In this document: in pieces, positions 1-64,000 of the stretch | How positions within the stretch are numbered: the stretch's first letter is position 1 | How the letters are laid out: each line of letters opens with the position of its first letter | NCBI GenBank assembly: GCA_002173095.1 | Contig: NHBK01000014.1 | Location: 124,001 to 188,000 of the forward strand | Length of the DNA stretch: 64,000 nt | Direction of reading: 5' to 3' | Origin: Hyphomonadaceae bacterium TMED5 | GTDB taxonomy: Bacteria; Pseudomonadota; Alphaproteobacteria; Caulobacterales; Hyphomonadaceae | Notes under the pieces: generated by a model | Database searches by the model: none | Seen by the model: only the letters and a program-made list of their open reading frames with translations | Told to the model about the DNA's origin: nothing | Translations under genes and position numbers: made by a program

Positions 1-538
1 AATAACCTTTAGCCTGCGTCAATTCCGTTTTCCAGTTTCTTCCCTTCAGAAACACCCCTATTGCGGAGTTATCCAACCATTTCTCACAATAGTGGATAAG
101 TCCGGACAAATCTGTGACTGCGCGAGCGGTTATGAAGTCGACTGTTTCACGTGAAACATTCTCGATACGGGCGTTTTCGACCGTCACAGGGAGGTTCAGC
201 TCCCGCGCTACAGTGCGAAGGAACACGCATCTCTTCTGCAAAGACTCTACGAGAACCAATTCGGTGTCTTCAGCTTCAGCGGCGCAACATGCCAGGATAA
301 TGCCGGGCAAGCCCGCACCAGACCCAATATCCATGATGACTTTACCGCTAGAAACCAGCGGCCAGACCTGAAGGCAATCGAGAATATGACGTTCCCATAA
401 TTCGTCGCGCTCTCTCGGGCCGATTAAATTATGAGTCTTGCTCCACTTCAGAAGGAGATCATGATAGCCGCTCAGGCGATCATATGTTTCACGTGAAACA
501 TCAAAATCGAGCCGCGCGCATAGTTTTTCATATTTCAT
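1..538 (-). CDS. rsmG: 16S rRNA (guanine527-N7)-methyltransferase RsmG, cut by the left edge
   Basis: The reverse strand from ATG 538 reads in frame to base 1 without a stop, giving 179 residues; about 30 C-terminal residues lie outside the window. RsmG uses SAM to methylate G527 of 16S rRNA. The SAM-binding loop [10 protein letters not shown] is at residues 70-79, preceded by RHILD at 50-54 and followed by an LVES...KR segment and an ITARA motif, all typical of the family. The start overlaps the mnmG stop (ATGA), so the two are translationally coupled. Two parS palindromes fall within the coding sequence, each read in frame as VSRET. parA and parB usually follow rsmG in this class, beyond the window. 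Confidence 0.95.
143..158. other. parS: parS site 1 (inside rsmG)
   Basis: TGTTTCACGTGAAACA is a perfect 16-bp palindrome identical to the consensus ParB-binding centromere of bacterial chromosomes. It lies within rsmG and is translated as part of N-VSRET-V. It is about 6.7 kb from the predicted origin. Confidence 0.93.
485..500. other. parS: parS site 2 (inside rsmG 5' end)
   Basis: A second exact TGTTTCACGTGAAACA palindrome, near the start of rsmG, read in frame as D-VSRET-Y. Its spacing from site 1 is 342 bp. Confidence 0.93.
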
Positions 539-2424
539 CCGGCTTCAGATGCCCTGCTCTCTTCGCCAAGTTTATCGCGCTTACGCATATGACTAAGAAC
601 CGCCAGCACCGCACTCGGTGTCATGCCCTCAATACGTTGGGCTTGTGCGATGGTTTCCGGACGAATGCGCTCGAGCTTTTCACGGATCTCGTTGGATAAA
701 GACCCAACCTCCGCATAATTCAAATCACGCGGAATATGGCGTTGTTCGTCCTTGCGGAGTGTCGCAATCTCAGAGGCCTGGCGTTCAAGATAGCTTGAAT
801 AGCGCGCCTCGATTTCGACCTGCGCCAAAATAGCAGGTTCAATGTCTTTAAGCTCAGGCCAGCGCGGCAGCAGCGTTTCCAAAGTCACGCCTTGAAAGGT
901 TAGAAGCTCAAAGGCTGTGCGACGGCGACCATCGAGTTTTATATCAATCCCTAGTTCACGCGCTTCATTCGGCGTAACAGTTCCGTCCTTTAGGACTGAA
1001 AGCGCAGTGTCTATTTTCGACGCTTTGTCAGAATACGATGACCAGCGCGCATCTTTAACTGCACCAAATTCCCGGCCCTTTGAGGTCAAACGCTGATCAG
1101 CATTATCTGCGCGCAAATGCAGACGATACTCCGCACGAGAGGTGAACATTCGATAAGGCTCTGTCACGCCGCGCGTTACAAGGTCATCGATCATCACGCC
1201 GATATAGGCTTCTGCCCGATCGAAAATAATCGGTTCAGCCCCCGGCGCCATGGATTGGCGCGCCGCATTAAAGCCCGCCATCATGCCTTGTGCGGCCGCT
1301 TCCTCATAACCGGTGGTGCCATTGATCTGCCCAGCGAGATACAATCCCGGCAGAACTTTCACTTCCAATGTCCGGTTCAGACTGCGCGGATCGACATAGT
1401 CATATTCAATCGCGTAACCCGGCTGCAGAATGACGACATTCTCAAGCCCCGGAATGGTTCGAATGAAAGCATCCTGAACATCGGCCGGTAGCGACGACGA
1501 AATGCCGTTCGGATATACCGTATCATCGTCCAGACCTTCAGGCTCCAGAAACACCTGATGTCTGTCCCGGTCTACAAACTTATGAACTTTGTCTTCAATG
1601 CTTGGGCAATAACGCGGTCCCCGGCCCTCAATGGCGCCGGAATAGACAGCGGACTTTGTGAGGTTTTCCTGAATGACTTTATGCGTTTCAGCATTCGTCC
1701 AGGTGATCCCGCACGCAATTTGCGGGACTGAAACCTTTTCCGTGAGGAATGAAAACGGCACAGGCTCATCATCAGCGGACTGCATTTCCAGTCGATCCCA
1801 CTCAATTGTCTTTCCATCAAGGCGCGCTGGTGTCCCGGTTTTCAAGCGTCCAAGCGGCAGATCAAGCGCGAGCAGCTTTTTAGACAATTCGTTGGATGGC
1901 GCCTCACCGACTCGTCCGGCAGGAATACGTTCTTCACCGCGATGAATAAGACCACGCAGAAAAGTGCCGGTTGTCAGAACAACCGCTTTGGCCCGAACAG
2001 CTTCGCCTGAATCGCAGATAACCCCCGCAATCCGACCGTCTTCAATGATCAGATCATCGACGCCGGCTTCGAGAACAGAAAGGTTTTCTGTCGCAGCAAT
2101 CTCTGCCTGCATAGCTTCTCGATAGAGTTTTCTATCAGCCTGAGAACGGGGCCCCTGAACAGCTGGCCCTTTTGATCGGTTCAATAATCGATATTGAATA
2201 CCCGCCTGATCCGCGACGCGCGCCATAACGCCGTCGAGCGCATCGATCTCACGAACCAAATGTCCTTTGCCCAATCCGCCAATTGCAGGGTTGCAAGACA
2301 TTTCGCCAATCTTGTCGGCCCGGTATGTCACCAAAGCAGTCTTTGCACCGAGGCGCGCCGACGCACACGCGGCTTCTGTACCCGCATGACCACCACCGAC
2401 AATAATGACATCAAACTCGCTCAC
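535..2424 (-). CDS. mnmG: tRNA uridine-5-carboxymethylaminomethyl modification enzyme MnmG (GidA)
   Basis: FAD-dependent enzyme that works with MnmE to install the cmnm5 group on wobble uridine 34 of tRNAs, using methylene-tetrahydrofolate. The 629-residue length equals the usual family length. The N-terminal dinucleotide-binding motif GGGHAG is at residues 10-15, followed by [14 protein letters not shown]. Further family landmarks are [22 protein letters not shown] with its conserved cysteine, and a C-terminal helical domain ([14 protein letters not shown]) that contacts MnmE and tRNA. It lies between mnmE and rsmG. The 36-bp gap to mnmE consists mainly of a parS site. Confidence 0.97.
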
Positions 2425-2444
2425 GAGCCTGCCTCCAAGTTCAG

Positions 2445-2460
2445 TGTTTCACGTGAAACA
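2445..2460. other. parS: parS site 3 (mnmE-mnmG gap)
   Basis: Exact TGTTTCACGTGAAACA palindrome filling most of the short gap between the mnmE stop (2461) and the mnmG start (2424). This is the only parS copy in the window that directly abuts a stop codon. Confidence 0.93.
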
Positions 2461-3798
2461 TTATTTTCCGACGCAAAATCCGGAAAACACCTCGCCGAGA
2501 ATATCTTCGACGTCGACATGGCCTAGGATCTGATCCAGAGCCGATCGCGCGATAGATAACTCAAAAGCCGACAAATCAACATCCCCATTTTCCAGAAGAA
2601 GTGCTTTTGAGCGGCACAAAGCATCTAGGCTCGTATTCAAACTTTCAATATGCCTGAGCCGGACAATGGTCGGCGCCTCTTCAGAACTCGTGAGACCTAC
2701 GACTTTCTGCAGCAGAATGGACTCTAAGCTATCCATGCCCTGCCCGGTTGCCACGGCGAGCGATAAATCAACATCGTTAGGAAATAGCTCGCCTTCAGCG
2801 CGATCGGCCTGGCTGATAACCCAAATGTCGTTCGGCCCTAATTCAGTCGGGCGATCTCCGATATTATCATCGGCGCGCGTCAGGAAAATACGAATATCAG
2901 CATCTTCGGCCCACCGACGCGCCCGCTTTACGCCCTCGGCTTCAATAGGATCTTCTGTCAGCCGAAGCCCCGCAGTGTCCGCGACCGTTACTGGAACACC
3001 GTTCAAAACGATATGTGTCTCTAAGACGTCGCGTGTTGTGCCCGGAATATCAGAGACAATTGCCGCATCACGTTTGGCGAGCGCGTTGATGAGTGTAGAC
3101 TTTCCAGCATTCGGTTTCCCAAGAATGGCTATTCTCAGTCCATCCCGGATCCGTGAAGCTGATTTTGCATCCGTCAGCGCCGCTTTAAACTCTGACAGCA
3201 ACTCATCAATCAAGCCGACGACCGGCGCATGAGCATCCTCCCCCACATCGCCTTCATCTGAAAAATCGATAGACGCTGCGAGAAATGCCGATGCTTCAAG
3301 AATGATTTTCCGCCAGGTTTCAATCCGCTCGGATGCGTCGCCCCCAACAAAACGCGCGGCCTGCTTCATTTGAGCAATACTGTCAGCATCAATCAGATCA
3401 GCAATGCCTTCGGCCTGAAGCAGATCAAGTTTGCCATTTTCAAATGCGCGACGGGAGAACTCTCCCCGTTCTGCGAGACGAACCTGTTTCAATCGGGTCG
3501 CTTCGATGAGGATCGCTTCGACAATCGCCGGGCTGCCGTGACAGTGAATCTCGGCGCAGTCTTCGCCTGTAAAACTGTTAGGAGCTAAAAACCTAAGAAT
3601 AAGCGCTTCATCAAAGCGAACGCCATCTGCATCATGCAACCAACGGGTCGCAGCTTTCCGCGGCACTGGCAATTTGAAGTGCGTAAGGTGTTTGAGGATT
3701 TTATCGGATTTCGGTCCGGATATCCGAACAACCGCGATGCCGGAGCGCCCCTGTCCGGAAGATAGAGCGATGATGGTGTCAGTTTCCTGATGTGTCAT
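2461..3798 (-). CDS. mnmE: tRNA modification GTPase MnmE (TrmE)
   Basis: GTPase partner of MnmG in wobble-uridine modification. The order is an N-terminal folate-binding domain, a helical domain, an inserted G domain and the C-terminal signature FCVGK (CxGK). In the G domain, G1 is GKPNAGKST (residues 227-235), the G2 region is DIPGTTRD (from 250) and G3 is DTAG (274-277). The G4 position reads SQAD (329-332) instead of NKxD, a divergent guanine-recognition motif. The length of 445 is normal. The gene sits between two parS sites in the rho-mnmE-mnmG-rsmG order common in Alphaproteobacteria. Confidence 0.97.
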   Translation of the reverse strand: MTHQETDTIIALSSGQGRSGIAVVRISGPKSDKILKHLTHFKLPVPRKAATRWLHDADGVRFDEALILRFLAPNSFTGEDCAEIHCHGSPAIVEAILIEATRLKQVRLAERGEFSRRAFENGKLDLLQAEGIADLIDADSIAQMKQAARFVGGDASERIETWRKIILEASAFLAASIDFSDEGDVGEDAHAPVVGLIDELLSEFKAALTDAKSASRIRDGLRIAILGKPNAGKSTLINALAKRDAAIVSDIPGTTRDVLETHIVLNGVPVTVADTAGLRLTEDPIEAEGVKRARRWAEDADIRIFLTRADDNIGDRPTELGPNDIWVISQADRAEGELFPNDVDLSLAVATGQGMDSLESILLQKVVGLTSSEEAPTIVRLRHIESLNTSLDALCRSKALLLENGDVDLSAFELSIARSALDQILGHVDVEDILGEVFSGFCVGK

Positions 3799-3815
3799 CG
3801 CTCTAACCTGATCAA

Positions 3816-3831
3816 TGTTTCACGTGAAACA
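3816..3831. other. parS: parS site 4 (rho-mnmE gap)
   Basis: Exact TGTTTCACGTGAAACA palindrome in the 50-bp gap between the rho stop (3849) and the mnmE start (3798). It is the exact copy closest to the predicted origin, about 3 kb away. Confidence 0.93.
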
Positions 3832-3848
3832 ATCCCGGATAAACCGGA

Positions 3849-5135
3849 TTAGTTATTCATAGACTGGAAGAACTCGTCATTATCTTTGGTCTGACGGAGT
3901 TTATCCAGGAGGAAGTCGATAGCATCCGCGGTCCCCATCGGGTTGAGGATACGGCGCAGGACATAAACCTTGGCGAGGTGTTCTTTCGGCGTGATGAGCT
4001 CTTCTTTCCGAGTACCGGATTTGAGAATATCAATCGCTGGGAAGACACGCTTGTCAGCAACCTTACGGTCGAGAACGACCTCAGAGTTACCCGTACCTTT
4101 GAATTCCTCGAAGATAACCTCGTCCATACGAGAACCGGTTTCGATAAGTGCAGTTGCGATAATTGTCAGAGAGCCACCCTCTTCCAGATTACGCGCTGCA
4201 CCGAAGAAACGTTTCGGACGTTGAAGTGCGTTTGCATCCACACCACCGGTCAGAACCTTACCAGAAGATGGAACCGTTGTGTTGTATGCACGCCCGAGAC
4301 GCGTAATGGAGTCGAGCAGGATCACAACATCACGGCCATGTTCGGCCAGACGTTTTGCTTTCTCGATGACCATTTCAGCAACTTGTACGTGGCGCGTCGC
4401 TGGTTCGTCGAATGTAGATGAAACGACTTCGCCTTTAACCGAGCGCTTCATATCCGTCACTTCTTCCGGACGTTCGTCGATCAGAAGGACGATCAGATAA
4501 CATTCCGGATGGTTCGCTTCGATGCTCGCAGCGATATTCTGAAGCAGAACTGTTTTACCGGTACGCGGCGGCGCAACGATAAGCGCACGCTGACCTTTAC
4601 CGATCGGCGCAACGATGTCGATAACGCGGCCAGAGCGATCCTTGCGTGTCGGATCCTGTGGCGACATTTTCAGACGTTCTTCCGGATAAAGCGGCGTCAG
4701 ATTGTCGAAATGGATTTTGTGCTTGGCTTTATCAAAGTCCTCAAAATTGATTTTTGAGACTTTCACCAGAGCAAAGTAACGCTCTCCGTCACGCGGCGAG
4801 CGGATTTCGCCTTCAACTGTGTCACCGGTACGAAGACCGTTCTTCTTGATCAGTTGTGGGCTGACATAAATGTCGTCAGGGCCTGGCAGATAGTTGGATT
4901 CCGGGGAGCGGAGGAAACCGAACCCATCGGAAAGAACTTCCATAACGCCCGCGCCGAGAATTTCTGTTTCGCGTTCAGCCAATTCTTTGAGAATGGCGAA
5001 CAGCAATTCCTGCGTCCGAAGAGAAGACGCATTCTCCACATCAAGCTGTTCAGCATAAGTGATCAGCTCGGCTGGAGATTTAAGTTTGAGGTCTCGTAAT
5101 GAGACCTGCTGACGTTCAGCAATATTTTCTGTCAT
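3849..5135 (-). CDS. rho: Transcription termination factor Rho
   Basis: RNA-dependent hexameric ATPase/translocase that ends transcription at unstructured C-rich sites. The 428 residues carry an N-terminal Rho-N helical region, an RNA-binding cold-shock-like domain ([23 protein letters not shown] is split across it), Walker A PPRTGKT, Walker B with [14 protein letters not shown], and the R-loop/arginine region with [12 protein letters not shown]. Length and motifs are normal. It is transcribed leftward after hemJ with a 116-bp leader (5136-5251) in which I see no convincing promoter or attenuator. Confidence 0.98.
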
Positions 5136-5251
5136 GGACTCGTCGTGATAGATTCCGGCGCAAAATAGCAGCCGGGAATGTAGGGGACAATTGTGATGAA
5201 TCTCACGCGCCTACGAATGAGGCTTGTGATGAAAAGCCATCAAAAGTCGAA

Positions 5252-5707
5252 TTAGTCAATATCAGACGTGTGAATCAGCCAAAAAGGTTGCACGACAACC
5301 GCAATAACCGCGACGATAGCCAGAAGAAACGGAATTTCGTTCATCATGCGTAGGGTTTTCGGTTTTGGCGCTTTTTCAGTGCCAATCTTTTTATTCATGC
5401 CAACAAACACACCGTGCATGGCTGAAATACCTATCACCATCGCGAGTTTCAGATGAAACCAACCAAACCCCATAATGTGAGGCCATTGAAGCCCAGCCAG
5501 GGTTAAACCCAATATCCATGTGCCAATCATAGATGGCGTCAGAATAATTTTCTTAAGTCTATCAATGGCTTTCGCCATCATCAGGTCTGTTTCACCGCCC
5601 GGTTCAGCTTCGATCCGATAGACCATCAGGCGTGGAAACATCAGCATTCCCGCCATCCAGGCGATCACGAAAATGATGTGAAATGCTCTAACCCATTCAA
5701 ATAACAC
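5252..5707 (-). CDS. hemJ: HemJ-type protoporphyrinogen IX oxidase (UPF0093 family)
   Basis: Small integral membrane protein of 151 residues with four predicted membrane helices. HemJ oxidises protoporphyrinogen IX to protoporphyrin IX in many Alphaproteobacteria that lack HemG or HemY. The conserved N-terminal histidine lies in RAFHIIFVIAWMAG (residues 8-21), and a second conserved segment is FHLKLAMV. It begins 6 bp after the hemE stop, so hemE-hemJ form a heme-synthesis pair, and position next to hemE and rho is typical. Assignment rests on family resemblance and context. Confidence 0.88.
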   Translation of the reverse strand: MLFEWVRAFHIIFVIAWMAGMLMFPRLMVYRIEAEPGGETDLMMAKAIDRLKKIILTPSMIGTWILGLTLAGLQWPHIMGFGWFHLKLAMVIGISAMHGVFVGMNKKIGTEKAPKPKTLRMMNEIPFLLAIVAVIAVVVQPFWLIHTSDID

Positions 5708-5713
5708 GGTTTT

Positions 5714-6760
5714 TTATCCCATCGCCTGAATATGTTTCATCAGCTCAGCTACATTCTCCGGATTCGCATCCGGTGTAATGCCATGGCCCAGATTAAACAC
5801 ATGCGGCCGTTCAGCTGATCTGTAAGCCTCTATCAGCTCATCTGCACGATTGAGCATGGCTTTGCCACCAGCAATCATTGTCAGCGGGTCCAGATGGCCC
5901 TGAACAGGGAAGCCAGCAGGCAGATTAGCGTTTACGAAGGCAGGAACCTGCCCTGTGTCCAGTCCGACCGCAGTCACACCGGTGCGAGCCACATAATCTG
6001 GAAGTTTCGCTCCAGCCCCCCTCGGAAAGCCAATAATTGGAACGGTAATACCTTCAGCCCACAAATTCGCGACCAGTTTTTTCGTCGGCTCAATCACCAG
6101 CCAATCGAAAACGGTGTCCGGCAGGTTCTCCGCCCAGCTGTCAAACAGCATAAGCGCATCAACGCCAGCTTCGACCTGGGCTTTCAGATATTCAGTTGTC
6201 GCCAGAACAATGTGATCGAGAACAGCTTTCAGTTCATCTGGACGTGTGTACGCCCACAACTTTGGAAGTTTCTTGTCTGTGCCGCCACGACCTTCAATCG
6301 CATAGACAGCAACTGTCCACGGAGAGCCCGCAAACCCGATCAATGGGAAGCCTGGCTCAAGGTTTTGTTTCAGACGGCTGACGGTTTCCATAACCGGCGA
6401 AAGTCGTGTCGCAACTTTGGAGAGGTTTACCTTCTCAAGGTCAGAGGCTTTTTCCAGCGGATTAAGGATAGGACCTTCGCCTGTTTCAAAACGTAAGCCA
6501 CGATCCATTGCATCCAGAATAAGAAGGATGTCTGCAAACAGGATTGCTGCATCAAACGGATAACGACGAAGTGGTTGAAGTGTTGCTTCTACTGACAGAG
6601 ATGGCGTGTAGCAGAAATCCAGAAAATTCTTAGCTGTCGCTCTGATCTCACGATACTCAGGCAGGTAGCGCCCAGCCTGTCTCATAAGCCATACCGGAGG
6701 TCTTACCGACGTTTCACCCTGCAAGGTTCGAATGAAAAGGGAGTTTTCCGCGCCCGCCAT
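5714..6760 (-). CDS. hemE: Uroporphyrinogen decarboxylase HemE
   Basis: Converts uroporphyrinogen III to coproporphyrinogen III in heme synthesis. The 348 residues match the family length. Motifs seen are the N-terminal RPPVWLMRQAGRYLPEYR signature, the catalytic-aspartate region FDAAILFADILL, the IGFPRGAG loop and a C-terminal HGITPDANPENV. It is the first gene leftward of the predicted origin. In Caulobacter the hemE promoter lies within oriC and is controlled by CtrA. Here CtrA-like boxes lie 31-74 bp upstream of the start, suggesting the same arrangement. Confidence 0.97.
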   Translation of the reverse strand: MAGAENSLFIRTLQGETSVRPPVWLMRQAGRYLPEYREIRATAKNFLDFCYTPSLSVEATLQPLRRYPFDAAILFADILLILDAMDRGLRFETGEGPILNPLEKASDLEKVNLSKVATRLSPVMETVSRLKQNLEPGFPLIGFAGSPWTVAVYAIEGRGGTDKKLPKLWAYTRPDELKAVLDHIVLATTEYLKAQVEAGVDALMLFDSWAENLPDTVFDWLVIEPTKKLVANLWAEGITVPIIGFPRGAGAKLPDYVARTGVTAVGLDTGQVPAFVNANLPAGFPVQGHLDPLTMIAGGKAMLNRADELIEAYRSAERPHVFNLGHGITPDANPENVAELMKHIQAMG

Positions 6761-6790
6761 GACCTGATCCTTTATATAAGACTCTATTTA

Positions 6791-6806
6791 TTTACTATTT
6801 CTTAAC
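6791..6806. promoter_or_regulatory. CtrA-like box, one mismatch
   Basis: TTTA-CTATTTC-TTAAC matches the CtrA consensus TTAA-N7-TTAAC except for one base in the left half. It lies 13 bp before an exact CtrA box and 31 bp upstream of the hemE start, so it could both silence the origin and control hemE. Confidence 0.6.
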
Positions 6807-6818
6807 CAGTGACCTAGG

Positions 6819-6834
6819 TTAACAAACTCTTAAC
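6819..6834. promoter_or_regulatory. CtrA box (exact TTAA-N7-TTAAC)
   Basis: TTAA-CAAACTC-TTAAC is an exact full CtrA site. In Caulobacter, phosphorylated CtrA binds such boxes in oriC and blocks initiation in swarmer cells. Its presence here supports both the oriC call and cell-cycle control of the CtrA type. Confidence 0.82.
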
Positions 6835-6874
6835 AACTGACTTCTAGGCAGCTTTCCACTGGCCTAATCACACA

Positions 6875-6883
6875 TCATCCACA
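6875..6883 (+). promoter_or_regulatory. DnaA-box-like nonamer
   Basis: TCATCCACA differs by one base from the canonical TTATCCACA and by one base from the Caulobacter G-box TGATCCACA. Confidence 0.6.
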
Positions 6884-6951
6884 GAGTGGAAACCTCTCTG
6901 AAACCGAATTTGTACCTTTGATACAGGCTTCAAGACGTCGCATTGAAATAT

Positions 6952-6960
6952 TTATCAACA
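6952..6960 (+). promoter_or_regulatory. DnaA-box-like nonamer
   Basis: TTATCAACA differs from TTATCCACA at one position. Confidence 0.55.
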
Positions 6961-7015
6961 GCGTGCGGATAAAAAGAGAACAAAAATGAAGGAAATCAGA
7001 GCTTGTGAATTAGGC

Positions 7016-7024
7016 TGTGGATGA
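7016..7024 (-). promoter_or_regulatory. DnaA-box-like nonamer (reverse)
   Basis: TGTGGATGA is the reverse complement of TCATCCACA, the same nonamer as at 6875. The two form an inverted pair about 140 bp apart. Confidence 0.6.
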
Positions 7025-7040
7025 GAAATAAGAAACTTAA

Positions 7041-7049
7041 CGATCCACA
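7041..7049 (+). promoter_or_regulatory. G-box-like DnaA site
   Basis: CGATCCACA is one base from the Caulobacter DnaA G-box TGATCCACA. It directly follows a TTAAC half-site at 7037-7041, so DnaA and CtrA could compete here. Confidence 0.5.
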
Positions 7050-7088
7050 GACTATACACAGGGGTTGTGGAAGAACGGGGTAAATTTA

Positions 7089-7931
7089 GTGTCGCATGGC
7101 GATCTGAAATCTAAGCTGCAGATCTATTTCAATGTTCACCTGGTGTCGGATTCCACCGGGGAGACGCTGAACGCAGTCATGCGTGCGGCGTGTGCCCAGT
7201 TCGAAAACATCATGCCGCTTGAGCACAATTATTATCTGGTCCGATCTGAAAAACAATTGGATCGGGTTTTAAAGGAAATTGACGGCGCGCCGGGCGTTGT
7301 GTGGTTCACAATCACCGATGAATCCCTTCGAACCCGGCTGGAAAATCATTGCCGGTCCAATGGTCACCCAATTCTTCCAGTGCTCGATGCATCTGTGAAT
7401 ATGCTCTCGCGTCATCTGGGTCTGCGGACATCTGACAGAACCGCTGCCCAGCATGCGATGAATGATGAATACTTCGAACGCATGGAAGCAATTAATTATA
7501 CGCTGGCGCATGATGATGGTGCCGGCCCGGATGGGCTGAAGAATGCAGATGTCGTGCTTGTGGGTATCAGCCGGACCTCAAAAACACCGACCTGTGTGTA
7601 TCTCGCCAATCGGGGGGTGAAGGCCGCGAACGTTCCGCTTGTGCCCGGCGTACCTCCGCCGAGACAGCTTTTAGAGCTGGATGGGAAAATTCCGCTCATT
7701 ATTGGCCTGAAGATTTCTCCTGACCGTCTGGTTCAGATCCGTCAGCAACGTTTGCTCAATCTGAATGAAGGCGCGCAGACAAGTTATGTGGATGATGACG
7801 CTGTCCGCGCAGAAGCCACCGAAGCTAACAGACTTTTCCTTCGCCAGAAATGGAAGACGATTGATGTCTCCCGCCGGTCTGTGGAAGAAACAGCCGCAGC
7901 AATTCTCAATGTGCTGAGAAGCGGAACCTGA
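7089..7931 (+). CDS. PPSR-type bifunctional kinase/pyrophosphorylase regulator (DUF299)
   Basis: Family members phosphorylate and dephosphorylate a threonine of pyruvate phosphate dikinase or PEP synthase to switch it off and on. The N-terminal motif FNVHLVSDSTGET and the P-loop-like GISRTSKTPTCVYLANRG identify the family. I chose GTG 7089 because a GGGG run lies 8 bp before it and the length becomes 280 residues, the usual size. A TTG at 7065 would extend it into the origin. It is the first rightward gene after oriC, as in Caulobacter, and is followed by maf 3 bp later. Which dikinase it controls cannot be told from this window. Confidence 0.9.
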   Translation: MSHGDLKSKLQIYFNVHLVSDSTGETLNAVMRAACAQFENIMPLEHNYYLVRSEKQLDRVLKEIDGAPGVVWFTITDESLRTRLENHCRSNGHPILPVLDASVNMLSRHLGLRTSDRTAAQHAMNDEYFERMEAINYTLAHDDGAGPDGLKNADVVLVGISRTSKTPTCVYLANRGVKAANVPLVPGVPPPRQLLELDGKIPLIIGLKISPDRLVQIRQQRLLNLNEGAQTSYVDDDAVRAEATEANRLFLRQKWKTIDVSRRSVEETAAAILNVLRSGT

Positions 7932-7934
7932 TAT

Positions 7935-8531
7935 ATGTCTGATGAGCTTATTCTCGCCTCCGGAAGTAAAATCCGCGCGACCATTCTTCAAAATGCCGGT
8001 CTGAAATTCCGCGTGCAAACATCACGTGTGGATGAAGACAGCCTGAAAGACGCTATGCGCCATGAAGGTATGAGCCCACGTGATCAGGCAGATTATCTGG
8101 CGCAGATGAAATCTGAAAAAGTCTCCTCGCAAACGCCAGGTCTGGTGATTGGCGCGGACCAGATGATGTCGCTCGATGGGAAAGGCTTTGATAAGCCCAA
8201 ATCCCGCGAGGAAGCCTTTGAACGTCTGAAGGAATTTTCTGGCAAAACACATTATCTGGAATGTGCCGCCGTGATTTCGCAAAATGGCGAAGCGGTCTGG
8301 CGTTATCTTGCGCGGCCAAAGCTCACAATGCGGGAGCTGTCCGACAGCTTTATCAACGAATATCTCGATCAGATTGGTGAAGCAGCTTATGAAAGTGTGG
8401 GCGCCTATCAGCTGGAAGGTCTCGGCGTTCAGCTCTTTTCAGAGATTGAAGGCGATTATTTCTCCATTCTCGGCGTGCCGCTCCTTCAAATTCTCACTTA
8501 TCTACGGGATCGCGGAGTGATCTCCAAATGA
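7935..8531 (+). CDS. Maf family nucleotide pyrophosphatase
   Basis: Maf proteins hydrolyse non-canonical or modified nucleoside triphosphates to monophosphates. The 198 residues begin with the family signature LILASGSKIRATILQNAGL. They continue with GLVIGADQMM, which holds the catalytic aspartate, and end with GAYQLEGLGVQLF and a GVPLLQIL tail. The PPSR-maf-aroE-coaE-dnaQ order is the conserved right flank of the alphaproteobacterial origin. The stop overlaps the aroE start by 4 bp. Substrate preference (dTTP/UTP or m7GTP type) is not settled by what I can see. Confidence 0.93.
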   Translation: MSDELILASGSKIRATILQNAGLKFRVQTSRVDEDSLKDAMRHEGMSPRDQADYLAQMKSEKVSSQTPGLVIGADQMMSLDGKGFDKPKSREEAFERLKEFSGKTHYLECAAVISQNGEAVWRYLARPKLTMRELSDSFINEYLDQIGEAAYESVGAYQLEGLGVQLFSEIEGDYFSILGVPLLQILTYLRDRGVISK

Positions 8532-9385
8532 GCGACGCAAAAGGTGTGAAACTTTTCGGCGTTGTCGGAAATCCGGTAAAGCATTCCATTTCTCCGCGCC
8601 TGCATCAGTTCTGGTATGACGAACTGGCGTTGAATGCGCGCTATGTTGCATTGGAAATGGCCGATACTTCTCCAATTGAAGATTTCCGCGCTCTGTCCCG
8701 TTCCGGGGTTTCCGGCCTGAATGTCACCCTACCCTATAAGCATGATGCACTCGCCTGTGCGGCCAAAGCGTCAGATGCTGCGCGCCGGATCGGCGCTGCA
8801 AATACGCTGACAAAATCAGATGATGAGTCAGACCCTCATGCATGGATGGCCCACAACACGGATATTACTGGGTTTTTATGGTCTTTTGACCTGATGGTGC
8901 CGGGCGATGGTGATGAGGTTGTGCTTGTGGGTGCGGGCGGCGCAGCGCGCGCTGTCGCGGCCGGGCTTTCAGATCGCGGCTATAAACTCATCATTCTGAA
9001 CCGCACACCAGAACGCGCAGAAGAGATGATCTCCTCTCTTAATCTGCCAAAAGCGCGGGTTTTCCCATTGGAAACGCTTTCAGATTTTGCCGCGGTCGCG
9101 CCAATTGTCGTCAATACGATCAGCCTCGGTCATTCGGGCGGGTCGCTCGACATTCCGGAAAACGAAGACGGGCTGTTCGTGGATATCAGCTATGGCAAAG
9201 CCGCAGAGGCAACGCTCGCCAATGCTGAAAAGGCAGGCTGGCGCACGCTGGACGGGCTTCCAATGCTGGTCGGCCAGGCCGCCGACGCATTTGATCTCTG
9301 GTTTAAACAAAAACCTGACAGGATTTCTGCTTTGCGAGCCTGTCGTGAATGGACAGGCACGAAAGAAACACTAGTTTCTCTTTAA
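8528..9385 (+). CDS. aroE: Shikimate 5-dehydrogenase AroE
   Basis: Reduces 3-dehydroshikimate to shikimate with NADPH in aromatic amino acid synthesis. Seen are the substrate-binding NPVKHSISPRLHQ, the catalytic-lysine motif LNVTLPYKHDA, the aspartate in HNTDITGF, the nucleotide-binding GAGGAARAV loop and the C-terminal DGLPMLVGQAADAF. At 285 residues the length is normal. ATG 8528 overlaps the maf stop (ATGA), so translation is probably coupled. Confidence 0.96.
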   Translation: MSDAKGVKLFGVVGNPVKHSISPRLHQFWYDELALNARYVALEMADTSPIEDFRALSRSGVSGLNVTLPYKHDALACAAKASDAARRIGAANTLTKSDDESDPHAWMAHNTDITGFLWSFDLMVPGDGDEVVLVGAGGAARAVAAGLSDRGYKLIILNRTPERAEEMISSLNLPKARVFPLETLSDFAAVAPIVVNTISLGHSGGSLDIPENEDGLFVDISYGKAAEATLANAEKAGWRTLDGLPMLVGQAADAFDLWFKQKPDRISALRACREWTGTKETLVSL

Positions 9386-9389
9386 TGTC

Positions 9390-9416
9390 TGGTTTCACTC
9401 GATAGAGACCAATTTT
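9390..9416 (+). terminator. Possible weak terminator after aroE
   Basis: TGGTTTC and GAGACCA pair as a 7-bp stem with one G-U pair and an 8-base loop, followed by ATTTTC. It lies just after the aroE stop and before coaE. The T-run is short, so termination may be partial. Confidence 0.4.
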
Positions 9417-9446
9417 CGCTGATCCGACGCGCAAAGGTCTGTCTTC

Positions 9447-10058
9447 ATGATCATTCTCGGGCTTACAGGCTCAATTGGAATGGGGAAAAGCGCCACAGCG
9501 CAGCTTTTCCGTGATGAAGGTGTGCCGGTTTACGATGCCGATGCGGCTGTTCATGAAATTTATGAACCGGGTGGCAGTGCGGTGGAACCTGTCGGCGCGG
9601 AGTTTCCCGGTGTCGTCATAAATGGCCGGGTCGATCGAAGCGCGCTTCGTCATGCCGTTTTGAATGATGCCGCAGCTTTAAAGCGGCTAGAGGCCATCGT
9701 TCATCCGCTTGTTGGCGAAACTCAGATGAAATTTCGAGCCGAAGCAAAAGATAGCGGCGCAGATATCGCGCTTTTGGATATTCCTCTTTTATTTGAAACA
9801 AGCGGTGATAAGCGCGTGGATTATATCGCGGTTGTGACCGCACCGGCCGATGTGCAGCGCGAACGCGTTATGGCGCGCGAAGGCATGACCGAAGCTACCT
9901 TCGAGGCGATACTCTCTAAACAGGTGCCGGATGCTGAAAAACGCGCCCGCGCTGACTTCATAATCAATACGCGAATCGACATAGACTATGCGCGCGATCA
10001 GGTGCGGGCACTGATTGCGGCGTTACGCAGAAAACATAAGGACGAACTCAATGCGTGA
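9447..10058 (+). CDS. coaE: Dephospho-CoA kinase CoaE
   Basis: Last step of coenzyme A synthesis, ATP-dependent phosphorylation of the ribose 3'-hydroxyl of dephospho-CoA. The Walker A motif [14 protein letters not shown] is at the N-terminus, followed by [12 protein letters not shown] and the DIPLLFET motif. The C-terminal part ends with [12 protein letters not shown]. 203 residues is typical. It overlaps the start of dnaQ by 8 bp. Confidence 0.96.
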
Positions 10059-10767
10059 GATCATGTTTGACGTGGAAACGACTGGCCTTTTCCATGATCA
10101 GGGCGACCGCATTATCGAGATTGGTGCGGTAGAAGTGAAAAACTTCATGCCGACAGGCGAAACCTTCCAGGCCTATGTTGATCCGGGCCGGTCTGTTTCC
10201 AAGGAAACCATCGAAATTACTGGCATTACCGACGATGACCTGGCAGGAAAGCCAAAGTTTGAAGATCCGGAAATCGTTGACAAGCTTCTGGCCTTTATCG
10301 GCGATGCGCGCATCGTGGCGCATAACGCAAAATTCGACCATGGCTTTCTGAATATGGAGCTGAAGCGCTGCGGATATGAAGAAATTCCGTATGAGCGCTG
10401 GCTGGATTCCGCGGCCCTCGCGCGATCCAAGTTTCCTGGCTCTCCTGCATCGCTTGATGCATTGTGCAAGCGTTTCAACATCAATGCTGAAGCGCGGACC
10501 TTTCACGGGGCTCTGCTCGACTCCCAACTTCTTGCAGAAGTGTATCTTGAGCTAAACGGCGGTCGTCACCGCAGTTTTTCCTTTGATGCCAATGATGATG
10601 GCGAAGGCGGATCAGGCCGCAGACGTGCGGCGCCGCAACGCCCTATTCCGCTTGGCAGCATGCTGACAGAAGAAGAAAGAGAGCGTCACCGTGTCTTTCT
10701 CTCTGATTTTGGCGGCACGCCGAAATGGTTTGCGGTTAAAACCTCAGATGAGTCCGATCAGGACTGA
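10051..10767 (+). CDS. dnaQ: DNA polymerase III epsilon subunit (proofreading exonuclease)
   Basis: 3'-5' exonuclease of the replicative polymerase. It shows the DEDDh exonuclease motifs: Exo I in FDVETTG, Exo II in [17 protein letters not shown], and Exo III with histidine in [15 protein letters not shown] frame open from 10015 would add 12 unlikely residues. I chose ATG 10051, which gives the standard N-terminus [12 protein letters not shown], 238 residues and an 8-bp overlap with coaE. The tail after residue 180 is low in complexity and probably contains the alpha-subunit contact. Confidence 0.96.
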
Positions 10768-10897
10768 TTTTACAGGAGGTATTGCATCTGCTTCGGATTG
10801 TAAGCTGAGCCTTCCTTGCTACATTCATTGAGAGATTTGACAAAACAAACTTATATGAGAGTCAGCACACGGCTCTGATATTGGATTGAAGGACAAA

Positions 10898-11485
10898 ATG
10901 GGCATAGAAATTATCATTCTCGCGGCAGCGGCTATTTTTGTTCTGGTCCGTCTTTATTCTGTGCTGGGCAAACAAAAGGGCGCGCCTCCTCCAAGCTTTG
11001 GCCAGCAGTCTCAGAAGAGTGAAAAACCTCATCCGGTTCTCGTTCACTCCGACAATGATGATCGGTTTGATGAAGAAGACGAATCTTCCGGCTTTGAGCA
11101 GATCGCCCGTGCTGACCCGAATTTCACACAGCGCGAATTTCTCGTGGGCGCGAAGTCTGCTTATGAGATGATTGTTCGCGCCTTTGCTGATGGGGATCGC
11201 GAGCGTCTTGTGACGCTGCTGACCAATGATGTGTTCAACGATTATGACGCCGCAATCAAAGCGCGCGAAGAGTCGGGCGCGGCACCTTTTGAATTCATGC
11301 GCCTGAAAAATGCGAGCCTTGAAAATGGTGAGCTGAATGGCAGTATGGCCGAGGTCAGCGTGCTGTTTGAATCGGAGCTTTCCAATGAAGAGCGGATCAT
11401 TTTGACCCGTGAAATCTGGACATTTGAGCGCGATACGCAAAGCAGGGACCCAAATTGGCGCCTCGCCGATGTATCGGAGGCCTGA
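10898..11485 (+). CDS. Tim44-domain inner-membrane protein (TimA-like)
   Basis: One N-terminal membrane helix (about residues 3-18) is followed by a charged, low-complexity linker (about 25-65) and a C-terminal Tim44/import-inner-membrane-translocase-like domain (REFLVGAKSAYEMIVRAFADGDRERL). Bacterial members are inner-membrane proteins whose role is poorly defined. I chose ATG 10898 because AAGGA lies 5-9 bp before it; a TTG 12 bp upstream is possible. In Caulobacter relatives secB often sits between dnaQ and this gene, but here only a 130-bp gap (10768-10897) without a reading frame remains. The 3' end overlaps mltA by 31 bp. Confidence 0.85.
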   Translation: MGIEIIILAAAAIFVLVRLYSVLGKQKGAPPPSFGQQSQKSEKPHPVLVHSDNDDRFDEEDESSGFEQIARADPNFTQREFLVGAKSAYEMIVRAFADGDRERLVTLLTNDVFNDYDAAIKAREESGAAPFEFMRLKNASLENGELNGSMAEVSVLFESELSNEERIILTREIWTFERDTQSRDPNWRLADVSEA

Positions 11486-12687
11486 TCGGACTGGCTTTTG
11501 CGCTCGCGGCTTGCGAGTGTGAGACGCCAGTCGAGCCCCCTGTCGCGCCGACACCTGATACTACTGAAGATGTTGCTGACGCCGGACCGGATGCATTTGA
11601 TCTGGTCCGAATTGCGTTTGCAGACCTGCCTGACTGGGGCGAAACAGAGCTGACCCCGGCAGTTCATGCATTTTCCGCGCAGTGCGAACGGCTTGAAGGG
11701 CGCGAGCCAGATGAGCCACTTTCCAGCCGCGCCGAATATGGCGGTGTGGTGAGTGATTGGATCCCGGCCTGTGAAATCCTGCCCCGATATATTGAAGCCG
11801 GTGAGCTTCGTCGCTTCTTCGAAGATTATTTCTTCGCCTTCTCGATCGAAACAGAAGAAGAGACCAATCGTCTGACAGGCTATTATGAGCCTGAAATTGA
11901 AGTGTCTTCAGTTCCGACGAATGAATTGAGCCAGCCCATTCCAGGCCGACCGAGCGATTTGATTGAGGTCAGTCTCGGCCAGTTTGATCCTTCTCTGGAG
12001 GGGCGTCGTGTCTGGGGACGCGTAAATGGCCAATCTCTGGACCTCTATTACGCCCGCGAGGATATTGCCGCCGCATCGGAGAACGCCCTCGCCTATGCGC
12101 ATCCGACTGATGTGTTTTTCCTGCAAATTCAAGGGTCGGGTCGGCTTCGATTTCCAGACGGCACATTAAAGCGCGCCGGATTTTCAGCCCATAATCACCG
12201 GCCTTTTGGCTCGCTTGCCAATCATCTTATTCGTTCAGGTGAGATCACGCGCGGCGAAGCAAGTATGACCGGTATCCGAAACTGGATGGAGCGCGTGGGG
12301 CGAACGCGCGCTCAGGCCGCAATGAATGTAAATCCGCGTTATGTCTGGTTTGGGCTATCTGACATTTCGGACCCGAATGAAGGGCCGAAAGGTGCGGCCT
12401 CAATTCCGCTGACACCGATGGGAAGTATGGCGGTCGATTTAAACCATCACCCAATGGGCATTCCGTTTCTGGTGCGCGCACCCATTCCTGATCGTCCCGG
12501 CAATGCGGGTGAAGATCAAAGCCTTGTTCTGATTTCCCAGGATACGGGCGGGGCCATTCAGGGTGTGCGGCGAGGCGATATCTTCTTTGGATCGGGCGAT
12601 GAAGCGGGCGCGCTCGCCGGTTCGATGAATCAGCCCGGAGACTTTTTCGTGTTCCTGCCTCAGCCTGTTGATGGCGAGGCCAGCTGA
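11455..12687 (+). CDS. mltA: Membrane-bound lytic murein transglycosylase A (MltA), lipoprotein
   Basis: Cleaves peptidoglycan glycan strands, forming 1,6-anhydromuramic ends. The N-terminus is a lipoprotein signal with two arginines and the lipobox ALAAC (Cys20). MltA motifs are TGYYEPEIEVS and FFLQIQGSGRL. The C-terminal 3D domain carries SQDTGGAIQG and RGDIFFG with its catalytic aspartate. The start is a TTG at 11455 inside the preceding gene. AGGGA upstream and an intact lipoprotein signal support it, since no later ATG preserves the signal. 410 residues is near family length. Confidence 0.93.
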   Translation: MAPRRCIGGLIGLAFALAACECETPVEPPVAPTPDTTEDVADAGPDAFDLVRIAFADLPDWGETELTPAVHAFSAQCERLEGREPDEPLSSRAEYGGVVSDWIPACEILPRYIEAGELRRFFEDYFFAFSIETEEETNRLTGYYEPEIEVSSVPTNELSQPIPGRPSDLIEVSLGQFDPSLEGRRVWGRVNGQSLDLYYAREDIAAASENALAYAHPTDVFFLQIQGSGRLRFPDGTLKRAGFSAHNHRPFGSLANHLIRSGEITRGEASMTGIRNWMERVGRTRAQAAMNVNPRYVWFGLSDISDPNEGPKGAASIPLTPMGSMAVDLNHHPMGIPFLVRAPIPDRPGNAGEDQSLVLISQDTGGAIQGVRRGDIFFGSGDEAGALAGSMNQPGDFFVFLPQPVDGEAS

Positions 12688-12690
12688 ACC

Positions 12691-13305
12691 ATGACCCGCC
12701 GCCGCAATCTGTCTTCCCGCGAACAGCGCATGTGGCAAAGGGTGACGAAATCCGTCCGTCGGCTTGAGAACAGGCATCCGGAAACAGACCCGGCTGAAGA
12801 TGCGCCGAACGAAACACCTGAGCCGACAGTTTCACGTGAAACGCATCATGCTCCGAAACCCTTTGAGTGGCCTAAAGCGTCCAGAGAGGATCTGGAGAAG
12901 CTGTTATCCGACCATACAAGCCCGACCATTCGCTCGCGATTGTCTAAACCCGGCCCGAAGCAGAAGCCCGGTGCACCCGGTCTTGCGGATAGGAGCCGTG
13001 AAAAGCGCGTTCAACGCGGCAAATTTGATATTGGTCCGAGCCTCGATCTGCACGGTCATACACAAGACAGCGCAAAAGCCAGCCTTATGCGGTTTGTGTC
13101 CTATCACCATTCTCTGGGTGAAAGTTCTATTCTGGTCATTACGGGTAAGGGCCGTGGCGGAACGGGCATTTTGCGGACCCGTTTTCTGGAATGGATCGCG
13201 GAGCCGGGCTTTAAATCGCACATTAGCGGATTTTCGCGCGCCAATCAGAAACATGGCGGTGATGGTGCGTTTTATCTGTTCTTACGGAAAACCGACAAGT
13301 CTTAG
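12691..13305 (+). CDS. Smr-domain protein
   Basis: The last 90 residues form an Smr (small MutS-related) domain with LDLHGHTQDSA and ITGKGRGGTGILR, motifs of predicted nucleases. The N-terminal 110 residues are charged and disordered. Function is not established for this stand-alone alphaproteobacterial type. It starts 3 bp after mltA and is the last rightward gene of the origin block; hisE faces it 3 bp away. A near-perfect parS palindrome lies in the disordered part, translated as VSRET, the same five residues encoded by the parS copies in rsmG. Confidence 0.88.
   Translation: MTRRRNLSSREQRMWQRVTKSVRRLENRHPETDPAEDAPNETPEPTVSRETHHAPKPFEWPKASREDLEKLLSDHTSPTIRSRLSKPGPKQKPGAPGLADRSREKRVQRGKFDIGPSLDLHGHTQDSAKASLMRFVSYHHSLGESSILVITGKGRGGTGILRTRFLEWIAEPGFKSHISGFSRANQKHGGDGAFYLFLRKTDKS
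12828..12843. other. parS: parS-like site 5 (inside the Smr gene)
   Basis: AGTTTCACGTGAAACG keeps the full 14-bp palindromic core GTTTCACGTGAAAC of parS and differs from the four exact copies only at the two outermost bases. It is on the other replication arm, about 6 kb right of the predicted origin. Confidence 0.75.
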
Positions 13306-13308
13306 GGT

Positions 13309-13671
13309 TTAGCCGCCATCTGTTGGACGGCTGGCCTTTTCGACCAGCCCAGAAATGCCCTGACGTTCAGCCAGAACGTTGGCGACTTCTTCCAGACTGA
13401 CTCCCCGGCTGCGCAATGCGACGAGCAAATGATAGAGAAGATCTGCGGTTTCGCCTGCGACTTCTTCTTTATCCTGGCCGACCAGAGCAATCGCCAGCTC
13501 AACAGCTTCTTCACCCATCTTTTTGGCCGTGCGTTCCGGTCCTTTGGAGAGGAGTTTGGCGGTGTAAGACGTGCTGGTATTGAGTTCTTCTGCGCGGGAA
13601 TCGATAGTGGATGCGACCTCAGCGAGGACTTTGCCGAAGAAATCTGCATATCCGAGTGGTGTTTCGCTCAT
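13309..13671 (-). CDS. hisE: Phosphoribosyl-ATP diphosphatase HisE
   Basis: Hydrolyses phosphoribosyl-ATP to phosphoribosyl-AMP, the second step of histidine synthesis. A 120-residue all-helical MazG-like fold is indicated by [15 protein letters not shown] and [14 protein letters not shown], which carry the acidic metal ligands. It is the last gene of hisB-H-A-F-E and overlaps the hisF stop by 4 bp. HisI, the partner cyclohydrolase, is not fused and not in the window. Confidence 0.95.
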
Positions 13672-14441
13672 GCCCAGTCTTTCTCAATGCGCATTGGAAT
13701 GCCCGCATCCTGCATGGCGCGCTTGGCTTCAACAATGCCGATTTCACCAAAGTGGAAAATAGAGGCGGCCAGAACGGCGGTCGCGCCAGTTTCTTTAATA
13801 CCGTCAATCAAATGTGGGATTGTGCCTGCACCGCCCGATGCAATGACCGGAATGGTAACATTCTCAGTGACCTTGCGGGTGAGTTCGATGTCATAGCCGG
13901 ACTTTGTGCCGTCCTTATCCATTGAGGTGAGCAGGATTTCGCCCGCGCCCTTTGCGCAGGCAAGCTTGGCGTACTCAATGGCATCAATACCGGTGGCGCG
14001 TTTGCCACCATGGGTGAAAACTTCCCATTTGCCGTTTCCGGTGCTGCGTGCATCAATTGCGACAACAACGCATTGCCGGCCAACACGTGCAGCGCACCGC
14101 GCGATCAGGTCAGGATCGCTAACCGCGGCGGAGTTAATGCCGACTTTGTCTGCGCCCGCGCGCAGAAGCGCGATCACATTGTCGGGTGAGCGTACGCCGC
14201 CACCGACTGTGAGCGGGGTAAAACAGTTCTTCGCTGTTTTGTTGACGACATCCAGCATTGTGCCGCGCCCTTCTTCAGAGGCCGAAATGTCGAGAAAACA
14301 AATTTCGTCAGCGCCCTGCTCTGAATAGGCTTTGGCCAGAGCCACCGGATCGCCCGCATCGCGCAGATCAACAAAGTTCACACCCTTAACGGTGCGGCCT
14401 TCTTTTACGTCGAGGCAGGGAATGATCCGTGTCTTCAGCAT
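13668..14441 (-). CDS. hisF: Imidazole glycerol phosphate synthase cyclase subunit HisF
   Basis: TIM-barrel cyclase that with HisH converts PRFAR and ammonia to IGP and AICAR. The catalytic aspartates are in [12 protein letters not shown] (residue 11) and in [14 protein letters not shown]. Phosphate-binding loops VGGGVRS and ASGGAG are present. 257 residues is typical. It overlaps hisA by 7 bp and hisE by 4 bp. Confidence 0.97.
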
Positions 14442-15175
14442 GTTGCGGCTTTCAGAGCTTCGGCAGGGATAATGTCGCCATCATAAAGCGCGCGTCCCAG
14501 AATAGAGCCAGAGATAGGCGCGCTGGAGGCGCGGAGGTTTGTGATGTCCTCGACGGAGCGAACACCGCCGGATGCAATCACAGGAATTGGAACGGCATCT
14601 GCAAGGCTAGCGGTCAGGTCGACATTCACGCCTGTTTTCAGGCCATCACGGCCAATATCTGTGACGATAATCGCTGCAACGCCGGAATCGGCGAAGGCTT
14701 TTGCCAGGTCGACGGCCTTCAGGGTAGAAACCTCAGCCCAGCCTTCCACGGCTACAAAGCCATCGCTGGCATCAATGCCGACGGCAATCTTACCCGGATA
14801 AGCTGCGGCGCATTCCTTCACGAAGTCCGGGTCACGCGCCGCGATTGTACCGAGGATGAGACGGCTAATACCAGCATCCAGCCAGTTTTCAACATGTTCA
14901 CGGGTGCGAATGCCACCACCCAGCTGAACGGGCATGGAAACAGTCTTCAGAATTTCGCTGACGGATTCCCGGTTGCGGCTTTCGCCTGCAAATGCGCCAT
15001 TCAGATCCACAACGTGGAGATATTTAAAGCCCATCTCTTCGAATTGACTGGCCTGATCGGCGGGCGTGGAATTGAATACCGTTGCCTGTTCCATGTCGCC
15101 CTGGATCAGACGCACACACTGACCGTCTTTAAGGTCGATCGCCGGATAGAGTGTAAAGTCGGTCATGGTTGCCAT
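14435..15175 (-). CDS. hisA: Phosphoribosylformimino-AICAR ribotide isomerase HisA
   Basis: TIM-barrel isomerase (ProFAR to PRFAR). The catalytic aspartates lie in [15 protein letters not shown] and in [13 protein letters not shown], and the phosphate loops QLGGGIR and ASGGVRS are present. The start could be ATG 15175 (overlapping hisH by 13 bp) or ATG 15166 (overlapping by 4 bp and giving the more usual [11 protein letters not shown]); the second is at least as likely. Confidence 0.96.
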
Positions 15176-15804
15176 TTGATCCAGTTCGTAAGCAGGCGCA
15201 ATCCGGTCTCCTGGCTGAGCTCCGGGTGAAATTGCGTGCCAAAAACATTGTCGCGTCCGATAGCGGATGTAATCGGGCCGCCATACTCAACCTGAGCCTT
15301 CAGATCGTCCGCGTTGGAGCAGACCATGTGATAGGAGTGGACGAAATAGGCGTGGCTGCCGGTCGAAATGCCTTCCAGTACCGGGTGCTCAGAGCGAATG
15401 ATGAGTTCATTCCAGCCCATATGTGGAATTGGAAGTCCGGCATCGGTTGGAATGTGATCTACTGTTCCCGGAATCCAGCCAAAGCCTTTGGTTTCACCAT
15501 CTTCTAGGCCGAGATCAGCCATGAGCTGCATGCCGACGCAGATGCCGAGCGCAGGGCGTCCTTTTTTAAGGACGCTCTCTTCAATGGCTTCTACAAGTCC
15601 GGCTTCTGAATAAATGCCCTCGCGGCAATCACGGAAATGGCCGACACCCGGAATGACGATACGGTCAGCGGCGGCAATGTCGTCCGGGTTTTTCGTCACC
15701 AGCAGACGGGACTCCAGCCCTGAGCGCTCGACAGCGACTTCGAGCGCGCGCTGCGCAGAGGGTATATTCCCTGCGCCGTAATCAATCAGTGCTACGGTTT
15801 GCAT
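15163..15804 (-). CDS. hisH: Imidazole glycerol phosphate synthase glutamine amidotransferase subunit HisH
   Basis: Class I glutaminase that supplies ammonia to HisF. The catalytic triad is visible as the cysteine in [11 protein letters not shown] and the histidine and glutamate in TQFHPELSQ. The oxyanion region IPGVGHFRD is also clear. 213 residues is typical. It lies 27 bp after hisB in the leftward his operon. Confidence 0.96.
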
Positions 15805-15831
15805 ATCGGGTTGTCAGGTCTCGCTCTGAAT

Positions 15832-16419
15832 TTACAGAGACCCTTTAGTGGACACAGCCTCGCCTGCAAACACCGGATCCATGGAAATCGCCTGACGAAG
15901 CGATCTTGCGAGCGCTTTATAGCAACTTTCGATGATGTGGTGGCAGTTTTCCCCGTAAAGGTTTTCAACATGCACGCAGCCACCGCAATTCATTGCGAAG
16001 GCGTGGAACCATTCTTTGAAAAGTTCAGTGTCCATCTCACCGATTTTATCGCGGGAGAAATTCACCTTCCAGATCAGGTAGGGCCGGTTGCACATGTCGA
16101 TTGCGGCACGGCTGAGTGTTTCGTCCATCGGAACATAGGAATGACCGAAGCGGGTAATGCCTTTGAAATCGCCCAGTGCTTTTGCAATGGCCTGACCCAT
16201 GACAATGCCCGTGTCTTCAACGGTGTGGTGCATGTCGATATGCAGGTCACCCTCGGCTTCGACTTTGAGATCGATCGCGCTGTGCTTGGAAAAACTCTCA
16301 AGCATATGGTCGAAGAAACCAATTCCGGTGGAAATTTCAGACTTACCTTTTCCGTCGAGAGTCACACCCACGCGGATTTTGGTTTCCTTGGTTTCGCGAA
16401 AAACTTCTGCGCTTCTCAT
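15832..16419 (-). CDS. hisB: Imidazoleglycerol-phosphate dehydratase HisB
   Basis: Manganese-dependent dehydratase forming imidazole acetol-phosphate. Histidine-rich metal motifs are [20 protein letters not shown] and [14 protein letters not shown]. At 195 residues it is the monofunctional form without the HisN phosphatase fusion of enterobacteria. It is the first gene of the his cluster. The 141-bp divergent gap to the GGDEF-EAL gene (16420-16560) should hold both promoters; I could not pick convincing elements. Confidence 0.97.
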
Positions 16420-16560
16420 AGTCTTACTGTCCTGACAGCAAATTTCTTACCAGTTCTGTACATCATTTAAGGACGTATTCACTGATTTCTAAACAAATTG
16501 TCTTACTCGGTCTCTGTTGGGCCGCGTAATTGAGTATGCCCATAGTCCTTTGAGGAATAC

Positions 16561-18687
16561 ATGGCTAGGCAGGAAACGCCGAAAGGAAAGGTAAAACGTA
16601 GCCTGAGAACAACGCTTATGGCGGTTGTGATCGGGCTAATTGTGACTACGTCGCTGGCGTTTTCCGCATCTATTCTGGCATTTGAGTATTTTAGCCGCGA
16701 TGACAAGGCGGCGGCAAATCTGCGTCTCAGCGTTAGCAGCTGGATGCCGGTTGTGCCGAATATGATTCCTGAGGCCAGCCCCGGCTACATCAACAGCATG
16801 AACGAAATCATCGACAATTCAGAGACGGTTTCCGCAGTTCGTGTGGAAGATCTCCAGGGCAATGTCACCTATACCCTGTCTCAATTGGAGGGAAGTTCCC
16901 CGGTTTTGGCGCATGCAATTGCGCTTTCAAGATCTTCAGGTGAACAAATCATGCTTCGCAGCCCTAATGGGGCGGTTCTGGCCCGACCCGCTGTTCAGAA
17001 CGGCCAGATGATTGGTTCGTTTGCGCTGGAATATCCGTTCAGCGCCATTCCGTTCAACTGGGGTCGCACGCTAGCATGGGGTCTGGCGACCGGATTACTG
17101 ATCTGTGCGATCGCAATTCCAGTCGTACTGGCATTGGTTCACCGTTTTACCAGCCCGCTTTATCGTCTGATTGATTTTACGTCGAATGTCAGCGCAAATC
17201 AGCTTTCTGCGCGCGTCGATCTTCAATCCGGTAATGAATTTGATCTGTTGGGCGATGCCTTTAACAGCATGATGAATCGCGTCGAAGGTACGATGCGTCA
17301 GATCCAAAAGCTCGCTTTTGTTGATTCCGTCACAGACCTTCCGAACCGCGAACGTTTTATGCGCGTGCTTACCAAAGCTCTTAATGAGCGCGGCGAAGAC
17401 TGTTTCACTGCTGTTATCATTCTGAATGTCGACCGCTTCCGCTGGGTGAATGAAACCATGGGCCCGCAAAAGGGCGATGAGGCGCTGTCTCTGATCGGCA
17501 TGCGTATCCGTAAATCTCTTGTTGCCGCCGACCGGTCTGTCCGTCTGAATGATGCGAAAAGTGCACCGTCCATGGTTGCGCGTCTGAGTGGCGATGAGTT
17601 CGCCGTTGTCGTTCCGAACATTGACGCAAAGTCTGACATTACGCGCCTGATGCAGATGGTGATCGCCAGCATGCGCCAGCCTCTGGAAATTGGCGGTCAG
17701 GCTATCACGCTGGGTCTTTCTGGCGGTATCGCGCTTGCGCCAATCCACGGCATTAAGCCTGAAGACCTCGTGAAGAATGCAGACCTCGCGCTTAAAGAAG
17801 CCCGTCGCGCGGGCCGCAGCAAAGCTCGGTTCTATTCGACCAAGCTCAATAAGATTGCGATGGATCGCCTTCACCTTGAGGCCGATCTGCGTCGCGGTAT
17901 TGAGCGCGATGAATTTATTCCATACTTCCAGGCGAAGGTGGATTACAAAACGGGCCAGATTGCGGGTGCCGAAGCACTGGTGCGTTGGCAGCGCGAAGAC
18001 GGCGATATCATCTCGCCGGGCATTTTCATTCCAATGGCGGAACAATTGGGTTTGATCTCTCGCATCGGTGAATCCGTTCTGAAGCAGTCATGTATTCAGG
18101 CAACGCGCTGGATGAAGGCGGGTCATGATTGCAAGGTCGCGGTAAACGTGTCTCCGCTACAGTTCGAAGAGCCAAATTTTGCTGAGCGTGTTCTGTCGTC
18201 CATTCGTGACGCAGGTCTGCCGCCGGGTCGACTTGAGCTCGAAATTACCGAGACCATGGCTGTGGCGGATACAGATCGCGTATCCGAGATCATGCGTCCG
18301 CTGCGGGCCATGGGTGTGCGACTGGCCATTGATGATTTCGGTGCGGGCCACTCAAACCTTGTGACGCTCACCAAACTGCCGTTTGACGTGTTCAAGATCG
18401 ACCAGCAGTTCATCAGCGCACTTCATTCGGATACGCAAGCACCTGCAGTCGTTGAGATGATTCTCGCAATGGCAGACACGATGGGCCTGGAAACAGTTGC
18501 CGAAGGCGTGGAAACACCGTCTCAGTCTGACTTCCTGCGCCGCCGCGGATGCACGCTCGCACAGGGTTATCTCTATGCGAAACCAATCCCTCCGGATGAT
18601 TTCATGAAGTTCCTGAGCGAGTGGAAGCCGCTCAATGAAACCATGATTGATGAGAACCTGCTGGCCTCTCTGGGTGGAGCAGCTTAA
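16561..18687 (+). CDS. Membrane-bound GGDEF-EAL protein (cyclic-di-GMP turnover)
   Basis: The 708 residues read in order as follows: a membrane helix (about 20-42), a periplasmic sensor region of about 120 residues, a second helix (about 170-195), a HAMP-like linker, a GGDEF domain and an EAL domain. The GGDEF motif is SGDEF (343-347) and no RxxD inhibitory site is seen before it. The EAL motif EALVRW (from 471) is intact, as are NVSPLQF, ELEITET, DDFGAGHSNL, FKIDQQF and VAEGVET. I infer an active phosphodiesterase, with the GGDEF half either weakly active or a GTP sensor. It sits between hisB and hslV. Confidence 0.93.
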   Translation: MARQETPKGKVKRSLRTTLMAVVIGLIVTTSLAFSASILAFEYFSRDDKAAANLRLSVSSWMPVVPNMIPEASPGYINSMNEIIDNSETVSAVRVEDLQGNVTYTLSQLEGSSPVLAHAIALSRSSGEQIMLRSPNGAVLARPAVQNGQMIGSFALEYPFSAIPFNWGRTLAWGLATGLLICAIAIPVVLALVHRFTSPLYRLIDFTSNVSANQLSARVDLQSGNEFDLLGDAFNSMMNRVEGTMRQIQKLAFVDSVTDLPNRERFMRVLTKALNERGEDCFTAVIILNVDRFRWVNETMGPQKGDEALSLIGMRIRKSLVAADRSVRLNDAKSAPSMVARLSGDEFAVVVPNIDAKSDITRLMQMVIASMRQPLEIGGQAITLGLSGGIALAPIHGIKPEDLVKNADLALKEARRAGRSKARFYSTKLNKIAMDRLHLEADLRRGIERDEFIPYFQAKVDYKTGQIAGAEALVRWQREDGDIISPGIFIPMAEQLGLISRIGESVLKQSCIQATRWMKAGHDCKVAVNVSPLQFEEPNFAERVLSSIRDAGLPPGRLELEITETMAVADTDRVSEIMRPLRAMGVRLAIDDFGAGHSNLVTLTKLPFDVFKIDQQFISALHSDTQAPAVVEMILAMADTMGLETVAEGVETPSQSDFLRRRGCTLAQGYLYAKPIPPDDFMKFLSEWKPLNETMIDENLLASLGGAA

Positions 18688-18764
18688 TCCGCTGCTCTGC
18701 TAAAAATTATCGATAAACGGAAAAACTTCTTGCCAATTGAGCCATTCGTCGCCAGATTGGCCGG

Positions 18765-19328
18765 ATGATGACTGATACTCAAGAAGACAAGAAGTGGCGC
18801 GCGACGACAATTCTCGCCGTGCGCAAAAATGGTAAAATCGTTCTGATTGGCGATGGTCAGGTTTCGCTTGGCCAGACGGTGATGAAGGGCAATGCCCGGA
18901 AAGTCCGCCAGTTGATCGAGGGCAAGGTGCTTGCTGGTTTTGCTGGTGCAACTGCCGACGCCTTCACGCTGTTTGAGCGCCTTCAATCCAAACTGGAACG
19001 CTATCCGGACCAGCTTCAGCGCGCAGCTGTAGAGCTCGCGAAAGAATGGCGTACTGAGAAATATCTCCAAAAGCTCGAAGCCATGCTCATCGTGGCCGAT
19101 AAGGATGTGACGCTGCTCATTTCCGGTTCGGGCGATGTGATTGAGCCAGAACATCATGTGCTCGCGATTGGGTCGGGCGGCAATTATGCCGTCGCTGCTG
19201 CGCGTGCACTTTATGAATACGAACCTGATGCAGAAGTCCTCGCCCGCAAGGCGATGGAGATCGCAGCCGATATCTGCCTTTACACCAACTCCAGTTTCAC
19301 ACTCGAAACGCTGAGCTCGGAGACATGA
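18765..19328 (+). CDS. hslV: ATP-dependent protease peptidase subunit HslV
   Basis: Proteolytic core of the HslUV (ClpQY) protease. The mature N-terminal nucleophile is predicted as Thr14 in [14 protein letters not shown]; the short propeptide is usual in Alphaproteobacteria. The GDGQVSLG and [15 protein letters not shown] segments are diagnostic. The start is one of two adjacent ATGs (18765 or 18768). Its partner hslU is not next to it: a membrane-protein gene and a terminator lie between. Confidence 0.96.
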
Positions 19329-19329
19329 T

Positions 19330-20418
19330 ATGGACCGGGAGCAACTGAAAGCCGCCATTGAGGCAGACGTCATTTCCGCAGATCAGGCCGCACGCCTGGA
19401 AGTTATGTTTGGCGGAGATGACCGACGATTGCAGGAAGGCGAACCGCTTCGCTTTCTGTCCAATCTGAATGATGTCTTCCTCTCTATAGGCCTAGTCATT
19501 CTGTTTATCGGACTTGGCGCTGCGCTCAGTATTCTCTCCTTTGGTCAAATGTCATTTGAGCGGTATCTGCCGTTCATTATGGGTCCGCTGGCTGCGGTGG
19601 CGTGGGGATTATCAGAATATTTCTGTGCCCGGCGCCGCCTGCTCCTGCCGAGCATTGTGCTCAGCATTTTCTGGACAGTCTGTGTTGGCATGACGGTGTT
19701 CTCAATACTCGTCTGGAACCTGCTGGCCGAAAACGGCACTCAGCTTTTTTCTTCGGTTGCGACGGGCAATGAGCCTGAAGAATTGTTCTTCAGTGAGGTG
19801 GTTCTGGAATCCCGCTGGGCTTCTATTGTCAGCATTTTGTCTGCGTCTGGCGCTGCATTTCTTTATTATCTGCGCTTCCGCCTGCCCTTTTCGCAATTCC
19901 TTGTCGTGATGACGCTCTCTTCGGTTGTGCTTATTCTGGCGCCGGCTTTCACCACTCTTCTTGTCACTGGGTTTGCCTGTCTCTTCATCGCCATCTTCTT
20001 TGATGCGCGTGACCCGCACCGTGCGACCCGCCTGTCTGATAATGCATTCTGGCTACACGTCGCGGCTGCCCCTCAGATTGTTTATGGGTTCCGGGGTCTG
20101 GTTGAAGGCAATCTTGGCATGGAGGCGACTGCGGTTCACATTGCGCTCGTGTCTGTTCTGGCTGGTCTTGCCATCTTATCGCTGGCGCTCAATCGCCGCG
20201 CACTGATCATTTCAGGTCTGGTGACCTTTGGCTGGGCGATCTGGAATCTGTTCCAAGTGTTTGGCGACTCCATCTTTATGCGGTTTGCTGGTCCACTTCT
20301 GCTGATCGGTGCGTTGATTGTGCTGCTCGGATCGGGCTGGAAAACGGCGCGCAGAATTCTGCTTGTGGGCATGCCAACATCCGGCGTGGTGGGGCGCATC
20401 TTCCCAAAAGAAGTCTGA
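19330..20418 (+). CDS. Polytopic membrane protein, DUF2157-like
   Basis: The 362-residue protein has a short soluble N-terminus (KAAIEADVISADQAARLEVMF) followed by about nine or ten hydrophobic helices. The N-terminal helical motif resembles DUF2157 membrane proteins; I do not know a function. It starts 1 bp after the hslV stop, so it is almost certainly co-transcribed with hslV. A strong hairpin terminator follows. Confidence 0.7.
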   Translation: MDREQLKAAIEADVISADQAARLEVMFGGDDRRLQEGEPLRFLSNLNDVFLSIGLVILFIGLGAALSILSFGQMSFERYLPFIMGPLAAVAWGLSEYFCARRRLLLPSIVLSIFWTVCVGMTVFSILVWNLLAENGTQLFSSVATGNEPEELFFSEVVLESRWASIVSILSASGAAFLYYLRFRLPFSQFLVVMTLSSVVLILAPAFTTLLVTGFACLFIAIFFDARDPHRATRLSDNAFWLHVAAAPQIVYGFRGLVEGNLGMEATAVHIALVSVLAGLAILSLALNRRALIISGLVTFGWAIWNLFQVFGDSIFMRFAGPLLLIGALIVLLGSGWKTARRILLVGMPTSGVVGRIFPKEV

Positions 20419-20443
20419 TCCGTTTCTACTATGGCAGAAAATG

Positions 20444-20472
20444 CAGGCCATTTGTTTGGAATGGCCTGTTTT
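20444..20472 (+). terminator. Rho-independent terminator after the hslV-membrane protein unit
   Basis: CAGGCCATT and AATGGCCTG form a perfect 9-bp stem with a 7-base loop, followed by TTTTCG. It separates hslV from hslU. Confidence 0.8.
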
Positions 20473-20531
20473 CGTACCTAACTATCTCTCTTCCGAAACA
20501 CACCTGAACGACATATCCGGAGCCCCGCTGC

Positions 20532-21839
20532 ATGACCGAGTTTTCTCCCCGTGAAATCGTATCCGAACTGGACCGCTTTATTGTCGGCCAGGCTGACGCG
20601 AAACGAGCGGTGGCCATTGCGCTGCGTAATCGCTGGCGCCGGAAACAGGTTGAATCGCCGCTGGCTGAAGAAATCACGCCGAAGAATATTCTCATGATTG
20701 GGCCAACCGGTGTTGGTAAAACCGAGATTTCCCGTCGGCTGGCCAAGCTGGCTCATGCGCCGTTCCTGAAGGTGGAAGCGACCAAATTCACCGAAGTTGG
20801 ATATGTCGGACGCGACGTTGAACAGATCATCCGTGATCTGGTCGAAGCGGCGATCGGCATGGTCCGTACGCGTAAGCGCGAGGAAGTCAAAGTCCGTGCC
20901 GAGATCGCCGCTGAGGAACGCGTTCTCAGTGCGCTGGTGGGTGAAGGCGCTCAGAAATCGACGCGCGAAAGCTTCCGCGCCAAGCTGAAGGCCGGTGATC
21001 TGGATGACCGCGATGTCGATATCGATATGGCGGATACCTCCAGCCCTATGGACGGCATGATGGATATTCCGGGCGGTGGCGGCTCTATGGGTATGATCAA
21101 TCTGTCTGATCTGTTTGGTAAAGCCATGGGCGGCCGGACTAAACGTGTCCGTATGAAGGTCAAAGACGCTTATGAGCCGCTGCTCAATGAGGAAAGCGAC
21201 AAGCTTCTCGATGAAGAGAGCATTATCCGTGAGGCTGTTCGTTCGGTTGAAGAAGATGGCATTGTCTTCCTTGATGAGATCGACAAAGTGGCTGCGGGCG
21301 GCGAGCGTCGCGGTGCAGATGTGTCACGCGAAGGCGTTCAGCGTGATCTTCTGCCGCTCATCGAAGGCACGACCGTTACAACCAAGCGCGGCGCAGTGAA
21401 GACCGACCATATCCTATTCATTGCTTCTGGTGCGTTTCATGTTGCCAAGCCGAGCGATCTCTTGCCGGAGCTTCAGGGTCGACTTCCGATCCGGGTTGAG
21501 CTGAAAGCACTGAGCCGTGATGAATTCCGCCGCATTCTGACTGAGCCGGAAGCCAGCCTGATCAAGCAATATACCGCTCTGATGGCTGCCGAAGGCGTAA
21601 CGCTGGAATTCTCTGAAGACGCAATTGATGAACTGGCGGATCTCGCTGTGAAAGTGAATGAAAGCGTTGAAAACATTGGTGCACGCCGACTTCAGACCGT
21701 GATGGAGCGTCTGCTCGACGAGATATCCTTCACCGCGCCAGACCGGACGGGCGAAACCATTCTTCTGACGGCTGAAGATGTACGTCGTCAGGTGGGTGAT
21801 CTCGCGCAAAACGCTGATCTGTCGCGCTTTATCCTTTAG
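20532..21839 (+). CDS. hslU: HslU, ATPase subunit of the HslUV protease
   Basis: AAA+ unfoldase that feeds substrates to HslV. Walker A is GPTGVGKT (residues 57-64) and Walker B is IVFLDEIDK. The inserted I domain lies between them, with a glycine/methionine-rich stretch at about 170-195. The sensor region and the C-terminal ALSRFIL-like tail (DLSRFIL), which docks into HslV, are present. 435 residues is typical. Confidence 0.97.
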
Positions 21840-21849
21840 AACACAGTCG

Positions 21850-21866
21850 CGTGATCAATCACGTTT
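21850..21866 (+). terminator. Possible weak terminator after hslU
   Basis: CGTGA and TCACG pair around a TCAA loop, followed by TTTAG. The stem is short and the T-run minimal. Confidence 0.3.
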
Positions 21867-21912
21867 AGTGCTGTGATCGGCTCTGGACGTAGACGGCTTT
21901 AGTGTATAGGAA

Positions 21913-21927
21913 TGCAAATCATTCGCA
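21913..21927. promoter_or_regulatory. Fur-like operator upstream of the PepSY gene
   Basis: TGCAAATCATTCGCA is a 7-1-7 inverted repeat with 6 of 7 pairs matching. It keeps 10 of 14 positions of the Fur consensus TGATAAT-n-ATTATCA, and its substitutions are symmetric. It lies 56-70 bp before the start of the PepSY gene, and a better Fur box lies before the receptor gene of the same locus. Confidence 0.55.
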
Positions 21928-21982
21928 ATAAAGGGCGAGGCCATAGGTCTCGCTCTTTTCCTGTCACTGAAAGGCCCGTCTT

Positions 21983-22672
21983 TTGAGCTCCGATCTGACC
22001 AACATTCAGCAATCTGAACGTCTGGCCACGCGCGAGAAAACGGCGCCAAAGTCGCGGCCGAAAAAGAAGAGCAATTTCTGGAAGAAGCAGGCACGTATCT
22101 GGCATTGGATATCTGGTGCTGTTTGCCTCGTTGGCATGCTTCTTTTCTCTTTCACGGGTATCACCCTCAATCACGCGGCAGACATTCCGGCCACGCCTGA
22201 AACCGTATCTGAGATGATGACGCTTGAGGGACCGGGCTTTGATGCCCTTCTTTCTCAGCCCGAAGATGGGACTACGCCTTCCCTGCCCCGCGAAACCATT
22301 CGCGCACTTCGCAGCGGCATTGGCGTGAACACGGCTGGCCGTGAAGCTGAATGGACCGATTTTGATGTTTATGTTGCCTTGCCGCGTCCGGGCGGTGATG
22401 CCTGGCTGGCCATCGACCGGGAAACCGGCGAAGTGGAATATGAGCGCACAACGCGCGGCGTGATTTCCTGGCTCAATGACCTCCACAAAGGCCGGAATAC
22501 AGGCAGTGTCTGGTTCTGGTTCATCGACATTTTCTCAGTCGCAGCAATCCTGTTCTGCCTGACAGGGCTATGGCTCCTTCAAATTCATGCGGGCAAGCGC
22601 GCTATCACATGGCCGCTTACGATTGCGGGCCTCGTTGTGCCTGCTGCGCTCGCCATTTTCTTTATTCACTGA
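21983..22672 (+). CDS. PepSY-associated membrane protein
   Basis: The 229-residue protein has a basic cytoplasmic N-terminus and a membrane helix with paired histidines (IWHWISG and LNHAAD, about residues 38-68). It continues with a periplasmic PepSY-like domain (to about 165) containing DRETGEVEYERTTRG, then a DLHKGRNTG motif and two further helices. PepSY_TM proteins of this type are linked to iron reduction and extracytosolic electron transfer; the histidines could ligate heme, which is inference. The start is a TTG with AAAGG upstream. It opens a four-gene run with DUF2271, DUF4198 and apbE. Confidence 0.8.
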   Translation: MSSDLTNIQQSERLATREKTAPKSRPKKKSNFWKKQARIWHWISGAVCLVGMLLFSFTGITLNHAADIPATPETVSEMMTLEGPGFDALLSQPEDGTTPSLPRETIRALRSGIGVNTAGREAEWTDFDVYVALPRPGGDAWLAIDRETGEVEYERTTRGVISWLNDLHKGRNTGSVWFWFIDIFSVAAILFCLTGLWLLQIHAGKRAITWPLTIAGLVVPAALAIFFIH

Positions 22673-22682
22673 CGAGGTTTTC

Positions 22683-23198
22683 ATGCGTGCAAAACTGACA
22701 ATCACTGCCCTCGGGCTTCTTTCTGGTGCCGCGCAGGCTCAAAGCCTGGATGTTGGCGTTGAGCTGCCTTCAATGAATGTTGCCGAATATCACCGGCCCT
22801 ATGTGGCTGTCTGGATTTCACATCCCGATCACACTGTGGCGGCGAATCTCGCCGTCTGGTACCAGCTCGATGATGGCCCTGAAGGTCATGGTGAAGACTG
22901 GCTGAAAGATATTCGCCAATGGTGGCGCCGCACGGGTCGTTCGCTTGAAATGCCAGTTGATGGCGTATCAAGCGCAACACGAGCGCCGGGCCAGTACACG
23001 CTTTCATTTTCCTCTGACGATGAACGCCTGAGCGCACTGGAAGCCGGAAGCTATGTGCTCCATGTCGAAGCGTCTCGCGAAGTCGGCGGCCGCGAAATGG
23101 TGTCCATCCCGTTTGAATGGTCAGAAGACGGCGAAGCCGAACTGTCTGACACCGGAAGCGAAGAGCTCGGCGAAGTCCGTCTCTCAATCCATCAGTAA
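22683..23198 (+). CDS. DUF2271 periplasmic protein with a flavinylation-like motif
   Basis: A 171-residue secreted protein with an N-terminal signal peptide (about 1-20, ending AQAQ). The core (HRPYVAVWISHPD, VWYQLDDGPEGHGEDWLKDIRQWWRRTG) is typical of DUF2271. Residues 93-99 read DGVSSAT, fitting the Dxx[ST]xAT pattern to which ApbE attaches FMN on the last threonine; apbE is two genes downstream. I infer a periplasmic flavoprotein that takes electrons from the PepSY membrane protein. The frame is open further upstream, but ATG 22683 gives a clean signal peptide 10 bp after the PepSY stop. Confidence 0.82.
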   Translation: MRAKLTITALGLLSGAAQAQSLDVGVELPSMNVAEYHRPYVAVWISHPDHTVAANLAVWYQLDDGPEGHGEDWLKDIRQWWRRTGRSLEMPVDGVSSATRAPGQYTLSFSSDDERLSALEAGSYVLHVEASREVGGREMVSIPFEWSEDGEAELSDTGSEELGEVRLSIHQ

Positions 23199-23223
23199 TT
23201 CCAGATTTTCCGAGGAGACTCCC

Positions 23224-24033
23224 ATGAAACTCAGACATCTTCTTTATATGTGCGTTGCGGGTGCAACTGCCGTTCAGCCTGCCCTCGCCCACCGTATGTG
23301 GCTTCTGCCGTCCAGCTATACGCTTTCCGGCGATGACCAGTGGATCACGGTTGATGGCGCGGTCTCAAACGACCTGTTTTTCCCGAACCACGTGCCGCTG
23401 AACTATGAAAACGTCACAGTGCACACGCCAGAAGGTGAAGCGCTTTCCGTCGAAGATGGCTGGGTGGGCGCACTTCGCACCACTTTTGACGTTCATCTGA
23501 CGGAACAAGGCACCTATCGCATTGTCGAAGGCGGTAGTGCCTGGATGGCGTTTTATGAAGAAGATGGTGAGCGTCGCCGCATGCGCGGATCGCTTGAAGA
23601 ACTTCAGGCCGCTGGATTTTTTGAAAATCCAACTGCCCAGGTTTTCCACTCCCGTCGAAATGTCGAAGCCTATGTCACGCTGGGCGCGCCAAGCACGGAC
23701 GCATTCGCGACAACCGATGAGGGTCTAGAGCTTCGCCCGATCACCCACCCAAATGACGTATATGTCGGTGAAGAAGCCAGCTTCAGCTTTGTGATGGACG
23801 GTGCTCCGGCAGAGGGTCTGGAAGTTGAAATCGTCGAAGGCAATGATCGTTATCGCGATGACCCGGGCGCCGTTACGGTGACCACGGATGCTGATGGTGT
23901 TTTCAGTTTCACGCCTGAGGAAGCCGGTCGCTACTGGATTTCTACATCAGTTCGTGGTTCTGGTGAGTTTGAGGGACACGAAATCGGTGTCGGTCAATCT
24001 TATGTTGTAACCTTTGAGGCATTGGCGCTCTGA
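23224..24033 (+). CDS. DUF4198 periplasmic protein
   Basis: The 269-residue protein has a signal peptide (about 1-23, ending ALA) followed by HRMWLLPSSYTLSGDD, the usual start of mature DUF4198 proteins. The rest is beta-rich with an Ig-like C-terminal half (GVFSFTPEEAGRYWIS). DUF4198 proteins are often found with metal uptake genes and may bind metal; the mature N-terminal histidine is a candidate ligand. ATG 23224 follows a GAGGAG ribosome-binding site. It lies 25 bp after the DUF2271 gene and 41 bp before apbE. Confidence 0.85.
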   Translation: MKLRHLLYMCVAGATAVQPALAHRMWLLPSSYTLSGDDQWITVDGAVSNDLFFPNHVPLNYENVTVHTPEGEALSVEDGWVGALRTTFDVHLTEQGTYRIVEGGSAWMAFYEEDGERRRMRGSLEELQAAGFFENPTAQVFHSRRNVEAYVTLGAPSTDAFATTDEGLELRPITHPNDVYVGEEASFSFVMDGAPAEGLEVEIVEGNDRYRDDPGAVTVTTDADGVFSFTPEEAGRYWISTSVRGSGEFEGHEIGVGQSYVVTFEALAL

Positions 24034-24074
24034 CGAACTTTCACCTTCTGATACCGCCGCATCTGCCGGAGCAT

Positions 24075-24977
24075 ATGCATGTTCCGAACGAAGCGGCCGT
24101 TTCTGAAGCTCTGTCTGGTCATACCATGGGCACCAATTGGTCTGCCCGGTTTTACCCTTCCGAAAACTCAGGCGGCGTGGACTTTAACGCCGCCTTTGAC
24201 ACCATCTTTGCTGAGATGATTTCCGAGCTCAGCACCTGGGACCCTGACTCCTTCATTTCAAAACTCAATCGCGCCCAACCCGGCGAACGCTTTCAGGCGC
24301 CGGCTCACTTTAGAGCCGTCTGGGAAAAGGCCTGCGATTTTGCCTCCATGACGGGCGGTGCGTTCACGCCGTTTGCTTTGCCGCGCCTTGCGGAAACCGG
24401 TTTCGGTCCTGACGGATTTGATTTTGCGCAGGAATGGACGACCGACTGGTCCAGTTGCCGGGAAATGATGGATGAAAACGGCGTTATTGAGCGCCCGGAT
24501 AGCGTCCTTCTGGATCTATCGGCAGTCGCCAAAGGCTATAGCGTAGACCTGATGGCTGAATGTCTTCGCGCGCATGGCGTATCCGCTTTCATGGTCGAAA
24601 TTGGCGGTGAGTTCATGACGGCGGGCCTTAAGGCAGATCGCCAGCCCTGGTGGATCGATCTGGAATCCCACGCCATGGGAGATCATCGCGTGCGACTTGC
24701 CTTATGCGGGCAGGCGCTCGCGACTAGCGGCATTCTTCACCAGTCTGAATTCTCCGGGTCGGGCGTTAAATCCCATATTGTTGGGGCGAATACCACCGAT
24801 ATGACCAAAAGCGTGAGCGTGATGGCGGATAGCTGCATGCTGGCTGATGGCTGGGCAACCGCGCTTATGGCTGCTGGAGAGAATGCAATGGAACTGGCGA
24901 ACCAGCATGGTATTGCGGCAATTTTTCAGGCCCGATCGGGCGTTGAGTTCTCTCAGGCCGCTGAAGCGCTTCTCTGA
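24075..24977 (+). CDS. apbE: ApbE-family FAD:protein FMN transferase
   Basis: Transfers FMN from FAD to a threonine of target proteins. Family motifs are HTMGTNWSARF, DLSAVAKGYSVDLMAE, MVEIGGEFMTAG, LATSGILHQ, SHIVGANT and ADGWATALMAAG with the metal-binding aspartate. Many ApbE proteins are periplasmic lipoproteins, but this one starts at ATG 24075 without a signal peptide. No in-frame upstream extension would add one, so it may act in the cytoplasm before export. The DUF2271 protein encoded upstream carries a matching target motif. Confidence 0.92.
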   Translation: MHVPNEAAVSEALSGHTMGTNWSARFYPSENSGGVDFNAAFDTIFAEMISELSTWDPDSFISKLNRAQPGERFQAPAHFRAVWEKACDFASMTGGAFTPFALPRLAETGFGPDGFDFAQEWTTDWSSCREMMDENGVIERPDSVLLDLSAVAKGYSVDLMAECLRAHGVSAFMVEIGGEFMTAGLKADRQPWWIDLESHAMGDHRVRLALCGQALATSGILHQSEFSGSGVKSHIVGANTTDMTKSVSVMADSCMLADGWATALMAAGENAMELANQHGIAAIFQARSGVEFSQAAEALL

Positions 24978-24984
24978 TAATAAA

Positions 24985-25015
24985 AAAGCCCGCCAGATTG
25001 GCGGGCTTTCTTTTT
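24985..25015. terminator. Bidirectional terminator between apbE and the TonB receptor
   Basis: AAAGCCCGCCA and TGGCGGGCTTT form a perfect 11-bp stem with a GAT loop. It is followed by CTTTTT on the + strand and flanked by an A-run that gives a T-run on the - strand. It can serve both convergent genes. Confidence 0.92.
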
Positions 25016-25029
25016 GGTGTTGATCAGGA

Positions 25030-27057
25030 TCAGAAGGTCTGGGCGATCGTGATCTTGATGTTGCGGCCCGGCTCCACATCGTTGAGGATCAGCGCGCCAA
25101 ACACAGGGTGGTTTGTCGCGCCCAGACGAGAAGCGTGGGAGGTATAGGTCGTGTCGAAAATGTTATCGACGCCGCCCGTGAGGCTCAGGCCATCAAAGCC
25201 AAGCGCATTTTCCCAGCGTGCAGCAATATTGTGGAGGTTGTAGCTCTCTTTATCTTCGCCAAGGCTGGTTGTGACATCATCGATGAACTGACCATTGAGC
25301 GCGACAGAGAGGTTCAGACTGTCAAACTGATAGCTCAGCTCATAAGAGGTTGTATCGCCAATCTCACGGAAGCTTTCGGACACAGATGATGTATCGAGCT
25401 CACTTGTGTCGAAGTCCGAAGAGTTGTGCGTAGCGAAGAAGTTCCACGGGCCGTTTGCATAGGTGATGCTGGCTTCATAGCCGCGAATTTCTACGGAGCC
25501 GAGATTGGCATCCTGTGTTTCGCCTGTGGCCGAGTCAGCGACATCAACTTCGCCGATATAATTGTCGAGATTGGTCTGAAAGACGTTTGCGCCAAATCCA
25601 ATCTGGCCGCCCATGAAGTCAGACACAAAGCGGACGCCCGCTTCAATGTTCTCACCGGTTTCAGCTTCCAGCGCTGGATTCACAATTTTATTGCTACCAG
25701 ACCCTGCGAATGGTTCAGCAAGTTCTGGTCCAGAGAAGATTTCTGTGTAGCTGGCGAGGAAGGTGAGGCCTTCATACGGTTCCAGCTCGCCTGCAACAGC
25801 AAACAGGATGTCGTCGAACTCTCCGCTTTCGCCGGTTTCAACATAGGTGACTTCATGGTTCACCGCGCGGATGCCCGGGCGCACACGGAAAATGTCGGTC
25901 ACTTCGATTTCGTCTTCAATGTAGAAGGCGAGGTTTTCAGACTCTTGTTCGATCGTGTCGTCAGCTGTGGCCAGATCAGGGTCAAAGCTCAGATCCTGAG
26001 CGAAATACTGAACGCCATAGGTGAAGTTGTGGCCAATGCCGCCAAGCTCAACATCAGAACGGGCCATCAGGTTGAAGCCCTGATTTTCCGCCATCGCTCT
26101 TTTCAGAGTGTTGCCATTCTGAACCCGGACGGCCGTGTTTGTTTCGTCGCGGGTGAGTTCCAGATCATTCGTGTAGGCGGTGGCCTCCAGCATGAAAGCT
26201 GGGCCCAAATCGAGCGCATAGGACAGATTGATGGTTTCGCGTGTGTATTCTGTCGGCAGCAGAATGTCGCCGGTAATGGCCTGGTTGGTCAGAACGCCCA
26301 TATCCGGGCGCTGGGTGTAATCACCCGCATCTTCCAGAAGGTCATAGCTCAGCTGAATGCGCTGGTTTTCGGTTGGCTCAAAACCAAATTTGATCAGCAG
26401 GTGTTCGGTTGTGCCGTCAGACCCAATGGTTTCGCGGCCATCACCATCTTCGAAATTGTCGCGATCAATCTGATTGAAATAGATCAGGCCATCGATCTGC
26501 TCTGTCAGCTGGCCGTAACCGGTCAGGGACCAGGCGGTCTGCGCGTTTGAGTTATAAGAGCCCATAATGCGGCCGCCGAAATTATTCTCACTGTTTGCGA
26601 GCAGGTCTTCAGCCGTTTTCGTGCGGAAACGCACCGCGCCACCGACACCGCCATGGGTGAGGGAGTTCGCGCCGACTTCTATTTCAGCTGATGTCAGAAT
26701 GTCAGCATTGATCAGAAGATTGCCGAGGTGGTGATAGAGATAGTTCGTCTGAAGCGCGCCATCGATATAAATATCAAGCTGACGGTCATCGAGGCCACGA
26801 ATATTGATGCGGGAGTTCACAGAGTGCGTGCCGCCAATATCAACGCCGGGTACAATGCGCAGAAGGTCAGACAAATGGTCGGCCTGTTTCAGCGACAGAT
26901 CGCCTTCATCAAGCGTAAGAAGATCGGACTGGACTTCAGTACCCCAGACCTGAACAGCATCAAGCTCGCGGTCAGATTCCTGAGCCAGAGCTGGCGCTGA
27001 AACAGCGGCCAGAAGGCTCGTTCCCATAAGAACTGAGCGAAGGGTTGAGTTGATCAT
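25030..27057 (-). CDS. TonB-dependent outer-membrane receptor
   Basis: The 675-residue protein has a signal peptide (1-26, ending ALAQ), a plug domain (about 45-165) and a 22-strand-type barrel ending in the aromatic terminus KITIAQTF. A TonB-box-like segment (ELDAVQVWGTE) follows the signal. The ligand cannot be told from sequence; context points to a siderophore, heme or another metal complex. I chose ATG 27057 because GGGGAA precedes it and the signal peptide starts there; the open frame extends 15 codons further. It faces the PepSY-DUF2271-DUF4198-apbE run and has a Fur-like operator upstream. Confidence 0.92.
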   Translation of the reverse strand: MINSTLRSVLMGTSLLAAVSAPALAQESDRELDAVQVWGTEVQSDLLTLDEGDLSLKQADHLSDLLRIVPGVDIGGTHSVNSRINIRGLDDRQLDIYIDGALQTNYLYHHLGNLLINADILTSAEIEVGANSLTHGGVGGAVRFRTKTAEDLLANSENNFGGRIMGSYNSNAQTAWSLTGYGQLTEQIDGLIYFNQIDRDNFEDGDGRETIGSDGTTEHLLIKFGFEPTENQRIQLSYDLLEDAGDYTQRPDMGVLTNQAITGDILLPTEYTRETINLSYALDLGPAFMLEATAYTNDLELTRDETNTAVRVQNGNTLKRAMAENQGFNLMARSDVELGGIGHNFTYGVQYFAQDLSFDPDLATADDTIEQESENLAFYIEDEIEVTDIFRVRPGIRAVNHEVTYVETGESGEFDDILFAVAGELEPYEGLTFLASYTEIFSGPELAEPFAGSGSNKIVNPALEAETGENIEAGVRFVSDFMGGQIGFGANVFQTNLDNYIGEVDVADSATGETQDANLGSVEIRGYEASITYANGPWNFFATHNSSDFDTSELDTSSVSESFREIGDTTSYELSYQFDSLNLSVALNGQFIDDVTTSLGEDKESYNLHNIAARWENALGFDGLSLTGGVDNIFDTTYTSHASRLGATNHPVFGALILNDVEPGRNIKITIAQTF

Positions 27058-27107
27058 TGTATTCCCCATGCGTTTGCAAGTCATTATCAATTGCAGAGGC
27101 AATGTTG

Positions 27108-27126
27108 GAAATGATAATCATTGTCA
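27108..27126. promoter_or_regulatory. Fur box upstream of the TonB receptor
   Basis: GGAAATGATAATCATTGTC matches 16 of 19 positions of the classical Fur consensus GATAATGATAATCATTATC. It lies 51-69 bp before the receptor start, a normal operator distance, and between the receptor and the MarR gene. Confidence 0.8.
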
Positions 27127-27146
27127 ACTGGTATTGTGCTGAAATT

Positions 27147-27614
27147 CTACATCGTAAAACGGGCGGTGAGACTTTCACCTTCGGCTGTGCCTTTCAGGAT
27201 ACGCTGAAAGGTTCGAACGACCTGATCCATGTCGTCTGCGCTCAGAGTTTGCGCCAGCCAGGCATCAAATCTGGCTTCGATAGCTTTGACGGTTCCGGCT
27301 GCCTTCTGACCCGCTTCTGTGAGGGTAAGCAGGACGGCCCGCTTATCATCAGGGTGTGGTCTGCGTCCGATCAGACCTTTGGATTCCATACGAGAGATCA
27401 GTCGGGAAGGATGGTCGGCTTCACACACGAGATAATTGGACAATTGACGAATGGTGAGAGCTCCGCATTCGTCCAGAACGGTCAAAACCTCGCTCCATGC
27501 CGGTGTCAGTCCCTCTGCCCGGATCATATCTGCGAGAACGCGATGACTGGAGCGTTGCGCGGCCAGAATGCTGTGCCGGAACAGCGCGGGGAGGGTTTCG
27601 TCCAACTGAGTCAT
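27147..27614 (-). CDS. MarR-family transcriptional regulator
   Basis: A 155-residue winged-helix protein. ALTIRQLSNYLVCEADHPSRLISRMESKGLIGRRPHPDDKRAV contains the recognition helix and the wing with its DxRA-type signature (split here, as is usual for the family). ATG 27614 has GGAG nine bases upstream; an upstream extension of 14 codons is unlikely. It lies just upstream of the TonB receptor on the same strand, so it may be co-transcribed with the receptor or regulate it. The inducer is unknown. Confidence 0.88.
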   Translation of the reverse strand: MTQLDETLPALFRHSILAAQRSSHRVLADMIRAEGLTPAWSEVLTVLDECGALTIRQLSNYLVCEADHPSRLISRMESKGLIGRRPHPDDKRAVLLTLTEAGQKAAGTVKAIEARFDAWLAQTLSADDMDQVVRTFQRILKGTAEGESLTARFTM

Positions 27615-27747
27615 CACAATTTTCTCCGGTGAGTCGCTATCAATATGACATAGCACATAAAAATGCTGAGCGCAGCGACAGGAAAGAGTTGTATATAAAA
27701 CTTATCTGCGATCTATTGGATGCATATGCAACTAATGGGAGGCGGCG

Positions 27748-28347
27748 ATGACAGCCAGCGTAGAATTCTATTTCGATTATCTTAGTCCAATGTCCTATTT
27801 CGGCTTTCACAGATTGAAAGCACTGCGGGAGCGGACGGGTTGTGATGTAGTGATGCGCCCAATGTCGCTACAGGGCGTGATGGAGGCGACAGGCAACAGA
27901 CCGCCCGGTCTCGTCGCGAATAAGGGCAAATTCTATGCTCTGGATTTTCAACGTCATGCGAAACGCTTTGGCCTTCCGTTTCAGGTAAATCCGGCTTTTC
28001 CGATGAACACTATTCGTTCCTTGCGCCTGACTGCAGGTCTGCTGGATGCAGACCTGTTGCTCCCGGTTATGGGGTGGATCTTCCACAACACCTGGGCCGA
28101 GCCGAAGGATATTTCGGATAAGTCCGTGCTATATGACGTTCTGAAGGATGGTGGGTTTGATGCGGAAGCTCTGTTTGAGCTTAGCAATCTTCAATCAAAC
28201 AAAGACCTTATCCGCAAGAATACGGAAATCGCCGTATCGCGCGGCGTTTTTGGCGCGCCGACATTCTTTGTTGGTGATGACATGTATTTTGGACAGGACC
28301 GGCTCGACTTTGTCGAAGACGCGCTCACTGAACGCGCCTGGGTCTGA
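27748..28347 (+). CDS. 2-hydroxychromene-2-carboxylate isomerase family protein (GST kappa/DsbA fold)
   Basis: The 199-residue protein has a thioredoxin-like DsbA fold. The active-site region FYFDYLSPMSYFGFHRL contains the conserved serine that replaces the DsbA cysteine pair, and GVFGAPTFFVGDDMYFGQDRLDFVEDAL closes the fold. Family members isomerise hydroxychromene carboxylates with glutathione in aromatic degradation, but many relatives have unknown substrates. No other aromatic-degradation gene is adjacent. Confidence 0.85.
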   Translation: MTASVEFYFDYLSPMSYFGFHRLKALRERTGCDVVMRPMSLQGVMEATGNRPPGLVANKGKFYALDFQRHAKRFGLPFQVNPAFPMNTIRSLRLTAGLLDADLLLPVMGWIFHNTWAEPKDISDKSVLYDVLKDGGFDAEALFELSNLQSNKDLIRKNTEIAVSRGVFGAPTFFVGDDMYFGQDRLDFVEDALTERAWV

Positions 28348-28351
28348 CAAA

Positions 28352-29347
28352 TTACAGCAAGCCGTGTTTCGCCGCGAGCTGGCGGTAACTGACCTCTGGT
28401 CGCGGACCATAGTGAGAGATGACCTCAGCGGCTGCGATATGGCCGAGTTTCGCACAATCGCGCACGCGGCGATTGCGGGCATACCCAAACAGGAAGCCAG
28501 CGGCGTATTGGTCGCCGGCACCTGTTGCGTCGACAACTTTTTTCACAGGTTCAGCTGGAAGCGAGATCACTTCTTCAGGCGTGATCACGACTGAACCTTT
28601 GGAAGAACGTGTGACTGCGGCGGCATAGGCATCTTTGCGTAGGAGCTGTACGGCTTTGTTGAAATCCTGCGTTTCATAAAGCGAGAGCAATTCAGCTTCG
28701 TTCGCGAAAAGCACATCAACATGGCCGCGAATAAGGTGCTGGAAGCTTTCCCGGTGACGATCAACGCAGAAACTGTCGGAAAGAGTAAGCGCAACGCGGC
28801 GGTTCGCGGCCTTTGCAATCTCGGCCGCGTGGACGAAAGCCTTTTTCGCTTCCGGTTTGTCGAACAGATACCCCTCCAGATAGAGAATTTTGCCCTGTTT
28901 GATCATCTCCGCGTCAACGTCTTCATCGGTGAATTCGGTGGACGCGCCCAGATAGGTGTTCATTGAGCGCTCACCGTCGGGGGTAACACCAATAATGCAG
29001 CGCGCTGTGCCTGGGCCTTTTTCGAGACTCGCCGTTGGAAAGTCGATTTCGACCTTTTCCATGGCTTTTCGGAAATACCGGCCCAGAGCATCTTCTGCGA
29101 CCTTGCCAATATAGCCAGTCTTACCGCCAAAGCTGGTCACACCCGCAATCGTGTTGGCGCCAGACCCGCCAGCAACGAACCGGGCATCCGTACCGAAAAG
29201 TTTTGAAAGTTGCAGAGCGCGCGGCTGATCAATCAGCGTCATACCGCCCTTACGAATATCGTGCTCAATCAGAAATCCATCTGGAACTGATTTGATAACG
29301 TCGACGATCGCATTGCCGACACCGACGACATCATAAACTGCACTCAT
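28352..29347 (-). CDS. PfkB-family kinase, adenosine kinase-like
   Basis: Ribokinase/PfkB fold of 331 residues. It has the N-terminal signature VVGVGNAIVDV, a GGSGANTIAGV substrate motif and the C-terminal catalytic motif DATGAGDQYAAGFLFGYA. Alphaproteobacterial proteins of this length and N-terminus are commonly annotated as adenosine kinases; the nucleoside or sugar specificity is not proven here. The frame is open 40 codons upstream, but ATG 29347 gives the canonical N-terminus. It converges with the isomerase gene (4-bp gap) and diverges from the ATP-grasp gene. Confidence 0.88.
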   Translation of the reverse strand: MSAVYDVVGVGNAIVDVIKSVPDGFLIEHDIRKGGMTLIDQPRALQLSKLFGTDARFVAGGSGANTIAGVTSFGGKTGYIGKVAEDALGRYFRKAMEKVEIDFPTASLEKGPGTARCIIGVTPDGERSMNTYLGASTEFTDEDVDAEMIKQGKILYLEGYLFDKPEAKKAFVHAAEIAKAANRRVALTLSDSFCVDRHRESFQHLIRGHVDVLFANEAELLSLYETQDFNKAVQLLRKDAYAAAVTRSSKGSVVITPEEVISLPAEPVKKVVDATGAGDQYAAGFLFGYARNRRVRDCAKLGHIAAAEVISHYGPRPEVSYRQLAAKHGLL

Positions 29348-29421
29348 TGCTGCGCCCGATCTTTTGTTGATTCGATGATTTTCTTCGACAGTAAGCCAAG
29401 TTGCATATAGTTCAAGCAAAC

Positions 29422-30297
29422 ATGAAGATAGCCTTTTTAGCGTCATTAGATGTTTTGCCTCACGCAACAGTCCGTAGGTCTGATGCGTTTGAGTTTGATC
29501 TTCAGTTTGCTTGCTTTTCTAAGGCCTGTTCAGAGGCTGGGTCTGAAATGCAGGCTGTGCAATGGAATGACCCTGCGGTGAACTGGGCGCAGTATGACGC
29601 GGCGTTTATCGGGACATGCTGGGACTACCAGGATCAGTCGGAGCTGTTTCTTGATAAACTGGATGAAATCGCGGCGGCTGGCGTTCGTGTGTTTAATCCA
29701 GCTGAGCTGGTGCGCTGGAATTTGCGCAAAACCTATTTGAGGGAATTGGCAGAGCGCGGTGTTGGGACGATTGAAACGCTCTGGCTGGATTTTCCCAGTG
29801 CTGATCGCCTGTCGCAGGCATTTGATGAGTTGAACACCGATGAGCTGGTGATCAAAAGACAGATTGGCGCGGGTGCATCCGGGCAATTGCGCTATAATCG
29901 AGCCGATCAACTCGTCGACTATGCGCATCGGGCCATGGTCCAGCCCTTTGTGCCCTCTATTGTTGAGGAAGGCGAGTACAGCTTCATTATGATCAATGGG
30001 GTGTTTTCACACGCTCTTTTGAAACGCGCTAAAACGGGTGATTACCGCATACAATCGTCATATGGGGGGTATGAAGAGAAAGTTCTTCCTTCAAAATCCG
30101 ATCTTGAGGCCGCTCATCAGGTTGTGGAATCTTTTTTGGAACCTCCGCTTTATGCGCGCGTTGACATGGTACGGGGCCATCACGGCCGTTTGCTGCTGAT
30201 GGAACTAGAGTTGATTGAACCTTATTTATATCCCGAGCAATCTGATCAACTCGGAGCGCTTTTCTTTGCTGGGCTAATCCAGAAAATGTCCCGGTAA
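29422..30297 (+). CDS. ATP-grasp family protein of unknown substrate
   Basis: The 291-residue protein has an ATP-grasp core: DELVIKRQIGAGASGQLRY is the ATP-binding loop and LLMELELIEPYLYPEQ provides metal-binding acidic residues. It resembles small glutathione-synthetase-like ligases (of the type seen in cycloserine and peptide-like pathways). The substrate is unknown. It lies 9 bp before the heme oxygenase gene in a run with the bacteriophytochrome, so co-expression with photoreceptor genes is likely. Confidence 0.75.
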   Translation: MKIAFLASLDVLPHATVRRSDAFEFDLQFACFSKACSEAGSEMQAVQWNDPAVNWAQYDAAFIGTCWDYQDQSELFLDKLDEIAAAGVRVFNPAELVRWNLRKTYLRELAERGVGTIETLWLDFPSADRLSQAFDELNTDELVIKRQIGAGASGQLRYNRADQLVDYAHRAMVQPFVPSIVEEGEYSFIMINGVFSHALLKRAKTGDYRIQSSYGGYEEKVLPSKSDLEAAHQVVESFLEPPLYARVDMVRGHHGRLLLMELELIEPYLYPEQSDQLGALFFAGLIQKMSR

Positions 30298-30306
30298 CGC
30301 CTCTAT

Positions 30307-30879
30307 ATGATAACGACAACGGAACCACAGCGCAGCCAAGACGCGCTGAGATTTGCGCTGAGGGAAGAAACCCGAAGCGATCACGCCGATAGCGAAGCGG
30401 CGTTTGATAGATTCGACGTTACAAGCCGAGACGGTCTTCGCAATTTTCTTTCTGCCCAACATATCGCAATCGAGAGTTTGTCGGAGGTCTATCCCGATGA
30501 GCTGCCTTGTGGGCTTAATTTCGATGGCATTCTGGGCGAACTGAAATCTGATATTTCGTCTCTGGGCGGCCTTGGGCCACTGCCAACGCTCGCATTCAGC
30601 CATATGAACCACTCACTGGGTGTCGTTTATGTGCTGGCAGGTTCCCACCTCGGCTCAAAATTGCTCTTACAGCGTGTGAAGAATAGCGCAGAAACACAAT
30701 CTGTTGCGGCTCACGCTTATCTGAAAAATAACCATCTTCCGGAAGTCTGGAAAAAATTCCTGTCAGTCGCCTCCAGTCAGAACTGGGTCGATGATCGATC
30801 GGCAATTGTGAACTCTGCGAAACAGACCTTCACTTTGTTCCGGCAGTCAGCTGACTGGGTAAGGCGCGAATATGTCTGA
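30307..30879 (+). CDS. bphO: Biliverdin-producing heme oxygenase (BphO type)
   Basis: The 190-residue all-helical heme oxygenase carries the proximal-histidine segment LREETRSDHADSEAAFD (His near residue 26) and a distal-helix-like SHMNHSLGVVYVLAGSHLGSKLLLQR. It opens heme to biliverdin IXalpha, the chromophore of bacteriophytochromes. The 3' end overlaps the bacteriophytochrome gene by 8 bp, the usual bphO-bphP coupling. Confidence 0.9.
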   Translation: MITTTEPQRSQDALRFALREETRSDHADSEAAFDRFDVTSRDGLRNFLSAQHIAIESLSEVYPDELPCGLNFDGILGELKSDISSLGGLGPLPTLAFSHMNHSLGVVYVLAGSHLGSKLLLQRVKNSAETQSVAAHAYLKNNHLPEVWKKFLSVASSQNWVDDRSAIVNSAKQTFTLFRQSADWVRREYV

Positions 30880-33454
30880 CACGAGCAAATCAAACTCCTT
30901 CGATTTCAAGAATGTAGATCTTACAAATTGTGATCGCGAGCCGATCCAGTTTCTGGGTCATGTGCAGAGCTTTGCCTGCATGATTTCAGTCACATCGGAT
31001 TGGCTCATCGTGCAGGCATCAAAAAACACGATTGAGCATTTGGGCATAGATGCCGAAACGCTGATCGGTCAGCCATTCAGAAATGTCGTATCGAAGGAAT
31101 GTCTGCATGATCTGCGCTCTCGTATGCAGATGATGTGGGGCGATGATGCTGTTGAACGACTTTTCAGTGTGAAGCTGAGGGAAGACCTCGACACACTGTT
31201 CGACATTGCCATGCACCGTTCTGGCAGACAGGTGATTATCGAGCTCCAGCCAACGACCCGACATATGGGTCAGGATCAGGGCAATATGGTTCGCTCGATC
31301 ATGGGGCGATTGCAGTCTGAAAAAACGGTTGAGGGTTTGTGCCGTCAGGCGGCGCGTTTTGTGCGCGCGCTCACCGGTTTTGACCGGGTTATGGTCTACC
31401 GGTTTCTGCCAGATGATAGCGGACAGGTTATTGCCGAAACGGCTAAGACCGGTCTTGAGCCCTATCTGGGGCTTCGGTATCCGGCGACCGACATTCCAAA
31501 ACAGGCGCGTGAACTCTATAAGCGCAATCTTCTGCGCATTATTGCTGATGTGAACGATCGCGTTTCGCCGATTTTGCCGCAATCAAGCGATCAGGGCGCA
31601 CTGGATCTGTCTCTGTGTACAGCGCGAGCTGTATCGCCCATTCACCTCGAATATTTGCGCAATATGGGCGTTCAGGCCTCGCTTTCGATCTCCATTCTGA
31701 AGCGCGGTAAGCTCTGGGGCCTGTTTGCCTGCCACCATTATGAGCCTCGCATTCTGGAATATGATGTGCGCTCGACGGCAGAACTGTTCGGGCAAATGTT
31801 CTCTTTCGTGCTGGAGCAGGTGGAAACTGATATTGAACGCGAAGAGATGACGCGTGCCCGGGTTCTGCATGATCAATTGATGGGCCAGCTCGCCGAGGGT
31901 GAGAGCCTAGAAGAAAACTTCGAAATGATCTCGAATGCTCTGAGGTCATTGATTAAATGCGATGGCGTAGCGCTTTGGGTGGATGGCAAGCTTCAAAAGG
32001 TCGGTCATGGCCCAAATGAAGAAGAATTCGCCGGGCTGGCGCGCTTTCTGAATACGCATGCCTCCAGTCAGGTCTACACAACCGACAATATTTCAGAGGT
32101 TTATCCGCCAGGAGAAATGTTCGTGAACCGGGCGGCGGGCATGCTCGCTCTGCCTGTATCGCGCTCGCCGCGAGACTATATTGTGCTCTTCCGCGGTGAA
32201 CTGACTAAAGAAATCAAATGGGCAGGCAATCCCGATAAGCCGGTAACCACTGGCCCACTTGGTACACGATTGACGCCGCGCAAAAGCTTCGAGGTCTGGA
32301 AACAGACCGTATCCGGCGCCTCTGAAAGCTGGACAGAGGCAGAGATTGCAGCGGCCGAAACCCTGCGTGTGACGCTGTTGGAAGTGGTTCTTCGTATTTC
32401 TGATGCGGCCAATCAGGAGCGGGCAAAAGCGCAGGACCGTCAGGAGCTTTTGATTGCGGAACTGAACCACCGCGTTCGTAATATTCTGAACCTTATCAGA
32501 AGCCTGATCAAACAATCGCAGTCCGAAGCGCGAACTGTATCTGAATTCACGGAAATTGTGGGTGGACGTGTGCATGCGCTGGCACGCGCGCATGATCAGC
32601 TGACCAAACAGAACTGGGAATCGGGTTCGCTAAGGGACCTCATTGAGAAAGAGACCGAAGCATACATTCCTGGCACAACCGACCGGGTGACGTATGAAGG
32701 CCCGGATATTTTATTCCATCCGAATGCATTTTCGACCATGGCGCTGGTTCTTCATGAGCTGACGACAAATTCGGTCAAATACGGCGCATTGAGCCGCCCA
32801 TCCGGTAAAATATCCATTCTGGCGAAGATCGACTCTGCAGGTGGGCTGACGCTCAGCTGGAAGGAAGCGGGTGGACCGGTTGTTTCCGCGCCGACGCGGG
32901 TTGGCTTTGGTTCGACTGTGATTGAGCGATCCATCCCGTTTGAACTTCAAGGTGAAGCCAAACAGCGTTTTCACACGCATGGTCTGGAAGCCGAATTCTT
33001 CATCCCTGAAAAGCACATCGAAATTGCGAGCCCGGTCGCAAAGGCCAAGGCGCCAGACCGCGCGACTATTGACGATACAGTAGGAAGTGAGACCCCATTA
33101 TCGGGTCAGGCCATAGTCGTTGAAGACAATATGATCATTGCCTTCGATTCCGCTGACATCCTTCGCCATTTGGGTGCGAGTGAGGTTGAGATCGCATCCA
33201 ATGCTGACGAAGCCTTCGCGCTTTTAGAGGCGATGGATCCGGGATTTATGCTGCTGGATGTAAATCTCGGAATGGAGACCAGTGAGATGGTCGCCAGAAA
33301 GGCCGTGGAACGTGGCATTCCATTTATCTTCGCCTCTGGATATGGCGAAACGGCAAGCGTGCTCGAGCATTTTGATGATCCGATGATCATTCAGAAGCCC
33401 TATGACGAGGATATGATCCGACGCGCCATTCTGAAACTGCAGCGCAAGGTCTAA
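30872..33454 (+). CDS. bphP: Bacteriophytochrome: PAS-GAF-PHY photosensor with HWE/HisKA_2-type kinase and receiver
   Basis: The 860-residue protein begins with a PAS domain with the biliverdin-binding Cys20 in TNCDREPIQFLGHVQ. The GAF domain follows with ATDIP (205-209; D207 conserved) and His258 in SPIHLEYLRNMGV, then a PHY domain (to about 505). The kinase is of the HWE/HisKA_2 type, with phosphoacceptor His533 in ELNHRVRN and N-box Asn633 in ELTTNSVKYG. A C-terminal receiver has phosphoacceptor D796 in MLLDVNLG. It is thus a hybrid red/far-red photoreceptor. No separate output regulator is adjacent. Its 3' end overlaps convergent nth by 4 bp. Confidence 0.95.
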   Translation: MSDTSKSNSFDFKNVDLTNCDREPIQFLGHVQSFACMISVTSDWLIVQASKNTIEHLGIDAETLIGQPFRNVVSKECLHDLRSRMQMMWGDDAVERLFSVKLREDLDTLFDIAMHRSGRQVIIELQPTTRHMGQDQGNMVRSIMGRLQSEKTVEGLCRQAARFVRALTGFDRVMVYRFLPDDSGQVIAETAKTGLEPYLGLRYPATDIPKQARELYKRNLLRIIADVNDRVSPILPQSSDQGALDLSLCTARAVSPIHLEYLRNMGVQASLSISILKRGKLWGLFACHHYEPRILEYDVRSTAELFGQMFSFVLEQVETDIEREEMTRARVLHDQLMGQLAEGESLEENFEMISNALRSLIKCDGVALWVDGKLQKVGHGPNEEEFAGLARFLNTHASSQVYTTDNISEVYPPGEMFVNRAAGMLALPVSRSPRDYIVLFRGELTKEIKWAGNPDKPVTTGPLGTRLTPRKSFEVWKQTVSGASESWTEAEIAAAETLRVTLLEVVLRISDAANQERAKAQDRQELLIAELNHRVRNILNLIRSLIKQSQSEARTVSEFTEIVGGRVHALARAHDQLTKQNWESGSLRDLIEKETEAYIPGTTDRVTYEGPDILFHPNAFSTMALVLHELTTNSVKYGALSRPSGKISILAKIDSAGGLTLSWKEAGGPVVSAPTRVGFGSTVIERSIPFELQGEAKQRFHTHGLEAEFFIPEKHIEIASPVAKAKAPDRATIDDTVGSETPLSGQAIVVEDNMIIAFDSADILRHLGASEVEIASNADEAFALLEAMDPGFMLLDVNLGMETSEMVARKAVERGIPFIFASGYGETASVLEHFDDPMIIQKPYDEDMIRRAILKLQRKV

Positions 33455-34152
33455 TCGTCGTCCAGACCCGGCGTTTTATCCTTGAACTTGCAGAGCGGTT
33501 TGATGCGGCAAAGCCAGCATTTCGGCTTTCTGGCGATGCAGGTATAGCGCCCGTGCAGGATGAGCCAGTGGTGCGCGCCGAGCTTGAACTCGTCGGGCGT
33601 CACTTTTTCGAGGCCTTCTTCGACCTGATCGGGTGTTTTCCCCGGCGCGAGGCCTGTGCGGTTGGAAACACGGAAAATATGCGTGTCGACGGCAATCGTC
33701 GGCTGCCCGAAGGCTTCGTTCAGAACCACATTCGCAGTTTTGCGACCGACACCCGGCAATCGGACGAGCTCTTCGCGCGTTGCCGGCACTTCACCACCAA
33801 ATTCATCAATCAGCATTTGCGAGAGCGCGATGACGTTCTTGGCTTTGTTGCGCCACAGACCGATCGTTTTGATGTGGCTGGCCACACCGTCTTCGCCGAG
33901 TGCCAGCATCTTCTCTGGCGTATCTGCAATCTTGAAAAGGTCCTTCGTCGCGCGGTTCACCCCCACATCGGTGGCCTGCGCTGAAAGGGCAACGGCCACA
34001 ACGAGGGTATAGGCGTTTACAAAATCCAGCTCTGTGTGCGGATCGGGGCGATCTTCTGCCAGAATTGCGAACAGCTCAGCAGCTTTTGCTTTTGAAAATC
34101 GTCGCGGTGCTGATTTTCTTGGTTTCTTTGCGGGCGACTTACGTTCTGGCAC
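33451..34152 (-). CDS. nth: Endonuclease III
   Basis: Base-excision-repair glycosylase/AP lyase for oxidised pyrimidines. The helix-hairpin-helix motif RLPGVGRKTANVVLNE contains the catalytic lysine, VDTHIFRVSNR contains the catalytic aspartate, and CIARKPKCWLCRIKPLC gives the C-x6-C-x2-C-x5-C ligands of the [4Fe-4S] cluster. The 233 residues include a lysine/arginine-rich N-terminal extension of about 20. It converges with the phytochrome gene. Confidence 0.96.
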   Translation of the reverse strand: MPERKSPAKKPRKSAPRRFSKAKAAELFAILAEDRPDPHTELDFVNAYTLVVAVALSAQATDVGVNRATKDLFKIADTPEKMLALGEDGVASHIKTIGLWRNKAKNVIALSQMLIDEFGGEVPATREELVRLPGVGRKTANVVLNEAFGQPTIAVDTHIFRVSNRTGLAPGKTPDQVEEGLEKVTPDEFKLGAHHWLILHGRYTCIARKPKCWLCRIKPLCKFKDKTPGLDDD

Positions 34153-34261
34153 GATCTGTCATTCCTCTGGTCGCTGAACATGACGAAAAACTGATTTTCA
34201 TTTTTCGGAGTCCTGACTAGGTTCAATTGATCAACAGAACAAGTTGCTGACCGGAAAGACC

Positions 34262-34762
34262 ATGTCTGCCCCTGATCCAGAGACCCAAACTTATTTTGAT
34301 GCGCTTTTGCGTCCAAACCAGTCGCTCTCACGCCCGGCATTCTGGGTGATCATGTCTATCGTCGCAGGCGCAAACCTGATCTCGGCTTTTGCGTTTATTT
34401 CTTCCGGTGCATTCCCGATTATCGGCTTTCTGGGCCTTGATGTTCTGGTCGTATGGCTGGCGTTCAAAGCGTGCTTCAAAAGCCAGCGCCAGTGGACGCG
34501 TGTACAGATCACCAATGATGTTTTGCGGGTCGACCATATGAATCCGAAGGGCGAGGAAAGCAGTGTTGAGCTGCCAACCGCCTTTGCGCGCATTGAGCTG
34601 AAAACACCTTTGACGCCCAATAGCTGGGTTACGCTTGCCCATAGACGCGAAGCCTATGTCATTGGCCGGTTTCTGACGATGGATGAGAGACATTCGCTGG
34701 TCGAGGCGATGCGCGACGCCTTGCAACGGGCTCGTCGTCATACCTATTCTTCAGACATCTGA
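34262..34762 (+). CDS. DUF2244 membrane protein
   Basis: The 166-residue protein has two close membrane helices (about 30-80) with RPNQSLSRPAFWVIMSIVAG before them, followed by a soluble C-terminal domain. This layout matches DUF2244, a family of integral membrane proteins in Alphaproteobacteria often near nth or cytochrome oxidase genes; the function is unknown. ATG 34262 has GGAAAG upstream. It diverges from nth. Confidence 0.85.
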   Translation: MSAPDPETQTYFDALLRPNQSLSRPAFWVIMSIVAGANLISAFAFISSGAFPIIGFLGLDVLVVWLAFKACFKSQRQWTRVQITNDVLRVDHMNPKGEESSVELPTAFARIELKTPLTPNSWVTLAHRREAYVIGRFLTMDERHSLVEAMRDALQRARRHTYSSDI

Positions 34763-34817
34763 TACAGCCCGCAAGAAACGGGTGGAGAAGAGATCAGCAA
34801 GAAGGCATTTTTAGTCC

Positions 34818-35726
34818 ATGACTGATCAAACCAAACAATTCGCCTCTCTCGATGAACGCTGCGCTGCATATGATCGTATGGCTGATGCGCTTTTGTATCT
34901 GGGAGATAACTGGAAGTCCCGGCCCACACTGGCGCAGGCGTCCAATGAGTTTGGTCTTTCTCCCTTTCATTTTCAGCGGGAATTCTCTCTCTGGTCCGGC
35001 CTCTCACCAAAGCAATATGTCTCGGCGCATGCTCATGCGGCCGCCGGTGAATTGCTGCGGGAGGGCGCAAGTGTGCTGGAGACAAGTTTTGAAATCGAGG
35101 CGTCAGGCCCCTCGCGCCTGCACGATTTATTCATCGCCCACGAAGCGCTAACGCCCGGTGAGGCCGCTTCAGGCGGGCGAAATGTCACTCTGACGATTGG
35201 ACGTGGGCCGACACCTTTTGGAGATGGTGTCTTTCTTTTCTCCGACCGCGGGCTCACGGCGCTCGGTTTTATCGATGCAGTGCCGGAAACGCCGGGCCGA
35301 CCTGGCGAAAAAACTGGCCGGTCTGAAAAGGCTGCATTTGAGGATATTGCATCACGCTATCCGGCGGCAGACATCATCCGCGATGATGCTGCAGCGGCGC
35401 GGTTCGCCGAGAAGGTTTTTGAACCGGGCGCGAAAGTGCCGCTCGCGCTCTATGGTACGCCCTTCCGGCGGCAGGTCTGGCGCGCGTTATTAGAGATTCC
35501 GGTCGGTGCGACCTGCACCTATGGACAACTCGCCAGTGCAACCGGAAATCCTAAATCTGCCAGAGCGACCGGCACGGCTGTGGGCGCCAATCCAATTTCA
35601 TGGTTTGTCCCCTGTCATCGGGCCTTGGCTTCCGACGGTCGGCTACATAATTATCATTGGGGTGTGAAACGAAAACGCGCCATGCTAGCGATGGAAGCCG
35701 GTTTCAGAGATGCCATAGGGCAGTGA
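34818..35726 (+). CDS. Ada-like fusion: AraC-type HTH plus O6-methylguanine-DNA methyltransferase
   Basis: Residues about 10-110 form an AraC-type helix-turn-helix domain. The C-terminal half is a methylated-DNA-protein-cysteine methyltransferase with ASATGNPKSARATGTAVGANP and the active site VPCHRALASDGRLHNYHWG. The N-terminal zinc/phosphotriester domain that gives E. coli Ada its methyl-sensing switch is missing, so this is the two-domain Ada form. It repairs O6-alkylguanine; whether it regulates transcription is uncertain. Confidence 0.92.
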   Translation: MTDQTKQFASLDERCAAYDRMADALLYLGDNWKSRPTLAQASNEFGLSPFHFQREFSLWSGLSPKQYVSAHAHAAAGELLREGASVLETSFEIEASGPSRLHDLFIAHEALTPGEAASGGRNVTLTIGRGPTPFGDGVFLFSDRGLTALGFIDAVPETPGRPGEKTGRSEKAAFEDIASRYPAADIIRDDAAAARFAEKVFEPGAKVPLALYGTPFRRQVWRALLEIPVGATCTYGQLASATGNPKSARATGTAVGANPISWFVPCHRALASDGRLHNYHWGVKRKRAMLAMEAGFRDAIGQ

Positions 35727-35753
35727 GACCGGTGCCTGTTCAGGAGACCCGGT

Positions 35754-36230
35754 TTGCTATTTATTTTTGTGGGCATTGCCCTTTGCTTCGCCATCTGGGC
35801 GGGCCTGATCTATTGGAACTATCTGGGCATCAAAAAAGAGGCGCGTATTGTCTATGACGCAGCCCTTAGTCGCGCTGAATTTCCGGCTGATGAGCCTTTT
35901 GAACCGTTTGAAACGGCGCATTTGAAAACCAGTGTTTTGCGCGTGTCCATTTATCGATGGGCGGCGTGTGCGACAGCGGCGATTGTCTTACCGCTTGCCG
36001 TGGGCTTTTTTAGCTTTGTCTGGGTGCGTCTTTATTATCTGACAGGTGCAACAGATGTGTTTTCTGAAGGTACACTGATCCATTCATTTTATCTGGCCGT
36101 GATGACTATGGGCTCTCTGGTTCTGGTCGCTGGCCTTTATGCGCGGGCCTATCATAAGGGCCGCACCCACGATTTTGAGGTGGAATGGGCTAAAGCCAAA
36201 ACGCCCGATCCTGCAACACTGAACGCCTGA
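35754..36230 (+). CDS. Hypothetical inner-membrane protein
   Basis: The 158-residue protein has an N-terminal helix (1-22), a soluble stretch with FPADEPFEPFETAHLKT, and two more helices (about 68-92 and 105-128). I do not recognise the family. It starts with TTG 35754 preceded by AGGAGA, which supports the start. It lies 27 bp after the Ada-like gene and 13 bp before gloA, so it may be part of one transcript. Confidence 0.7.
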   Translation: MLFIFVGIALCFAIWAGLIYWNYLGIKKEARIVYDAALSRAEFPADEPFEPFETAHLKTSVLRVSIYRWAACATAAIVLPLAVGFFSFVWVRLYYLTGATDVFSEGTLIHSFYLAVMTMGSLVLVAGLYARAYHKGRTHDFEVEWAKAKTPDPATLNA

Positions 36231-36243
36231 GGAGCTCTCTTAA

Positions 36244-36714
36244 ATGGGCATTGAATATCTGCACACTATGGTGCGCGTTACCAATCTCGACGACACGCTG
36301 AAATTCTTTTGTGACGGGCTGGGCCTGAAAGAGGTTCGCCGCGTGGACAATGAAGCGGGTCGTTTCACACTGGTTTTTCTGGCCACAGAAGAAGACCTGG
36401 CGCGTGCGAAGTTTGACGAATCCGGTACGCCGCTCAAAGAAGGCATTCCAATGGTTGAACTGACCCATAACTGGGATCCGGAGGAATATTCCGGCGGTCG
36501 CAATTTCGGTCACCTCGCCTATCAGGTGGGAGATATCTATGCGGTCGTAGAACGTCTGGCGGATATGGGCGTGACCATTAATCGTCCGCCTCGTGATGGC
36601 TATATGGCGTTCGTGCGTTCACCGGATAACATCTCGGTTGAGCTGCTTCAGAAGGGTAAGCCTCAGGAGCCGAAAGAGCCCTGGGCCAGCGCTGAAAATA
36701 TTGGCAGCTGGTAA
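36244..36714 (+). CDS. gloA: Lactoylglutathione lyase (glyoxalase I)
   Basis: Isomerises the methylglyoxal-glutathione hemithioacetal to S-lactoylglutathione. The 156-residue VOC-fold protein shows the four metal ligands: His7 (YLHTMVRV), Glu in PMVELTHN, His in FGHLAYQV and Glu in NISVELLQ. Its stop overlaps the start of the YciI gene (TAATG). Confidence 0.94.
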   Translation: MGIEYLHTMVRVTNLDDTLKFFCDGLGLKEVRRVDNEAGRFTLVFLATEEDLARAKFDESGTPLKEGIPMVELTHNWDPEEYSGGRNFGHLAYQVGDIYAVVERLADMGVTINRPPRDGYMAFVRSPDNISVELLQKGKPQEPKEPWASAENIGSW

Positions 36715-37004
36715 TGGCCCTGTTTCACATCATCGCGCTGGATAAACCGGACAGTCTCGATCTGCGTATGGCCACACGGCCAGCGCATCTCGACTGGATT
36801 AAAGACAGCGGACCTATGGTTCGTATGGCAGGTCCATTTCTGGGCGATGATGGTGAGACGCCGCAGGGTTCCTGCTTTATTATTGAAGCAGACTCAAAAG
36901 ACGCAGCCATCGCCTGGCAGGCAAGCGACCCGTATGCGCTTGCCGGACTGTTTGAAACGGTCAGCGTGCGCCATTTCAAAATCGTTGTCGGTGACCTGGC
37001 TTAA
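36714..37004 (+). CDS. YciI-family protein
   Basis: A 96-residue ferredoxin-like dimer-forming protein with RPAHLDWIKDSG, whose histidine and aspartate are the family's putative active-site residues, and GPFLGDDGETPQGS. Biochemical roles are mostly unknown. It is translationally coupled to gloA through TAATG and overlaps the convergent sulfotransferase gene by 4 bp. Confidence 0.9.
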   Translation: MALFHIIALDKPDSLDLRMATRPAHLDWIKDSGPMVRMAGPFLGDDGETPQGSCFIIEADSKDAAIAWQASDPYALAGLFETVSVRHFKIVVGDLA

Positions 37005-37813
37005 GCGGGAACAGCCAGCAGGTCGTATCCAAGATCGTGACGGAAATAGTCGCCCACAATTGACTGATAAATTTCCAGAGCTTCGCCGGTGAACAGATCT
37101 TCCAGGTCGTGCTTGCGCTGTTGAAGTACGTTCTTCTCTGCATTCGGGTCGACCTTCAGAGCCATAGCTTCCTTCGTGCCGGCCAGAAGAGCCTTTTCAA
37201 TGCTTTCAGGCGTCAGATTGATGTTCCAATGGTCTGAAATCGCTTTCAGTCGGCCACGGGCATCGGCCTGAACCTCATCATAGTGAACGCGCAGAATTTT
37301 CTCAGGGAATTTCTGCATGAGATCGCCCCAGCGATTCCAGAAACGCGCCAGCCAGAACAAATCACAGCGATACATATCACCGGCCGGGTCGCCGCGAAGA
37401 TAGGTCAGCCAGTCTGTCTGGAGCTGATAACTCCATTTTGTGAAGTGGGATGCGAGGATTTGCATTGGGTGGCGGACCTGCAGCACATAAGGCGGCAGAT
37501 TGAAGAGAGAATGCGACCAGCCCTGATCCATCAGCGCATGCGGAATGGTGTGCGCAAAGGCGAGCGCCGGCAGTTCTTTGAATGGCGAAACATTCTTCGG
37601 ATTGCCGATATAGTTCTGCGTAGATGCTTCAGAGAAATACTCAGGTGGCTCAACACAATAGGTGTCAGCGAGCGCCACGCTGAGCATATATTTGATCCAG
37701 TGCGTGCCAGAATTCTTGGACGTGACGAGGCAGCCCTGAAGCCGGCCATGTCGGAAAACCGAGCCATTCAGCCAGTTATCTTTCCAGACGCGTGAAGAAT
37801 ATGGGTCAGACAT
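37001..37813 (-). CDS. Sulfotransferase-domain protein
   Basis: The 270-residue P-loop protein resembles PAPS-dependent sulfotransferases. The 5'-phosphosulfate loop is SKNSGTHWIKYM (residues 32-43), close to the eukaryotic-type KSGTTW. The 3'-phosphate-binding region is VLQVRHPMQILASHF. The acceptor (lipid, sugar or small molecule) is unknown. A single-gene unit; the 123-bp gap on its start side (37814-37936) shows no feature I can name. Confidence 0.82.
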   Translation of the reverse strand: MSDPYSSRVWKDNWLNGSVFRHGRLQGCLVTSKNSGTHWIKYMLSVALADTYCVEPPEYFSEASTQNYIGNPKNVSPFKELPALAFAHTIPHALMDQGWSHSLFNLPPYVLQVRHPMQILASHFTKWSYQLQTDWLTYLRGDPAGDMYRCDLFWLARFWNRWGDLMQKFPEKILRVHYDEVQADARGRLKAISDHWNINLTPESIEKALLAGTKEAMALKVDPNAEKNVLQQRKHDLEDLFTGEALEIYQSIVGDYFRHDLGYDLLAVPA

Positions 37814-37936
37814 GGATTTTCTTACTCTGAAGTCGGATTTCTATCCGGGCTTAGAGCAAGTCCATCCGTTTTAAAAGTGAGCCTTTGTTTGGATTAGCTC
37901 TGGATTGCTGAAGGATGTGATCAATCGGCTTGCTAA

Positions 37937-38428
37937 CTAGGCCATAACGCCGGTTTGTGTCCGGAAAATTTGTAGTGCACGCATCTGCAATGGCGTTGGC
38001 AGGCCTTCAACTTCGGACAGCCTTACAAGAACCTCGTCCAGTTCAATGACTTGTTTTCGCGAAACATTTGAGGAAATCACGTCGATCATATCGAGATAGA
38101 ATGCGTCTTTGTCCGGGGTGGCGGCTCTGATCGCGATGATTTCGCTTAACGCCTGAACGGCGGCTTGCGGTTCCATTCCCAAAACTTCATTCGCAATCAA
38201 AAGAATGGTTTCGCCCTGATCGACACTTGGCGTGTCAGGCGTGCCGCAAACTTCCAGCATGGGAATGAAGGCGGCAAGACGTGGATCAGTAATCTGGCCA
38301 GATGATGGCGTGCGCGGTTTTGGTTTTGGCTGGTCGCGCCTGCGTCGACGTCCTCCACCGGGTGAGATCTGGCTCACCCAGGCGATCGCAATGAAAATTG
38401 CGGCGATTATAACAAGCCAGACGCCCAT
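37937..38428 (-). CDS. Hypothetical membrane-anchored protein
   Basis: The 163-residue protein has one N-terminal membrane helix (about 1-20), a run of five arginines and a proline/lysine-rich linker (25-45). A soluble helical domain of about 110 residues follows. I do not recognise the family. It lies 33 bp downstream of pyrF on the same strand. Confidence 0.65.
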   Translation of the reverse strand: MGVWLVIIAAIFIAIAWVSQISPGGGRRRRRDQPKPKPRTPSSGQITDPRLAAFIPMLEVCGTPDTPSVDQGETILLIANEVLGMEPQAAVQALSEIIAIRAATPDKDAFYLDMIDVISSNVSRKQVIELDEVLVRLSEVEGLPTPLQMRALQIFRTQTGVMA

Positions 38429-38461
38429 CTTGGTAGTTTAGCACATAAACGCCTGCGTCAC

Positions 38462-39349
38462 CTATCCGGATACGGCTTTGTGAAGATCGTCCTGCGCGTA
38501 TTTGATGGCTTCGGAAATGCCAGCCTGCCAGGCTTCGACCGTTCCCGCAGTCTGTGCAGCTTCAGGGAAAGTCACCGAACGTGAGGCGTTTACCACGCCG
38601 CCTTCCAGCATGCCGTTTACGGGTACAAAGCCAGCCACAGCCTCGGCTGCACCGGCACCTTGTGCGCCATAACCCGGTACGAGAAGCAGATTATCTGGTG
38701 CTGCTTCGCGGATCTGGCGGGCTTCTTCAGGTGCGGTCGCGCCGGCGACCAGCATCATACCGGACCAGGGTGTTGCTTCACCTTTCAGTGCCGCACCTTT
38801 CTCATGAAAGGCTTTTGCCATGCGCATGAAGATCTGTTCGCCATCGACATATTTTTCCTGAATGTCAGCGGCCCCCGGATTTGAGGTACGGGTGAGAACC
38901 GCAATGCCGCGGCCATTTTTGGCAGCGGTTTCGACAAATGGGTCCAGTGTCTCGAGGCCCATATACGGGTTCACGGTGAGAGCGTCGCTCGCGCAGGCCG
39001 CATTTTCTCCCAGATAAGCGGTCGCATAGCCTTTCGCCGTTGAGCCAATATCGCCGCGCTTTGCATCCAGAATGACCAGAAGCCCTGCATTGCGCGCCGT
39101 TTTGCAAACATGTTCCAGCGCGGCCATGCCGGGGCTGCCCCAGATTTCAAAGAAGGCGGCCTGTGGTTTGATACAGGCGACTTTGCCCGCTGCTGCCTCG
39201 ATGATCCCGTCTGCCCAGACGGCAATGCTGCCGGCGCTTGGATTGCCAAACAGTTTTGGAAACATGTGTGGATGAGGATCAATCCCGACGCAGAGCGGAC
39301 CAAATTCTCTGACTTTTTCCATGAGTCGATCCGCAAAAGGACGGGCCAT
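38462..39349 (-). CDS. pyrF: Orotidine 5'-phosphate decarboxylase, type 2 (PyrF)
   Basis: Decarboxylates OMP to UMP in pyrimidine synthesis. The 295-residue protein is of the longer type-2 subfamily. FGPLCVGIDPHPHMFP is the N-terminal substrate motif, VILDAKRGDIGSTAKGYA carries the catalytic lysine and aspartates, and LLVPGYGAQGAG forms the phosphate loop. The stop of the upstream protease gene is 1 bp from its start. Confidence 0.94.
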   Translation of the reverse strand: MARPFADRLMEKVREFGPLCVGIDPHPHMFPKLFGNPSAGSIAVWADGIIEAAAGKVACIKPQAAFFEIWGSPGMAALEHVCKTARNAGLLVILDAKRGDIGSTAKGYATAYLGENAACASDALTVNPYMGLETLDPFVETAAKNGRGIAVLTRTSNPGAADIQEKYVDGEQIFMRMAKAFHEKGAALKGEATPWSGMMLVAGATAPEEARQIREAAPDNLLLVPGYGAQGAGAAEAVAGFVPVNGMLEGGVVNASRSVTFPEAAQTAGTVEAWQAGISEAIKYAQDDLHKAVSG

Positions 39350-39350
39350 T

Positions 39351-40178
39351 CTAATTCCTCGCTCTACACAGCACTTTCACGACGGTCAGGTCGCGACGCA
39401 GACGGTCGCCTTCACCGCCATAATTATCCGGATGCAGTCGCCGGGTCTGATCGCCATCCAGCTGATAGTCGGCTTCTGCGTTGAGGAAGTTCTGCATCGA
39501 AACGGGTGCGGTTGTATAGATGCGACCGCGTCTTGGGCTTTCAGCAATCGTGACACCCACCACCGAGCCTTCCTCATTGAACAGAGGTCCGCCGCTCATT
39601 CCGCCGAGCGAGCCGACAAGATCACCTGTTCGGCCAGATTCTGCCCATGCGAGCACCGGCTCTGATGTTTGGTAGCGACCATAAGAACGCAAAGTAGATC
39701 GTGCCAGCAGGCGTGAGGTGACTTCGCCCGCACGCCCCTGTGGGTAGCCGATATGATAGCCGAACTGGCCAATGCGTAACTCGCCTTCAAGGTCCAGAAC
39801 CGTCGGTTCCGGTCCGCCGCGTGTGTAAAGAAGCGCAAGGTCGGAGTCTTCGTCAATTTCATAGCGCTGAACCTGGACGATACGACTTGGGCCAACCTGA
39901 ACTGCGAGGTCTGAACAACTATCGACGACGTGCCGCGCGGTCAGCCACATGCCTTCGCGTCCAATCGAAAAAGCGGTGCCGAGACCGGGCTCATGGCTTT
40001 CTTCCACTTCCACCAGTACTTCTTCGTCAAAGATGGAAGGCGCTGGAAGGGTCACATCCGGAAAATTGATTTCATCGGGTATAGGTGGCGGAGCATCGGC
40101 AGAGTCTGAATGCGTCATCAACGCATACACCACGCCTGCCAGCGCGACCGTATATATGAACCAGTCAGGAATTTTCAC
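39351..40178 (-). CDS. Trypsin-like serine protease, membrane anchored
   Basis: The 275-residue protein has an N-terminal signal anchor (about 5-21), a proline-rich spacer and a chymotrypsin-fold domain. The catalytic triad is visible: His in MWLTARHVVDSC, Asp in DEDSDLALLY and Ser in GSLGGMSGGPLFN. No PDZ domain is present, so it is not a standard DegP/HtrA protein. It probably acts in the periplasm. It lies upstream of pyrF and 9 bp downstream of the DUF350 gene. Confidence 0.85.
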   Translation of the reverse strand: MKIPDWFIYTVALAGVVYALMTHSDSADAPPPIPDEINFPDVTLPAPSIFDEEVLVEVEESHEPGLGTAFSIGREGMWLTARHVVDSCSDLAVQVGPSRIVQVQRYEIDEDSDLALLYTRGGPEPTVLDLEGELRIGQFGYHIGYPQGRAGEVTSRLLARSTLRSYGRYQTSEPVLAWAESGRTGDLVGSLGGMSGGPLFNEEGSVVGVTIAESPRRGRIYTTAPVSMQNFLNAEADYQLDGDQTRRLHPDNYGGEGDRLRRDLTVVKVLCRARN

Positions 40179-40187
40179 CGGACGATC

Positions 40188-40622
40188 CTACCCCAAAGGT
40201 GCGGGCGCTGGGACCCAGAGTGCCGCGCCAACGATCAATGCCGATGCAATTTTTACGGCGATCAGAAGAATGGCGGCGCCCGCTTCATCATTCTGGATAC
40301 GCAGGGGCAAATCCCGCAGTAGAAGGTCGACCAGTCGGAAAGCCAGCAGCTGAATGAGCAGCGCGACCAATCCCCAGATAATCAGATCAAAAACAGACAG
40401 ACTTGTCGCTAAAGCGGAAGAAATCGGAATAGCCAGACCAATAATCACGCCTGCCAGCGCAAGACCTGCCGAAGCGTTTCCATTACGCAATAGTTCGAGT
40501 TCTTTCATCGGCGTCAAAAGAACATAGACAACACAACTCAGGATCAGCATAACCCCTGCTGTGAGAGAACTAATGAGGAAATTGTCAAAGCCGTGGGCGA
40601 AGGACTGGATTGCCGCGTCCAT
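40188..40622 (-). CDS. DUF350 membrane protein
   Basis: The 144-residue protein has four predicted membrane helices and the family features PMKELELLRNGNASAGLALAG and an acidic residue near the last helix. DUF350 is a small inner-membrane family of unclear function, often near stress or membrane-remodelling genes. I chose ATG 40622 because AGAGGA precedes it by 6 bp; a frame open 16 codons upstream is unlikely. It diverges from the 3-hydroxybutyrate dehydrogenase gene. Confidence 0.8.
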   Translation of the reverse strand: MDAAIQSFAHGFDNFLISSLTAGVMLILSCVVYVLLTPMKELELLRNGNASAGLALAGVIIGLAIPISSALATSLSVFDLIIWGLVALLIQLLAFRLVDLLLRDLPLRIQNDEAGAAILLIAVKIASALIVGAALWVPAPAPLG

Positions 40623-40708
40623 TGTAATCCTCTTAAAGATAGAATTCGTGAACCATCGCTGGAATGTCACGTTGAAAGACTTCCGGCCACTTTCGAGGAG
40701 ATTTCGCT

Positions 40709-41491
40709 ATGCTTCAAGCAAAAACCGCTCTGATTACAGGCTCCACTAGCGGAATCGGACAGGCAATCGCGACCCGTTTGGCCAAGGCGGGTGCCAATGT
40801 GGTGATCAATGGGTTCGGAGACGCGAATGAGATTGAAGAATATCGCGCATCACTAGAATCCGAGTTTGGCATTAAGGCCATGTATTCCGGTGCCGACATG
40901 ACAAAAGTCGACGCCATTGAGGCGATGATGGCTGAGGTGAAATCCACGCTCGGCCCCGTTGATATCCTCGTCAATAATGCTGGCGTACAGCATGTATCAC
41001 CGGTTGAAGACTTCCCGGTCGAAAAATGGGATCTCATCATTGCGCTGAACCTGTCTTCTGCCTTTCACACCACCCGTCTGGCTTTGCCGGACATGAAGGA
41101 AAAAGGCTGGGGCCGCATCATCAACACGGCATCCGCGCACGCACTGGTCGCGTCGCCGTATAAATCCGCTTATGTCGCCGCCAAGCACGGTATCGCAGGG
41201 TTCACGAAGACTGTGGCGCTTGAGGGGGCGACATTTGGCGTGCGCTGTAATGCAATTTGCCCGGGTTATGTGTTCACGCCGCTTGTGGAAGGTCAGATCG
41301 CTGACACCGCCAAAGCGCGCGGCATGAGCGAGCAGGATGTCAAAGAGAAGGTTCTTCTGGCTGCGCAGCCAACAAAGGAATTTGTGACCCCTGAACAGGT
41401 TGGCGAATTCGCACATTTCCTTTGCACGCCAGCTGCCGATCAGGTGAATGGCGCGCTTATGCAAATGGATGGCGGCTGGGTCGCACAATAA
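40709..41491 (+). CDS. bdhA: 3-hydroxybutyrate dehydrogenase (SDR family)
   Basis: NAD-dependent oxidation of D-3-hydroxybutyrate to acetoacetate in polyhydroxybutyrate or ketone-body use. The 260-residue short-chain dehydrogenase has the cofactor motif TGSTSGIGQAIA, NNAG, and the catalytic Ser and Tyr-x3-Lys in TASAHALVASPYKSAYVAAKHG. The region YKSAYVAAKHGIAG and the C-terminal QMDGGWVAQ strongly resemble characterised 3-hydroxybutyrate dehydrogenases. A GAGGAG site precedes the start. Confidence 0.9.
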   Translation: MLQAKTALITGSTSGIGQAIATRLAKAGANVVINGFGDANEIEEYRASLESEFGIKAMYSGADMTKVDAIEAMMAEVKSTLGPVDILVNNAGVQHVSPVEDFPVEKWDLIIALNLSSAFHTTRLALPDMKEKGWGRIINTASAHALVASPYKSAYVAAKHGIAGFTKTVALEGATFGVRCNAICPGYVFTPLVEGQIADTAKARGMSEQDVKEKVLLAAQPTKEFVTPEQVGEFAHFLCTPAADQVNGALMQMDGGWVAQ

Positions 41492-41515
41492 GCCCGGGAA
41501 CGGGCTGGCTGGCGT

Positions 41516-42202
41516 TTATGTTCGAATGAATTCCAGCCAGACCGGCTCACAATCTCCCAGCTTTTTCAGCTGATATCGCGTCGGCTCATGGTCCTCGGGC
41601 TGGTCGCGCCAGTCGGCAGCGTTTTCTGCCGTCCATTCAAATGCCCCGTGCTGCAGAAACCGCCAAAGGGCTTCATTTGCATAGCTTTTTACATCCGTAG
41701 CGAAACGTAATGCTGCGCCGGGCTTCATGGCCCGGGCAAGTTCATCCAGGAATGCTGGCTGAATCAGTCGACGTTTTTGCTGGCGCCGCTTTGGCCATGG
41801 GTCTGGAAAGAGAATGAAAACGCGCTCAAAAGCGGCTTCGCCAAAGTTGGGAAGCACCTGACGAATATCGTCAGCATGTAAGCGGACATTTTTCAGATTA
41901 TTGTCAGAAATGCCCGTCAGCGCCTTGGCAACCCCATCAATAAAGGGTTCAGCGCCAATCAGGCCAATGTCCGGATTCAGCCGTGCTCTACGGATCAGGT
42001 GTTCTGAACCACCAAAACCAATCTCCAGCCAAAGCGGGCGCTCATCGCCAAAAAGCGATGTCGCTGAAAGCGGTTCATCTGTGGGAAGCGCGAGGTCCGG
42101 CAGAAGCGTGTCATAAAGATGCTTCTGCTTTTTAGACAACGGGCGCCCATCACGGCGCCCGAAAGATTTGATTTCCCTTAAAGGGCGGTCGGTCTGAGAC
42201 AT
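41516..42202 (-). CDS. trmB: tRNA (guanine46-N7)-methyltransferase TrmB
   Basis: SAM-dependent methylation of G46 in the tRNA variable loop. Motifs are LEIGFGGSEHLI (SAM binding), VFILFPDPWPKRRQQKRRLIQPAFLDELAR (catalytic) and EPTRYQLKKLG near the C-terminus. 228 residues is typical. It follows metK by 14 bp, the conserved alphaproteobacterial pairing that keeps methyl-donor synthesis beside a tRNA methylase. Confidence 0.96.
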   Translation of the reverse strand: MSQTDRPLREIKSFGRRDGRPLSKKQKHLYDTLLPDLALPTDEPLSATSLFGDERPLWLEIGFGGSEHLIRRARLNPDIGLIGAEPFIDGVAKALTGISDNNLKNVRLHADDIRQVLPNFGEAAFERVFILFPDPWPKRRQQKRRLIQPAFLDELARAMKPGAALRFATDVKSYANEALWRFLQHGAFEWTAENAADWRDQPEDHEPTRYQLKKLGDCEPVWLEFIRT

Positions 42203-42216
42203 GTCAGAAAACGGCC

Positions 42217-43389
42217 TTAGAGAAGCGTTTTCAGCTGGTCTGCCAGATCGACTTTTTCCCAGGAGAAGCCGCCATCGGCGTCTGGCGTACGACCGAAATG
42301 GCCATAAGCAGCCGTGCGGGCGTAAATTGGCTTGTTCAGCTGGAGGTGCGTACGAATTCCTTTTGGAGAGAGATCCATCAGGTCACGCAGCGCATTTTCG
42401 ATTTTGGCCGGATCAACCTTCTCCGTGCCTTCGCAGTTCACATAGAGAGAAAGCGGCTTTGCGACGCCGATCGCATAAGACACCTGAATGGTGCAGCGAT
42501 CTGCCAGCCCGGCAGCGACAACGTTCTTCGCCAGATAACGGCATGCATAAGCCGCAGACCGGTCAACTTTCGTTGGGTCTTTACCGGAAAATGCGCCGCC
42601 GCCATGAGGCGCCGCGCCGCCATAAGTGTCGACAATGATTTTACGACCCGTAAGGCCTGCATCACCGTCCGGGCCGCCAATTACGAAATTGCCTGTTGGG
42701 TTCACATAGAACTCGTCTTCTGGTGGGAACCAGCCTTCCGGCAGAACCTCAGTTACGATCGGGCGAACCAGCTCGCGAATATCATCAGGCGTAAAGCCGA
42801 ATTTGTGTTGGGTAGAGACAACAACGCTTTCAACACCAACCGGACGGCCGTTTTCATAGCGCAGTGTGACCTGAGACTTGGCGTCAGGCTCAAACTCTGG
42901 CTGTTCGCCGGATTTGCGCAGCTCAGCCATACGTTTCAGAATCTGGTGCGAATAGGTGATTGGCGCAGGCATAAGTTCTGGAGTTTCATTGGTCGCATAA
43001 CCGAACATAATGCCCTGGTCGCCAGCGCCTTCTTCTTTATTTTCAGCCGCGTCGACGCCCATAGCGATATCGCCGGACTGGCCGTGAAGACGGTTGATCA
43101 ACTCTGCGGTGCGCCAGTGAAAGCCCTTCTGGTGGTAGCCAATGTCTTTCACGGCTGCGCGCGCTGTTTTTTCCATCTCTTCGAGCGATGGCATCAGGTC
43201 TTCGGGCATGCGAACTTCGCCCGCCAGCACGATGAGGTTGGTTGTGGTCAGCGTTTCGCACGCGACCCGTGCTTCAGGAAATCGACCAATGAAGAGATCC
43301 ACAATTGAGTCCGAGATACGGTCACAGACCTTATCCGGATGTCCTTCAGAAACACTCTCGCTGGTGAAATTGTAGGATGTGCGGCTCAA
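42217..43389 (-). CDS. metK: S-adenosylmethionine synthetase MetK
   Basis: Makes SAM from methionine and ATP. The 390 residues show [37 protein letters not shown] and [27 protein letters not shown], all family signatures. The CDR in place of the more usual ADQ after GHPDK(V) is found in other Alphaproteobacteria. The start is TTG 43389, the only start that keeps the N-terminus ([12 protein letters not shown]); AAGGGAG lies upstream. A terminator hairpin of the preceding gene lies 32-66 bp upstream. I see no clear SAM riboswitch in the 99-bp leader. Confidence 0.96.
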
Positions 43390-43420
43390 TCCAAGCGCTC
43401 CCTTAAGATGGTAAAATGAA

Positions 43421-43455
43421 AAAACGCCCCCCGGCCTAAACCAGAGGGGCGCTTT
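43421..43455 (-). terminator. Terminator between the xre gene and metK
   Basis: On the minus strand AAAGCGCCCC and GGGGCGTTTT pair over 10 positions with one mismatch, and the stem runs into a run of six T. It should end the xre transcript just before metK. Confidence 0.8.
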
Positions 43456-43488
43456 GTAGGGCTATATTAGCAGATCGTCTACCCGGAG

Positions 43489-43941
43489 TTAATCCTCGTC
43501 GGATGATTCCGTTTCGTCGCGGAATGTTGCATTCCGGCTAAAGGATTCAGCGGCTGCTTTCACTGCATCAAGCAGTGACTTGCGGAGCCGTGGATCTGGG
43601 ATGGACTGATATGCCGTAACAAGATCGATTGCGTTCGCATCAATCATGCCAGCCAGATCGCCTTCATCACCGTCCTCGGTGACGCCCAGAGCAGCGAGGT
43701 CGCCCACCTCGTCTACGCCCTGGTAGAAGTAGTTGATCGTGACATCCAGAACTTTAGCAACGTCAAAAAGACGACCGGCTGAAATTCGGTTCACACCTTT
43801 TTCGTATTTCTGGACCTGTTGGAAGGTAAGACCCAGCATCTCACCCAGACGCTCCTGGCTCAATTTGAGCTCGCGTCGACGCCAGCGAATACGCCGACCG
43901 ACATGCTTGTCGATCAGGTTAGGAAGCTTGTTCTCGCTCAT
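43489..43941 (-). CDS. XRE-family helix-turn-helix regulator
   Basis: The 150-residue protein has a Cro/C1-type HTH (residues about 13-70, with LSQERLGEMLGLTFQQVQKYEKGVNRIS) and an acidic C-terminal region (about 85-150). This type of regulator beside metK and lnt is conserved in Alphaproteobacteria. The regulon cannot be told from sequence. Confidence 0.92.
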   Translation of the reverse strand: MSENKLPNLIDKHVGRRIRWRRRELKLSQERLGEMLGLTFQQVQKYEKGVNRISAGRLFDVAKVLDVTINYFYQGVDEVGDLAALGVTEDGDEGDLAGMIDANAIDLVTAYQSIPDPRLRKSLLDAVKAAAESFSRNATFRDETESSDED

Positions 43942-44000
43942 TTATTTGTGTGCTCTCTACATCTTATAGGAGGTCTGTTTGTTACGTCTAACATAGGGTG

Positions 44001-45668
44001 TCAAGAGCTCAATCGTGCGTAGCTTAAAGTAAACATGATCAAGAAACAGACGATTATAAAGGCAAATAGGTCCTCAAATCTATCGTAGGTTGTATTGTAG
44101 ACTTCCTCTGGAATAAATGTGTCAATTTTTGTTACAGGAAATACTTGTTCTGTACTTGTGTAAACACTTTGATCTACTTCCCTTCCATATACGTCAACCA
44201 CGCCTGAATGGCCCATATTTGCAGCTCTGACGAGTGGTCTTCCACTTTCAATGGCCCGATATCGCGCGTGTGCATAGTGTTGATCGGGCCCAATTCCCTC
44301 GCCGAACCAGCTATCGATGGAAATATTAACTATAAAGTCTGCATCGTTAACTGTATTGCGAACAAGTTTAGGAAATAACGCCTCATAGCAAATAAGTGGA
44401 AGAAAAGACTGCCCATTTTCAAGTATAAGTGGCGTTCCGGCCGGGCCCGGAGTAAAACCGCTGGTTGCCATTTGCTGTAATGCGGGGGGTAGAATCCCGC
44501 TTAAATTATTACCAAATGGTATGATATCCGCCGCAGAAAGTTCACCGAATGGGACAAGACGGTGCTTGTCATAGATCTCGCTTGCGCCGCGCATACGGCT
44601 CCGCTGATCTATTATCGCGAGGCTATTATACCAGCGCTGTGGTTCAGAATACCGGTCAATACGTGCTGTTCCGGCGATAAGAGAGCGCTCGCCCAGATGC
44701 AGAGCGACGGCATCCAGCGCATTCGGATCTTGCAGCAGGGGTAATGGAAGTGCCGCCTCTGGCCAGACAACCAGACGCGGTTCGTCCGGAAAATCATCTC
44801 CGGTTCCAGTGAGGTAAGCAATCAGAATGTTTCGGGCAGCTTCTGAGCGCATTGCGCGATTTGCTTCGACGCTTGCTTCAGGGTCGTAGGGGTATTTGTC
44901 GTCCTGGCGAACGGCAACGTCGACAATACGTACGGCGGTGCCATCGGCATAGGGTTCGGATGGAATGCGCCCAATGCCCCACGCCCAGCCAGAGGCAAAC
45001 ACGATGACAGAGATCATGAGAGGCAAAACGCGGGAGGCGCCGCCTGCGTCTTTCCGGAAGTCAGCGACAGCGGCTGGCGCTGCGGCCAGAAGCAAAGTGA
45101 GCACGGAAAGCCCCCAAAGCCCAAGTATTGCCGATATTTGAGAAACCGGCAGACCAGGGGCCCAGATCATGCCCGGCCAGTTCCACGGAAAGCCGCCAAA
45201 TACCGTCCCTCGTAACAATTCTGTCATAGAGAGCGATGCGGCGAAGATGAAAATCCTGCCCGGTGTTTTCGACCAGAAAAGTCCGGCGAACCATGTTCCG
45301 AGCCCAAAAAATAGTCCGAGCCCGGCAGGAAGCAGGATCAGTGGCATCCAGATGAAAGCGAGGTGCTGGGCAGGGTCGATCAGAAAGGGTTGAACCGTCC
45401 AATGCATGCTGGACAGGGTGAAACCCATACCAAACGCCCAACCGCGGTTGAAAACCGCTTTTCCCCATTTCGGTCGTTTGCGTGCACCATCAATCAGCCA
45501 GACGAGCAGGCTGATAACTACGACATAGACCGGCCAGACCTGAAAAGGCGCGAAGGCGAATACCGTCAACACGCCGCAAACGAATGCGAGCATGAATGAT
45601 TTCAGGGGTGAAAGACCAGCAATAGCGGCGTGAACCGTGCCGAGTGAAAAACTTTCCGTGCGGCCCAA
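44001..45668 (-). CDS. lnt: Apolipoprotein N-acyltransferase Lnt
   Basis: Adds the third acyl chain to lipoproteins at the inner membrane. The 555 residues have N-terminal membrane helices (to about 220), a periplasmic nitrilase-like domain, and a C-terminal helix. The catalytic triad is visible as Glu in VVWPEAALP, Lys in YDKHRLVPFGE and Cys in LICYEALFP. The 3' part of the gene (44001 to about 44530) is clearly richer in A+T than the rest of the gene and its neighbours, yet the protein reads through normally. Confidence 0.95.
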   Translation of the reverse strand: MGRTESFSLGTVHAAIAGLSPLKSFMLAFVCGVLTVFAFAPFQVWPVYVVVISLLVWLIDGARKRPKWGKAVFNRGWAFGMGFTLSSMHWTVQPFLIDPAQHLAFIWMPLILLPAGLGLFFGLGTWFAGLFWSKTPGRIFIFAASLSMTELLRGTVFGGFPWNWPGMIWAPGLPVSQISAILGLWGLSVLTLLLAAAPAAVADFRKDAGGASRVLPLMISVIVFASGWAWGIGRIPSEPYADGTAVRIVDVAVRQDDKYPYDPEASVEANRAMRSEAARNILIAYLTGTGDDFPDEPRLVVWPEAALPLPLLQDPNALDAVALHLGERSLIAGTARIDRYSEPQRWYNSLAIIDQRSRMRGASEIYDKHRLVPFGELSAADIIPFGNNLSGILPPALQQMATSGFTPGPAGTPLILENGQSFLPLICYEALFPKLVRNTVNDADFIVNISIDSWFGEGIGPDQHYAHARYRAIESGRPLVRAANMGHSGVVDVYGREVDQSVYTSTEQVFPVTKIDTFIPEEVYNTTYDRFEDLFAFIIVCFLIMFTLSYARLSS

Positions 45669-45682
45669 GACGCTACTCCGGT

Positions 45683-46600
45683 TTAATGGGAGGTCGTTTC
45701 CTCTTGCCCTGAATCGCTGACTTTGGCGTTTACATCAACAGGGCAACGCAGTCGCAGCCGACGAATTCGTCTCGTATCGGCGTCTATGATTTCCATATCC
45801 ACACCGTTCGGGTGCCGGATGATCTCACCACGTTGCGGCACACGGCCAGCAATGGCGAAAACAACGCCGCCAAGCGTGTCGATCTCGTCTTCATATTCAG
45901 AAAGCGACATGTCAAAACCGGCTTCTTCTTCAAAATCCGGAATTTCCGCGCGTGCATCGACTTCCCAAATGCCTTTGGCTTTCTGGGTCATCAGAGCATC
46001 GTCATCATCGTGTTCGTCTTCGATCTCGCCGACAATCTGTTCAACCAGATCTTCCAGCGAAACGAGGCCGTCCGTACCGCCATATTCATCCACTACGAGT
46101 GCGAGATGGATGCGGGTGGCCTGCATTTTGACGAGGAGGTCGCGCAGACGCATGCTAGGCGGGACATAGAGAATGTCTCGACGCATACCGACAAGCGGTC
46201 GAATTTCGTCAGTTTCCTCGCCGTCAGACTTATCCGCTAGCACAAGGACCAGATCTTTGATGTGGACCAGGCCAATCGGGTCATCCAGCGTTTCGCGATA
46301 AACAGGGAGGCGGGAGTGTGTGGTGTCGGCGAAGAAACGGATCAGCTCTGGAAGCGTGGTCTGTTCTTCAATGGCGACAATCTCTGCGCGCGGGATCATG
46401 ACATCTTCGACCCGAAGACGTTCAAATTCAGCGATGCGGAGTCGAATTTCAGCAGGAGACGGCGTGGCCGTCGCGTCTGAAGCGATATCTTCGGGCGTTT
46501 CCGCCGTATCGGTAGAAAAAGACAGGGCCGCCGCTAGACGACCGATAAGACTCTGACCCGACGATGGTTCCGACGTGTCCACTTGGACGATATCCCTCAC
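45683..46600 (-). CDS. corC: CorC/HlyC-type CBS-domain protein
   Basis: The 305-residue cytoplasmic protein has two CBS domains (about 70-195, with VEDVMIPRAEIVAIEE and LVVDEYGGTDGLVSLEDLVEQIVGEIEDE) and a C-terminal CorC_HlyC transporter-associated domain. Members are linked to magnesium/cobalt efflux. It lacks the DUF21 membrane domain. It sits 14 bp upstream of lnt and overlaps ybeY by 4 bp, the conserved ybeY-corC-lnt order. Confidence 0.93.
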   Translation of the reverse strand: MRDIVQVDTSEPSSGQSLIGRLAAALSFSTDTAETPEDIASDATATPSPAEIRLRIAEFERLRVEDVMIPRAEIVAIEEQTTLPELIRFFADTTHSRLPVYRETLDDPIGLVHIKDLVLVLADKSDGEETDEIRPLVGMRRDILYVPPSMRLRDLLVKMQATRIHLALVVDEYGGTDGLVSLEDLVEQIVGEIEDEHDDDDALMTQKAKGIWEVDARAEIPDFEEEAGFDMSLSEYEDEIDTLGGVVFAIAGRVPQRGEIIRHPNGVDMEIIDADTRRIRRLRLRCPVDVNAKVSDSGQEETTSH

Positions 46601-47103
46601 TTCTCAACCTTTAGGGAGTATGGGTCAGAATAACCCAGCTCCGCAAGGATTTTGGTTTCTAATGGTTCCATCTCTTCAGCATCCGCATCGGTTTCATGGT
46701 CGAAACCGAGCAAATGTAGATATCCATGTATCAGGAGATGGGAAAAATGAGCATCAAATGCCCGTTTCATGGTGTCACAATCGCGTTTGACGACACCCAG
46801 CCCCAAGGCAATGTCCCCCAGAAAGCCTTGCTCAAAGGCTTCATCATCTGATGGAAAGGACAGAACGTCTGTGGGCTTGTCTTTCTGGCGCCAGTCACGG
46901 TTCAGCACCTGCATAGCGTCATCATCTGTCAGCAGAATATCGACGCGGCCGGTGCGTGTTTCGCGTGCTGCGGCGTTCAGGGCAGTTGAGGCGAGCGCCA
47001 GAAAAGCGCTCTCATCTAAGTCTTTCAGCCAGGCTTCGTCTTCGATACGAAGATCTATCTCCGGCTCCGGTGAGGGGTCATCCGGCATCAGAGCGACCGT
47101 CAT
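46597..47103 (-). CDS. ybeY: Endoribonuclease YbeY
   Basis: Zinc-dependent single-strand RNase in 16S rRNA maturation and ribosome quality control. The motif HLLIHGYLHLLGFDHE (H-x3-H-x5-H) is exact. The open frame extends 33 codons further into phoH. I chose ATG 47103, overlapping the phoH stop by 26 bp; ATG 47088 (overlapping by 11 bp) is an alternative. With ATG 47103 the protein has 168 residues, in the normal range. Confidence 0.94.
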   Translation of the reverse strand: MTVALMPDDPSPEPEIDLRIEDEAWLKDLDESAFLALASTALNAAARETRTGRVDILLTDDDAMQVLNRDWRQKDKPTDVLSFPSDDEAFEQGFLGDIALGLGVVKRDCDTMKRAFDAHFSHLLIHGYLHLLGFDHETDADAEEMEPLETKILAELGYSDPYSLKVEK

Positions 47104-48088
47104 TATAATTGCGGGCTTCTGCTTTGTCGTAGGCGTCCACAATGCGCGATACGAGGTCGTGGCGCACAACGTCTGCACCCGTGAGGCGCATTTGGCGGAC
47201 ACCGCTCACATTATTGAGAATGCCCATAGCATGCGCGAGGCCGGAAGGCTGTTTACTTGGCAGATCGACCTGCGATGGGTCGCCCGTGACGACCATGCGG
47301 GAGTTCCGACCAAGGCGGGTCAGAACCATTTTCATCTGTGGGACGGTTGCGTTCTGGGCTTCGTCGATAATGACGAACGCATTTTTCAGCGTACGTCCGC
47401 GCATAAAGGCCAGTGGTGCGACTTCAATCTCGCCGCGCAGACGGCGACGGTCTAATTGTTCCTGACCAAACAACTCCCGCAGAGAATCCCAGATCGGCAG
47501 CATATATGGGTCGACTTTGTCTTCCAGATCGCCCGGAAGGAAGCCCAGCTTTTCGCCTGCTTCAACAGCTGGGCGGGCAACGATCAGACGATCGCGCTTA
47601 CCAGACGCAAGCTCAGATGCACCAATGGCGACAGCCAGAAAGGTTTTGCCCGTACCAGCAGGGCCTACGCCGAAGACGAGGCCAGCAGATTCATCCTGCA
47701 AAGCGGCAAGATACGCGGTCTGACCTGTAGTTTGCGGTGAAACCTTGGTTTTGAGGCCTTTAATCGCGCCGCCCGTTTGTTGCATCACACGTGAGAATGC
47801 GGCATTGATGGCGCCATCAAATTCGATTTCGCCCGGTTCAATGCCGTTCATGGTCTTTTGCAGATAGGTGCCAAGCGCAAATTCGGCGATAGACACACCT
47901 TCAGGCAGGCCGGTTAGCGTAATACCGCCACCCTGGCTTTCCGCCTGCAGGCGATAATCTTCCAGTCGCTGTTCAAGGCGTTCCAGATTGCGATGATGTG
48001 CACCGCAGACAATGTGCAAACTGTCAGGGTCACGAACGGCAAAGAAACGGCTTACAGGCGCGGCGGCCGTGCGGGGAGCCAGACTCAA
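47078..48088 (-). CDS. phoH: PhoH-like ATPase
   Basis: Predicted ATPase/RNA-linked protein. The 336 residues have an N-terminal KH-like region and the PhoH P-loop domain with [15 protein letters not shown] (Walker A) and [17 protein letters not shown] (Walker B). It lies between miaB (4-bp overlap) and ybeY, with which it forms a conserved functional group. Confidence 0.95.
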
Positions 48089-49446
48089 ACTCCGGCCTCC
48101 GCCATGCTGGCAAGCTTGCCGCCGACAGAGTTCAGCGTCGCTTTTTCGATTTTGACGTTCACAATTTGTCCGGCCAGTTCTTCGCCGCCCTCAAAATGGG
48201 TGGCCTGAAGGTATGGTGTGCGGCCAGCCATCTGGCCTTCATTTCGGGCTGTGCCCGTAACGAGAACCGGAATGGTCTTGCCAATCTGAGACTGATTGAA
48301 CCGGGTCTGCTGATCGCGGAGCAGCGCCTGAAGGCGTTGCAGGCGTTCGTCTTTCACCTCTTCCGGGACCTGGCTGAACATATCAGCCGCTGGCGTGCCC
48401 GGACGACGTGAGTATTTGAAGGAATAGGCCGCCGCATAATCAATGCGCTCAACCAAAGCCATTGTGTCTTCAAAGTCCTGATCGCGCTCACCCGGGAAGC
48501 CGACAATGAAGTCAGAGGTGATCGCCACGTCCGGACGGATTTCACGCAGACGGTCGATGATTTTGATGTAGCGTTCAGCCGTGTGACCGCGATTCATCGC
48601 TTTCAGAATACTGTCTGAGCCCGCCTGAATTGGCAGGTGCAAATATGGCATCAGCTTTTCTGTGTCGCCAAAGGCTTCGATAAGATCGTCATCCATATCG
48701 CGCGGGTGCGATGTCGTGAAACGAATACGGTCGAGGCCATCAATTTTTGCAAGGTGGCGGATGAGTTGGCCCAGCGTCCAGTCATCGCCGCCTTCAAGGC
48801 CCGGCGCAGTGCCGTGATAAGCGTTTACGTTCTGGCCGAGCAGATTGATCTCGCGAACGCCCTTGCGGATAAGCAGGCGCGCTTCGGCGACGATCGCATC
48901 AACATTCCGGGAAAATTCTGCGCCGCGTGTGTATGGAACAACGCAGAACGAGCAGAATTTATCGCAGCCTTCCTGAACGGACAGGAAAGCCGTTGGACCA
49001 TCGACCTGACGATCCAGCGGCAGAGCATCGAATTTTTCTTCGACTTCGAATTCGGTTTCCAGACGTTCGCCGGCAGCGCGGTGTACGCGCGCGATCATTT
49101 CCGGAAGCTTGTGATAGGCTTGCGGCCCCAGAACCAGATCAACAGCCGGTTGGCGGCGCATAATCTCTTCGCCTTCAGCCTGTGCCACACAGCCGGTCAC
49201 TCCGAGAAGCATATTGCCACCCGATTTCGCTTTGAGGCGTTTGAGCTGGCCCAGTTCGGAGAACACTTTTTCCGTCGCTTTTTCGCGAATATGGCAGGGG
49301 TTCAGCAGAACAAGGTCTGCGTCATCCGGCGTATCGGTGCTGGTGTATCCAAGTGGTGCAAGAACATCCTTCATCCTTTCGGAATCATAGACGTTCATCT
49401 GGCAGCCATAGGTTTTGATAAAGAGGCGTTTGGTCGCCGCGGTCAT
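48085..49446 (-). CDS. miaB: tRNA-2-methylthio-N6-dimethylallyladenosine synthase MiaB
   Basis: Radical-SAM methylthiotransferase acting on i6A37 of tRNA. The N-terminal domain binds a second [4Fe-4S] cluster ([35 protein letters not shown]). The radical-SAM motif CDKFCSFC lies in [20 protein letters not shown], and a C-terminal TRAM domain is present ([18 protein letters not shown]). 453 residues is typical. It follows fur by 14 bp. Confidence 0.97.
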
Positions 49447-49460
49447 ATCAACTCGTTCGT

Positions 49461-49880
49461 TCAGGATTTCTCTTTGTTATCGAGTGGAACGCCATAGAGT
49501 TCCAGACGGTGATCGACGAGCTTGTACCCCAGTTTACGCGCGATCTCAACTTGCAGCCGTTCAATCTCTTCATTGACGAACTCAATGACCTCGCCAGAGC
49601 GAACATCAATGAGGTGGTCATGGTGATCATCGGTGACTTCTTCGAAACGGGAACGACCATCGCGGAAGTCATGACGTTCAATGATGCCGGATTCCTCAAA
49701 CAGCTTCACTGTACGATAAACCGTGGCCAGAGAGATGTTCCGGTCAACGCCAGCGGCGCGGCGGTGCAGCTCTTCTGCGTCCGGATGGTCTTCGGCCTCG
49801 GAGAGGATGCGTGCGATGACCCGCCGCTGTTCAGTGAGGCGGAGTCCGTTCTTCTGGCAGAGTTGTTCGATGCGGCTCAT
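49461..49880 (-). CDS. fur: Fur-family metal-responsive regulator
   Basis: The 139-residue protein has a winged-helix DNA-binding half ([32 protein letters not shown]) and a metal-binding half with HHDH (86-89) and [10 protein letters not shown]. The CxxC structural zinc pair of E. coli Fur is absent (DVRS at that place), as in other alphaproteobacterial Fur/Mur proteins. Whether it senses iron or manganese is therefore open. It is the likely reader of the Fur-like operators at 21913 and 27108. Confidence 0.93.
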
Positions 49881-49943
49881 AAAATCATTCCTGAATCTAA
49901 ATCACATATGCCGCTATTGGCGCTCAACGTCCAGTATTCCGAC

Positions 49944-50417
49944 TTATTTGGTTGGCTTTGACATAAGCACGGCATCCATAGGTGGCCCATTCTTGCGGAG
50001 ATAATAGGCCTTTCGGGTGCCATCTTCAGTAAAACCGGCGCTTTCATAGAGGTGGCGCGCTGGCGCATTGTCTGAGGCAACCTCTAAAAGACAGTCTGTG
50101 AACCCCGTTTTTGCAGCCAGGCTGAGGCCTGCATCCACAAGTTTTCGGCCCAGTCCGGAGCTTCGACGTTCGGGTGAGGTGCAGATGGTGACCAGTTCGC
50201 ATTGGTCCACGCATGGCAGAAAGATTGAGAATCCCGCCAGATCACTTTCAAGAAATGCGGCTTGGCCAAAAGCGCCTTGTCCCGAAATCATGTCGCGGAT
50301 CGATTTGGCGGACCAGGCATCTTCAAAACACTGACGGTGCAGATCGGCCAGCTGAGAGAGCTGATCGTCTGAAAGCGCGCTCAGTTCAGAGAAGCGGAGA
50401 TTTTGCAGGAATGGCAT
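49944..50417 (-). CDS. rimI: GNAT acetyltransferase, RimI-like
   Basis: The 157-residue GNAT protein has the acetyl-CoA motif TSPERRSSGLGRKLVDAGL and the later LEVASDNAPARHLYESAGFTEDGTRKAYY, typical of RimI. RimI acetylates the N-terminus of ribosomal protein S18, though in many bacteria the substrate range is wider. It overlaps tsaB by 32 bp, the conserved tsaB-rimI pair. Confidence 0.9.
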   Translation of the reverse strand: MPFLQNLRFSELSALSDDQLSQLADLHRQCFEDAWSAKSIRDMISGQGAFGQAAFLESDLAGFSIFLPCVDQCELVTICTSPERRSSGLGRKLVDAGLSLAAKTGFTDCLLEVASDNAPARHLYESAGFTEDGTRKAYYLRKNGPPMDAVLMSKPTK

Positions 50418-51036
50418 CCGGCGCTCTCACATAAAGCGGGCTTGGCTCGCGAAGGACGTTTTTCGCGGCCGTTGATGCCCATAGCGGAACGCCCGCTGCT
50501 TTTGCTTCGGCGCGTTCAACCTCGACACCCGGCAGAATACCCGACAGCGTCTCAGCTGCCTCAAAGTTTGCAACAATTTTAGCGCCGCCCTCAACGAAGG
50601 ACTGAACGTCATACGCGCTGAGCTCAATCGGGTCTGATAAACCTTCATCATTGAAGTGCTGAGCCCAGAAGGTCAGGTCCGGTGGACGGATTTTAGCAGG
50701 CAACAAAACGAGCGTGTTGGTTTTTGGCGGTTTGCCCAGCAAGGCTTCAAGGCTTGAAACGCCAATGGCTTTCACATTGTTGGAAAGTGCCAGCCCGCGC
50801 GCAAAGGCAACACCTATGCGTATGCCAGTGAAACTTCCTGGTCCCACACATACCGAAACTGAAGAAAGCTCCATCAGGTTCACGCCTGAGGCTTTTGCGG
50901 TTTCCTCCACAATTCCTGGCAGGAACTGATCATGGCCCCGGCGCATCGCAGTTTCCTGTTCTGCAACGATCTCGCCATCCTTCAGAATGGCAACGCCGCA
51001 AAACGGGCCAGCTGTATGAATACCGAGACTGATCAT
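50386..51036 (-). CDS. tsaB: tRNA threonylcarbamoyladenosine biosynthesis protein TsaB
   Basis: Non-catalytic partner of TsaD in t6A37 formation. The 216-residue ASKHA-fold protein has the N-terminal ISLGIHTAGPFCGVAIL and the family motif VCVGPGSFTGIRIGVAFARGLAL. The frame is open ten codons upstream, but ATG 51036 (MISLGIHT) is the natural start. It lies 4 bp after the nitroreductase gene. Confidence 0.94.
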   Translation of the reverse strand: MISLGIHTAGPFCGVAILKDGEIVAEQETAMRRGHDQFLPGIVEETAKASGVNLMELSSVSVCVGPGSFTGIRIGVAFARGLALSNNVKAIGVSSLEALLGKPPKTNTLVLLPAKIRPPDLTFWAQHFNDEGLSDPIELSAYDVQSFVEGGAKIVANFEAAETLSGILPGVEVERAEAKAAGVPLWASTAAKNVLREPSPLYVRAPDAIPAKSPLL

Positions 51037-51040
51037 TGCA

Positions 51041-51643
51041 TCAGAGAATCTGGCACGCATCCTCAAAGGAGAGGCGCGGCAGGCGAGGGAAGAGCTTTTC
51101 GTCTACGCCATATCCAAGATTGCAGATGAAATTGGCCGTCCAGTTTTCCGTCTCTGGGTTGGAAAGGAAAAATTCCTTATCAACGCCGGGGCGATCAAAA
51201 CCAGACATGGGGCCGCAATCAAGGCCATGTGCGCGGGCGGCGATCATGAAGTAAGCGCCCTGCAAGCTTCCATTCCGGAAGGCCGTTTCAGCGCGGTTCT
51301 GCGGATTTTTGAAAACATCCTTTGCGTCTTCCTTATGCGGGAAGAGTTCGGTCAGCTTCTCAGGAAAATCCAGATCATTTGCAATGATCACTGTCCATGG
51401 CGCTTTTTCTGTCTTTTCGCGATTGCCTTCAGCCATATGCGGCAGAAGGCGCGCTTTAGCTTCCGGCGAGCGAACAAAGACAAATCGCGCCGGACTTGTG
51501 TTCATGCTCGTCGGACCGAATTTCATCAGCTCATACGTGTCGCGGATCAGCGTTTCAGGAACGTCTTTTTCCTGCCAATTGCCATGCGTGCGGGCATCCG
51601 TGAAAATCTGATCACGGCTTTCCTTGGAGATGATCTCGGTCAT
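51041..51643 (-). CDS. Nitroreductase-family protein (RutE/malonic semialdehyde reductase-like)
   Basis: FMN-dependent oxidoreductase fold of 200 residues. The sequence YELMKFGPTSMNTSPARFVFVRSPEAKARL and the SGFDRPGVDKEFF loop resemble the RutE/HadB-type subfamily, which can reduce malonic semialdehyde to 3-hydroxypropionate. The rest of the rut pathway is not in the window, so the in vivo substrate is unknown. Confidence 0.87.
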   Translation of the reverse strand: MTEIISKESRDQIFTDARTHGNWQEKDVPETLIRDTYELMKFGPTSMNTSPARFVFVRSPEAKARLLPHMAEGNREKTEKAPWTVIIANDLDFPEKLTELFPHKEDAKDVFKNPQNRAETAFRNGSLQGAYFMIAARAHGLDCGPMSGFDRPGVDKEFFLSNPETENWTANFICNLGYGVDEKLFPRLPRLSFEDACQIL

Positions 51644-51670
51644 GTAGGTCTCGTCGTTGATTGGATGGGA

Positions 51671-52243
51671 TCAGAGCGCAGCTTCTACGGCGCTGACTTC
51701 CGGCACATAATGGCGCAGCATGTTCTCAATGCCCTGTTTCAGGGTCATTGTGGAGGATGGGCAGCCGGCACAGGCGCCGCGCATATGGAGCGAAACCACA
51801 CCGGTATCCGGGTCGTAGCGGTCGAAAATAATGTCGCCGCCATCCTGAGCCACCGCAGGGCGCACACGCGTTTCGATAAGCTCTTTAATCTCGGCCACGA
51901 TTTCAGCCGCATCACCCTCATAGGTGATATCGCTCGTGTCAGCAGATGCGTCTGCACCTTCATCCAGCACAGGCAGGCCCGAAGTGTAATGGTCCATAAT
52001 GGCTGCCAGCGTCATGGTTTTGACGTGCTTCCAGTCTGCCTGCGCGTCTTTCGTCACGGAGACGAAGTCTGAGCCGAGGAAAACCCGTGCAACGCCCGCG
52101 ACTTCAAACAGGCGCTTTGCCAGCGGCGAGACATCACCCTGTTCGGCATCGGAAAAATCGCGCGACCCTTCGCTCAGCACCGGCTGGCCTGGTAGGAATT
52201 TGAGGGTATCTGGGTTCGGCGTGGCTTCAGTTTGAATGAACAT
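51671..52243 (-). CDS. NfuA/NifU-like iron-sulfur scaffold protein
   Basis: The 190 residues comprise an N-terminal Nfu_N domain (MFIQTEATPNPDTLKFLPG) and a C-terminal NifU-type domain with the cluster-binding CxxC in MRGACAGCPSSTMTLKQGIE. Such proteins carry [4Fe-4S] clusters to client enzymes; MiaB and Nth encoded in this window are such clients in principle. ATG 52243 gives the standard N-terminus; the frame is open 25 codons upstream. Confidence 0.94.
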   Translation of the reverse strand: MFIQTEATPNPDTLKFLPGQPVLSEGSRDFSDAEQGDVSPLAKRLFEVAGVARVFLGSDFVSVTKDAQADWKHVKTMTLAAIMDHYTSGLPVLDEGADASADTSDITYEGDAAEIVAEIKELIETRVRPAVAQDGGDIIFDRYDPDTGVVSLHMRGACAGCPSSTMTLKQGIENMLRHYVPEVSAVEAAL

Positions 52244-52289
52244 TCGGGGCTCCTTCGTTCCACACAAATGGAGGGCAAAGCCCGGCAAA

Positions 52290-53189
52290 TCAACTCCTTC
52301 CGGCAAGCCCGGAGACAATTGTCCGCTGTTCGGCCTCGAGAATCTCAGTCAGCTCGGCAAGCGAGAGGCTGATATCGTCCAGCATATAGGCCAGAGCCAT
52401 CAAATCATTGCCCCCGAATGAGAATTGCCCCGGCGCGGGGTTTGAAACCAGAAGCGGGGATAATCGATAGGCCTCATCAAGACGATATTCGAGCTCTGCA
52501 ATAGCTTCAGACCGTTCAGACTGACCCGTTTCGTGGGTGTCACCTGCTTTTAGGAGCGCACCAATGACGTAAAGCTGACCATGAACTTTGTAGAAAACGT
52601 CAGTTCGCGTGGCATCGAACAGACGTCTGTCTTCAGCCCTGATTATCGCTCTCAGATCTGAATGGCTCTTCTCGACAAGCGCGGCATAGAGCCGGGTCTC
52701 ATCTGCAAGTAATTCAGACGCAGTGCGCTGAGTGAGAACGCCGCGCGCGATCAGACCGTCATGCCGGCGCAGCGCCTGTGTGGCAGCAAATAGCTGATCG
52801 TCTGCGCCCTCTGAAATGGCTTGTCCGATGAGGGAGGCCGCAAGCCTTAAATCCTGATCTGCCTGGCCGCGCGTGCTTGCAAGCCCGGCGCGCAAAGCAA
52901 TGAATTGAGACAGGGTGTCCGCCATTCCCCGCTGAAAGGCGGGCATGGCCGTCAGCCGCGATTGCGGATGCCAGTCTGCCAGCCCAAAGGACCATCTGTT
53001 CTGTTCGGTTTCCAGAATATCGATAGCGGCGCCGATACGGGTGTCTGCCCAAACGGTCGAGGAAATGGTGTCTGGAATAGCATCTGGAATATTGTGGGAT
53101 CGAATGATGAGCGCAGGATATATGGCGAGGCAGGCGATTATGAAAATCGCGGCGAGTTTGCCTTTCCATCCAGAGCGTTTGTTACGCAT
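52290..53189 (-). CDS. Hypothetical membrane-anchored protein, possibly DUF2333
   Basis: The 299-residue protein has a basic N-terminus, one membrane helix (about 12-30) and a long helical periplasmic region. Segments such as TRTDVFYKVHGQLYVIGALLKAG and a paired-helix C-terminus resemble DUF2333, but I am not certain. I chose ATG 53189 over an opening 27 codons upstream. The upstream gap (53190-53348) holds no reading frame; a small TGTAGG/CCTACA hairpin near 53327 may end the neighbouring gene. Confidence 0.6.
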   Translation of the reverse strand: MRNKRSGWKGKLAAIFIIACLAIYPALIIRSHNIPDAIPDTISSTVWADTRIGAAIDILETEQNRWSFGLADWHPQSRLTAMPAFQRGMADTLSQFIALRAGLASTRGQADQDLRLAASLIGQAISEGADDQLFAATQALRRHDGLIARGVLTQRTASELLADETRLYAALVEKSHSDLRAIIRAEDRRLFDATRTDVFYKVHGQLYVIGALLKAGDTHETGQSERSEAIAELEYRLDEAYRLSPLLVSNPAPGQFSFGGNDLMALAYMLDDISLSLAELTEILEAEQRTIVSGLAGRS

Positions 53190-53348
53190 TTTGCGCCTGT
53201 GCCTTCCAGAGAGGTGGATTACAGGCGCACTCCTGCCGCAAATTCGCTGCGATAAGGTGTTGCCCGTCACCTTTCACCGCACTGTGCGCGCCATGAAAGG
53301 TGCGGGCAATACCGCAACTGTAATTTGTAGGAAGCCTACAGGGGCTGA

Positions 53349-53831
53349 TCAGTTCTGAAGCTGAACAGGCGCTTCGAATGTCACTTGCTCGGTCTCATCG
53401 TCATGGAAGATGTCCAGCGTGATGGTGACAGACGAGCCTTCAACGGTCTCGTCGGACACGCGGAACATCATCACATGATGACCAAGAGGTTGAAAGTCCA
53501 TGCTGCCACCTGCTGGCAGATCAACGCTCTGGACCTGACGCATGCGCATCATACCGTCAGACATTGCATGCGTGTGCAATTCTGCGGTCTCTGAACCATC
53601 AGTGCTGACGCCTACGATGGAAGCATCACTGTCGATGTGGGACGTGATGGTGAAATAGGCTGCCGTATTCGGACGACCATTTTGCGGCGGGCGGACGAAG
53701 GCACCTGTCACCTCAAACGCTGCACCTGGAGTGACCGTTGCGTCACTTGCCGTGTCCGTCGGTTCTGATGAAGGACCACCGCAGGCCACGAGGCCGAGTG
53801 TAAGTGAAGCAAGTAAAATTGAACGCAACAT
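53349..53831 (-). CDS. PCuAC-type periplasmic copper chaperone, lipoprotein
   Basis: The 160-residue protein has a lipoprotein signal with lipobox LVAC (Cys17). The cupredoxin-like PCuAC domain has ELHTHAMSDGMMRMRQVQSVDLPAGGSMDFQPLGHHVMMFRV, which contains the spaced His and Met copper ligands. Such proteins deliver Cu(I) to cytochrome oxidase. ATG 53831 follows GGAG in the expected position. Confidence 0.9.
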   Translation of the reverse strand: MLRSILLASLTLGLVACGGPSSEPTDTASDATVTPGAAFEVTGAFVRPPQNGRPNTAAYFTITSHIDSDASIVGVSTDGSETAELHTHAMSDGMMRMRQVQSVDLPAGGSMDFQPLGHHVMMFRVSDETVEGSSVTITLDIFHDDETEQVTFEAPVQLQN

Positions 53832-53878
53832 GCCGTTCTCCAATCTGGGTGATAAACTCAGTCATCACCTAAGAGCTT

Positions 53879-54922
53879 TCAGCCCTTTTTCCAAAAGCCC
53901 ATAATGTCGCGGACGTCAGAAATGACAGGCGCAGCAATGGCGCGTGCGCGCTCTCCGCCTTTTTCCAGTACCGCATCAATTGCGGCCGGATCTGCCAGCC
54001 ATTCATTGAAGCGATTAGTGATCGGGGCGAGGCTTTCGACCACCAGTTCAGACAAAGCTGGCTTGAAGGCCCCGAAGCCCTGACCGCCATATTCGTTCAG
54101 AACGTCCTGATCTTCGCAGCCATTCAGAGCAGCATAAATGCCCACCAGATTGCGGGCTTCCGGGCGGTCGCTCAGCTCATTCATGCTTGCTGGCAGCGGT
54201 TCCGGGTCCGTCTTCGCCTTTTTAATCTTACGCGCCATCGTGTCTGCATCATCGGTAAGATTGATGCGAGACAGGTCTGACGGATCAGACTTGGACATTT
54301 TCTTGGTGCCGTCTTTGAGGCTCATAATGCGCGCGCCCGGACCTTTGATCAGAGGTTCCGGCTGCGGGAAGAAGCCCGGCGCATCATATTCGCGGTTAAA
54401 CTTCTCTGCGATGTCACGAGACAGTTCCAGGTGCTGTTTCTGATCTTCGCCCACAGGGACGTGTGTTGCCTTGTAAACGAGAATATCAGCTGCCTGCAGA
54501 ACCGGATAATCGAACAGGCCGACACTGGCGCGTTCTTTATCCTTGCCTGCTTTCTCCTTGAACTGGGTCATACGTTCGAGCCAGCCCATGCGGGCGACGC
54601 AGTTAAAATACCAGCAAAGTTCCATATGCGCAGGCGACGAGGACTGGGCAAAAATGATTGCCTTGTCCGGGTCGAGACCGGCTGCAAGAAATGCAGCTGC
54701 GATCTGACGGGTGTTTTCTTTCAGCGCGCCAGGTTCCTGCGGCATGGTGATGGCGTGAAGGTCCACCACGGAAAAAATGCAGTCATGGCTGTCCTGAAGC
54801 AAAACAAATTTGCGCAACGCCCCGAGATAGTTTCCGAGGTGAAGATTGCCTGTCGGCTGAACGCCTGAAAAGACACGTTCCGGGCCGGTATAGGAGTTTG
54901 CTGTATCAGTCATGGCGCCCAT
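53879..54922 (-). CDS. trpS: Tryptophanyl-tRNA synthetase
   Basis: Class I aminoacyl-tRNA synthetase. The HIGH-type motif is [15 protein letters not shown] and the KMSKS motif is exact ([13 protein letters not shown]). 347 residues fits a bacterial TrpRS. The start may be 54922 or the ATG three codons later (54913, MTDTANSY). It directly abuts the murJ stop. Confidence 0.96.
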
Positions 54923-56491
54923 CTACTCGACAGCGCGGCGTCGCACCAGTCCTTTTAGGTCAGAGAGTCTCACTGCACCGGTAATTAGCGCCGAAATTCC
55001 GTAAATCGCCATGCCAAAGGCGATGAATACCAGTGTGTCGAACAGTTTACTGTCGAAAATGTATTCTTCGATAAGCGGGCGGACGTGAAGTACGGCGAGC
55101 AGGCCCGCTGCCATGAGGGCAGTTGCAATGCAGGTGCGGATGAGGCGGGAGACAAGTTTCGGGCCCGGAACATACCAGCCGCGTTTGATGAGGCCCGACA
55201 TCAGCATGATGACATTCACCCAGGCGGCCGTACTTGTCGCAATGGCAAGGCCCGGAAACCCATGGGCTGAATTGGCTTTCAGCCAGAAGAACAAGCCTGC
55301 GCCCAGTATTGTGTTGATCGCAACGGACCAGAGCGCAAAGGCCATAGGCGTTTTAGTGTCTTCGTGTGCGAAATAGGCCGGCGCGAGCACTTTAATCATC
55401 ACAAAGGCTGGAACGCCCCAGGCATAATGGACGAGCGCAAGGCCTGAATTGTTCGCATCGGTCGTCAGAAAGGCGCCGCGCGTAAAAATGCCTTCGATCA
55501 GGAAGGCGGGCGCGATGCCCAGCGCCGCAGCAGCGGGCAGGGTGAGAGCGAGCGCAAGGCCAATCCCTTCATCCATGGTTGCCCGGCTTGTGACCGGGTC
55601 TTCAGACCGTGCCGCCCGTGACAGGCGCGGAAGAATGGCAACGCCCACAGCAACGCCAACCAGACCCAGCGGAAGCTGGTAAAGCCGGTCTGCATAATAA
55701 AGCCAGGTCTTTGCGCCGACCTCAAAACTCGCCAGCGACTGGGAGACGATAATATTGATCTGCGTGCCGCTGGCGGCAATCGTACCCGGTACGGCAAGGG
55801 CCATGACGCGGCGCACGCCCGGTGTGATACGCGGCATGCCGAGCAAAGACAGGCGCACATTCTGGCGACGGACGCCCCAATAGAGGAGCGCGGCCTGTAA
55901 GACGCCTGCAATGAGTGTGGCGATGGCAGCGGCCTGCGCGGTCGTGACGGGTGACACGCTCACAAAGGCCGCGGTGATCAGACAGATATTCAGAAGGGTC
56001 GGCGCAAAGGCGGACAGAAAAAACCGGCCCGCGGAGTTCAGAACACCGGATAACAGCGCCGCAATCGACATACAGGTCAGATACGGCATGGTGATACGGG
56101 TCAGAAGGATGGCCAGATCGAAATTTTCCGGATCGTCCGCCTGACCGCCATGAACCAGTAGTAAAAGCCATGGCATGGCGAATTGCGCGATCAGGGTCAG
56201 CCCGGCTGTCAGCGCGAACAGCACGCGCATGGTTTCTTCGGCAATCTTTGCAGCCGCTTCCGGGCCGTCAGCTTCTAAAGTCCGCGAATAGGAGGGCACA
56301 AAGGCTGAAGCGAAAGCGCCTTCGGCAAAGATACGGCGAAAAAGGTTTGGGAACATGAGCGCGGTCGTCCACGCATCACCAATTGGGCCTGCACCAATGC
56401 GTGCAGCCAGAAGAACATCACGGGTAAAGCCCAGAACCCGGCTCACCAGTGTCAGGCTCGACTGAACGAGCGTGTTACGAACCAGACTCAC
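54923..56491 (-). CDS. murJ: Lipid II flippase MurJ (MviN)
   Basis: Moves lipid II across the inner membrane for peptidoglycan synthesis. The 522-residue protein has about 14 hydrophobic helices and the family N-terminus LVSRVLGFTRDVLLAARIG, then FPNLFRRIFAEGAFASAFVPSY. It lies between trpS and glnD in the conserved glnD-murJ-trpS order. Confidence 0.96.
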   Translation of the reverse strand: MSLVRNTLVQSSLTLVSRVLGFTRDVLLAARIGAGPIGDAWTTALMFPNLFRRIFAEGAFASAFVPSYSRTLEADGPEAAAKIAEETMRVLFALTAGLTLIAQFAMPWLLLLVHGGQADDPENFDLAILLTRITMPYLTCMSIAALLSGVLNSAGRFFLSAFAPTLLNICLITAAFVSVSPVTTAQAAAIATLIAGVLQAALLYWGVRRQNVRLSLLGMPRITPGVRRVMALAVPGTIAASGTQINIIVSQSLASFEVGAKTWLYYADRLYQLPLGLVGVAVGVAILPRLSRAARSEDPVTSRATMDEGIGLALALTLPAAAALGIAPAFLIEGIFTRGAFLTTDANNSGLALVHYAWGVPAFVMIKVLAPAYFAHEDTKTPMAFALWSVAINTILGAGLFFWLKANSAHGFPGLAIATSTAAWVNVIMLMSGLIKRGWYVPGPKLVSRLIRTCIATALMAAGLLAVLHVRPLIEEYIFDSKLFDTLVFIAFGMAIYGISALITGAVRLSDLKGLVRRRAVE

Positions 56492-56518
56492 CTATTTCCC
56501 CCAAAACAGCCGATCGGA

Positions 56519-59377
56519 TCAGAAACTGTCTGCCGATTTTGCCTGTGCAAGCTTTTGTGCAGGTGTACGCGGCGCATCCTGCGTATTGGCGCTGAGAATA
56601 TCCAGAAGTGTTGAGGCAAGCCCGTCCATATCTTCCTGATTTTCCAGTTTTTTGCCTTCTACAGTCTGCACATAGAAAGTGTCATGAATACGTTCGCCAT
56701 ACGTCCCGGCATGGGCAGAATGAAGAACAATACCGCGGCTCGAAAGCGCGCGCGCGAGTTCGAACAACAGGGCAGGGCGTTCCTTGCCCGTGACTTCGAT
56801 AATGGTTTGCTCGGCTGAGCCCTGATTGTCGAACACAACATCCGGGTCGACGACAAAGGCGGCCTCGCGGCGTGCGTTGAGCGATTTGCGCTCGCGAACC
56901 GATTCAACGCCGTTTTCGATGGCTGCTGCGACAGCATTTTTCAGGCGTAGAAGACGATTGTCTTCGCCGCGTCCGAACATATGCCCGTCTTCATCCTGCA
57001 GAACGAAGATATCCAGAACGCCCCCGCTTTTGCCAGTATAGATCTGGGCCGCAGCGATGTGGGCCTCCTCATTTACGAGGGCGCCGACAATGTCAGAGAA
57101 GAGCGCTGTCCGATCCCAGGTCGCGACGAGCAGCTCAACGCTTTCTGTTTCCGGGCGCAGATTGCATTCGACAATCGTCTGGATTGGAGAGTGGGTTAAA
57201 AGGTCGTGATGCCAGTTCAGTTCATCATCGGACTGGCTCGTCCAATAGCCAGATTCCATCTGCGCCAGCAGTTTTGGCAGCTCGCCCTTGCGCGATACCA
57301 GAGATTGACGTGCACTTTCGGCGCGGGAATTGAGCTGGCTTGCGACGAGAGACTCTTTGACCTCTTCTTTAGAGAGGACTGCCGCTGTCAGTTCATATAG
57401 CTCCTTCAGGAGCTGACCTTTCCAGCCATTCCAGATGTCAGGCCCCACAGCGGTGATGTCTGCAACGGTCAGAATGAGCAGAAGCTTCAGGCGCTCCAGC
57501 GTTTGAACCCGCTCTGCGAATTGCGTGATGGTCCGAGGGTCTGAGATATCCCGCTTCTGGGCGCAGTCGCTCATCTCAAGGTGATTTCGAACCAGCCAGC
57601 CAATCAGCGTGCATTCGTCTTCATCAAGGCCGAGACGCGAAGAGGCCGCAATAGCCGTTTTCTCGCCTTCGACCTGCTGGTCGCCAAGGCCCTTACCTGT
57701 GTCATGCAGAAGCATGGCCAGATAAAGCGCACGTTTGTGTTCTAGCGTCGGGAAGAGTTCTGTTCCCAGCGGGAAGAAGTCTGTTCCGCCGCGTTCAATC
57801 TCAGCAATCGCATCCACAGCGCGCAGCGTATGCTCATCCACAGTGAAGTGGTGATACATATTGAACTGTGTCTGGGCGACGATTTCACCAAATTCCGGCA
57901 CCATTTCCCCAAGCAGGCCCGCTTCATTCATCAGGCGCATAATGGGGCCCGGGTCTGAGGTGTTGATCAGCAGATCGATAAAGAGTGCGCGGGCTTCAGG
58001 GTCGGTTTGCTCGGTTTCTCCAAATTCATTCAGAGACCGCGTGACGGCCGAAAGAGCGCGAGGGTGAATGTCGACATTATTGTCTTCAGCCAGTTTGAAC
58101 AGGCGCAGCATTTCCACGGGCTGGTTCTGGAAGAACTGATCGTCTTCAATCGTGATCCGGCCTGAATCCATCGCAAAGCCCGGCGTTTCGATCTGCGGAC
58201 CGGAATTGAATGGCAGGAAGTGCAGGAAGTTCGGCTTGGCTTTTTGCTGGTCGGCTTCAAGGCGCGCGCAGAGAATTCGGGTGAGTGCGCCCACGGCTTT
58301 GGCTTCACGGAAATAGCGCTTCATGAAGCGTTCAACGCCGAGCCGCGAACCTTTATCCTCAAAGCCCATACGCGATGCGATTTCCGGCTGCAGGTCAAAG
58401 CTCAGGCGTTCCTCAGGGCGACCTGTCAGATAATGGATGTGACAGCGCACACTCCACAGAAAACGGCCAGCATTGCGGAAGGTCGCGGCCTCGTCTTCGG
58501 TGAAGACTTCGCGTTGCGCCAGAATGTCTTCCAGCGTGACGCCGCCATATGCGTGGCGCACCAGCCAGAACAGGGTTTGCAGATCGCGCAGACCGCCTTT
58601 GCCCTCTTTGACGTTCGGTTCAACCACATAACGGCTGTCGCCTTGTTTCTTATGGCGTTTGTCACGTTCTTCGAGTTTAGCTGCAATGAATTGCGCGCCG
58701 CGACCTTTGACCAGTTCTTCCCGGTAACGGGCCGTCAGCATGTCAGCAATGCTGTCATCGCCGCAGATGAAGCGGGCGTCCAGAAGCGCGGTTTCGGTGT
58801 TCAGATCTTCTTTTGCAAGGCGCATGCACTCATCAACGGTGCGGAAGGCGTGGCCGACTTTCAGCCCCATATCCCACATCATATAGAGCATGTATTCGAT
58901 CACGCTCTCAGCCCATGGGGTTTGCTTGTAATTGCGCAGGAATAACAGGTCGATATCAGAAGATGGCGCCAGAACGTTCCGGCCATAGCCGCCCACCGCA
59001 AGTACGGCGAGTTTCTCGCCTTCTGTGCGGTTGCTATCGCCATAAACGATATTGGCCGTGAAATCGAAAAGTGCCTTGATAACCTCGTTCTGAACCGCTG
59101 CGAGCAAGCGCGCTGTGTCCAGACCATCGGCGCCCGCTTCCAGGCGTTCTTTGGCGATCATGCGACCTCTGAAAAGCGCACCATGAAGCAGGTCCATAGC
59201 GCGGCTGCGCAGAGCTTTATCCTGTGGCTGATGGTCGAGTGCCGCAGCTTCAAGCTGAACTTTCAGCTTCCGCGATTCAATAACGGATTCAATCTGCCAG
59301 GGGCGCGGACCGCCGCCAAAGGGTTGTTTCTCGTTTTCAATCTCGGATTCACTGAGCGGATAAGGCATCTGGTTCAT
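56519..59377 (-). CDS. glnD: Bifunctional uridylyltransferase/uridylyl-removing enzyme GlnD
   Basis: Nitrogen sensor that uridylylates and deuridylylates PII proteins. The nucleotidyltransferase motif is GGYGRNVLAPSSDIDLLFL, the HD-domain motif LHDTGKG lies mid-protein, and two C-terminal ACT domains bind glutamine (second one near VTGKERPALLFELARALSSRG). From ATG 59377 it is 952 residues; a GTG at 59407 would add ten, and neither start has a strong ribosome-binding site. It follows mutS closely. Confidence 0.95.
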   Translation of the reverse strand: MNQMPYPLSESEIENEKQPFGGGPRPWQIESVIESRKLKVQLEAAALDHQPQDKALRSRAMDLLHGALFRGRMIAKERLEAGADGLDTARLLAAVQNEVIKALFDFTANIVYGDSNRTEGEKLAVLAVGGYGRNVLAPSSDIDLLFLRNYKQTPWAESVIEYMLYMMWDMGLKVGHAFRTVDECMRLAKEDLNTETALLDARFICGDDSIADMLTARYREELVKGRGAQFIAAKLEERDKRHKKQGDSRYVVEPNVKEGKGGLRDLQTLFWLVRHAYGGVTLEDILAQREVFTEDEAATFRNAGRFLWSVRCHIHYLTGRPEERLSFDLQPEIASRMGFEDKGSRLGVERFMKRYFREAKAVGALTRILCARLEADQQKAKPNFLHFLPFNSGPQIETPGFAMDSGRITIEDDQFFQNQPVEMLRLFKLAEDNNVDIHPRALSAVTRSLNEFGETEQTDPEARALFIDLLINTSDPGPIMRLMNEAGLLGEMVPEFGEIVAQTQFNMYHHFTVDEHTLRAVDAIAEIERGGTDFFPLGTELFPTLEHKRALYLAMLLHDTGKGLGDQQVEGEKTAIAASSRLGLDEDECTLIGWLVRNHLEMSDCAQKRDISDPRTITQFAERVQTLERLKLLLILTVADITAVGPDIWNGWKGQLLKELYELTAAVLSKEEVKESLVASQLNSRAESARQSLVSRKGELPKLLAQMESGYWTSQSDDELNWHHDLLTHSPIQTIVECNLRPETESVELLVATWDRTALFSDIVGALVNEEAHIAAAQIYTGKSGGVLDIFVLQDEDGHMFGRGEDNRLLRLKNAVAAAIENGVESVRERKSLNARREAAFVVDPDVVFDNQGSAEQTIIEVTGKERPALLFELARALSSRGIVLHSAHAGTYGERIHDTFYVQTVEGKKLENQEDMDGLASTLLDILSANTQDAPRTPAQKLAQAKSADSF

Positions 59378-59409
59378 GTACCGTAACTTAGGTGGCTGAG
59401 GCCACACCT

Positions 59410-62100
59410 TTATGTATCCGAATGCCTTAGAAGTCCTTTCAGATGGTAAAGCGCATCAAGGGCTTCTTTCGGGCTCATCTCGTCTGGCTCAATCGATTTG
59501 AGCGCCGTCATGGCTTCATTATCTACTGGACCAACACTGTCTGCTGTCGGTGGTTCAGGCGCGCCATCTTCAGCAAAACTGAATAGCGGCATGTCATCTG
59601 AGGGCACATTGCTGGTCTGGCTGGTTTCCAGCTGATCCAGCACCTGTTTTGCGCGCATGACGGCGAGCTTTGGAAGTCCTGCGAGGCGTGCGACCTGCAC
59701 ACCATAGGATTTATCTGCCGGACCTTCTTTGACTTCATGCAGAAAGATGAGGTCGCCTTTCCACTCGCGGGCCTTCAAAGAGAGGTTGCCCGCAAAAGGC
59801 AGGCGCCCGGCCAGATGGGTCAGCTCATGATAATGGGTTGCGAACAAGCCACGGCAGCGAATGGTGTCGTGGAGATATTCTACGCAGGACCATGCAATGG
59901 CGAGGCCGTCATAGGTGGATGTGCCACAGCCGACTTCATCCAGAATAACGAGGGCGCGGTCTGTTGCCTGATTCAGAATGCTCGCGGTTTCCAGCATTTC
60001 CACCATGAAGGTCGATTTGCCTTTGGCGAGGTCATCAGATGCGCCCACACGAGAGAAGACGCGGTCGACAATGCCGATCTGCATTTGCCGGGCCGGGATG
60101 AACCATCCGGCTTGAGCCAGCACGACCAATAGCGCGGTCTGGCGCAGGAAGGTCGACTTACCAGCCATGTTCGGACCGGTAATGATCTGCAATCTGGTGC
60201 CTTCATTGGCATCCGCGCCAAGGGAGACAGAGTTGCTGACAAAGCCATTGCCGGTTTTGCGTAGTGCCCCTTCGACAACCGGATGGCGGCCATCGACAAT
60301 ATTGAGGCGCTTATCGTCGAAGATTTCAGGGCGGATAGCTGAAAACTCTGATGCCCATTCTGCGCCGGCACAGGAAACATCCAGCTGGGCAAGCGCTTCG
60401 GCGCAGGCGCGAAGACTATCGGAATGTTCCAGAACCGCCTGAGACAGTTCTGCGAACATTTTCATTTCAAGCGCTTTGGCATCTGTCGTGGCGCTATCAA
60501 TTTCGCGGGCTATATCGGCTAGTTCTTCAGTGGAATAGCGGGTTGCATTCGCAAGACCCTGACGGCGATGGAACATATTAGCCTGTTCCAGACCCTCAAA
60601 CGCGTCGACATGTTTTGCGGGCACCTCAAGGAAGTATCCGAGCATGGCATTGAAGCGAATGCGAATCGCGGTGATGCCGGTTTCGCTCTGATATTTTGCC
60701 TCAAGTCCTGCAATGATCTTCTTGCTGTCATCGCGCAGCGTTCTCAGCCGGTCGAGATTTTCGTCGGCCCCGGGACGAATAAATCCGCCATCGCCCATCA
60801 TGGCAGGTGGGTCATCCACCAGCTTCTGGGCGATGAGATTGCGCAGGTCCGCAAGGCCGTTTGCTAGGCTTGTCTGAATGGTCGAAAGGGCGCGATCAAT
60901 GATCTCCGCCTGCCCCGGGCCCGCTTCTTCCAGCAAAGATGCGATCTCTTTTGCTGTTTCAAGCGCTGTCCGCACGGATTTGATATCGACCGGTGTTGCG
61001 CGGGCAAGCCGGAGACGTGACCGGGCGCGATCCAGATCGGGTAAACCGCGCAAAGCCTGACGCACATCAGCGCACAGGTCGAACTGATCGATGAAATACT
61101 GAATGCCGTCGAGGCGGGCATTAATGACGGCCGGGTCCGTTAAGGGGCGGGCAAGCTGTTCGGCGAGCAGGCGCGCGCCGCCGGCTGACAGGGTTCGGTC
61201 AATTGTGTGAAGGAGCGATCCTTTGCGCTGGCCGGTCTGTTTGCGGTCAATTTCAAGCGCATTTCGAGTCGTCTCATCCAGCATGAGATGTACGTCGCTG
61301 GATGCGCGTGACGGATAATCGAGTTCCGGTGGAAGGCCCGCCTGTGTCAGCTCGATATAACTGAGCAGAAGTCCGGCGGCAGACAGCTCTGAATCTTCGA
61401 ACTGGCCAAGGCCTTCAATGGAGGAAAGATGAAATGCGGTTTGCAGAAACTCTTTGCCGCCTTTCGGGCTTGCGGCGCGGGTTTCAAACGGCGTGATATT
61501 GAAATTGGAGGCCTGAAGCCCCTCACGGAACGGTGTGTTCTGTATGAGCGCATCACCCAGAATGATCTCGCTCGGATGATATCCCGAAAGCCGCGCGCTG
61601 AGGTCAGCCGCATGCGTCATCATGAGGATGAACTGGCCCGTTGAAATATCTGCAAGCGCCACGCCGCAGGTTTCGCCGTCTTCATCTGCGCAGACCGCAG
61701 CCAGGAAATTGCCCGAACGGGCTTCCAGCATTGTGTCTTCAGTGAGCGTGCCCGGCGTGACGATGCGGACAATTTCTCGGTTTACGACGGCTTTTGAGCC
61801 GCGCTTTTTGGCCTCAGCCGGAGTTTCGGTCTGCTCGCAAATGGCAACGCGATGACCGGCGCGGATCAGGCGCGCCAGATAGGGTTCTGAAGAATGGTGC
61901 GGCACGCCCGCCATGGGAATGGCGTCACCTTTGTGCTGGCTGCGTTTGGTCAGTGTGATGTCCAGCACTTCAGCCGCAATTTCAGCGTCTTCGAAGAACA
62001 GCTCATAGAAATCACCCATCCTGAAAAACAGGAGTGTGTCCGGGTTACGGGACTTGATTTCGAGGTATTGCGCCATGAACGGCGTGACGGTTTGGGACAT
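59410..62100 (-). CDS. mutS: DNA mismatch repair protein MutS
   Basis: The 896 residues have the mismatch-binding FxE motif in FFRMGDFYELFFEDAE, connector, lever and clamp domains, then the ATPase with Walker A GPNMAGKSTFLRQ and Walker B/signature LVILDEVGCGTSTYDGLAIAW. A C-terminal helical segment (ALDALYHLKGLL) supports tetramerisation. Divergent from the malic enzyme gene across a 147-bp gap (62101-62247) that should contain both promoters. Confidence 0.97.
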   Translation of the reverse strand: MSQTVTPFMAQYLEIKSRNPDTLLFFRMGDFYELFFEDAEIAAEVLDITLTKRSQHKGDAIPMAGVPHHSSEPYLARLIRAGHRVAICEQTETPAEAKKRGSKAVVNREIVRIVTPGTLTEDTMLEARSGNFLAAVCADEDGETCGVALADISTGQFILMMTHAADLSARLSGYHPSEIILGDALIQNTPFREGLQASNFNITPFETRAASPKGGKEFLQTAFHLSSIEGLGQFEDSELSAAGLLLSYIELTQAGLPPELDYPSRASSDVHLMLDETTRNALEIDRKQTGQRKGSLLHTIDRTLSAGGARLLAEQLARPLTDPAVINARLDGIQYFIDQFDLCADVRQALRGLPDLDRARSRLRLARATPVDIKSVRTALETAKEIASLLEEAGPGQAEIIDRALSTIQTSLANGLADLRNLIAQKLVDDPPAMMGDGGFIRPGADENLDRLRTLRDDSKKIIAGLEAKYQSETGITAIRIRFNAMLGYFLEVPAKHVDAFEGLEQANMFHRRQGLANATRYSTEELADIAREIDSATTDAKALEMKMFAELSQAVLEHSDSLRACAEALAQLDVSCAGAEWASEFSAIRPEIFDDKRLNIVDGRHPVVEGALRKTGNGFVSNSVSLGADANEGTRLQIITGPNMAGKSTFLRQTALLVVLAQAGWFIPARQMQIGIVDRVFSRVGASDDLAKGKSTFMVEMLETASILNQATDRALVILDEVGCGTSTYDGLAIAWSCVEYLHDTIRCRGLFATHYHELTHLAGRLPFAGNLSLKAREWKGDLIFLHEVKEGPADKSYGVQVARLAGLPKLAVMRAKQVLDQLETSQTSNVPSDDMPLFSFAEDGAPEPPTADSVGPVDNEAMTALKSIEPDEMSPKEALDALYHLKGLLRHSDT

Positions 62101-62247
62101 AGTGTCAGGTCACATGAGAAAATTCGGTGTTCAAGTCAAAAAAACTTCGTCCGCATAGCGGTTATCGACCTTCGGGGAGTTGTTCACTTTAGGACAGGGT
62201 TCTACACAGGATTCAATAAGTAAGTGCGGAGCAGGGAACGCCAGCAT

Positions 62248-64000
62248 ATGAGTAGTCAACGTCCATCTTTCACTGATGAGGAAGCGCTTGCGTTTCACAA
62301 GTACCCGACACCGGGTAAGCTTTCTGTCATCGCGACCAAGCCAATGGCAACCCAGAGGGATCTTTCTCTCGCCTATTCACCGGGCGTTGCGGTGCCTGTT
62401 CTGGCCATCGCTGAGGATGAAGACCTCGCATATGACTACACCTCCAAAGGCAATATGGTTGCGGTAATCTCTAACGGTACCGCGATTCTGGGTCTTGGTG
62501 ACCTCGGCCCGATGGCGTCCAAGCCGGTGATGGAAGGTAAGTCTGTCCTCTTCAAACGCTTTGCTGATGTGGATTCGATCGACGTGGAAGTGACCACGAA
62601 AGAAATCGAAGAGTTCATCACAACCGTGCGCAATATCGGCCCGACTTTCGGTGGCATCAATCTGGAGGATATCAAATCTCCGGAATGCTTCATCATTGAG
62701 AGCCGCCTTCGCGAAGAACTCGACATTCCTGTTTTTCACGATGACCAACACGGTACGGCGATTATCGCTGCTGCCGGCCTTCTGAATGCGTGTAAGATTA
62801 CGGGCCGTGAACTGTCTGACGTGAAAGTCGCTGTGTCAGGCGCGGGCGCTGCGGGTCTTTCCTGTGCGGGCCTGATCCGTCACCTTGGTGTGAAGCCTGA
62901 AAACATCCTGATGTGTGACCGCGAAGGCGTGATCTATAAGGGTCGTGAGACCGGTATGGATCAGTTCAAATCCGGTTTTGCTGTCGAAACGGATAAGCGC
63001 ACTCTGGCTGAAGCCATGGAAGGCGCAGACTGTTTCCTCGGTCTGTCCGTTAAGGGCGCTGTGAACAAGGAAATGATCAAGTCCATGGCGGCGAACCCGA
63101 TCATTTTCGCGATGGCGAATCCTGATCCGGAAATCCGCCCGGAAGAAATTCATGAAGTGCGCGGCGATGCGATCGTTGCGACGGGCCGTTCTGACTATCC
63201 AAACCAGGTCAATAACGTCCTTGGTTTCCCATACATCTTCCGCGGCGCACTGGATGTGCGCGCGCGTACGATCAATGAGGAAATGAAAGTTGCCTGTGCG
63301 CGTGCGCTGGCTCAGCTGGCGCGTGAAGACGTGCCGGACGAAGTTGCAGCCGCTTATCACGGTGCGCGCCCGACTTTCGGCCCGGATTACATTATCCCGG
63401 TTCCGTTTGACCCGCGTCTCATTTCTTACGTCCCACCATTCGTAGCGCAGGCTGCAATGGATACCGGCGTTGCGCGTAAATCCATCGAAGACATGGATGC
63501 CTATAAGGAAGAGCTGGCGCGTCGTCTCGACCCGTCTGCAAGCTTCCTTCAGCGCGTTCAGGGCGCTGTCCGTGTGGAAGAGCCGAAGCGTATCGTATTT
63601 GCTGAGGGTGAAGAACCAGCAGTTATCCGTGCGGCCTTCAGCTTTGAGAGCCAGGAGCTTGGCAAGGCTATTCTGATCGGTCGTGAAGAGCGCGTGCGCC
63701 GTACGATGAAACAAGTTGGCGTCCCTGAAGACGCGCTCGAAATCGTCAACGCATCGCTTTCAGACCGCAATCCGGACTATTTCGACTATCTGTATGAGCG
63801 CCTGAAGCGCAAAGGTTATCTGCAGCGCGACGTACAGCGTCTCGTGAATAATGACCGTAACGTATTCGGTTCGTGCATGGTCGCACTGGGCGATGCAGAC
63901 GGCATGGTGACGGGTGTGACCCGAAGCTATGAATCCGCGCTTTCTGATGTGCGTTTGGTGATCGACCCGGTCGAAAACGAGCCGGTTATGGGTATGTCCG
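62248..64000 (+). CDS. maeB: NADP-dependent malic enzyme with phosphotransacetylase-like domain, cut by the right edge
   Basis: The frame from ATG 62248 runs open past base 64000 (584 codons). The malic domain has YSPGVAVPVLAIAEDEDLAY, NGTAILGLGDLGPMASKPVMEG and DDQHGTAIIAAAGL. The cofactor domain has VAVSGAGAAGLSCAGLI. From about residue 440 a phosphotransacetylase-like domain begins (PKRIVFAEGEEPAVIRAAF). The hybrid MaeB form normally has about 750-770 residues, so roughly 170-180 are missing. It decarboxylates malate to pyruvate; the C-terminal domain is regulatory (acetyl-CoA responsive). Confidence 0.95.
   Translation, partial: MSSQRPSFTDEEALAFHKYPTPGKLSVIATKPMATQRDLSLAYSPGVAVPVLAIAEDEDLAYDYTSKGNMVAVISNGTAILGLGDLGPMASKPVMEGKSVLFKRFADVDSIDVEVTTKEIEEFITTVRNIGPTFGGINLEDIKSPECFIIESRLREELDIPVFHDDQHGTAIIAAAGLLNACKITGRELSDVKVAVSGAGAAGLSCAGLIRHLGVKPENILMCDREGVIYKGRETGMDQFKSGFAVETDKRTLAEAMEGADCFLGLSVKGAVNKEMIKSMAANPIIFAMANPDPEIRPEEIHEVRGDAIVATGRSDYPNQVNNVLGFPYIFRGALDVRARTINEEMKVACARALAQLAREDVPDEVAAAYHGARPTFGPDYIIPVPFDPRLISYVPPFVAQAAMDTGVARKSIEDMDAYKEELARRLDPSASFLQRVQGAVRVEEPKRIVFAEGEEPAVIRAAFSFESQELGKAILIGREERVRRTMKQVGVPEDALEIVNASLSDRNPDYFDYLYERLKRKGYLQRDVQRLVNNDRNVFGSCMVALGDADGMVTGVTRSYESALSDVRLVIDPVENEPVMGMS

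Follow-up and report, generated by a model that had tools for sequence, protein, structure and literature searches.

Does the short intergenic gap between hemE and PPSR contain the replication origin of this chromosome and, if so, how do the CtrA and DnaA sites within it relate to one another and to the DNA that has to be opened? An origin linked to hemE and carrying CtrA and DnaA sites is, as such, long known, and for Hyphomonadaceae the accessible part of one report already places CtrA next to the origin of Hyphomonas neptunium by ChIP-seq (PMC7200025). What is new here is where the CtrA pair sits in Ponticaulis, a placement particular to this genus and a variant of the Caulobacter-type origin; for Ponticaulis no description of the origin was found in the open-access literature searched. 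The DNA analysed, hereafter the window, was a stretch of 64,000 bases (bases 124,001-188,000 of a 403,570-bp contig) from a draft genome of 3.55 Mb in 27 contigs.

Position of the probable origin

The PPSR protein of the window matched seven loci in named genomes, with matches of 86-91 percent to Ponticaulis koreensis DSM 19734, whose gap has the layout of the window, and to four MAGs of Ponticaulis or Hyphomonadaceae; a single match, at 50 percent, was distant. The matches to Ponticaulis therefore identified the organism of the window as a member of that genus (Hyphomonadaceae). A PPSR protein 100 percent identical to that of the window is also present in the public MAG PALD01000014.1, labelled Cytophagaceae, a label that is probably wrong. 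The flanking genes diverge from the gap as the first-pass annotation had described, with hemE on the minus and PPSR on the plus strand (Table 1), and hemE adjoins PPSR in 103 of 105 loci fetched from five families of the order, the remainder being one exception and one locus cut by a contig end.

Cumulative GC skew, calculated over the first 368,000 of the 403,570 bases of this one contig out of 27, reached its minimum at contig position 130,959 (window 6959), inside the gap, where it had been predicted to fall if the gap were an origin, and skew blocks of 8 kb on the same contig were all negative up to 128 kb and all positive after it. The feature that marks membership of this class of origin, a hemE-flanking intergenic gap in which the skew reaches its minimum, was thus present, with the skew taken from one contig. 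The cluster of parS sites noted within 7 kb was confirmed as four exact copies, 2.9-6.6 kb away on the hemE side of the gap, which are the sole exact copies in the genome; a further, one-mismatch copy is 186 kb distant. Genes resembling parA and parB, named from their translations, are located just past gidA/mnmG and an rsmG-like gene. On the PPSR side of the origin, a two-mismatch parS-like site was seen at window 12828-12843.

The genome encodes DnaA, GcrA and three HU/IHF-family proteins, together with a CtrA orthologue that scored above the NCBIfam CtrA cut-off and was 79 percent identical to a C. crescentus CtrA sequence, and a CcrM-like methyltransferase that scored 620.7 bits, below the model cut-off of 830. 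Also observed was a frame of 134 residues (L131, G000:C16:597934-598125) that has a region resembling DnaA domain IV and no ATPase part; we take it to resemble HdaB of Caulobacter.

The skew minimum, the conserved sites described below and the encoded CtrA-, DnaA-, GcrA- and CcrM-like proteins supported the earlier proposal of a chromosome origin with Caulobacter-type sites. The position and composition of the gap, its sites, their conservation in seven species and the encoded proteins were all established directly, and the gap is very probably the hemE-linked, Caulobacter-type chromosome replication origin of a Ponticaulis species.

Table 1. Coordinates of the features of the window, counted from its first base.
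Feature	Position	Strand	Remarks
parS, exact	143..158		
parS, exact	485..500		
parS, exact	2445..2460		
parS, exact	3816..3831		
hemE, uroporphyrinogen decarboxylase	5714..6760	-	Pfam PF01208, 342.6 bits
Putative chromosome origin, hemE-PPSR intergenic gap	6761..7088		328 bp; skew minimum inside; divergent flanks
Least stable 40-bp stretch; candidate unwinding element and hemE promoter region	6766..6805		Nearest-neighbour profile
GANTC (CcrM-type site), hemE to CtrA box 1	6780..6784		G, A, T and C invariant in 7/7 species
CtrA box 1, TTTACTATTTCTTAAC	6791..6806	+	One mismatch; 16/16 columns invariant in 7 species
Run of four strict DnaA-trio-like triplets that overlaps CtrA box 1	6792..6803	-	7/7 species; weak
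CtrA box 2, TTAACAAACTCTTAAC	6819..6834		Exact; half-sites invariant in 7 species
DnaA half-site CTAATCACA, left 11-bp pair, first	6864..6872	+	Last six bases invariant in 7/7 species
DnaA box TCATCCACA, left 11-bp pair, second	6875..6883	+	1 mismatch to TTATCCACA; last six bases invariant in 7/7 species
DnaA-like box TTATCAACA	6952..6960	+	1 mismatch to TTATCCACA; 4/9 columns invariant, poorly conserved
DnaA-like box TTATCCGCA	6964..6972	-	2/9 columns invariant, weak
DnaA-like box TAATTCACA	7004..7012	-	6/9 columns invariant
DnaA box TCATCCACA	7016..7024	-	1 mismatch to TTATCCACA; 6/9 columns invariant
DnaA box CGATCCACA, right 11-bp pair, first	7041..7049	+	2 mismatches to TTATCCACA; 7/9 columns invariant
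DnaA-like box CTATACACA, right 11-bp pair, second	7052..7060	+	2 mismatches to TTATCCACA
DnaA-like box TCTTCCACA	7066..7074	-	5/9 columns invariant
PPSR (pyruvate,phosphate dikinase / PEP synthase regulatory protein)	7089..7931	+	NF003742 and PF03618; GTG start assumed

CtrA boxes and the AT-rich stretch beside hemE

Both CtrA boxes of the first-pass annotation, an exact TTAA-N7-TTAAC at 6819 and a one-mismatch copy at 6791, were found. TTAACAAACTCTTAAC at 6819-6834 reads as an exact TTAA-N7-TTAAC on both strands, in registers offset by one base, and over both strands of the gap the exact CtrA 16-mer was seen 2 times with 0.01 expected (1 of 2000 dinucleotide shuffles reached 2). Two boxes at up to one mismatch are not rare by chance (0.45 boxes expected, with two reached by 168 of 2000 shuffles), and the case for the one-mismatch box at 6791 (box 1), invariant in 16 of 16 columns, therefore rests on conservation. 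Among the seven Ponticaulis species, 9 of 9 half-site columns of box 2 were invariant compared to only 3 of 7 spacer columns, with 130 of the 334 alignment columns invariant as background, and nine columns drawn at random from the alignment were all invariant in 14 of 100,000 draws. All seven gaps contain at least two boxes of the form TTAA-N7-TTAA (or TTWW-N7-TTWW), with the two boxes of the CtrA pair beginning 28-30 and 56-58 bp from hemE. In the 3.55 Mb genome 16 places carry the exact 16-mer, with 21 strand matches compared to 30 for the reversed control, so that the 16-mer is not enriched genome-wide; box 2 is its single place in the contig of the window.

The least stable 40 bp lay within gap offsets 4-52 and overlapped CtrA box 1 in all seven species, with the Ponticaulis CtrA pair sitting on the inner edge of this least stable DNA, and 33 of the 38 columns at offsets 9-46 were invariant, a conservation that could stem from the hemE promoter without any part in replication. 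At the GANTC site at 6780 the variable base was C in three species, T in one and A in three. Clustering of GANTC as a feature of the window was rejected, this single site excepted (1.71 per gap versus 1.39 in shuffled sequence for Ponticaulis).

A DnaA-trio reading of the triplet run over CtrA box 1 was also set aside, and the run is treated as a weak hint only. The box-plus-trio rule, as set out in the accessible text of its source (PMC8287927), looks for a DnaA box (up to two mismatches) that has three or more NAN triplets within 16 bp, to which we added the demand that three triplets be strict; by this rule no combination was found at the run in any of the seven species, and the only match in the window was at the box at 6952, with none in the six congeners. 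The IHF consensus WATCAN5WTR was found in none of the seven Ponticaulis gaps and in 3 of 62 Hyphomonadaceae gaps, so it is rare in the whole family, and a looser scan of the window gave one-mismatch matches only.

DnaA sites and their separation from the CtrA pair

The five DnaA-like nonamers listed previously (6875, 6952, 7016, 7041 and 7052) were all located in the gap, together with sites absent from that list at 6964, 7004 and 7066 and a half-site at 6864. Four DnaA-like sites with up to one mismatch were seen where 0.08 were expected, an excess of about 50-fold (none of 2000 dinucleotide shuffles reached four), and eight with up to two mismatches where 1.14 were expected from 2000 such shuffles. 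Weak DnaA boxes of the G-box type (TGATCCACA, one mismatch allowed) were present at 6875, 7016 and 7041, and the strict consensus TTATNCACA, in the form in which it appears in the accessible part of an earlier study (PMC1914354), matched in none of the seven Ponticaulis gaps. The left 11-bp pair (6864/6875) is present in all seven species and the right (7041/7052) in half-site form in six; the second box of the right pair has TACACA in the window, and at this position the other six species have CCACA or TCACA.

The claim that CtrA and DnaA boxes are strictly separated stood in part. With DnaA boxes counted at up to one mismatch to TTATCCACA, TGATCCACA or TCATCCACA, the CtrA pair lay hemE-ward of every such box in all seven Ponticaulis species, but 'strict' proved an overstatement, as two-mismatch sites intrude in four of them: in three species the space between the CtrA boxes holds a DnaA-like site of this kind and CTTTCCACA sits directly against box 2; in the fourth (G083) TTAACCAGA overlaps box 2. 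These intruding sites would allow for some exclusion of DnaA by CtrA. In the window, G082 and G084, no DnaA-like site with up to two mismatches touches either CtrA box, and a stricter scan against TTATCCACA gave no site overlapping the CtrA boxes in six of the seven species. No G-box overlapping or near a CtrA box was found in the gap of the window, where 40 bp separate box 2 from the box at 6875 and 29 bp separate it from the half-site at 6864. The closeness of a G-box to a CtrA box is treated here as a variable feature, its placement differing across the order.

The CtrA pair in other Hyphomonadaceae

The comparison set comprised 62 Hyphomonadaceae gaps, with three dropped from the selection, in which the hemE and PPSR starts of the relatives were placed by homology. 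At least one CtrA box (up to one mismatch) was present in 58 of these and an exact TTAA-N7-TTAA in 48, and a pair of CtrA boxes 23-37 bp apart was found in 48 where 0.3 were expected (distances of 20-40 bp searched; 40 shuffling rounds). Fourteen gaps have no CtrA pair, four of them (G033, G034, G078 and G086) being without any box. DnaA half-sites [CT]CACA arranged head to tail at exactly 11 bp numbered 100 over both strands of the 62 gaps, with 0.2 expected, and the next commonest distance, 12 bp, accounted for 14 cases.

In the other pair-bearing genera (41 gaps) the distance from hemE to the start of the CtrA pair is 128-168 bp; 36 of these gaps have at least one DnaA-like site (up to two mismatches) hemE-ward of the pair. 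No such site was found on the hemE side in the other five (G039, G041, G050, G065 and G103), of which four belong to genus g5 and carry a hemE-side 11-bp half-site pair; an 11-bp DnaA pair is in fact present on this side in all 19 g5 gaps having a CtrA pair, and in g3 one to three weak DnaA boxes lie hemE-ward of it. The contrast with Ponticaulis is partly trivial, because only about 30 bp remain there on the hemE side of the CtrA pair. The HemE tree did not settle where Ponticaulis branches within the family, and the idea that its layout is derived was therefore dropped as unsupported. In a separate set of genera (g13, g16, g28 and g36 of family f4; six gaps, L110-L113, L116 and L117) a single CtrA box was seen 28-32 bp before PPSR, at the opposite end of the gap from the Ponticaulis pair.

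DnaA boxes fused to CcrM sites in g5

GANTC was about three- to six-fold over shuffles in the origin gaps of g3, g4, g5, g6 and g10, and hardly enriched in g2 (1.50 versus 0.99 shuffled). We take g5 to be Hyphomonas and its genome G042 to be Hyphomonas neptunium; 24 of 42 g5 genomes were analysed. Gaps of g5 contain 8.1 GANTC sites each versus 1.5 when shuffled, the Ponticaulis figure being 1.7 per gap. The sequence GANTCACA, in which a DnaA box is fused to a GANTC, occurs 3-5 times per g5 gap (0.05 expected) and forms the second box in 43 of 43 plus-strand 11-bp DnaA pairs of this genus, compared to 1 of 31 such pairs with any GANTCACA box in other genera; examples are the gaps of L027 (G053), L033 (G063), L038 (G056) and L044 (G076). 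The middle base of the fused GANTC varies at otherwise conserved positions. The sequence GANTCACAGG is rare genome-wide, with 47 copies in six complete g5 genomes together (2-13 per genome), no excess over its reversed control (45), yet 13 of the 47 lie inside the origin gap as located via PPSR positions.

DnaA boxes fused to GANTC in Hyphomonadaceae were not described in the open-access literature searched. If functional, they would make initiation depend directly on methylation at an origin that needs DnaA; a role for hemimethylation has been proposed, in the accessible part of the report concerned, for the RepC-dependent ori2 of Agrobacterium tumefaciens (PMC11514494). It is conceivable, if rather doubtful, that Hyphomonadaceae origins follow one plan, of 11-bp DnaA pairs and two CtrA boxes spaced by about three helical turns, with two alternative locks: methylation gating in g5 and CtrA on the unwinding edge in Ponticaulis. 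In g5, the GANTCACA second boxes could gate DnaA assembly by their methylation state, which would be an analogue of hemimethylation control without SeqA, and in Ponticaulis, which is without dense GANTC, the CtrA pair beside hemE might physically hold the strands shut.

A model for the Ponticaulis origin and its alternatives

In the model that we favour for Ponticaulis, DnaA would load on the PPSR-side boxes and on the head-to-tail 11-bp pairs (6864/6875 and 7041/7052) and, once loaded, would open the AT-rich stretch beside hemE. Phosphorylated CtrA would bind the boxes at 6791 and 6819, which are spaced by 28 bp, covering the inner edge of the AT-rich stretch just upstream of hemE, and bound CtrA would stop strand opening and probably also hemE transcription; inactivation or degradation of CtrA would then allow the origin to fire. 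From the position of the CtrA pair we infer both its role in holding the AT-rich stretch shut and its action on hemE transcription. Taken as a whole, an origin at which DnaA opens the AT-rich stretch and the CtrA pair blocks this opening appears the probable explanation, with a good measure of reserve, and for all of the binding, the site of unwinding, and a block at unwinding rather than by excluding DnaA, our doubt slightly outweighs our confidence.

Three other explanations were weighed. An origin elsewhere, with the gap no more than an ordinary promoter region for two diverging genes, is very improbable: the sites are short and degenerate, the strict TTATNCACA is absent and the skew comes from one contig, but the skew minimum, the parS cluster, the excess of DnaA sites, the gene order and the family-wide conservation all favour the gap. 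Should the gap be the origin, the CtrA pair might still serve mainly as an operator of the hemE promoter, with an effect on replication that is indirect or exerted via transcription. From the hemE start codon, box 1 is 31-46 bp upstream, with the conserved GANTC and a TATATAA stretch in the interval, and promoter activation is one possible mechanism of CtrA in C. crescentus according to the accessible part of PMC4468827; the other pair-bearing genera, however, keep the CtrA pair at the distance from hemE given above, away from its start, and we consider an operator role unlikely while giving it some weight.

CtrA could alternatively act as in Caulobacter, keeping DnaA off nearby weak sites; steric exclusion of DnaA is the simplest mechanism in C. 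crescentus according to the same partly accessible source (PMC4468827). The two-mismatch sites between, abutting or overlapping the CtrA boxes in four of the seven species agree with this, whereas the window, G082 and G084, with their boxes untouched, and the stricter TTATCCACA scan, free of overlap in six of seven, speak against it, and we judge it improbable. The favoured model, of a CtrA pair that closes the unwinding edge, and this exclusion of DnaA could be separated using close relatives, as 48 of the 62 gaps retain a CtrA pair and its place differs in one genus.

Comparison with known origins

The Ponticaulis gap is like the basal unwinding system in having a trio-like run on the hemE side in all seven species, and unlike it in that the run here is without an adjoining DnaA box by the rule used. 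With the origins of Rickettsiales (Wolbachia and others) it shares the hemE boundary and the CtrA and DnaA sites; as far as the accessible part of that work goes, the other flank in Wolbachia is a CBS-domain gene and IHF sites are reported in Rickettsiales, where the same consensus finds none here (PMC1914354).

Within the family, the Ponticaulis gaps share 11-bp DnaA pairs with those of g5, taken to be Hyphomonas, but the CtrA boxes of g5 lie mid-gap, where those of Ponticaulis are hemE-proximal, and GANTC is dense in g5.

The accessible part of the C. crescentus account (PMC4468827) describes an origin, Cori, in which CtrA has five high-affinity sites and each of two G-boxes is near a CtrA site or overlaps one. 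Ponticaulis resembles it in combining CtrA boxes with weak DnaA boxes and in having parS within 8 kb, and differs in having two CtrA boxes rather than five and near-consensus DnaA boxes that stand apart from the CtrA boxes, where those of Cori adjoin or overlap CtrA boxes. The Caulobacter origin includes an IHF site, unlike the Ponticaulis gaps, which lack the IHF consensus. In four loci of g19, inferred to be the genus Caulobacter, hemE and PPSR flank the gap as in Ponticaulis, with a gap length of 482-512 bp compared to 328 bp here, and in three of these four gaps the least stable hemE-side stretch carries a CtrA box, a half of the plan that this Caulobacter-like genus has in common with Ponticaulis.
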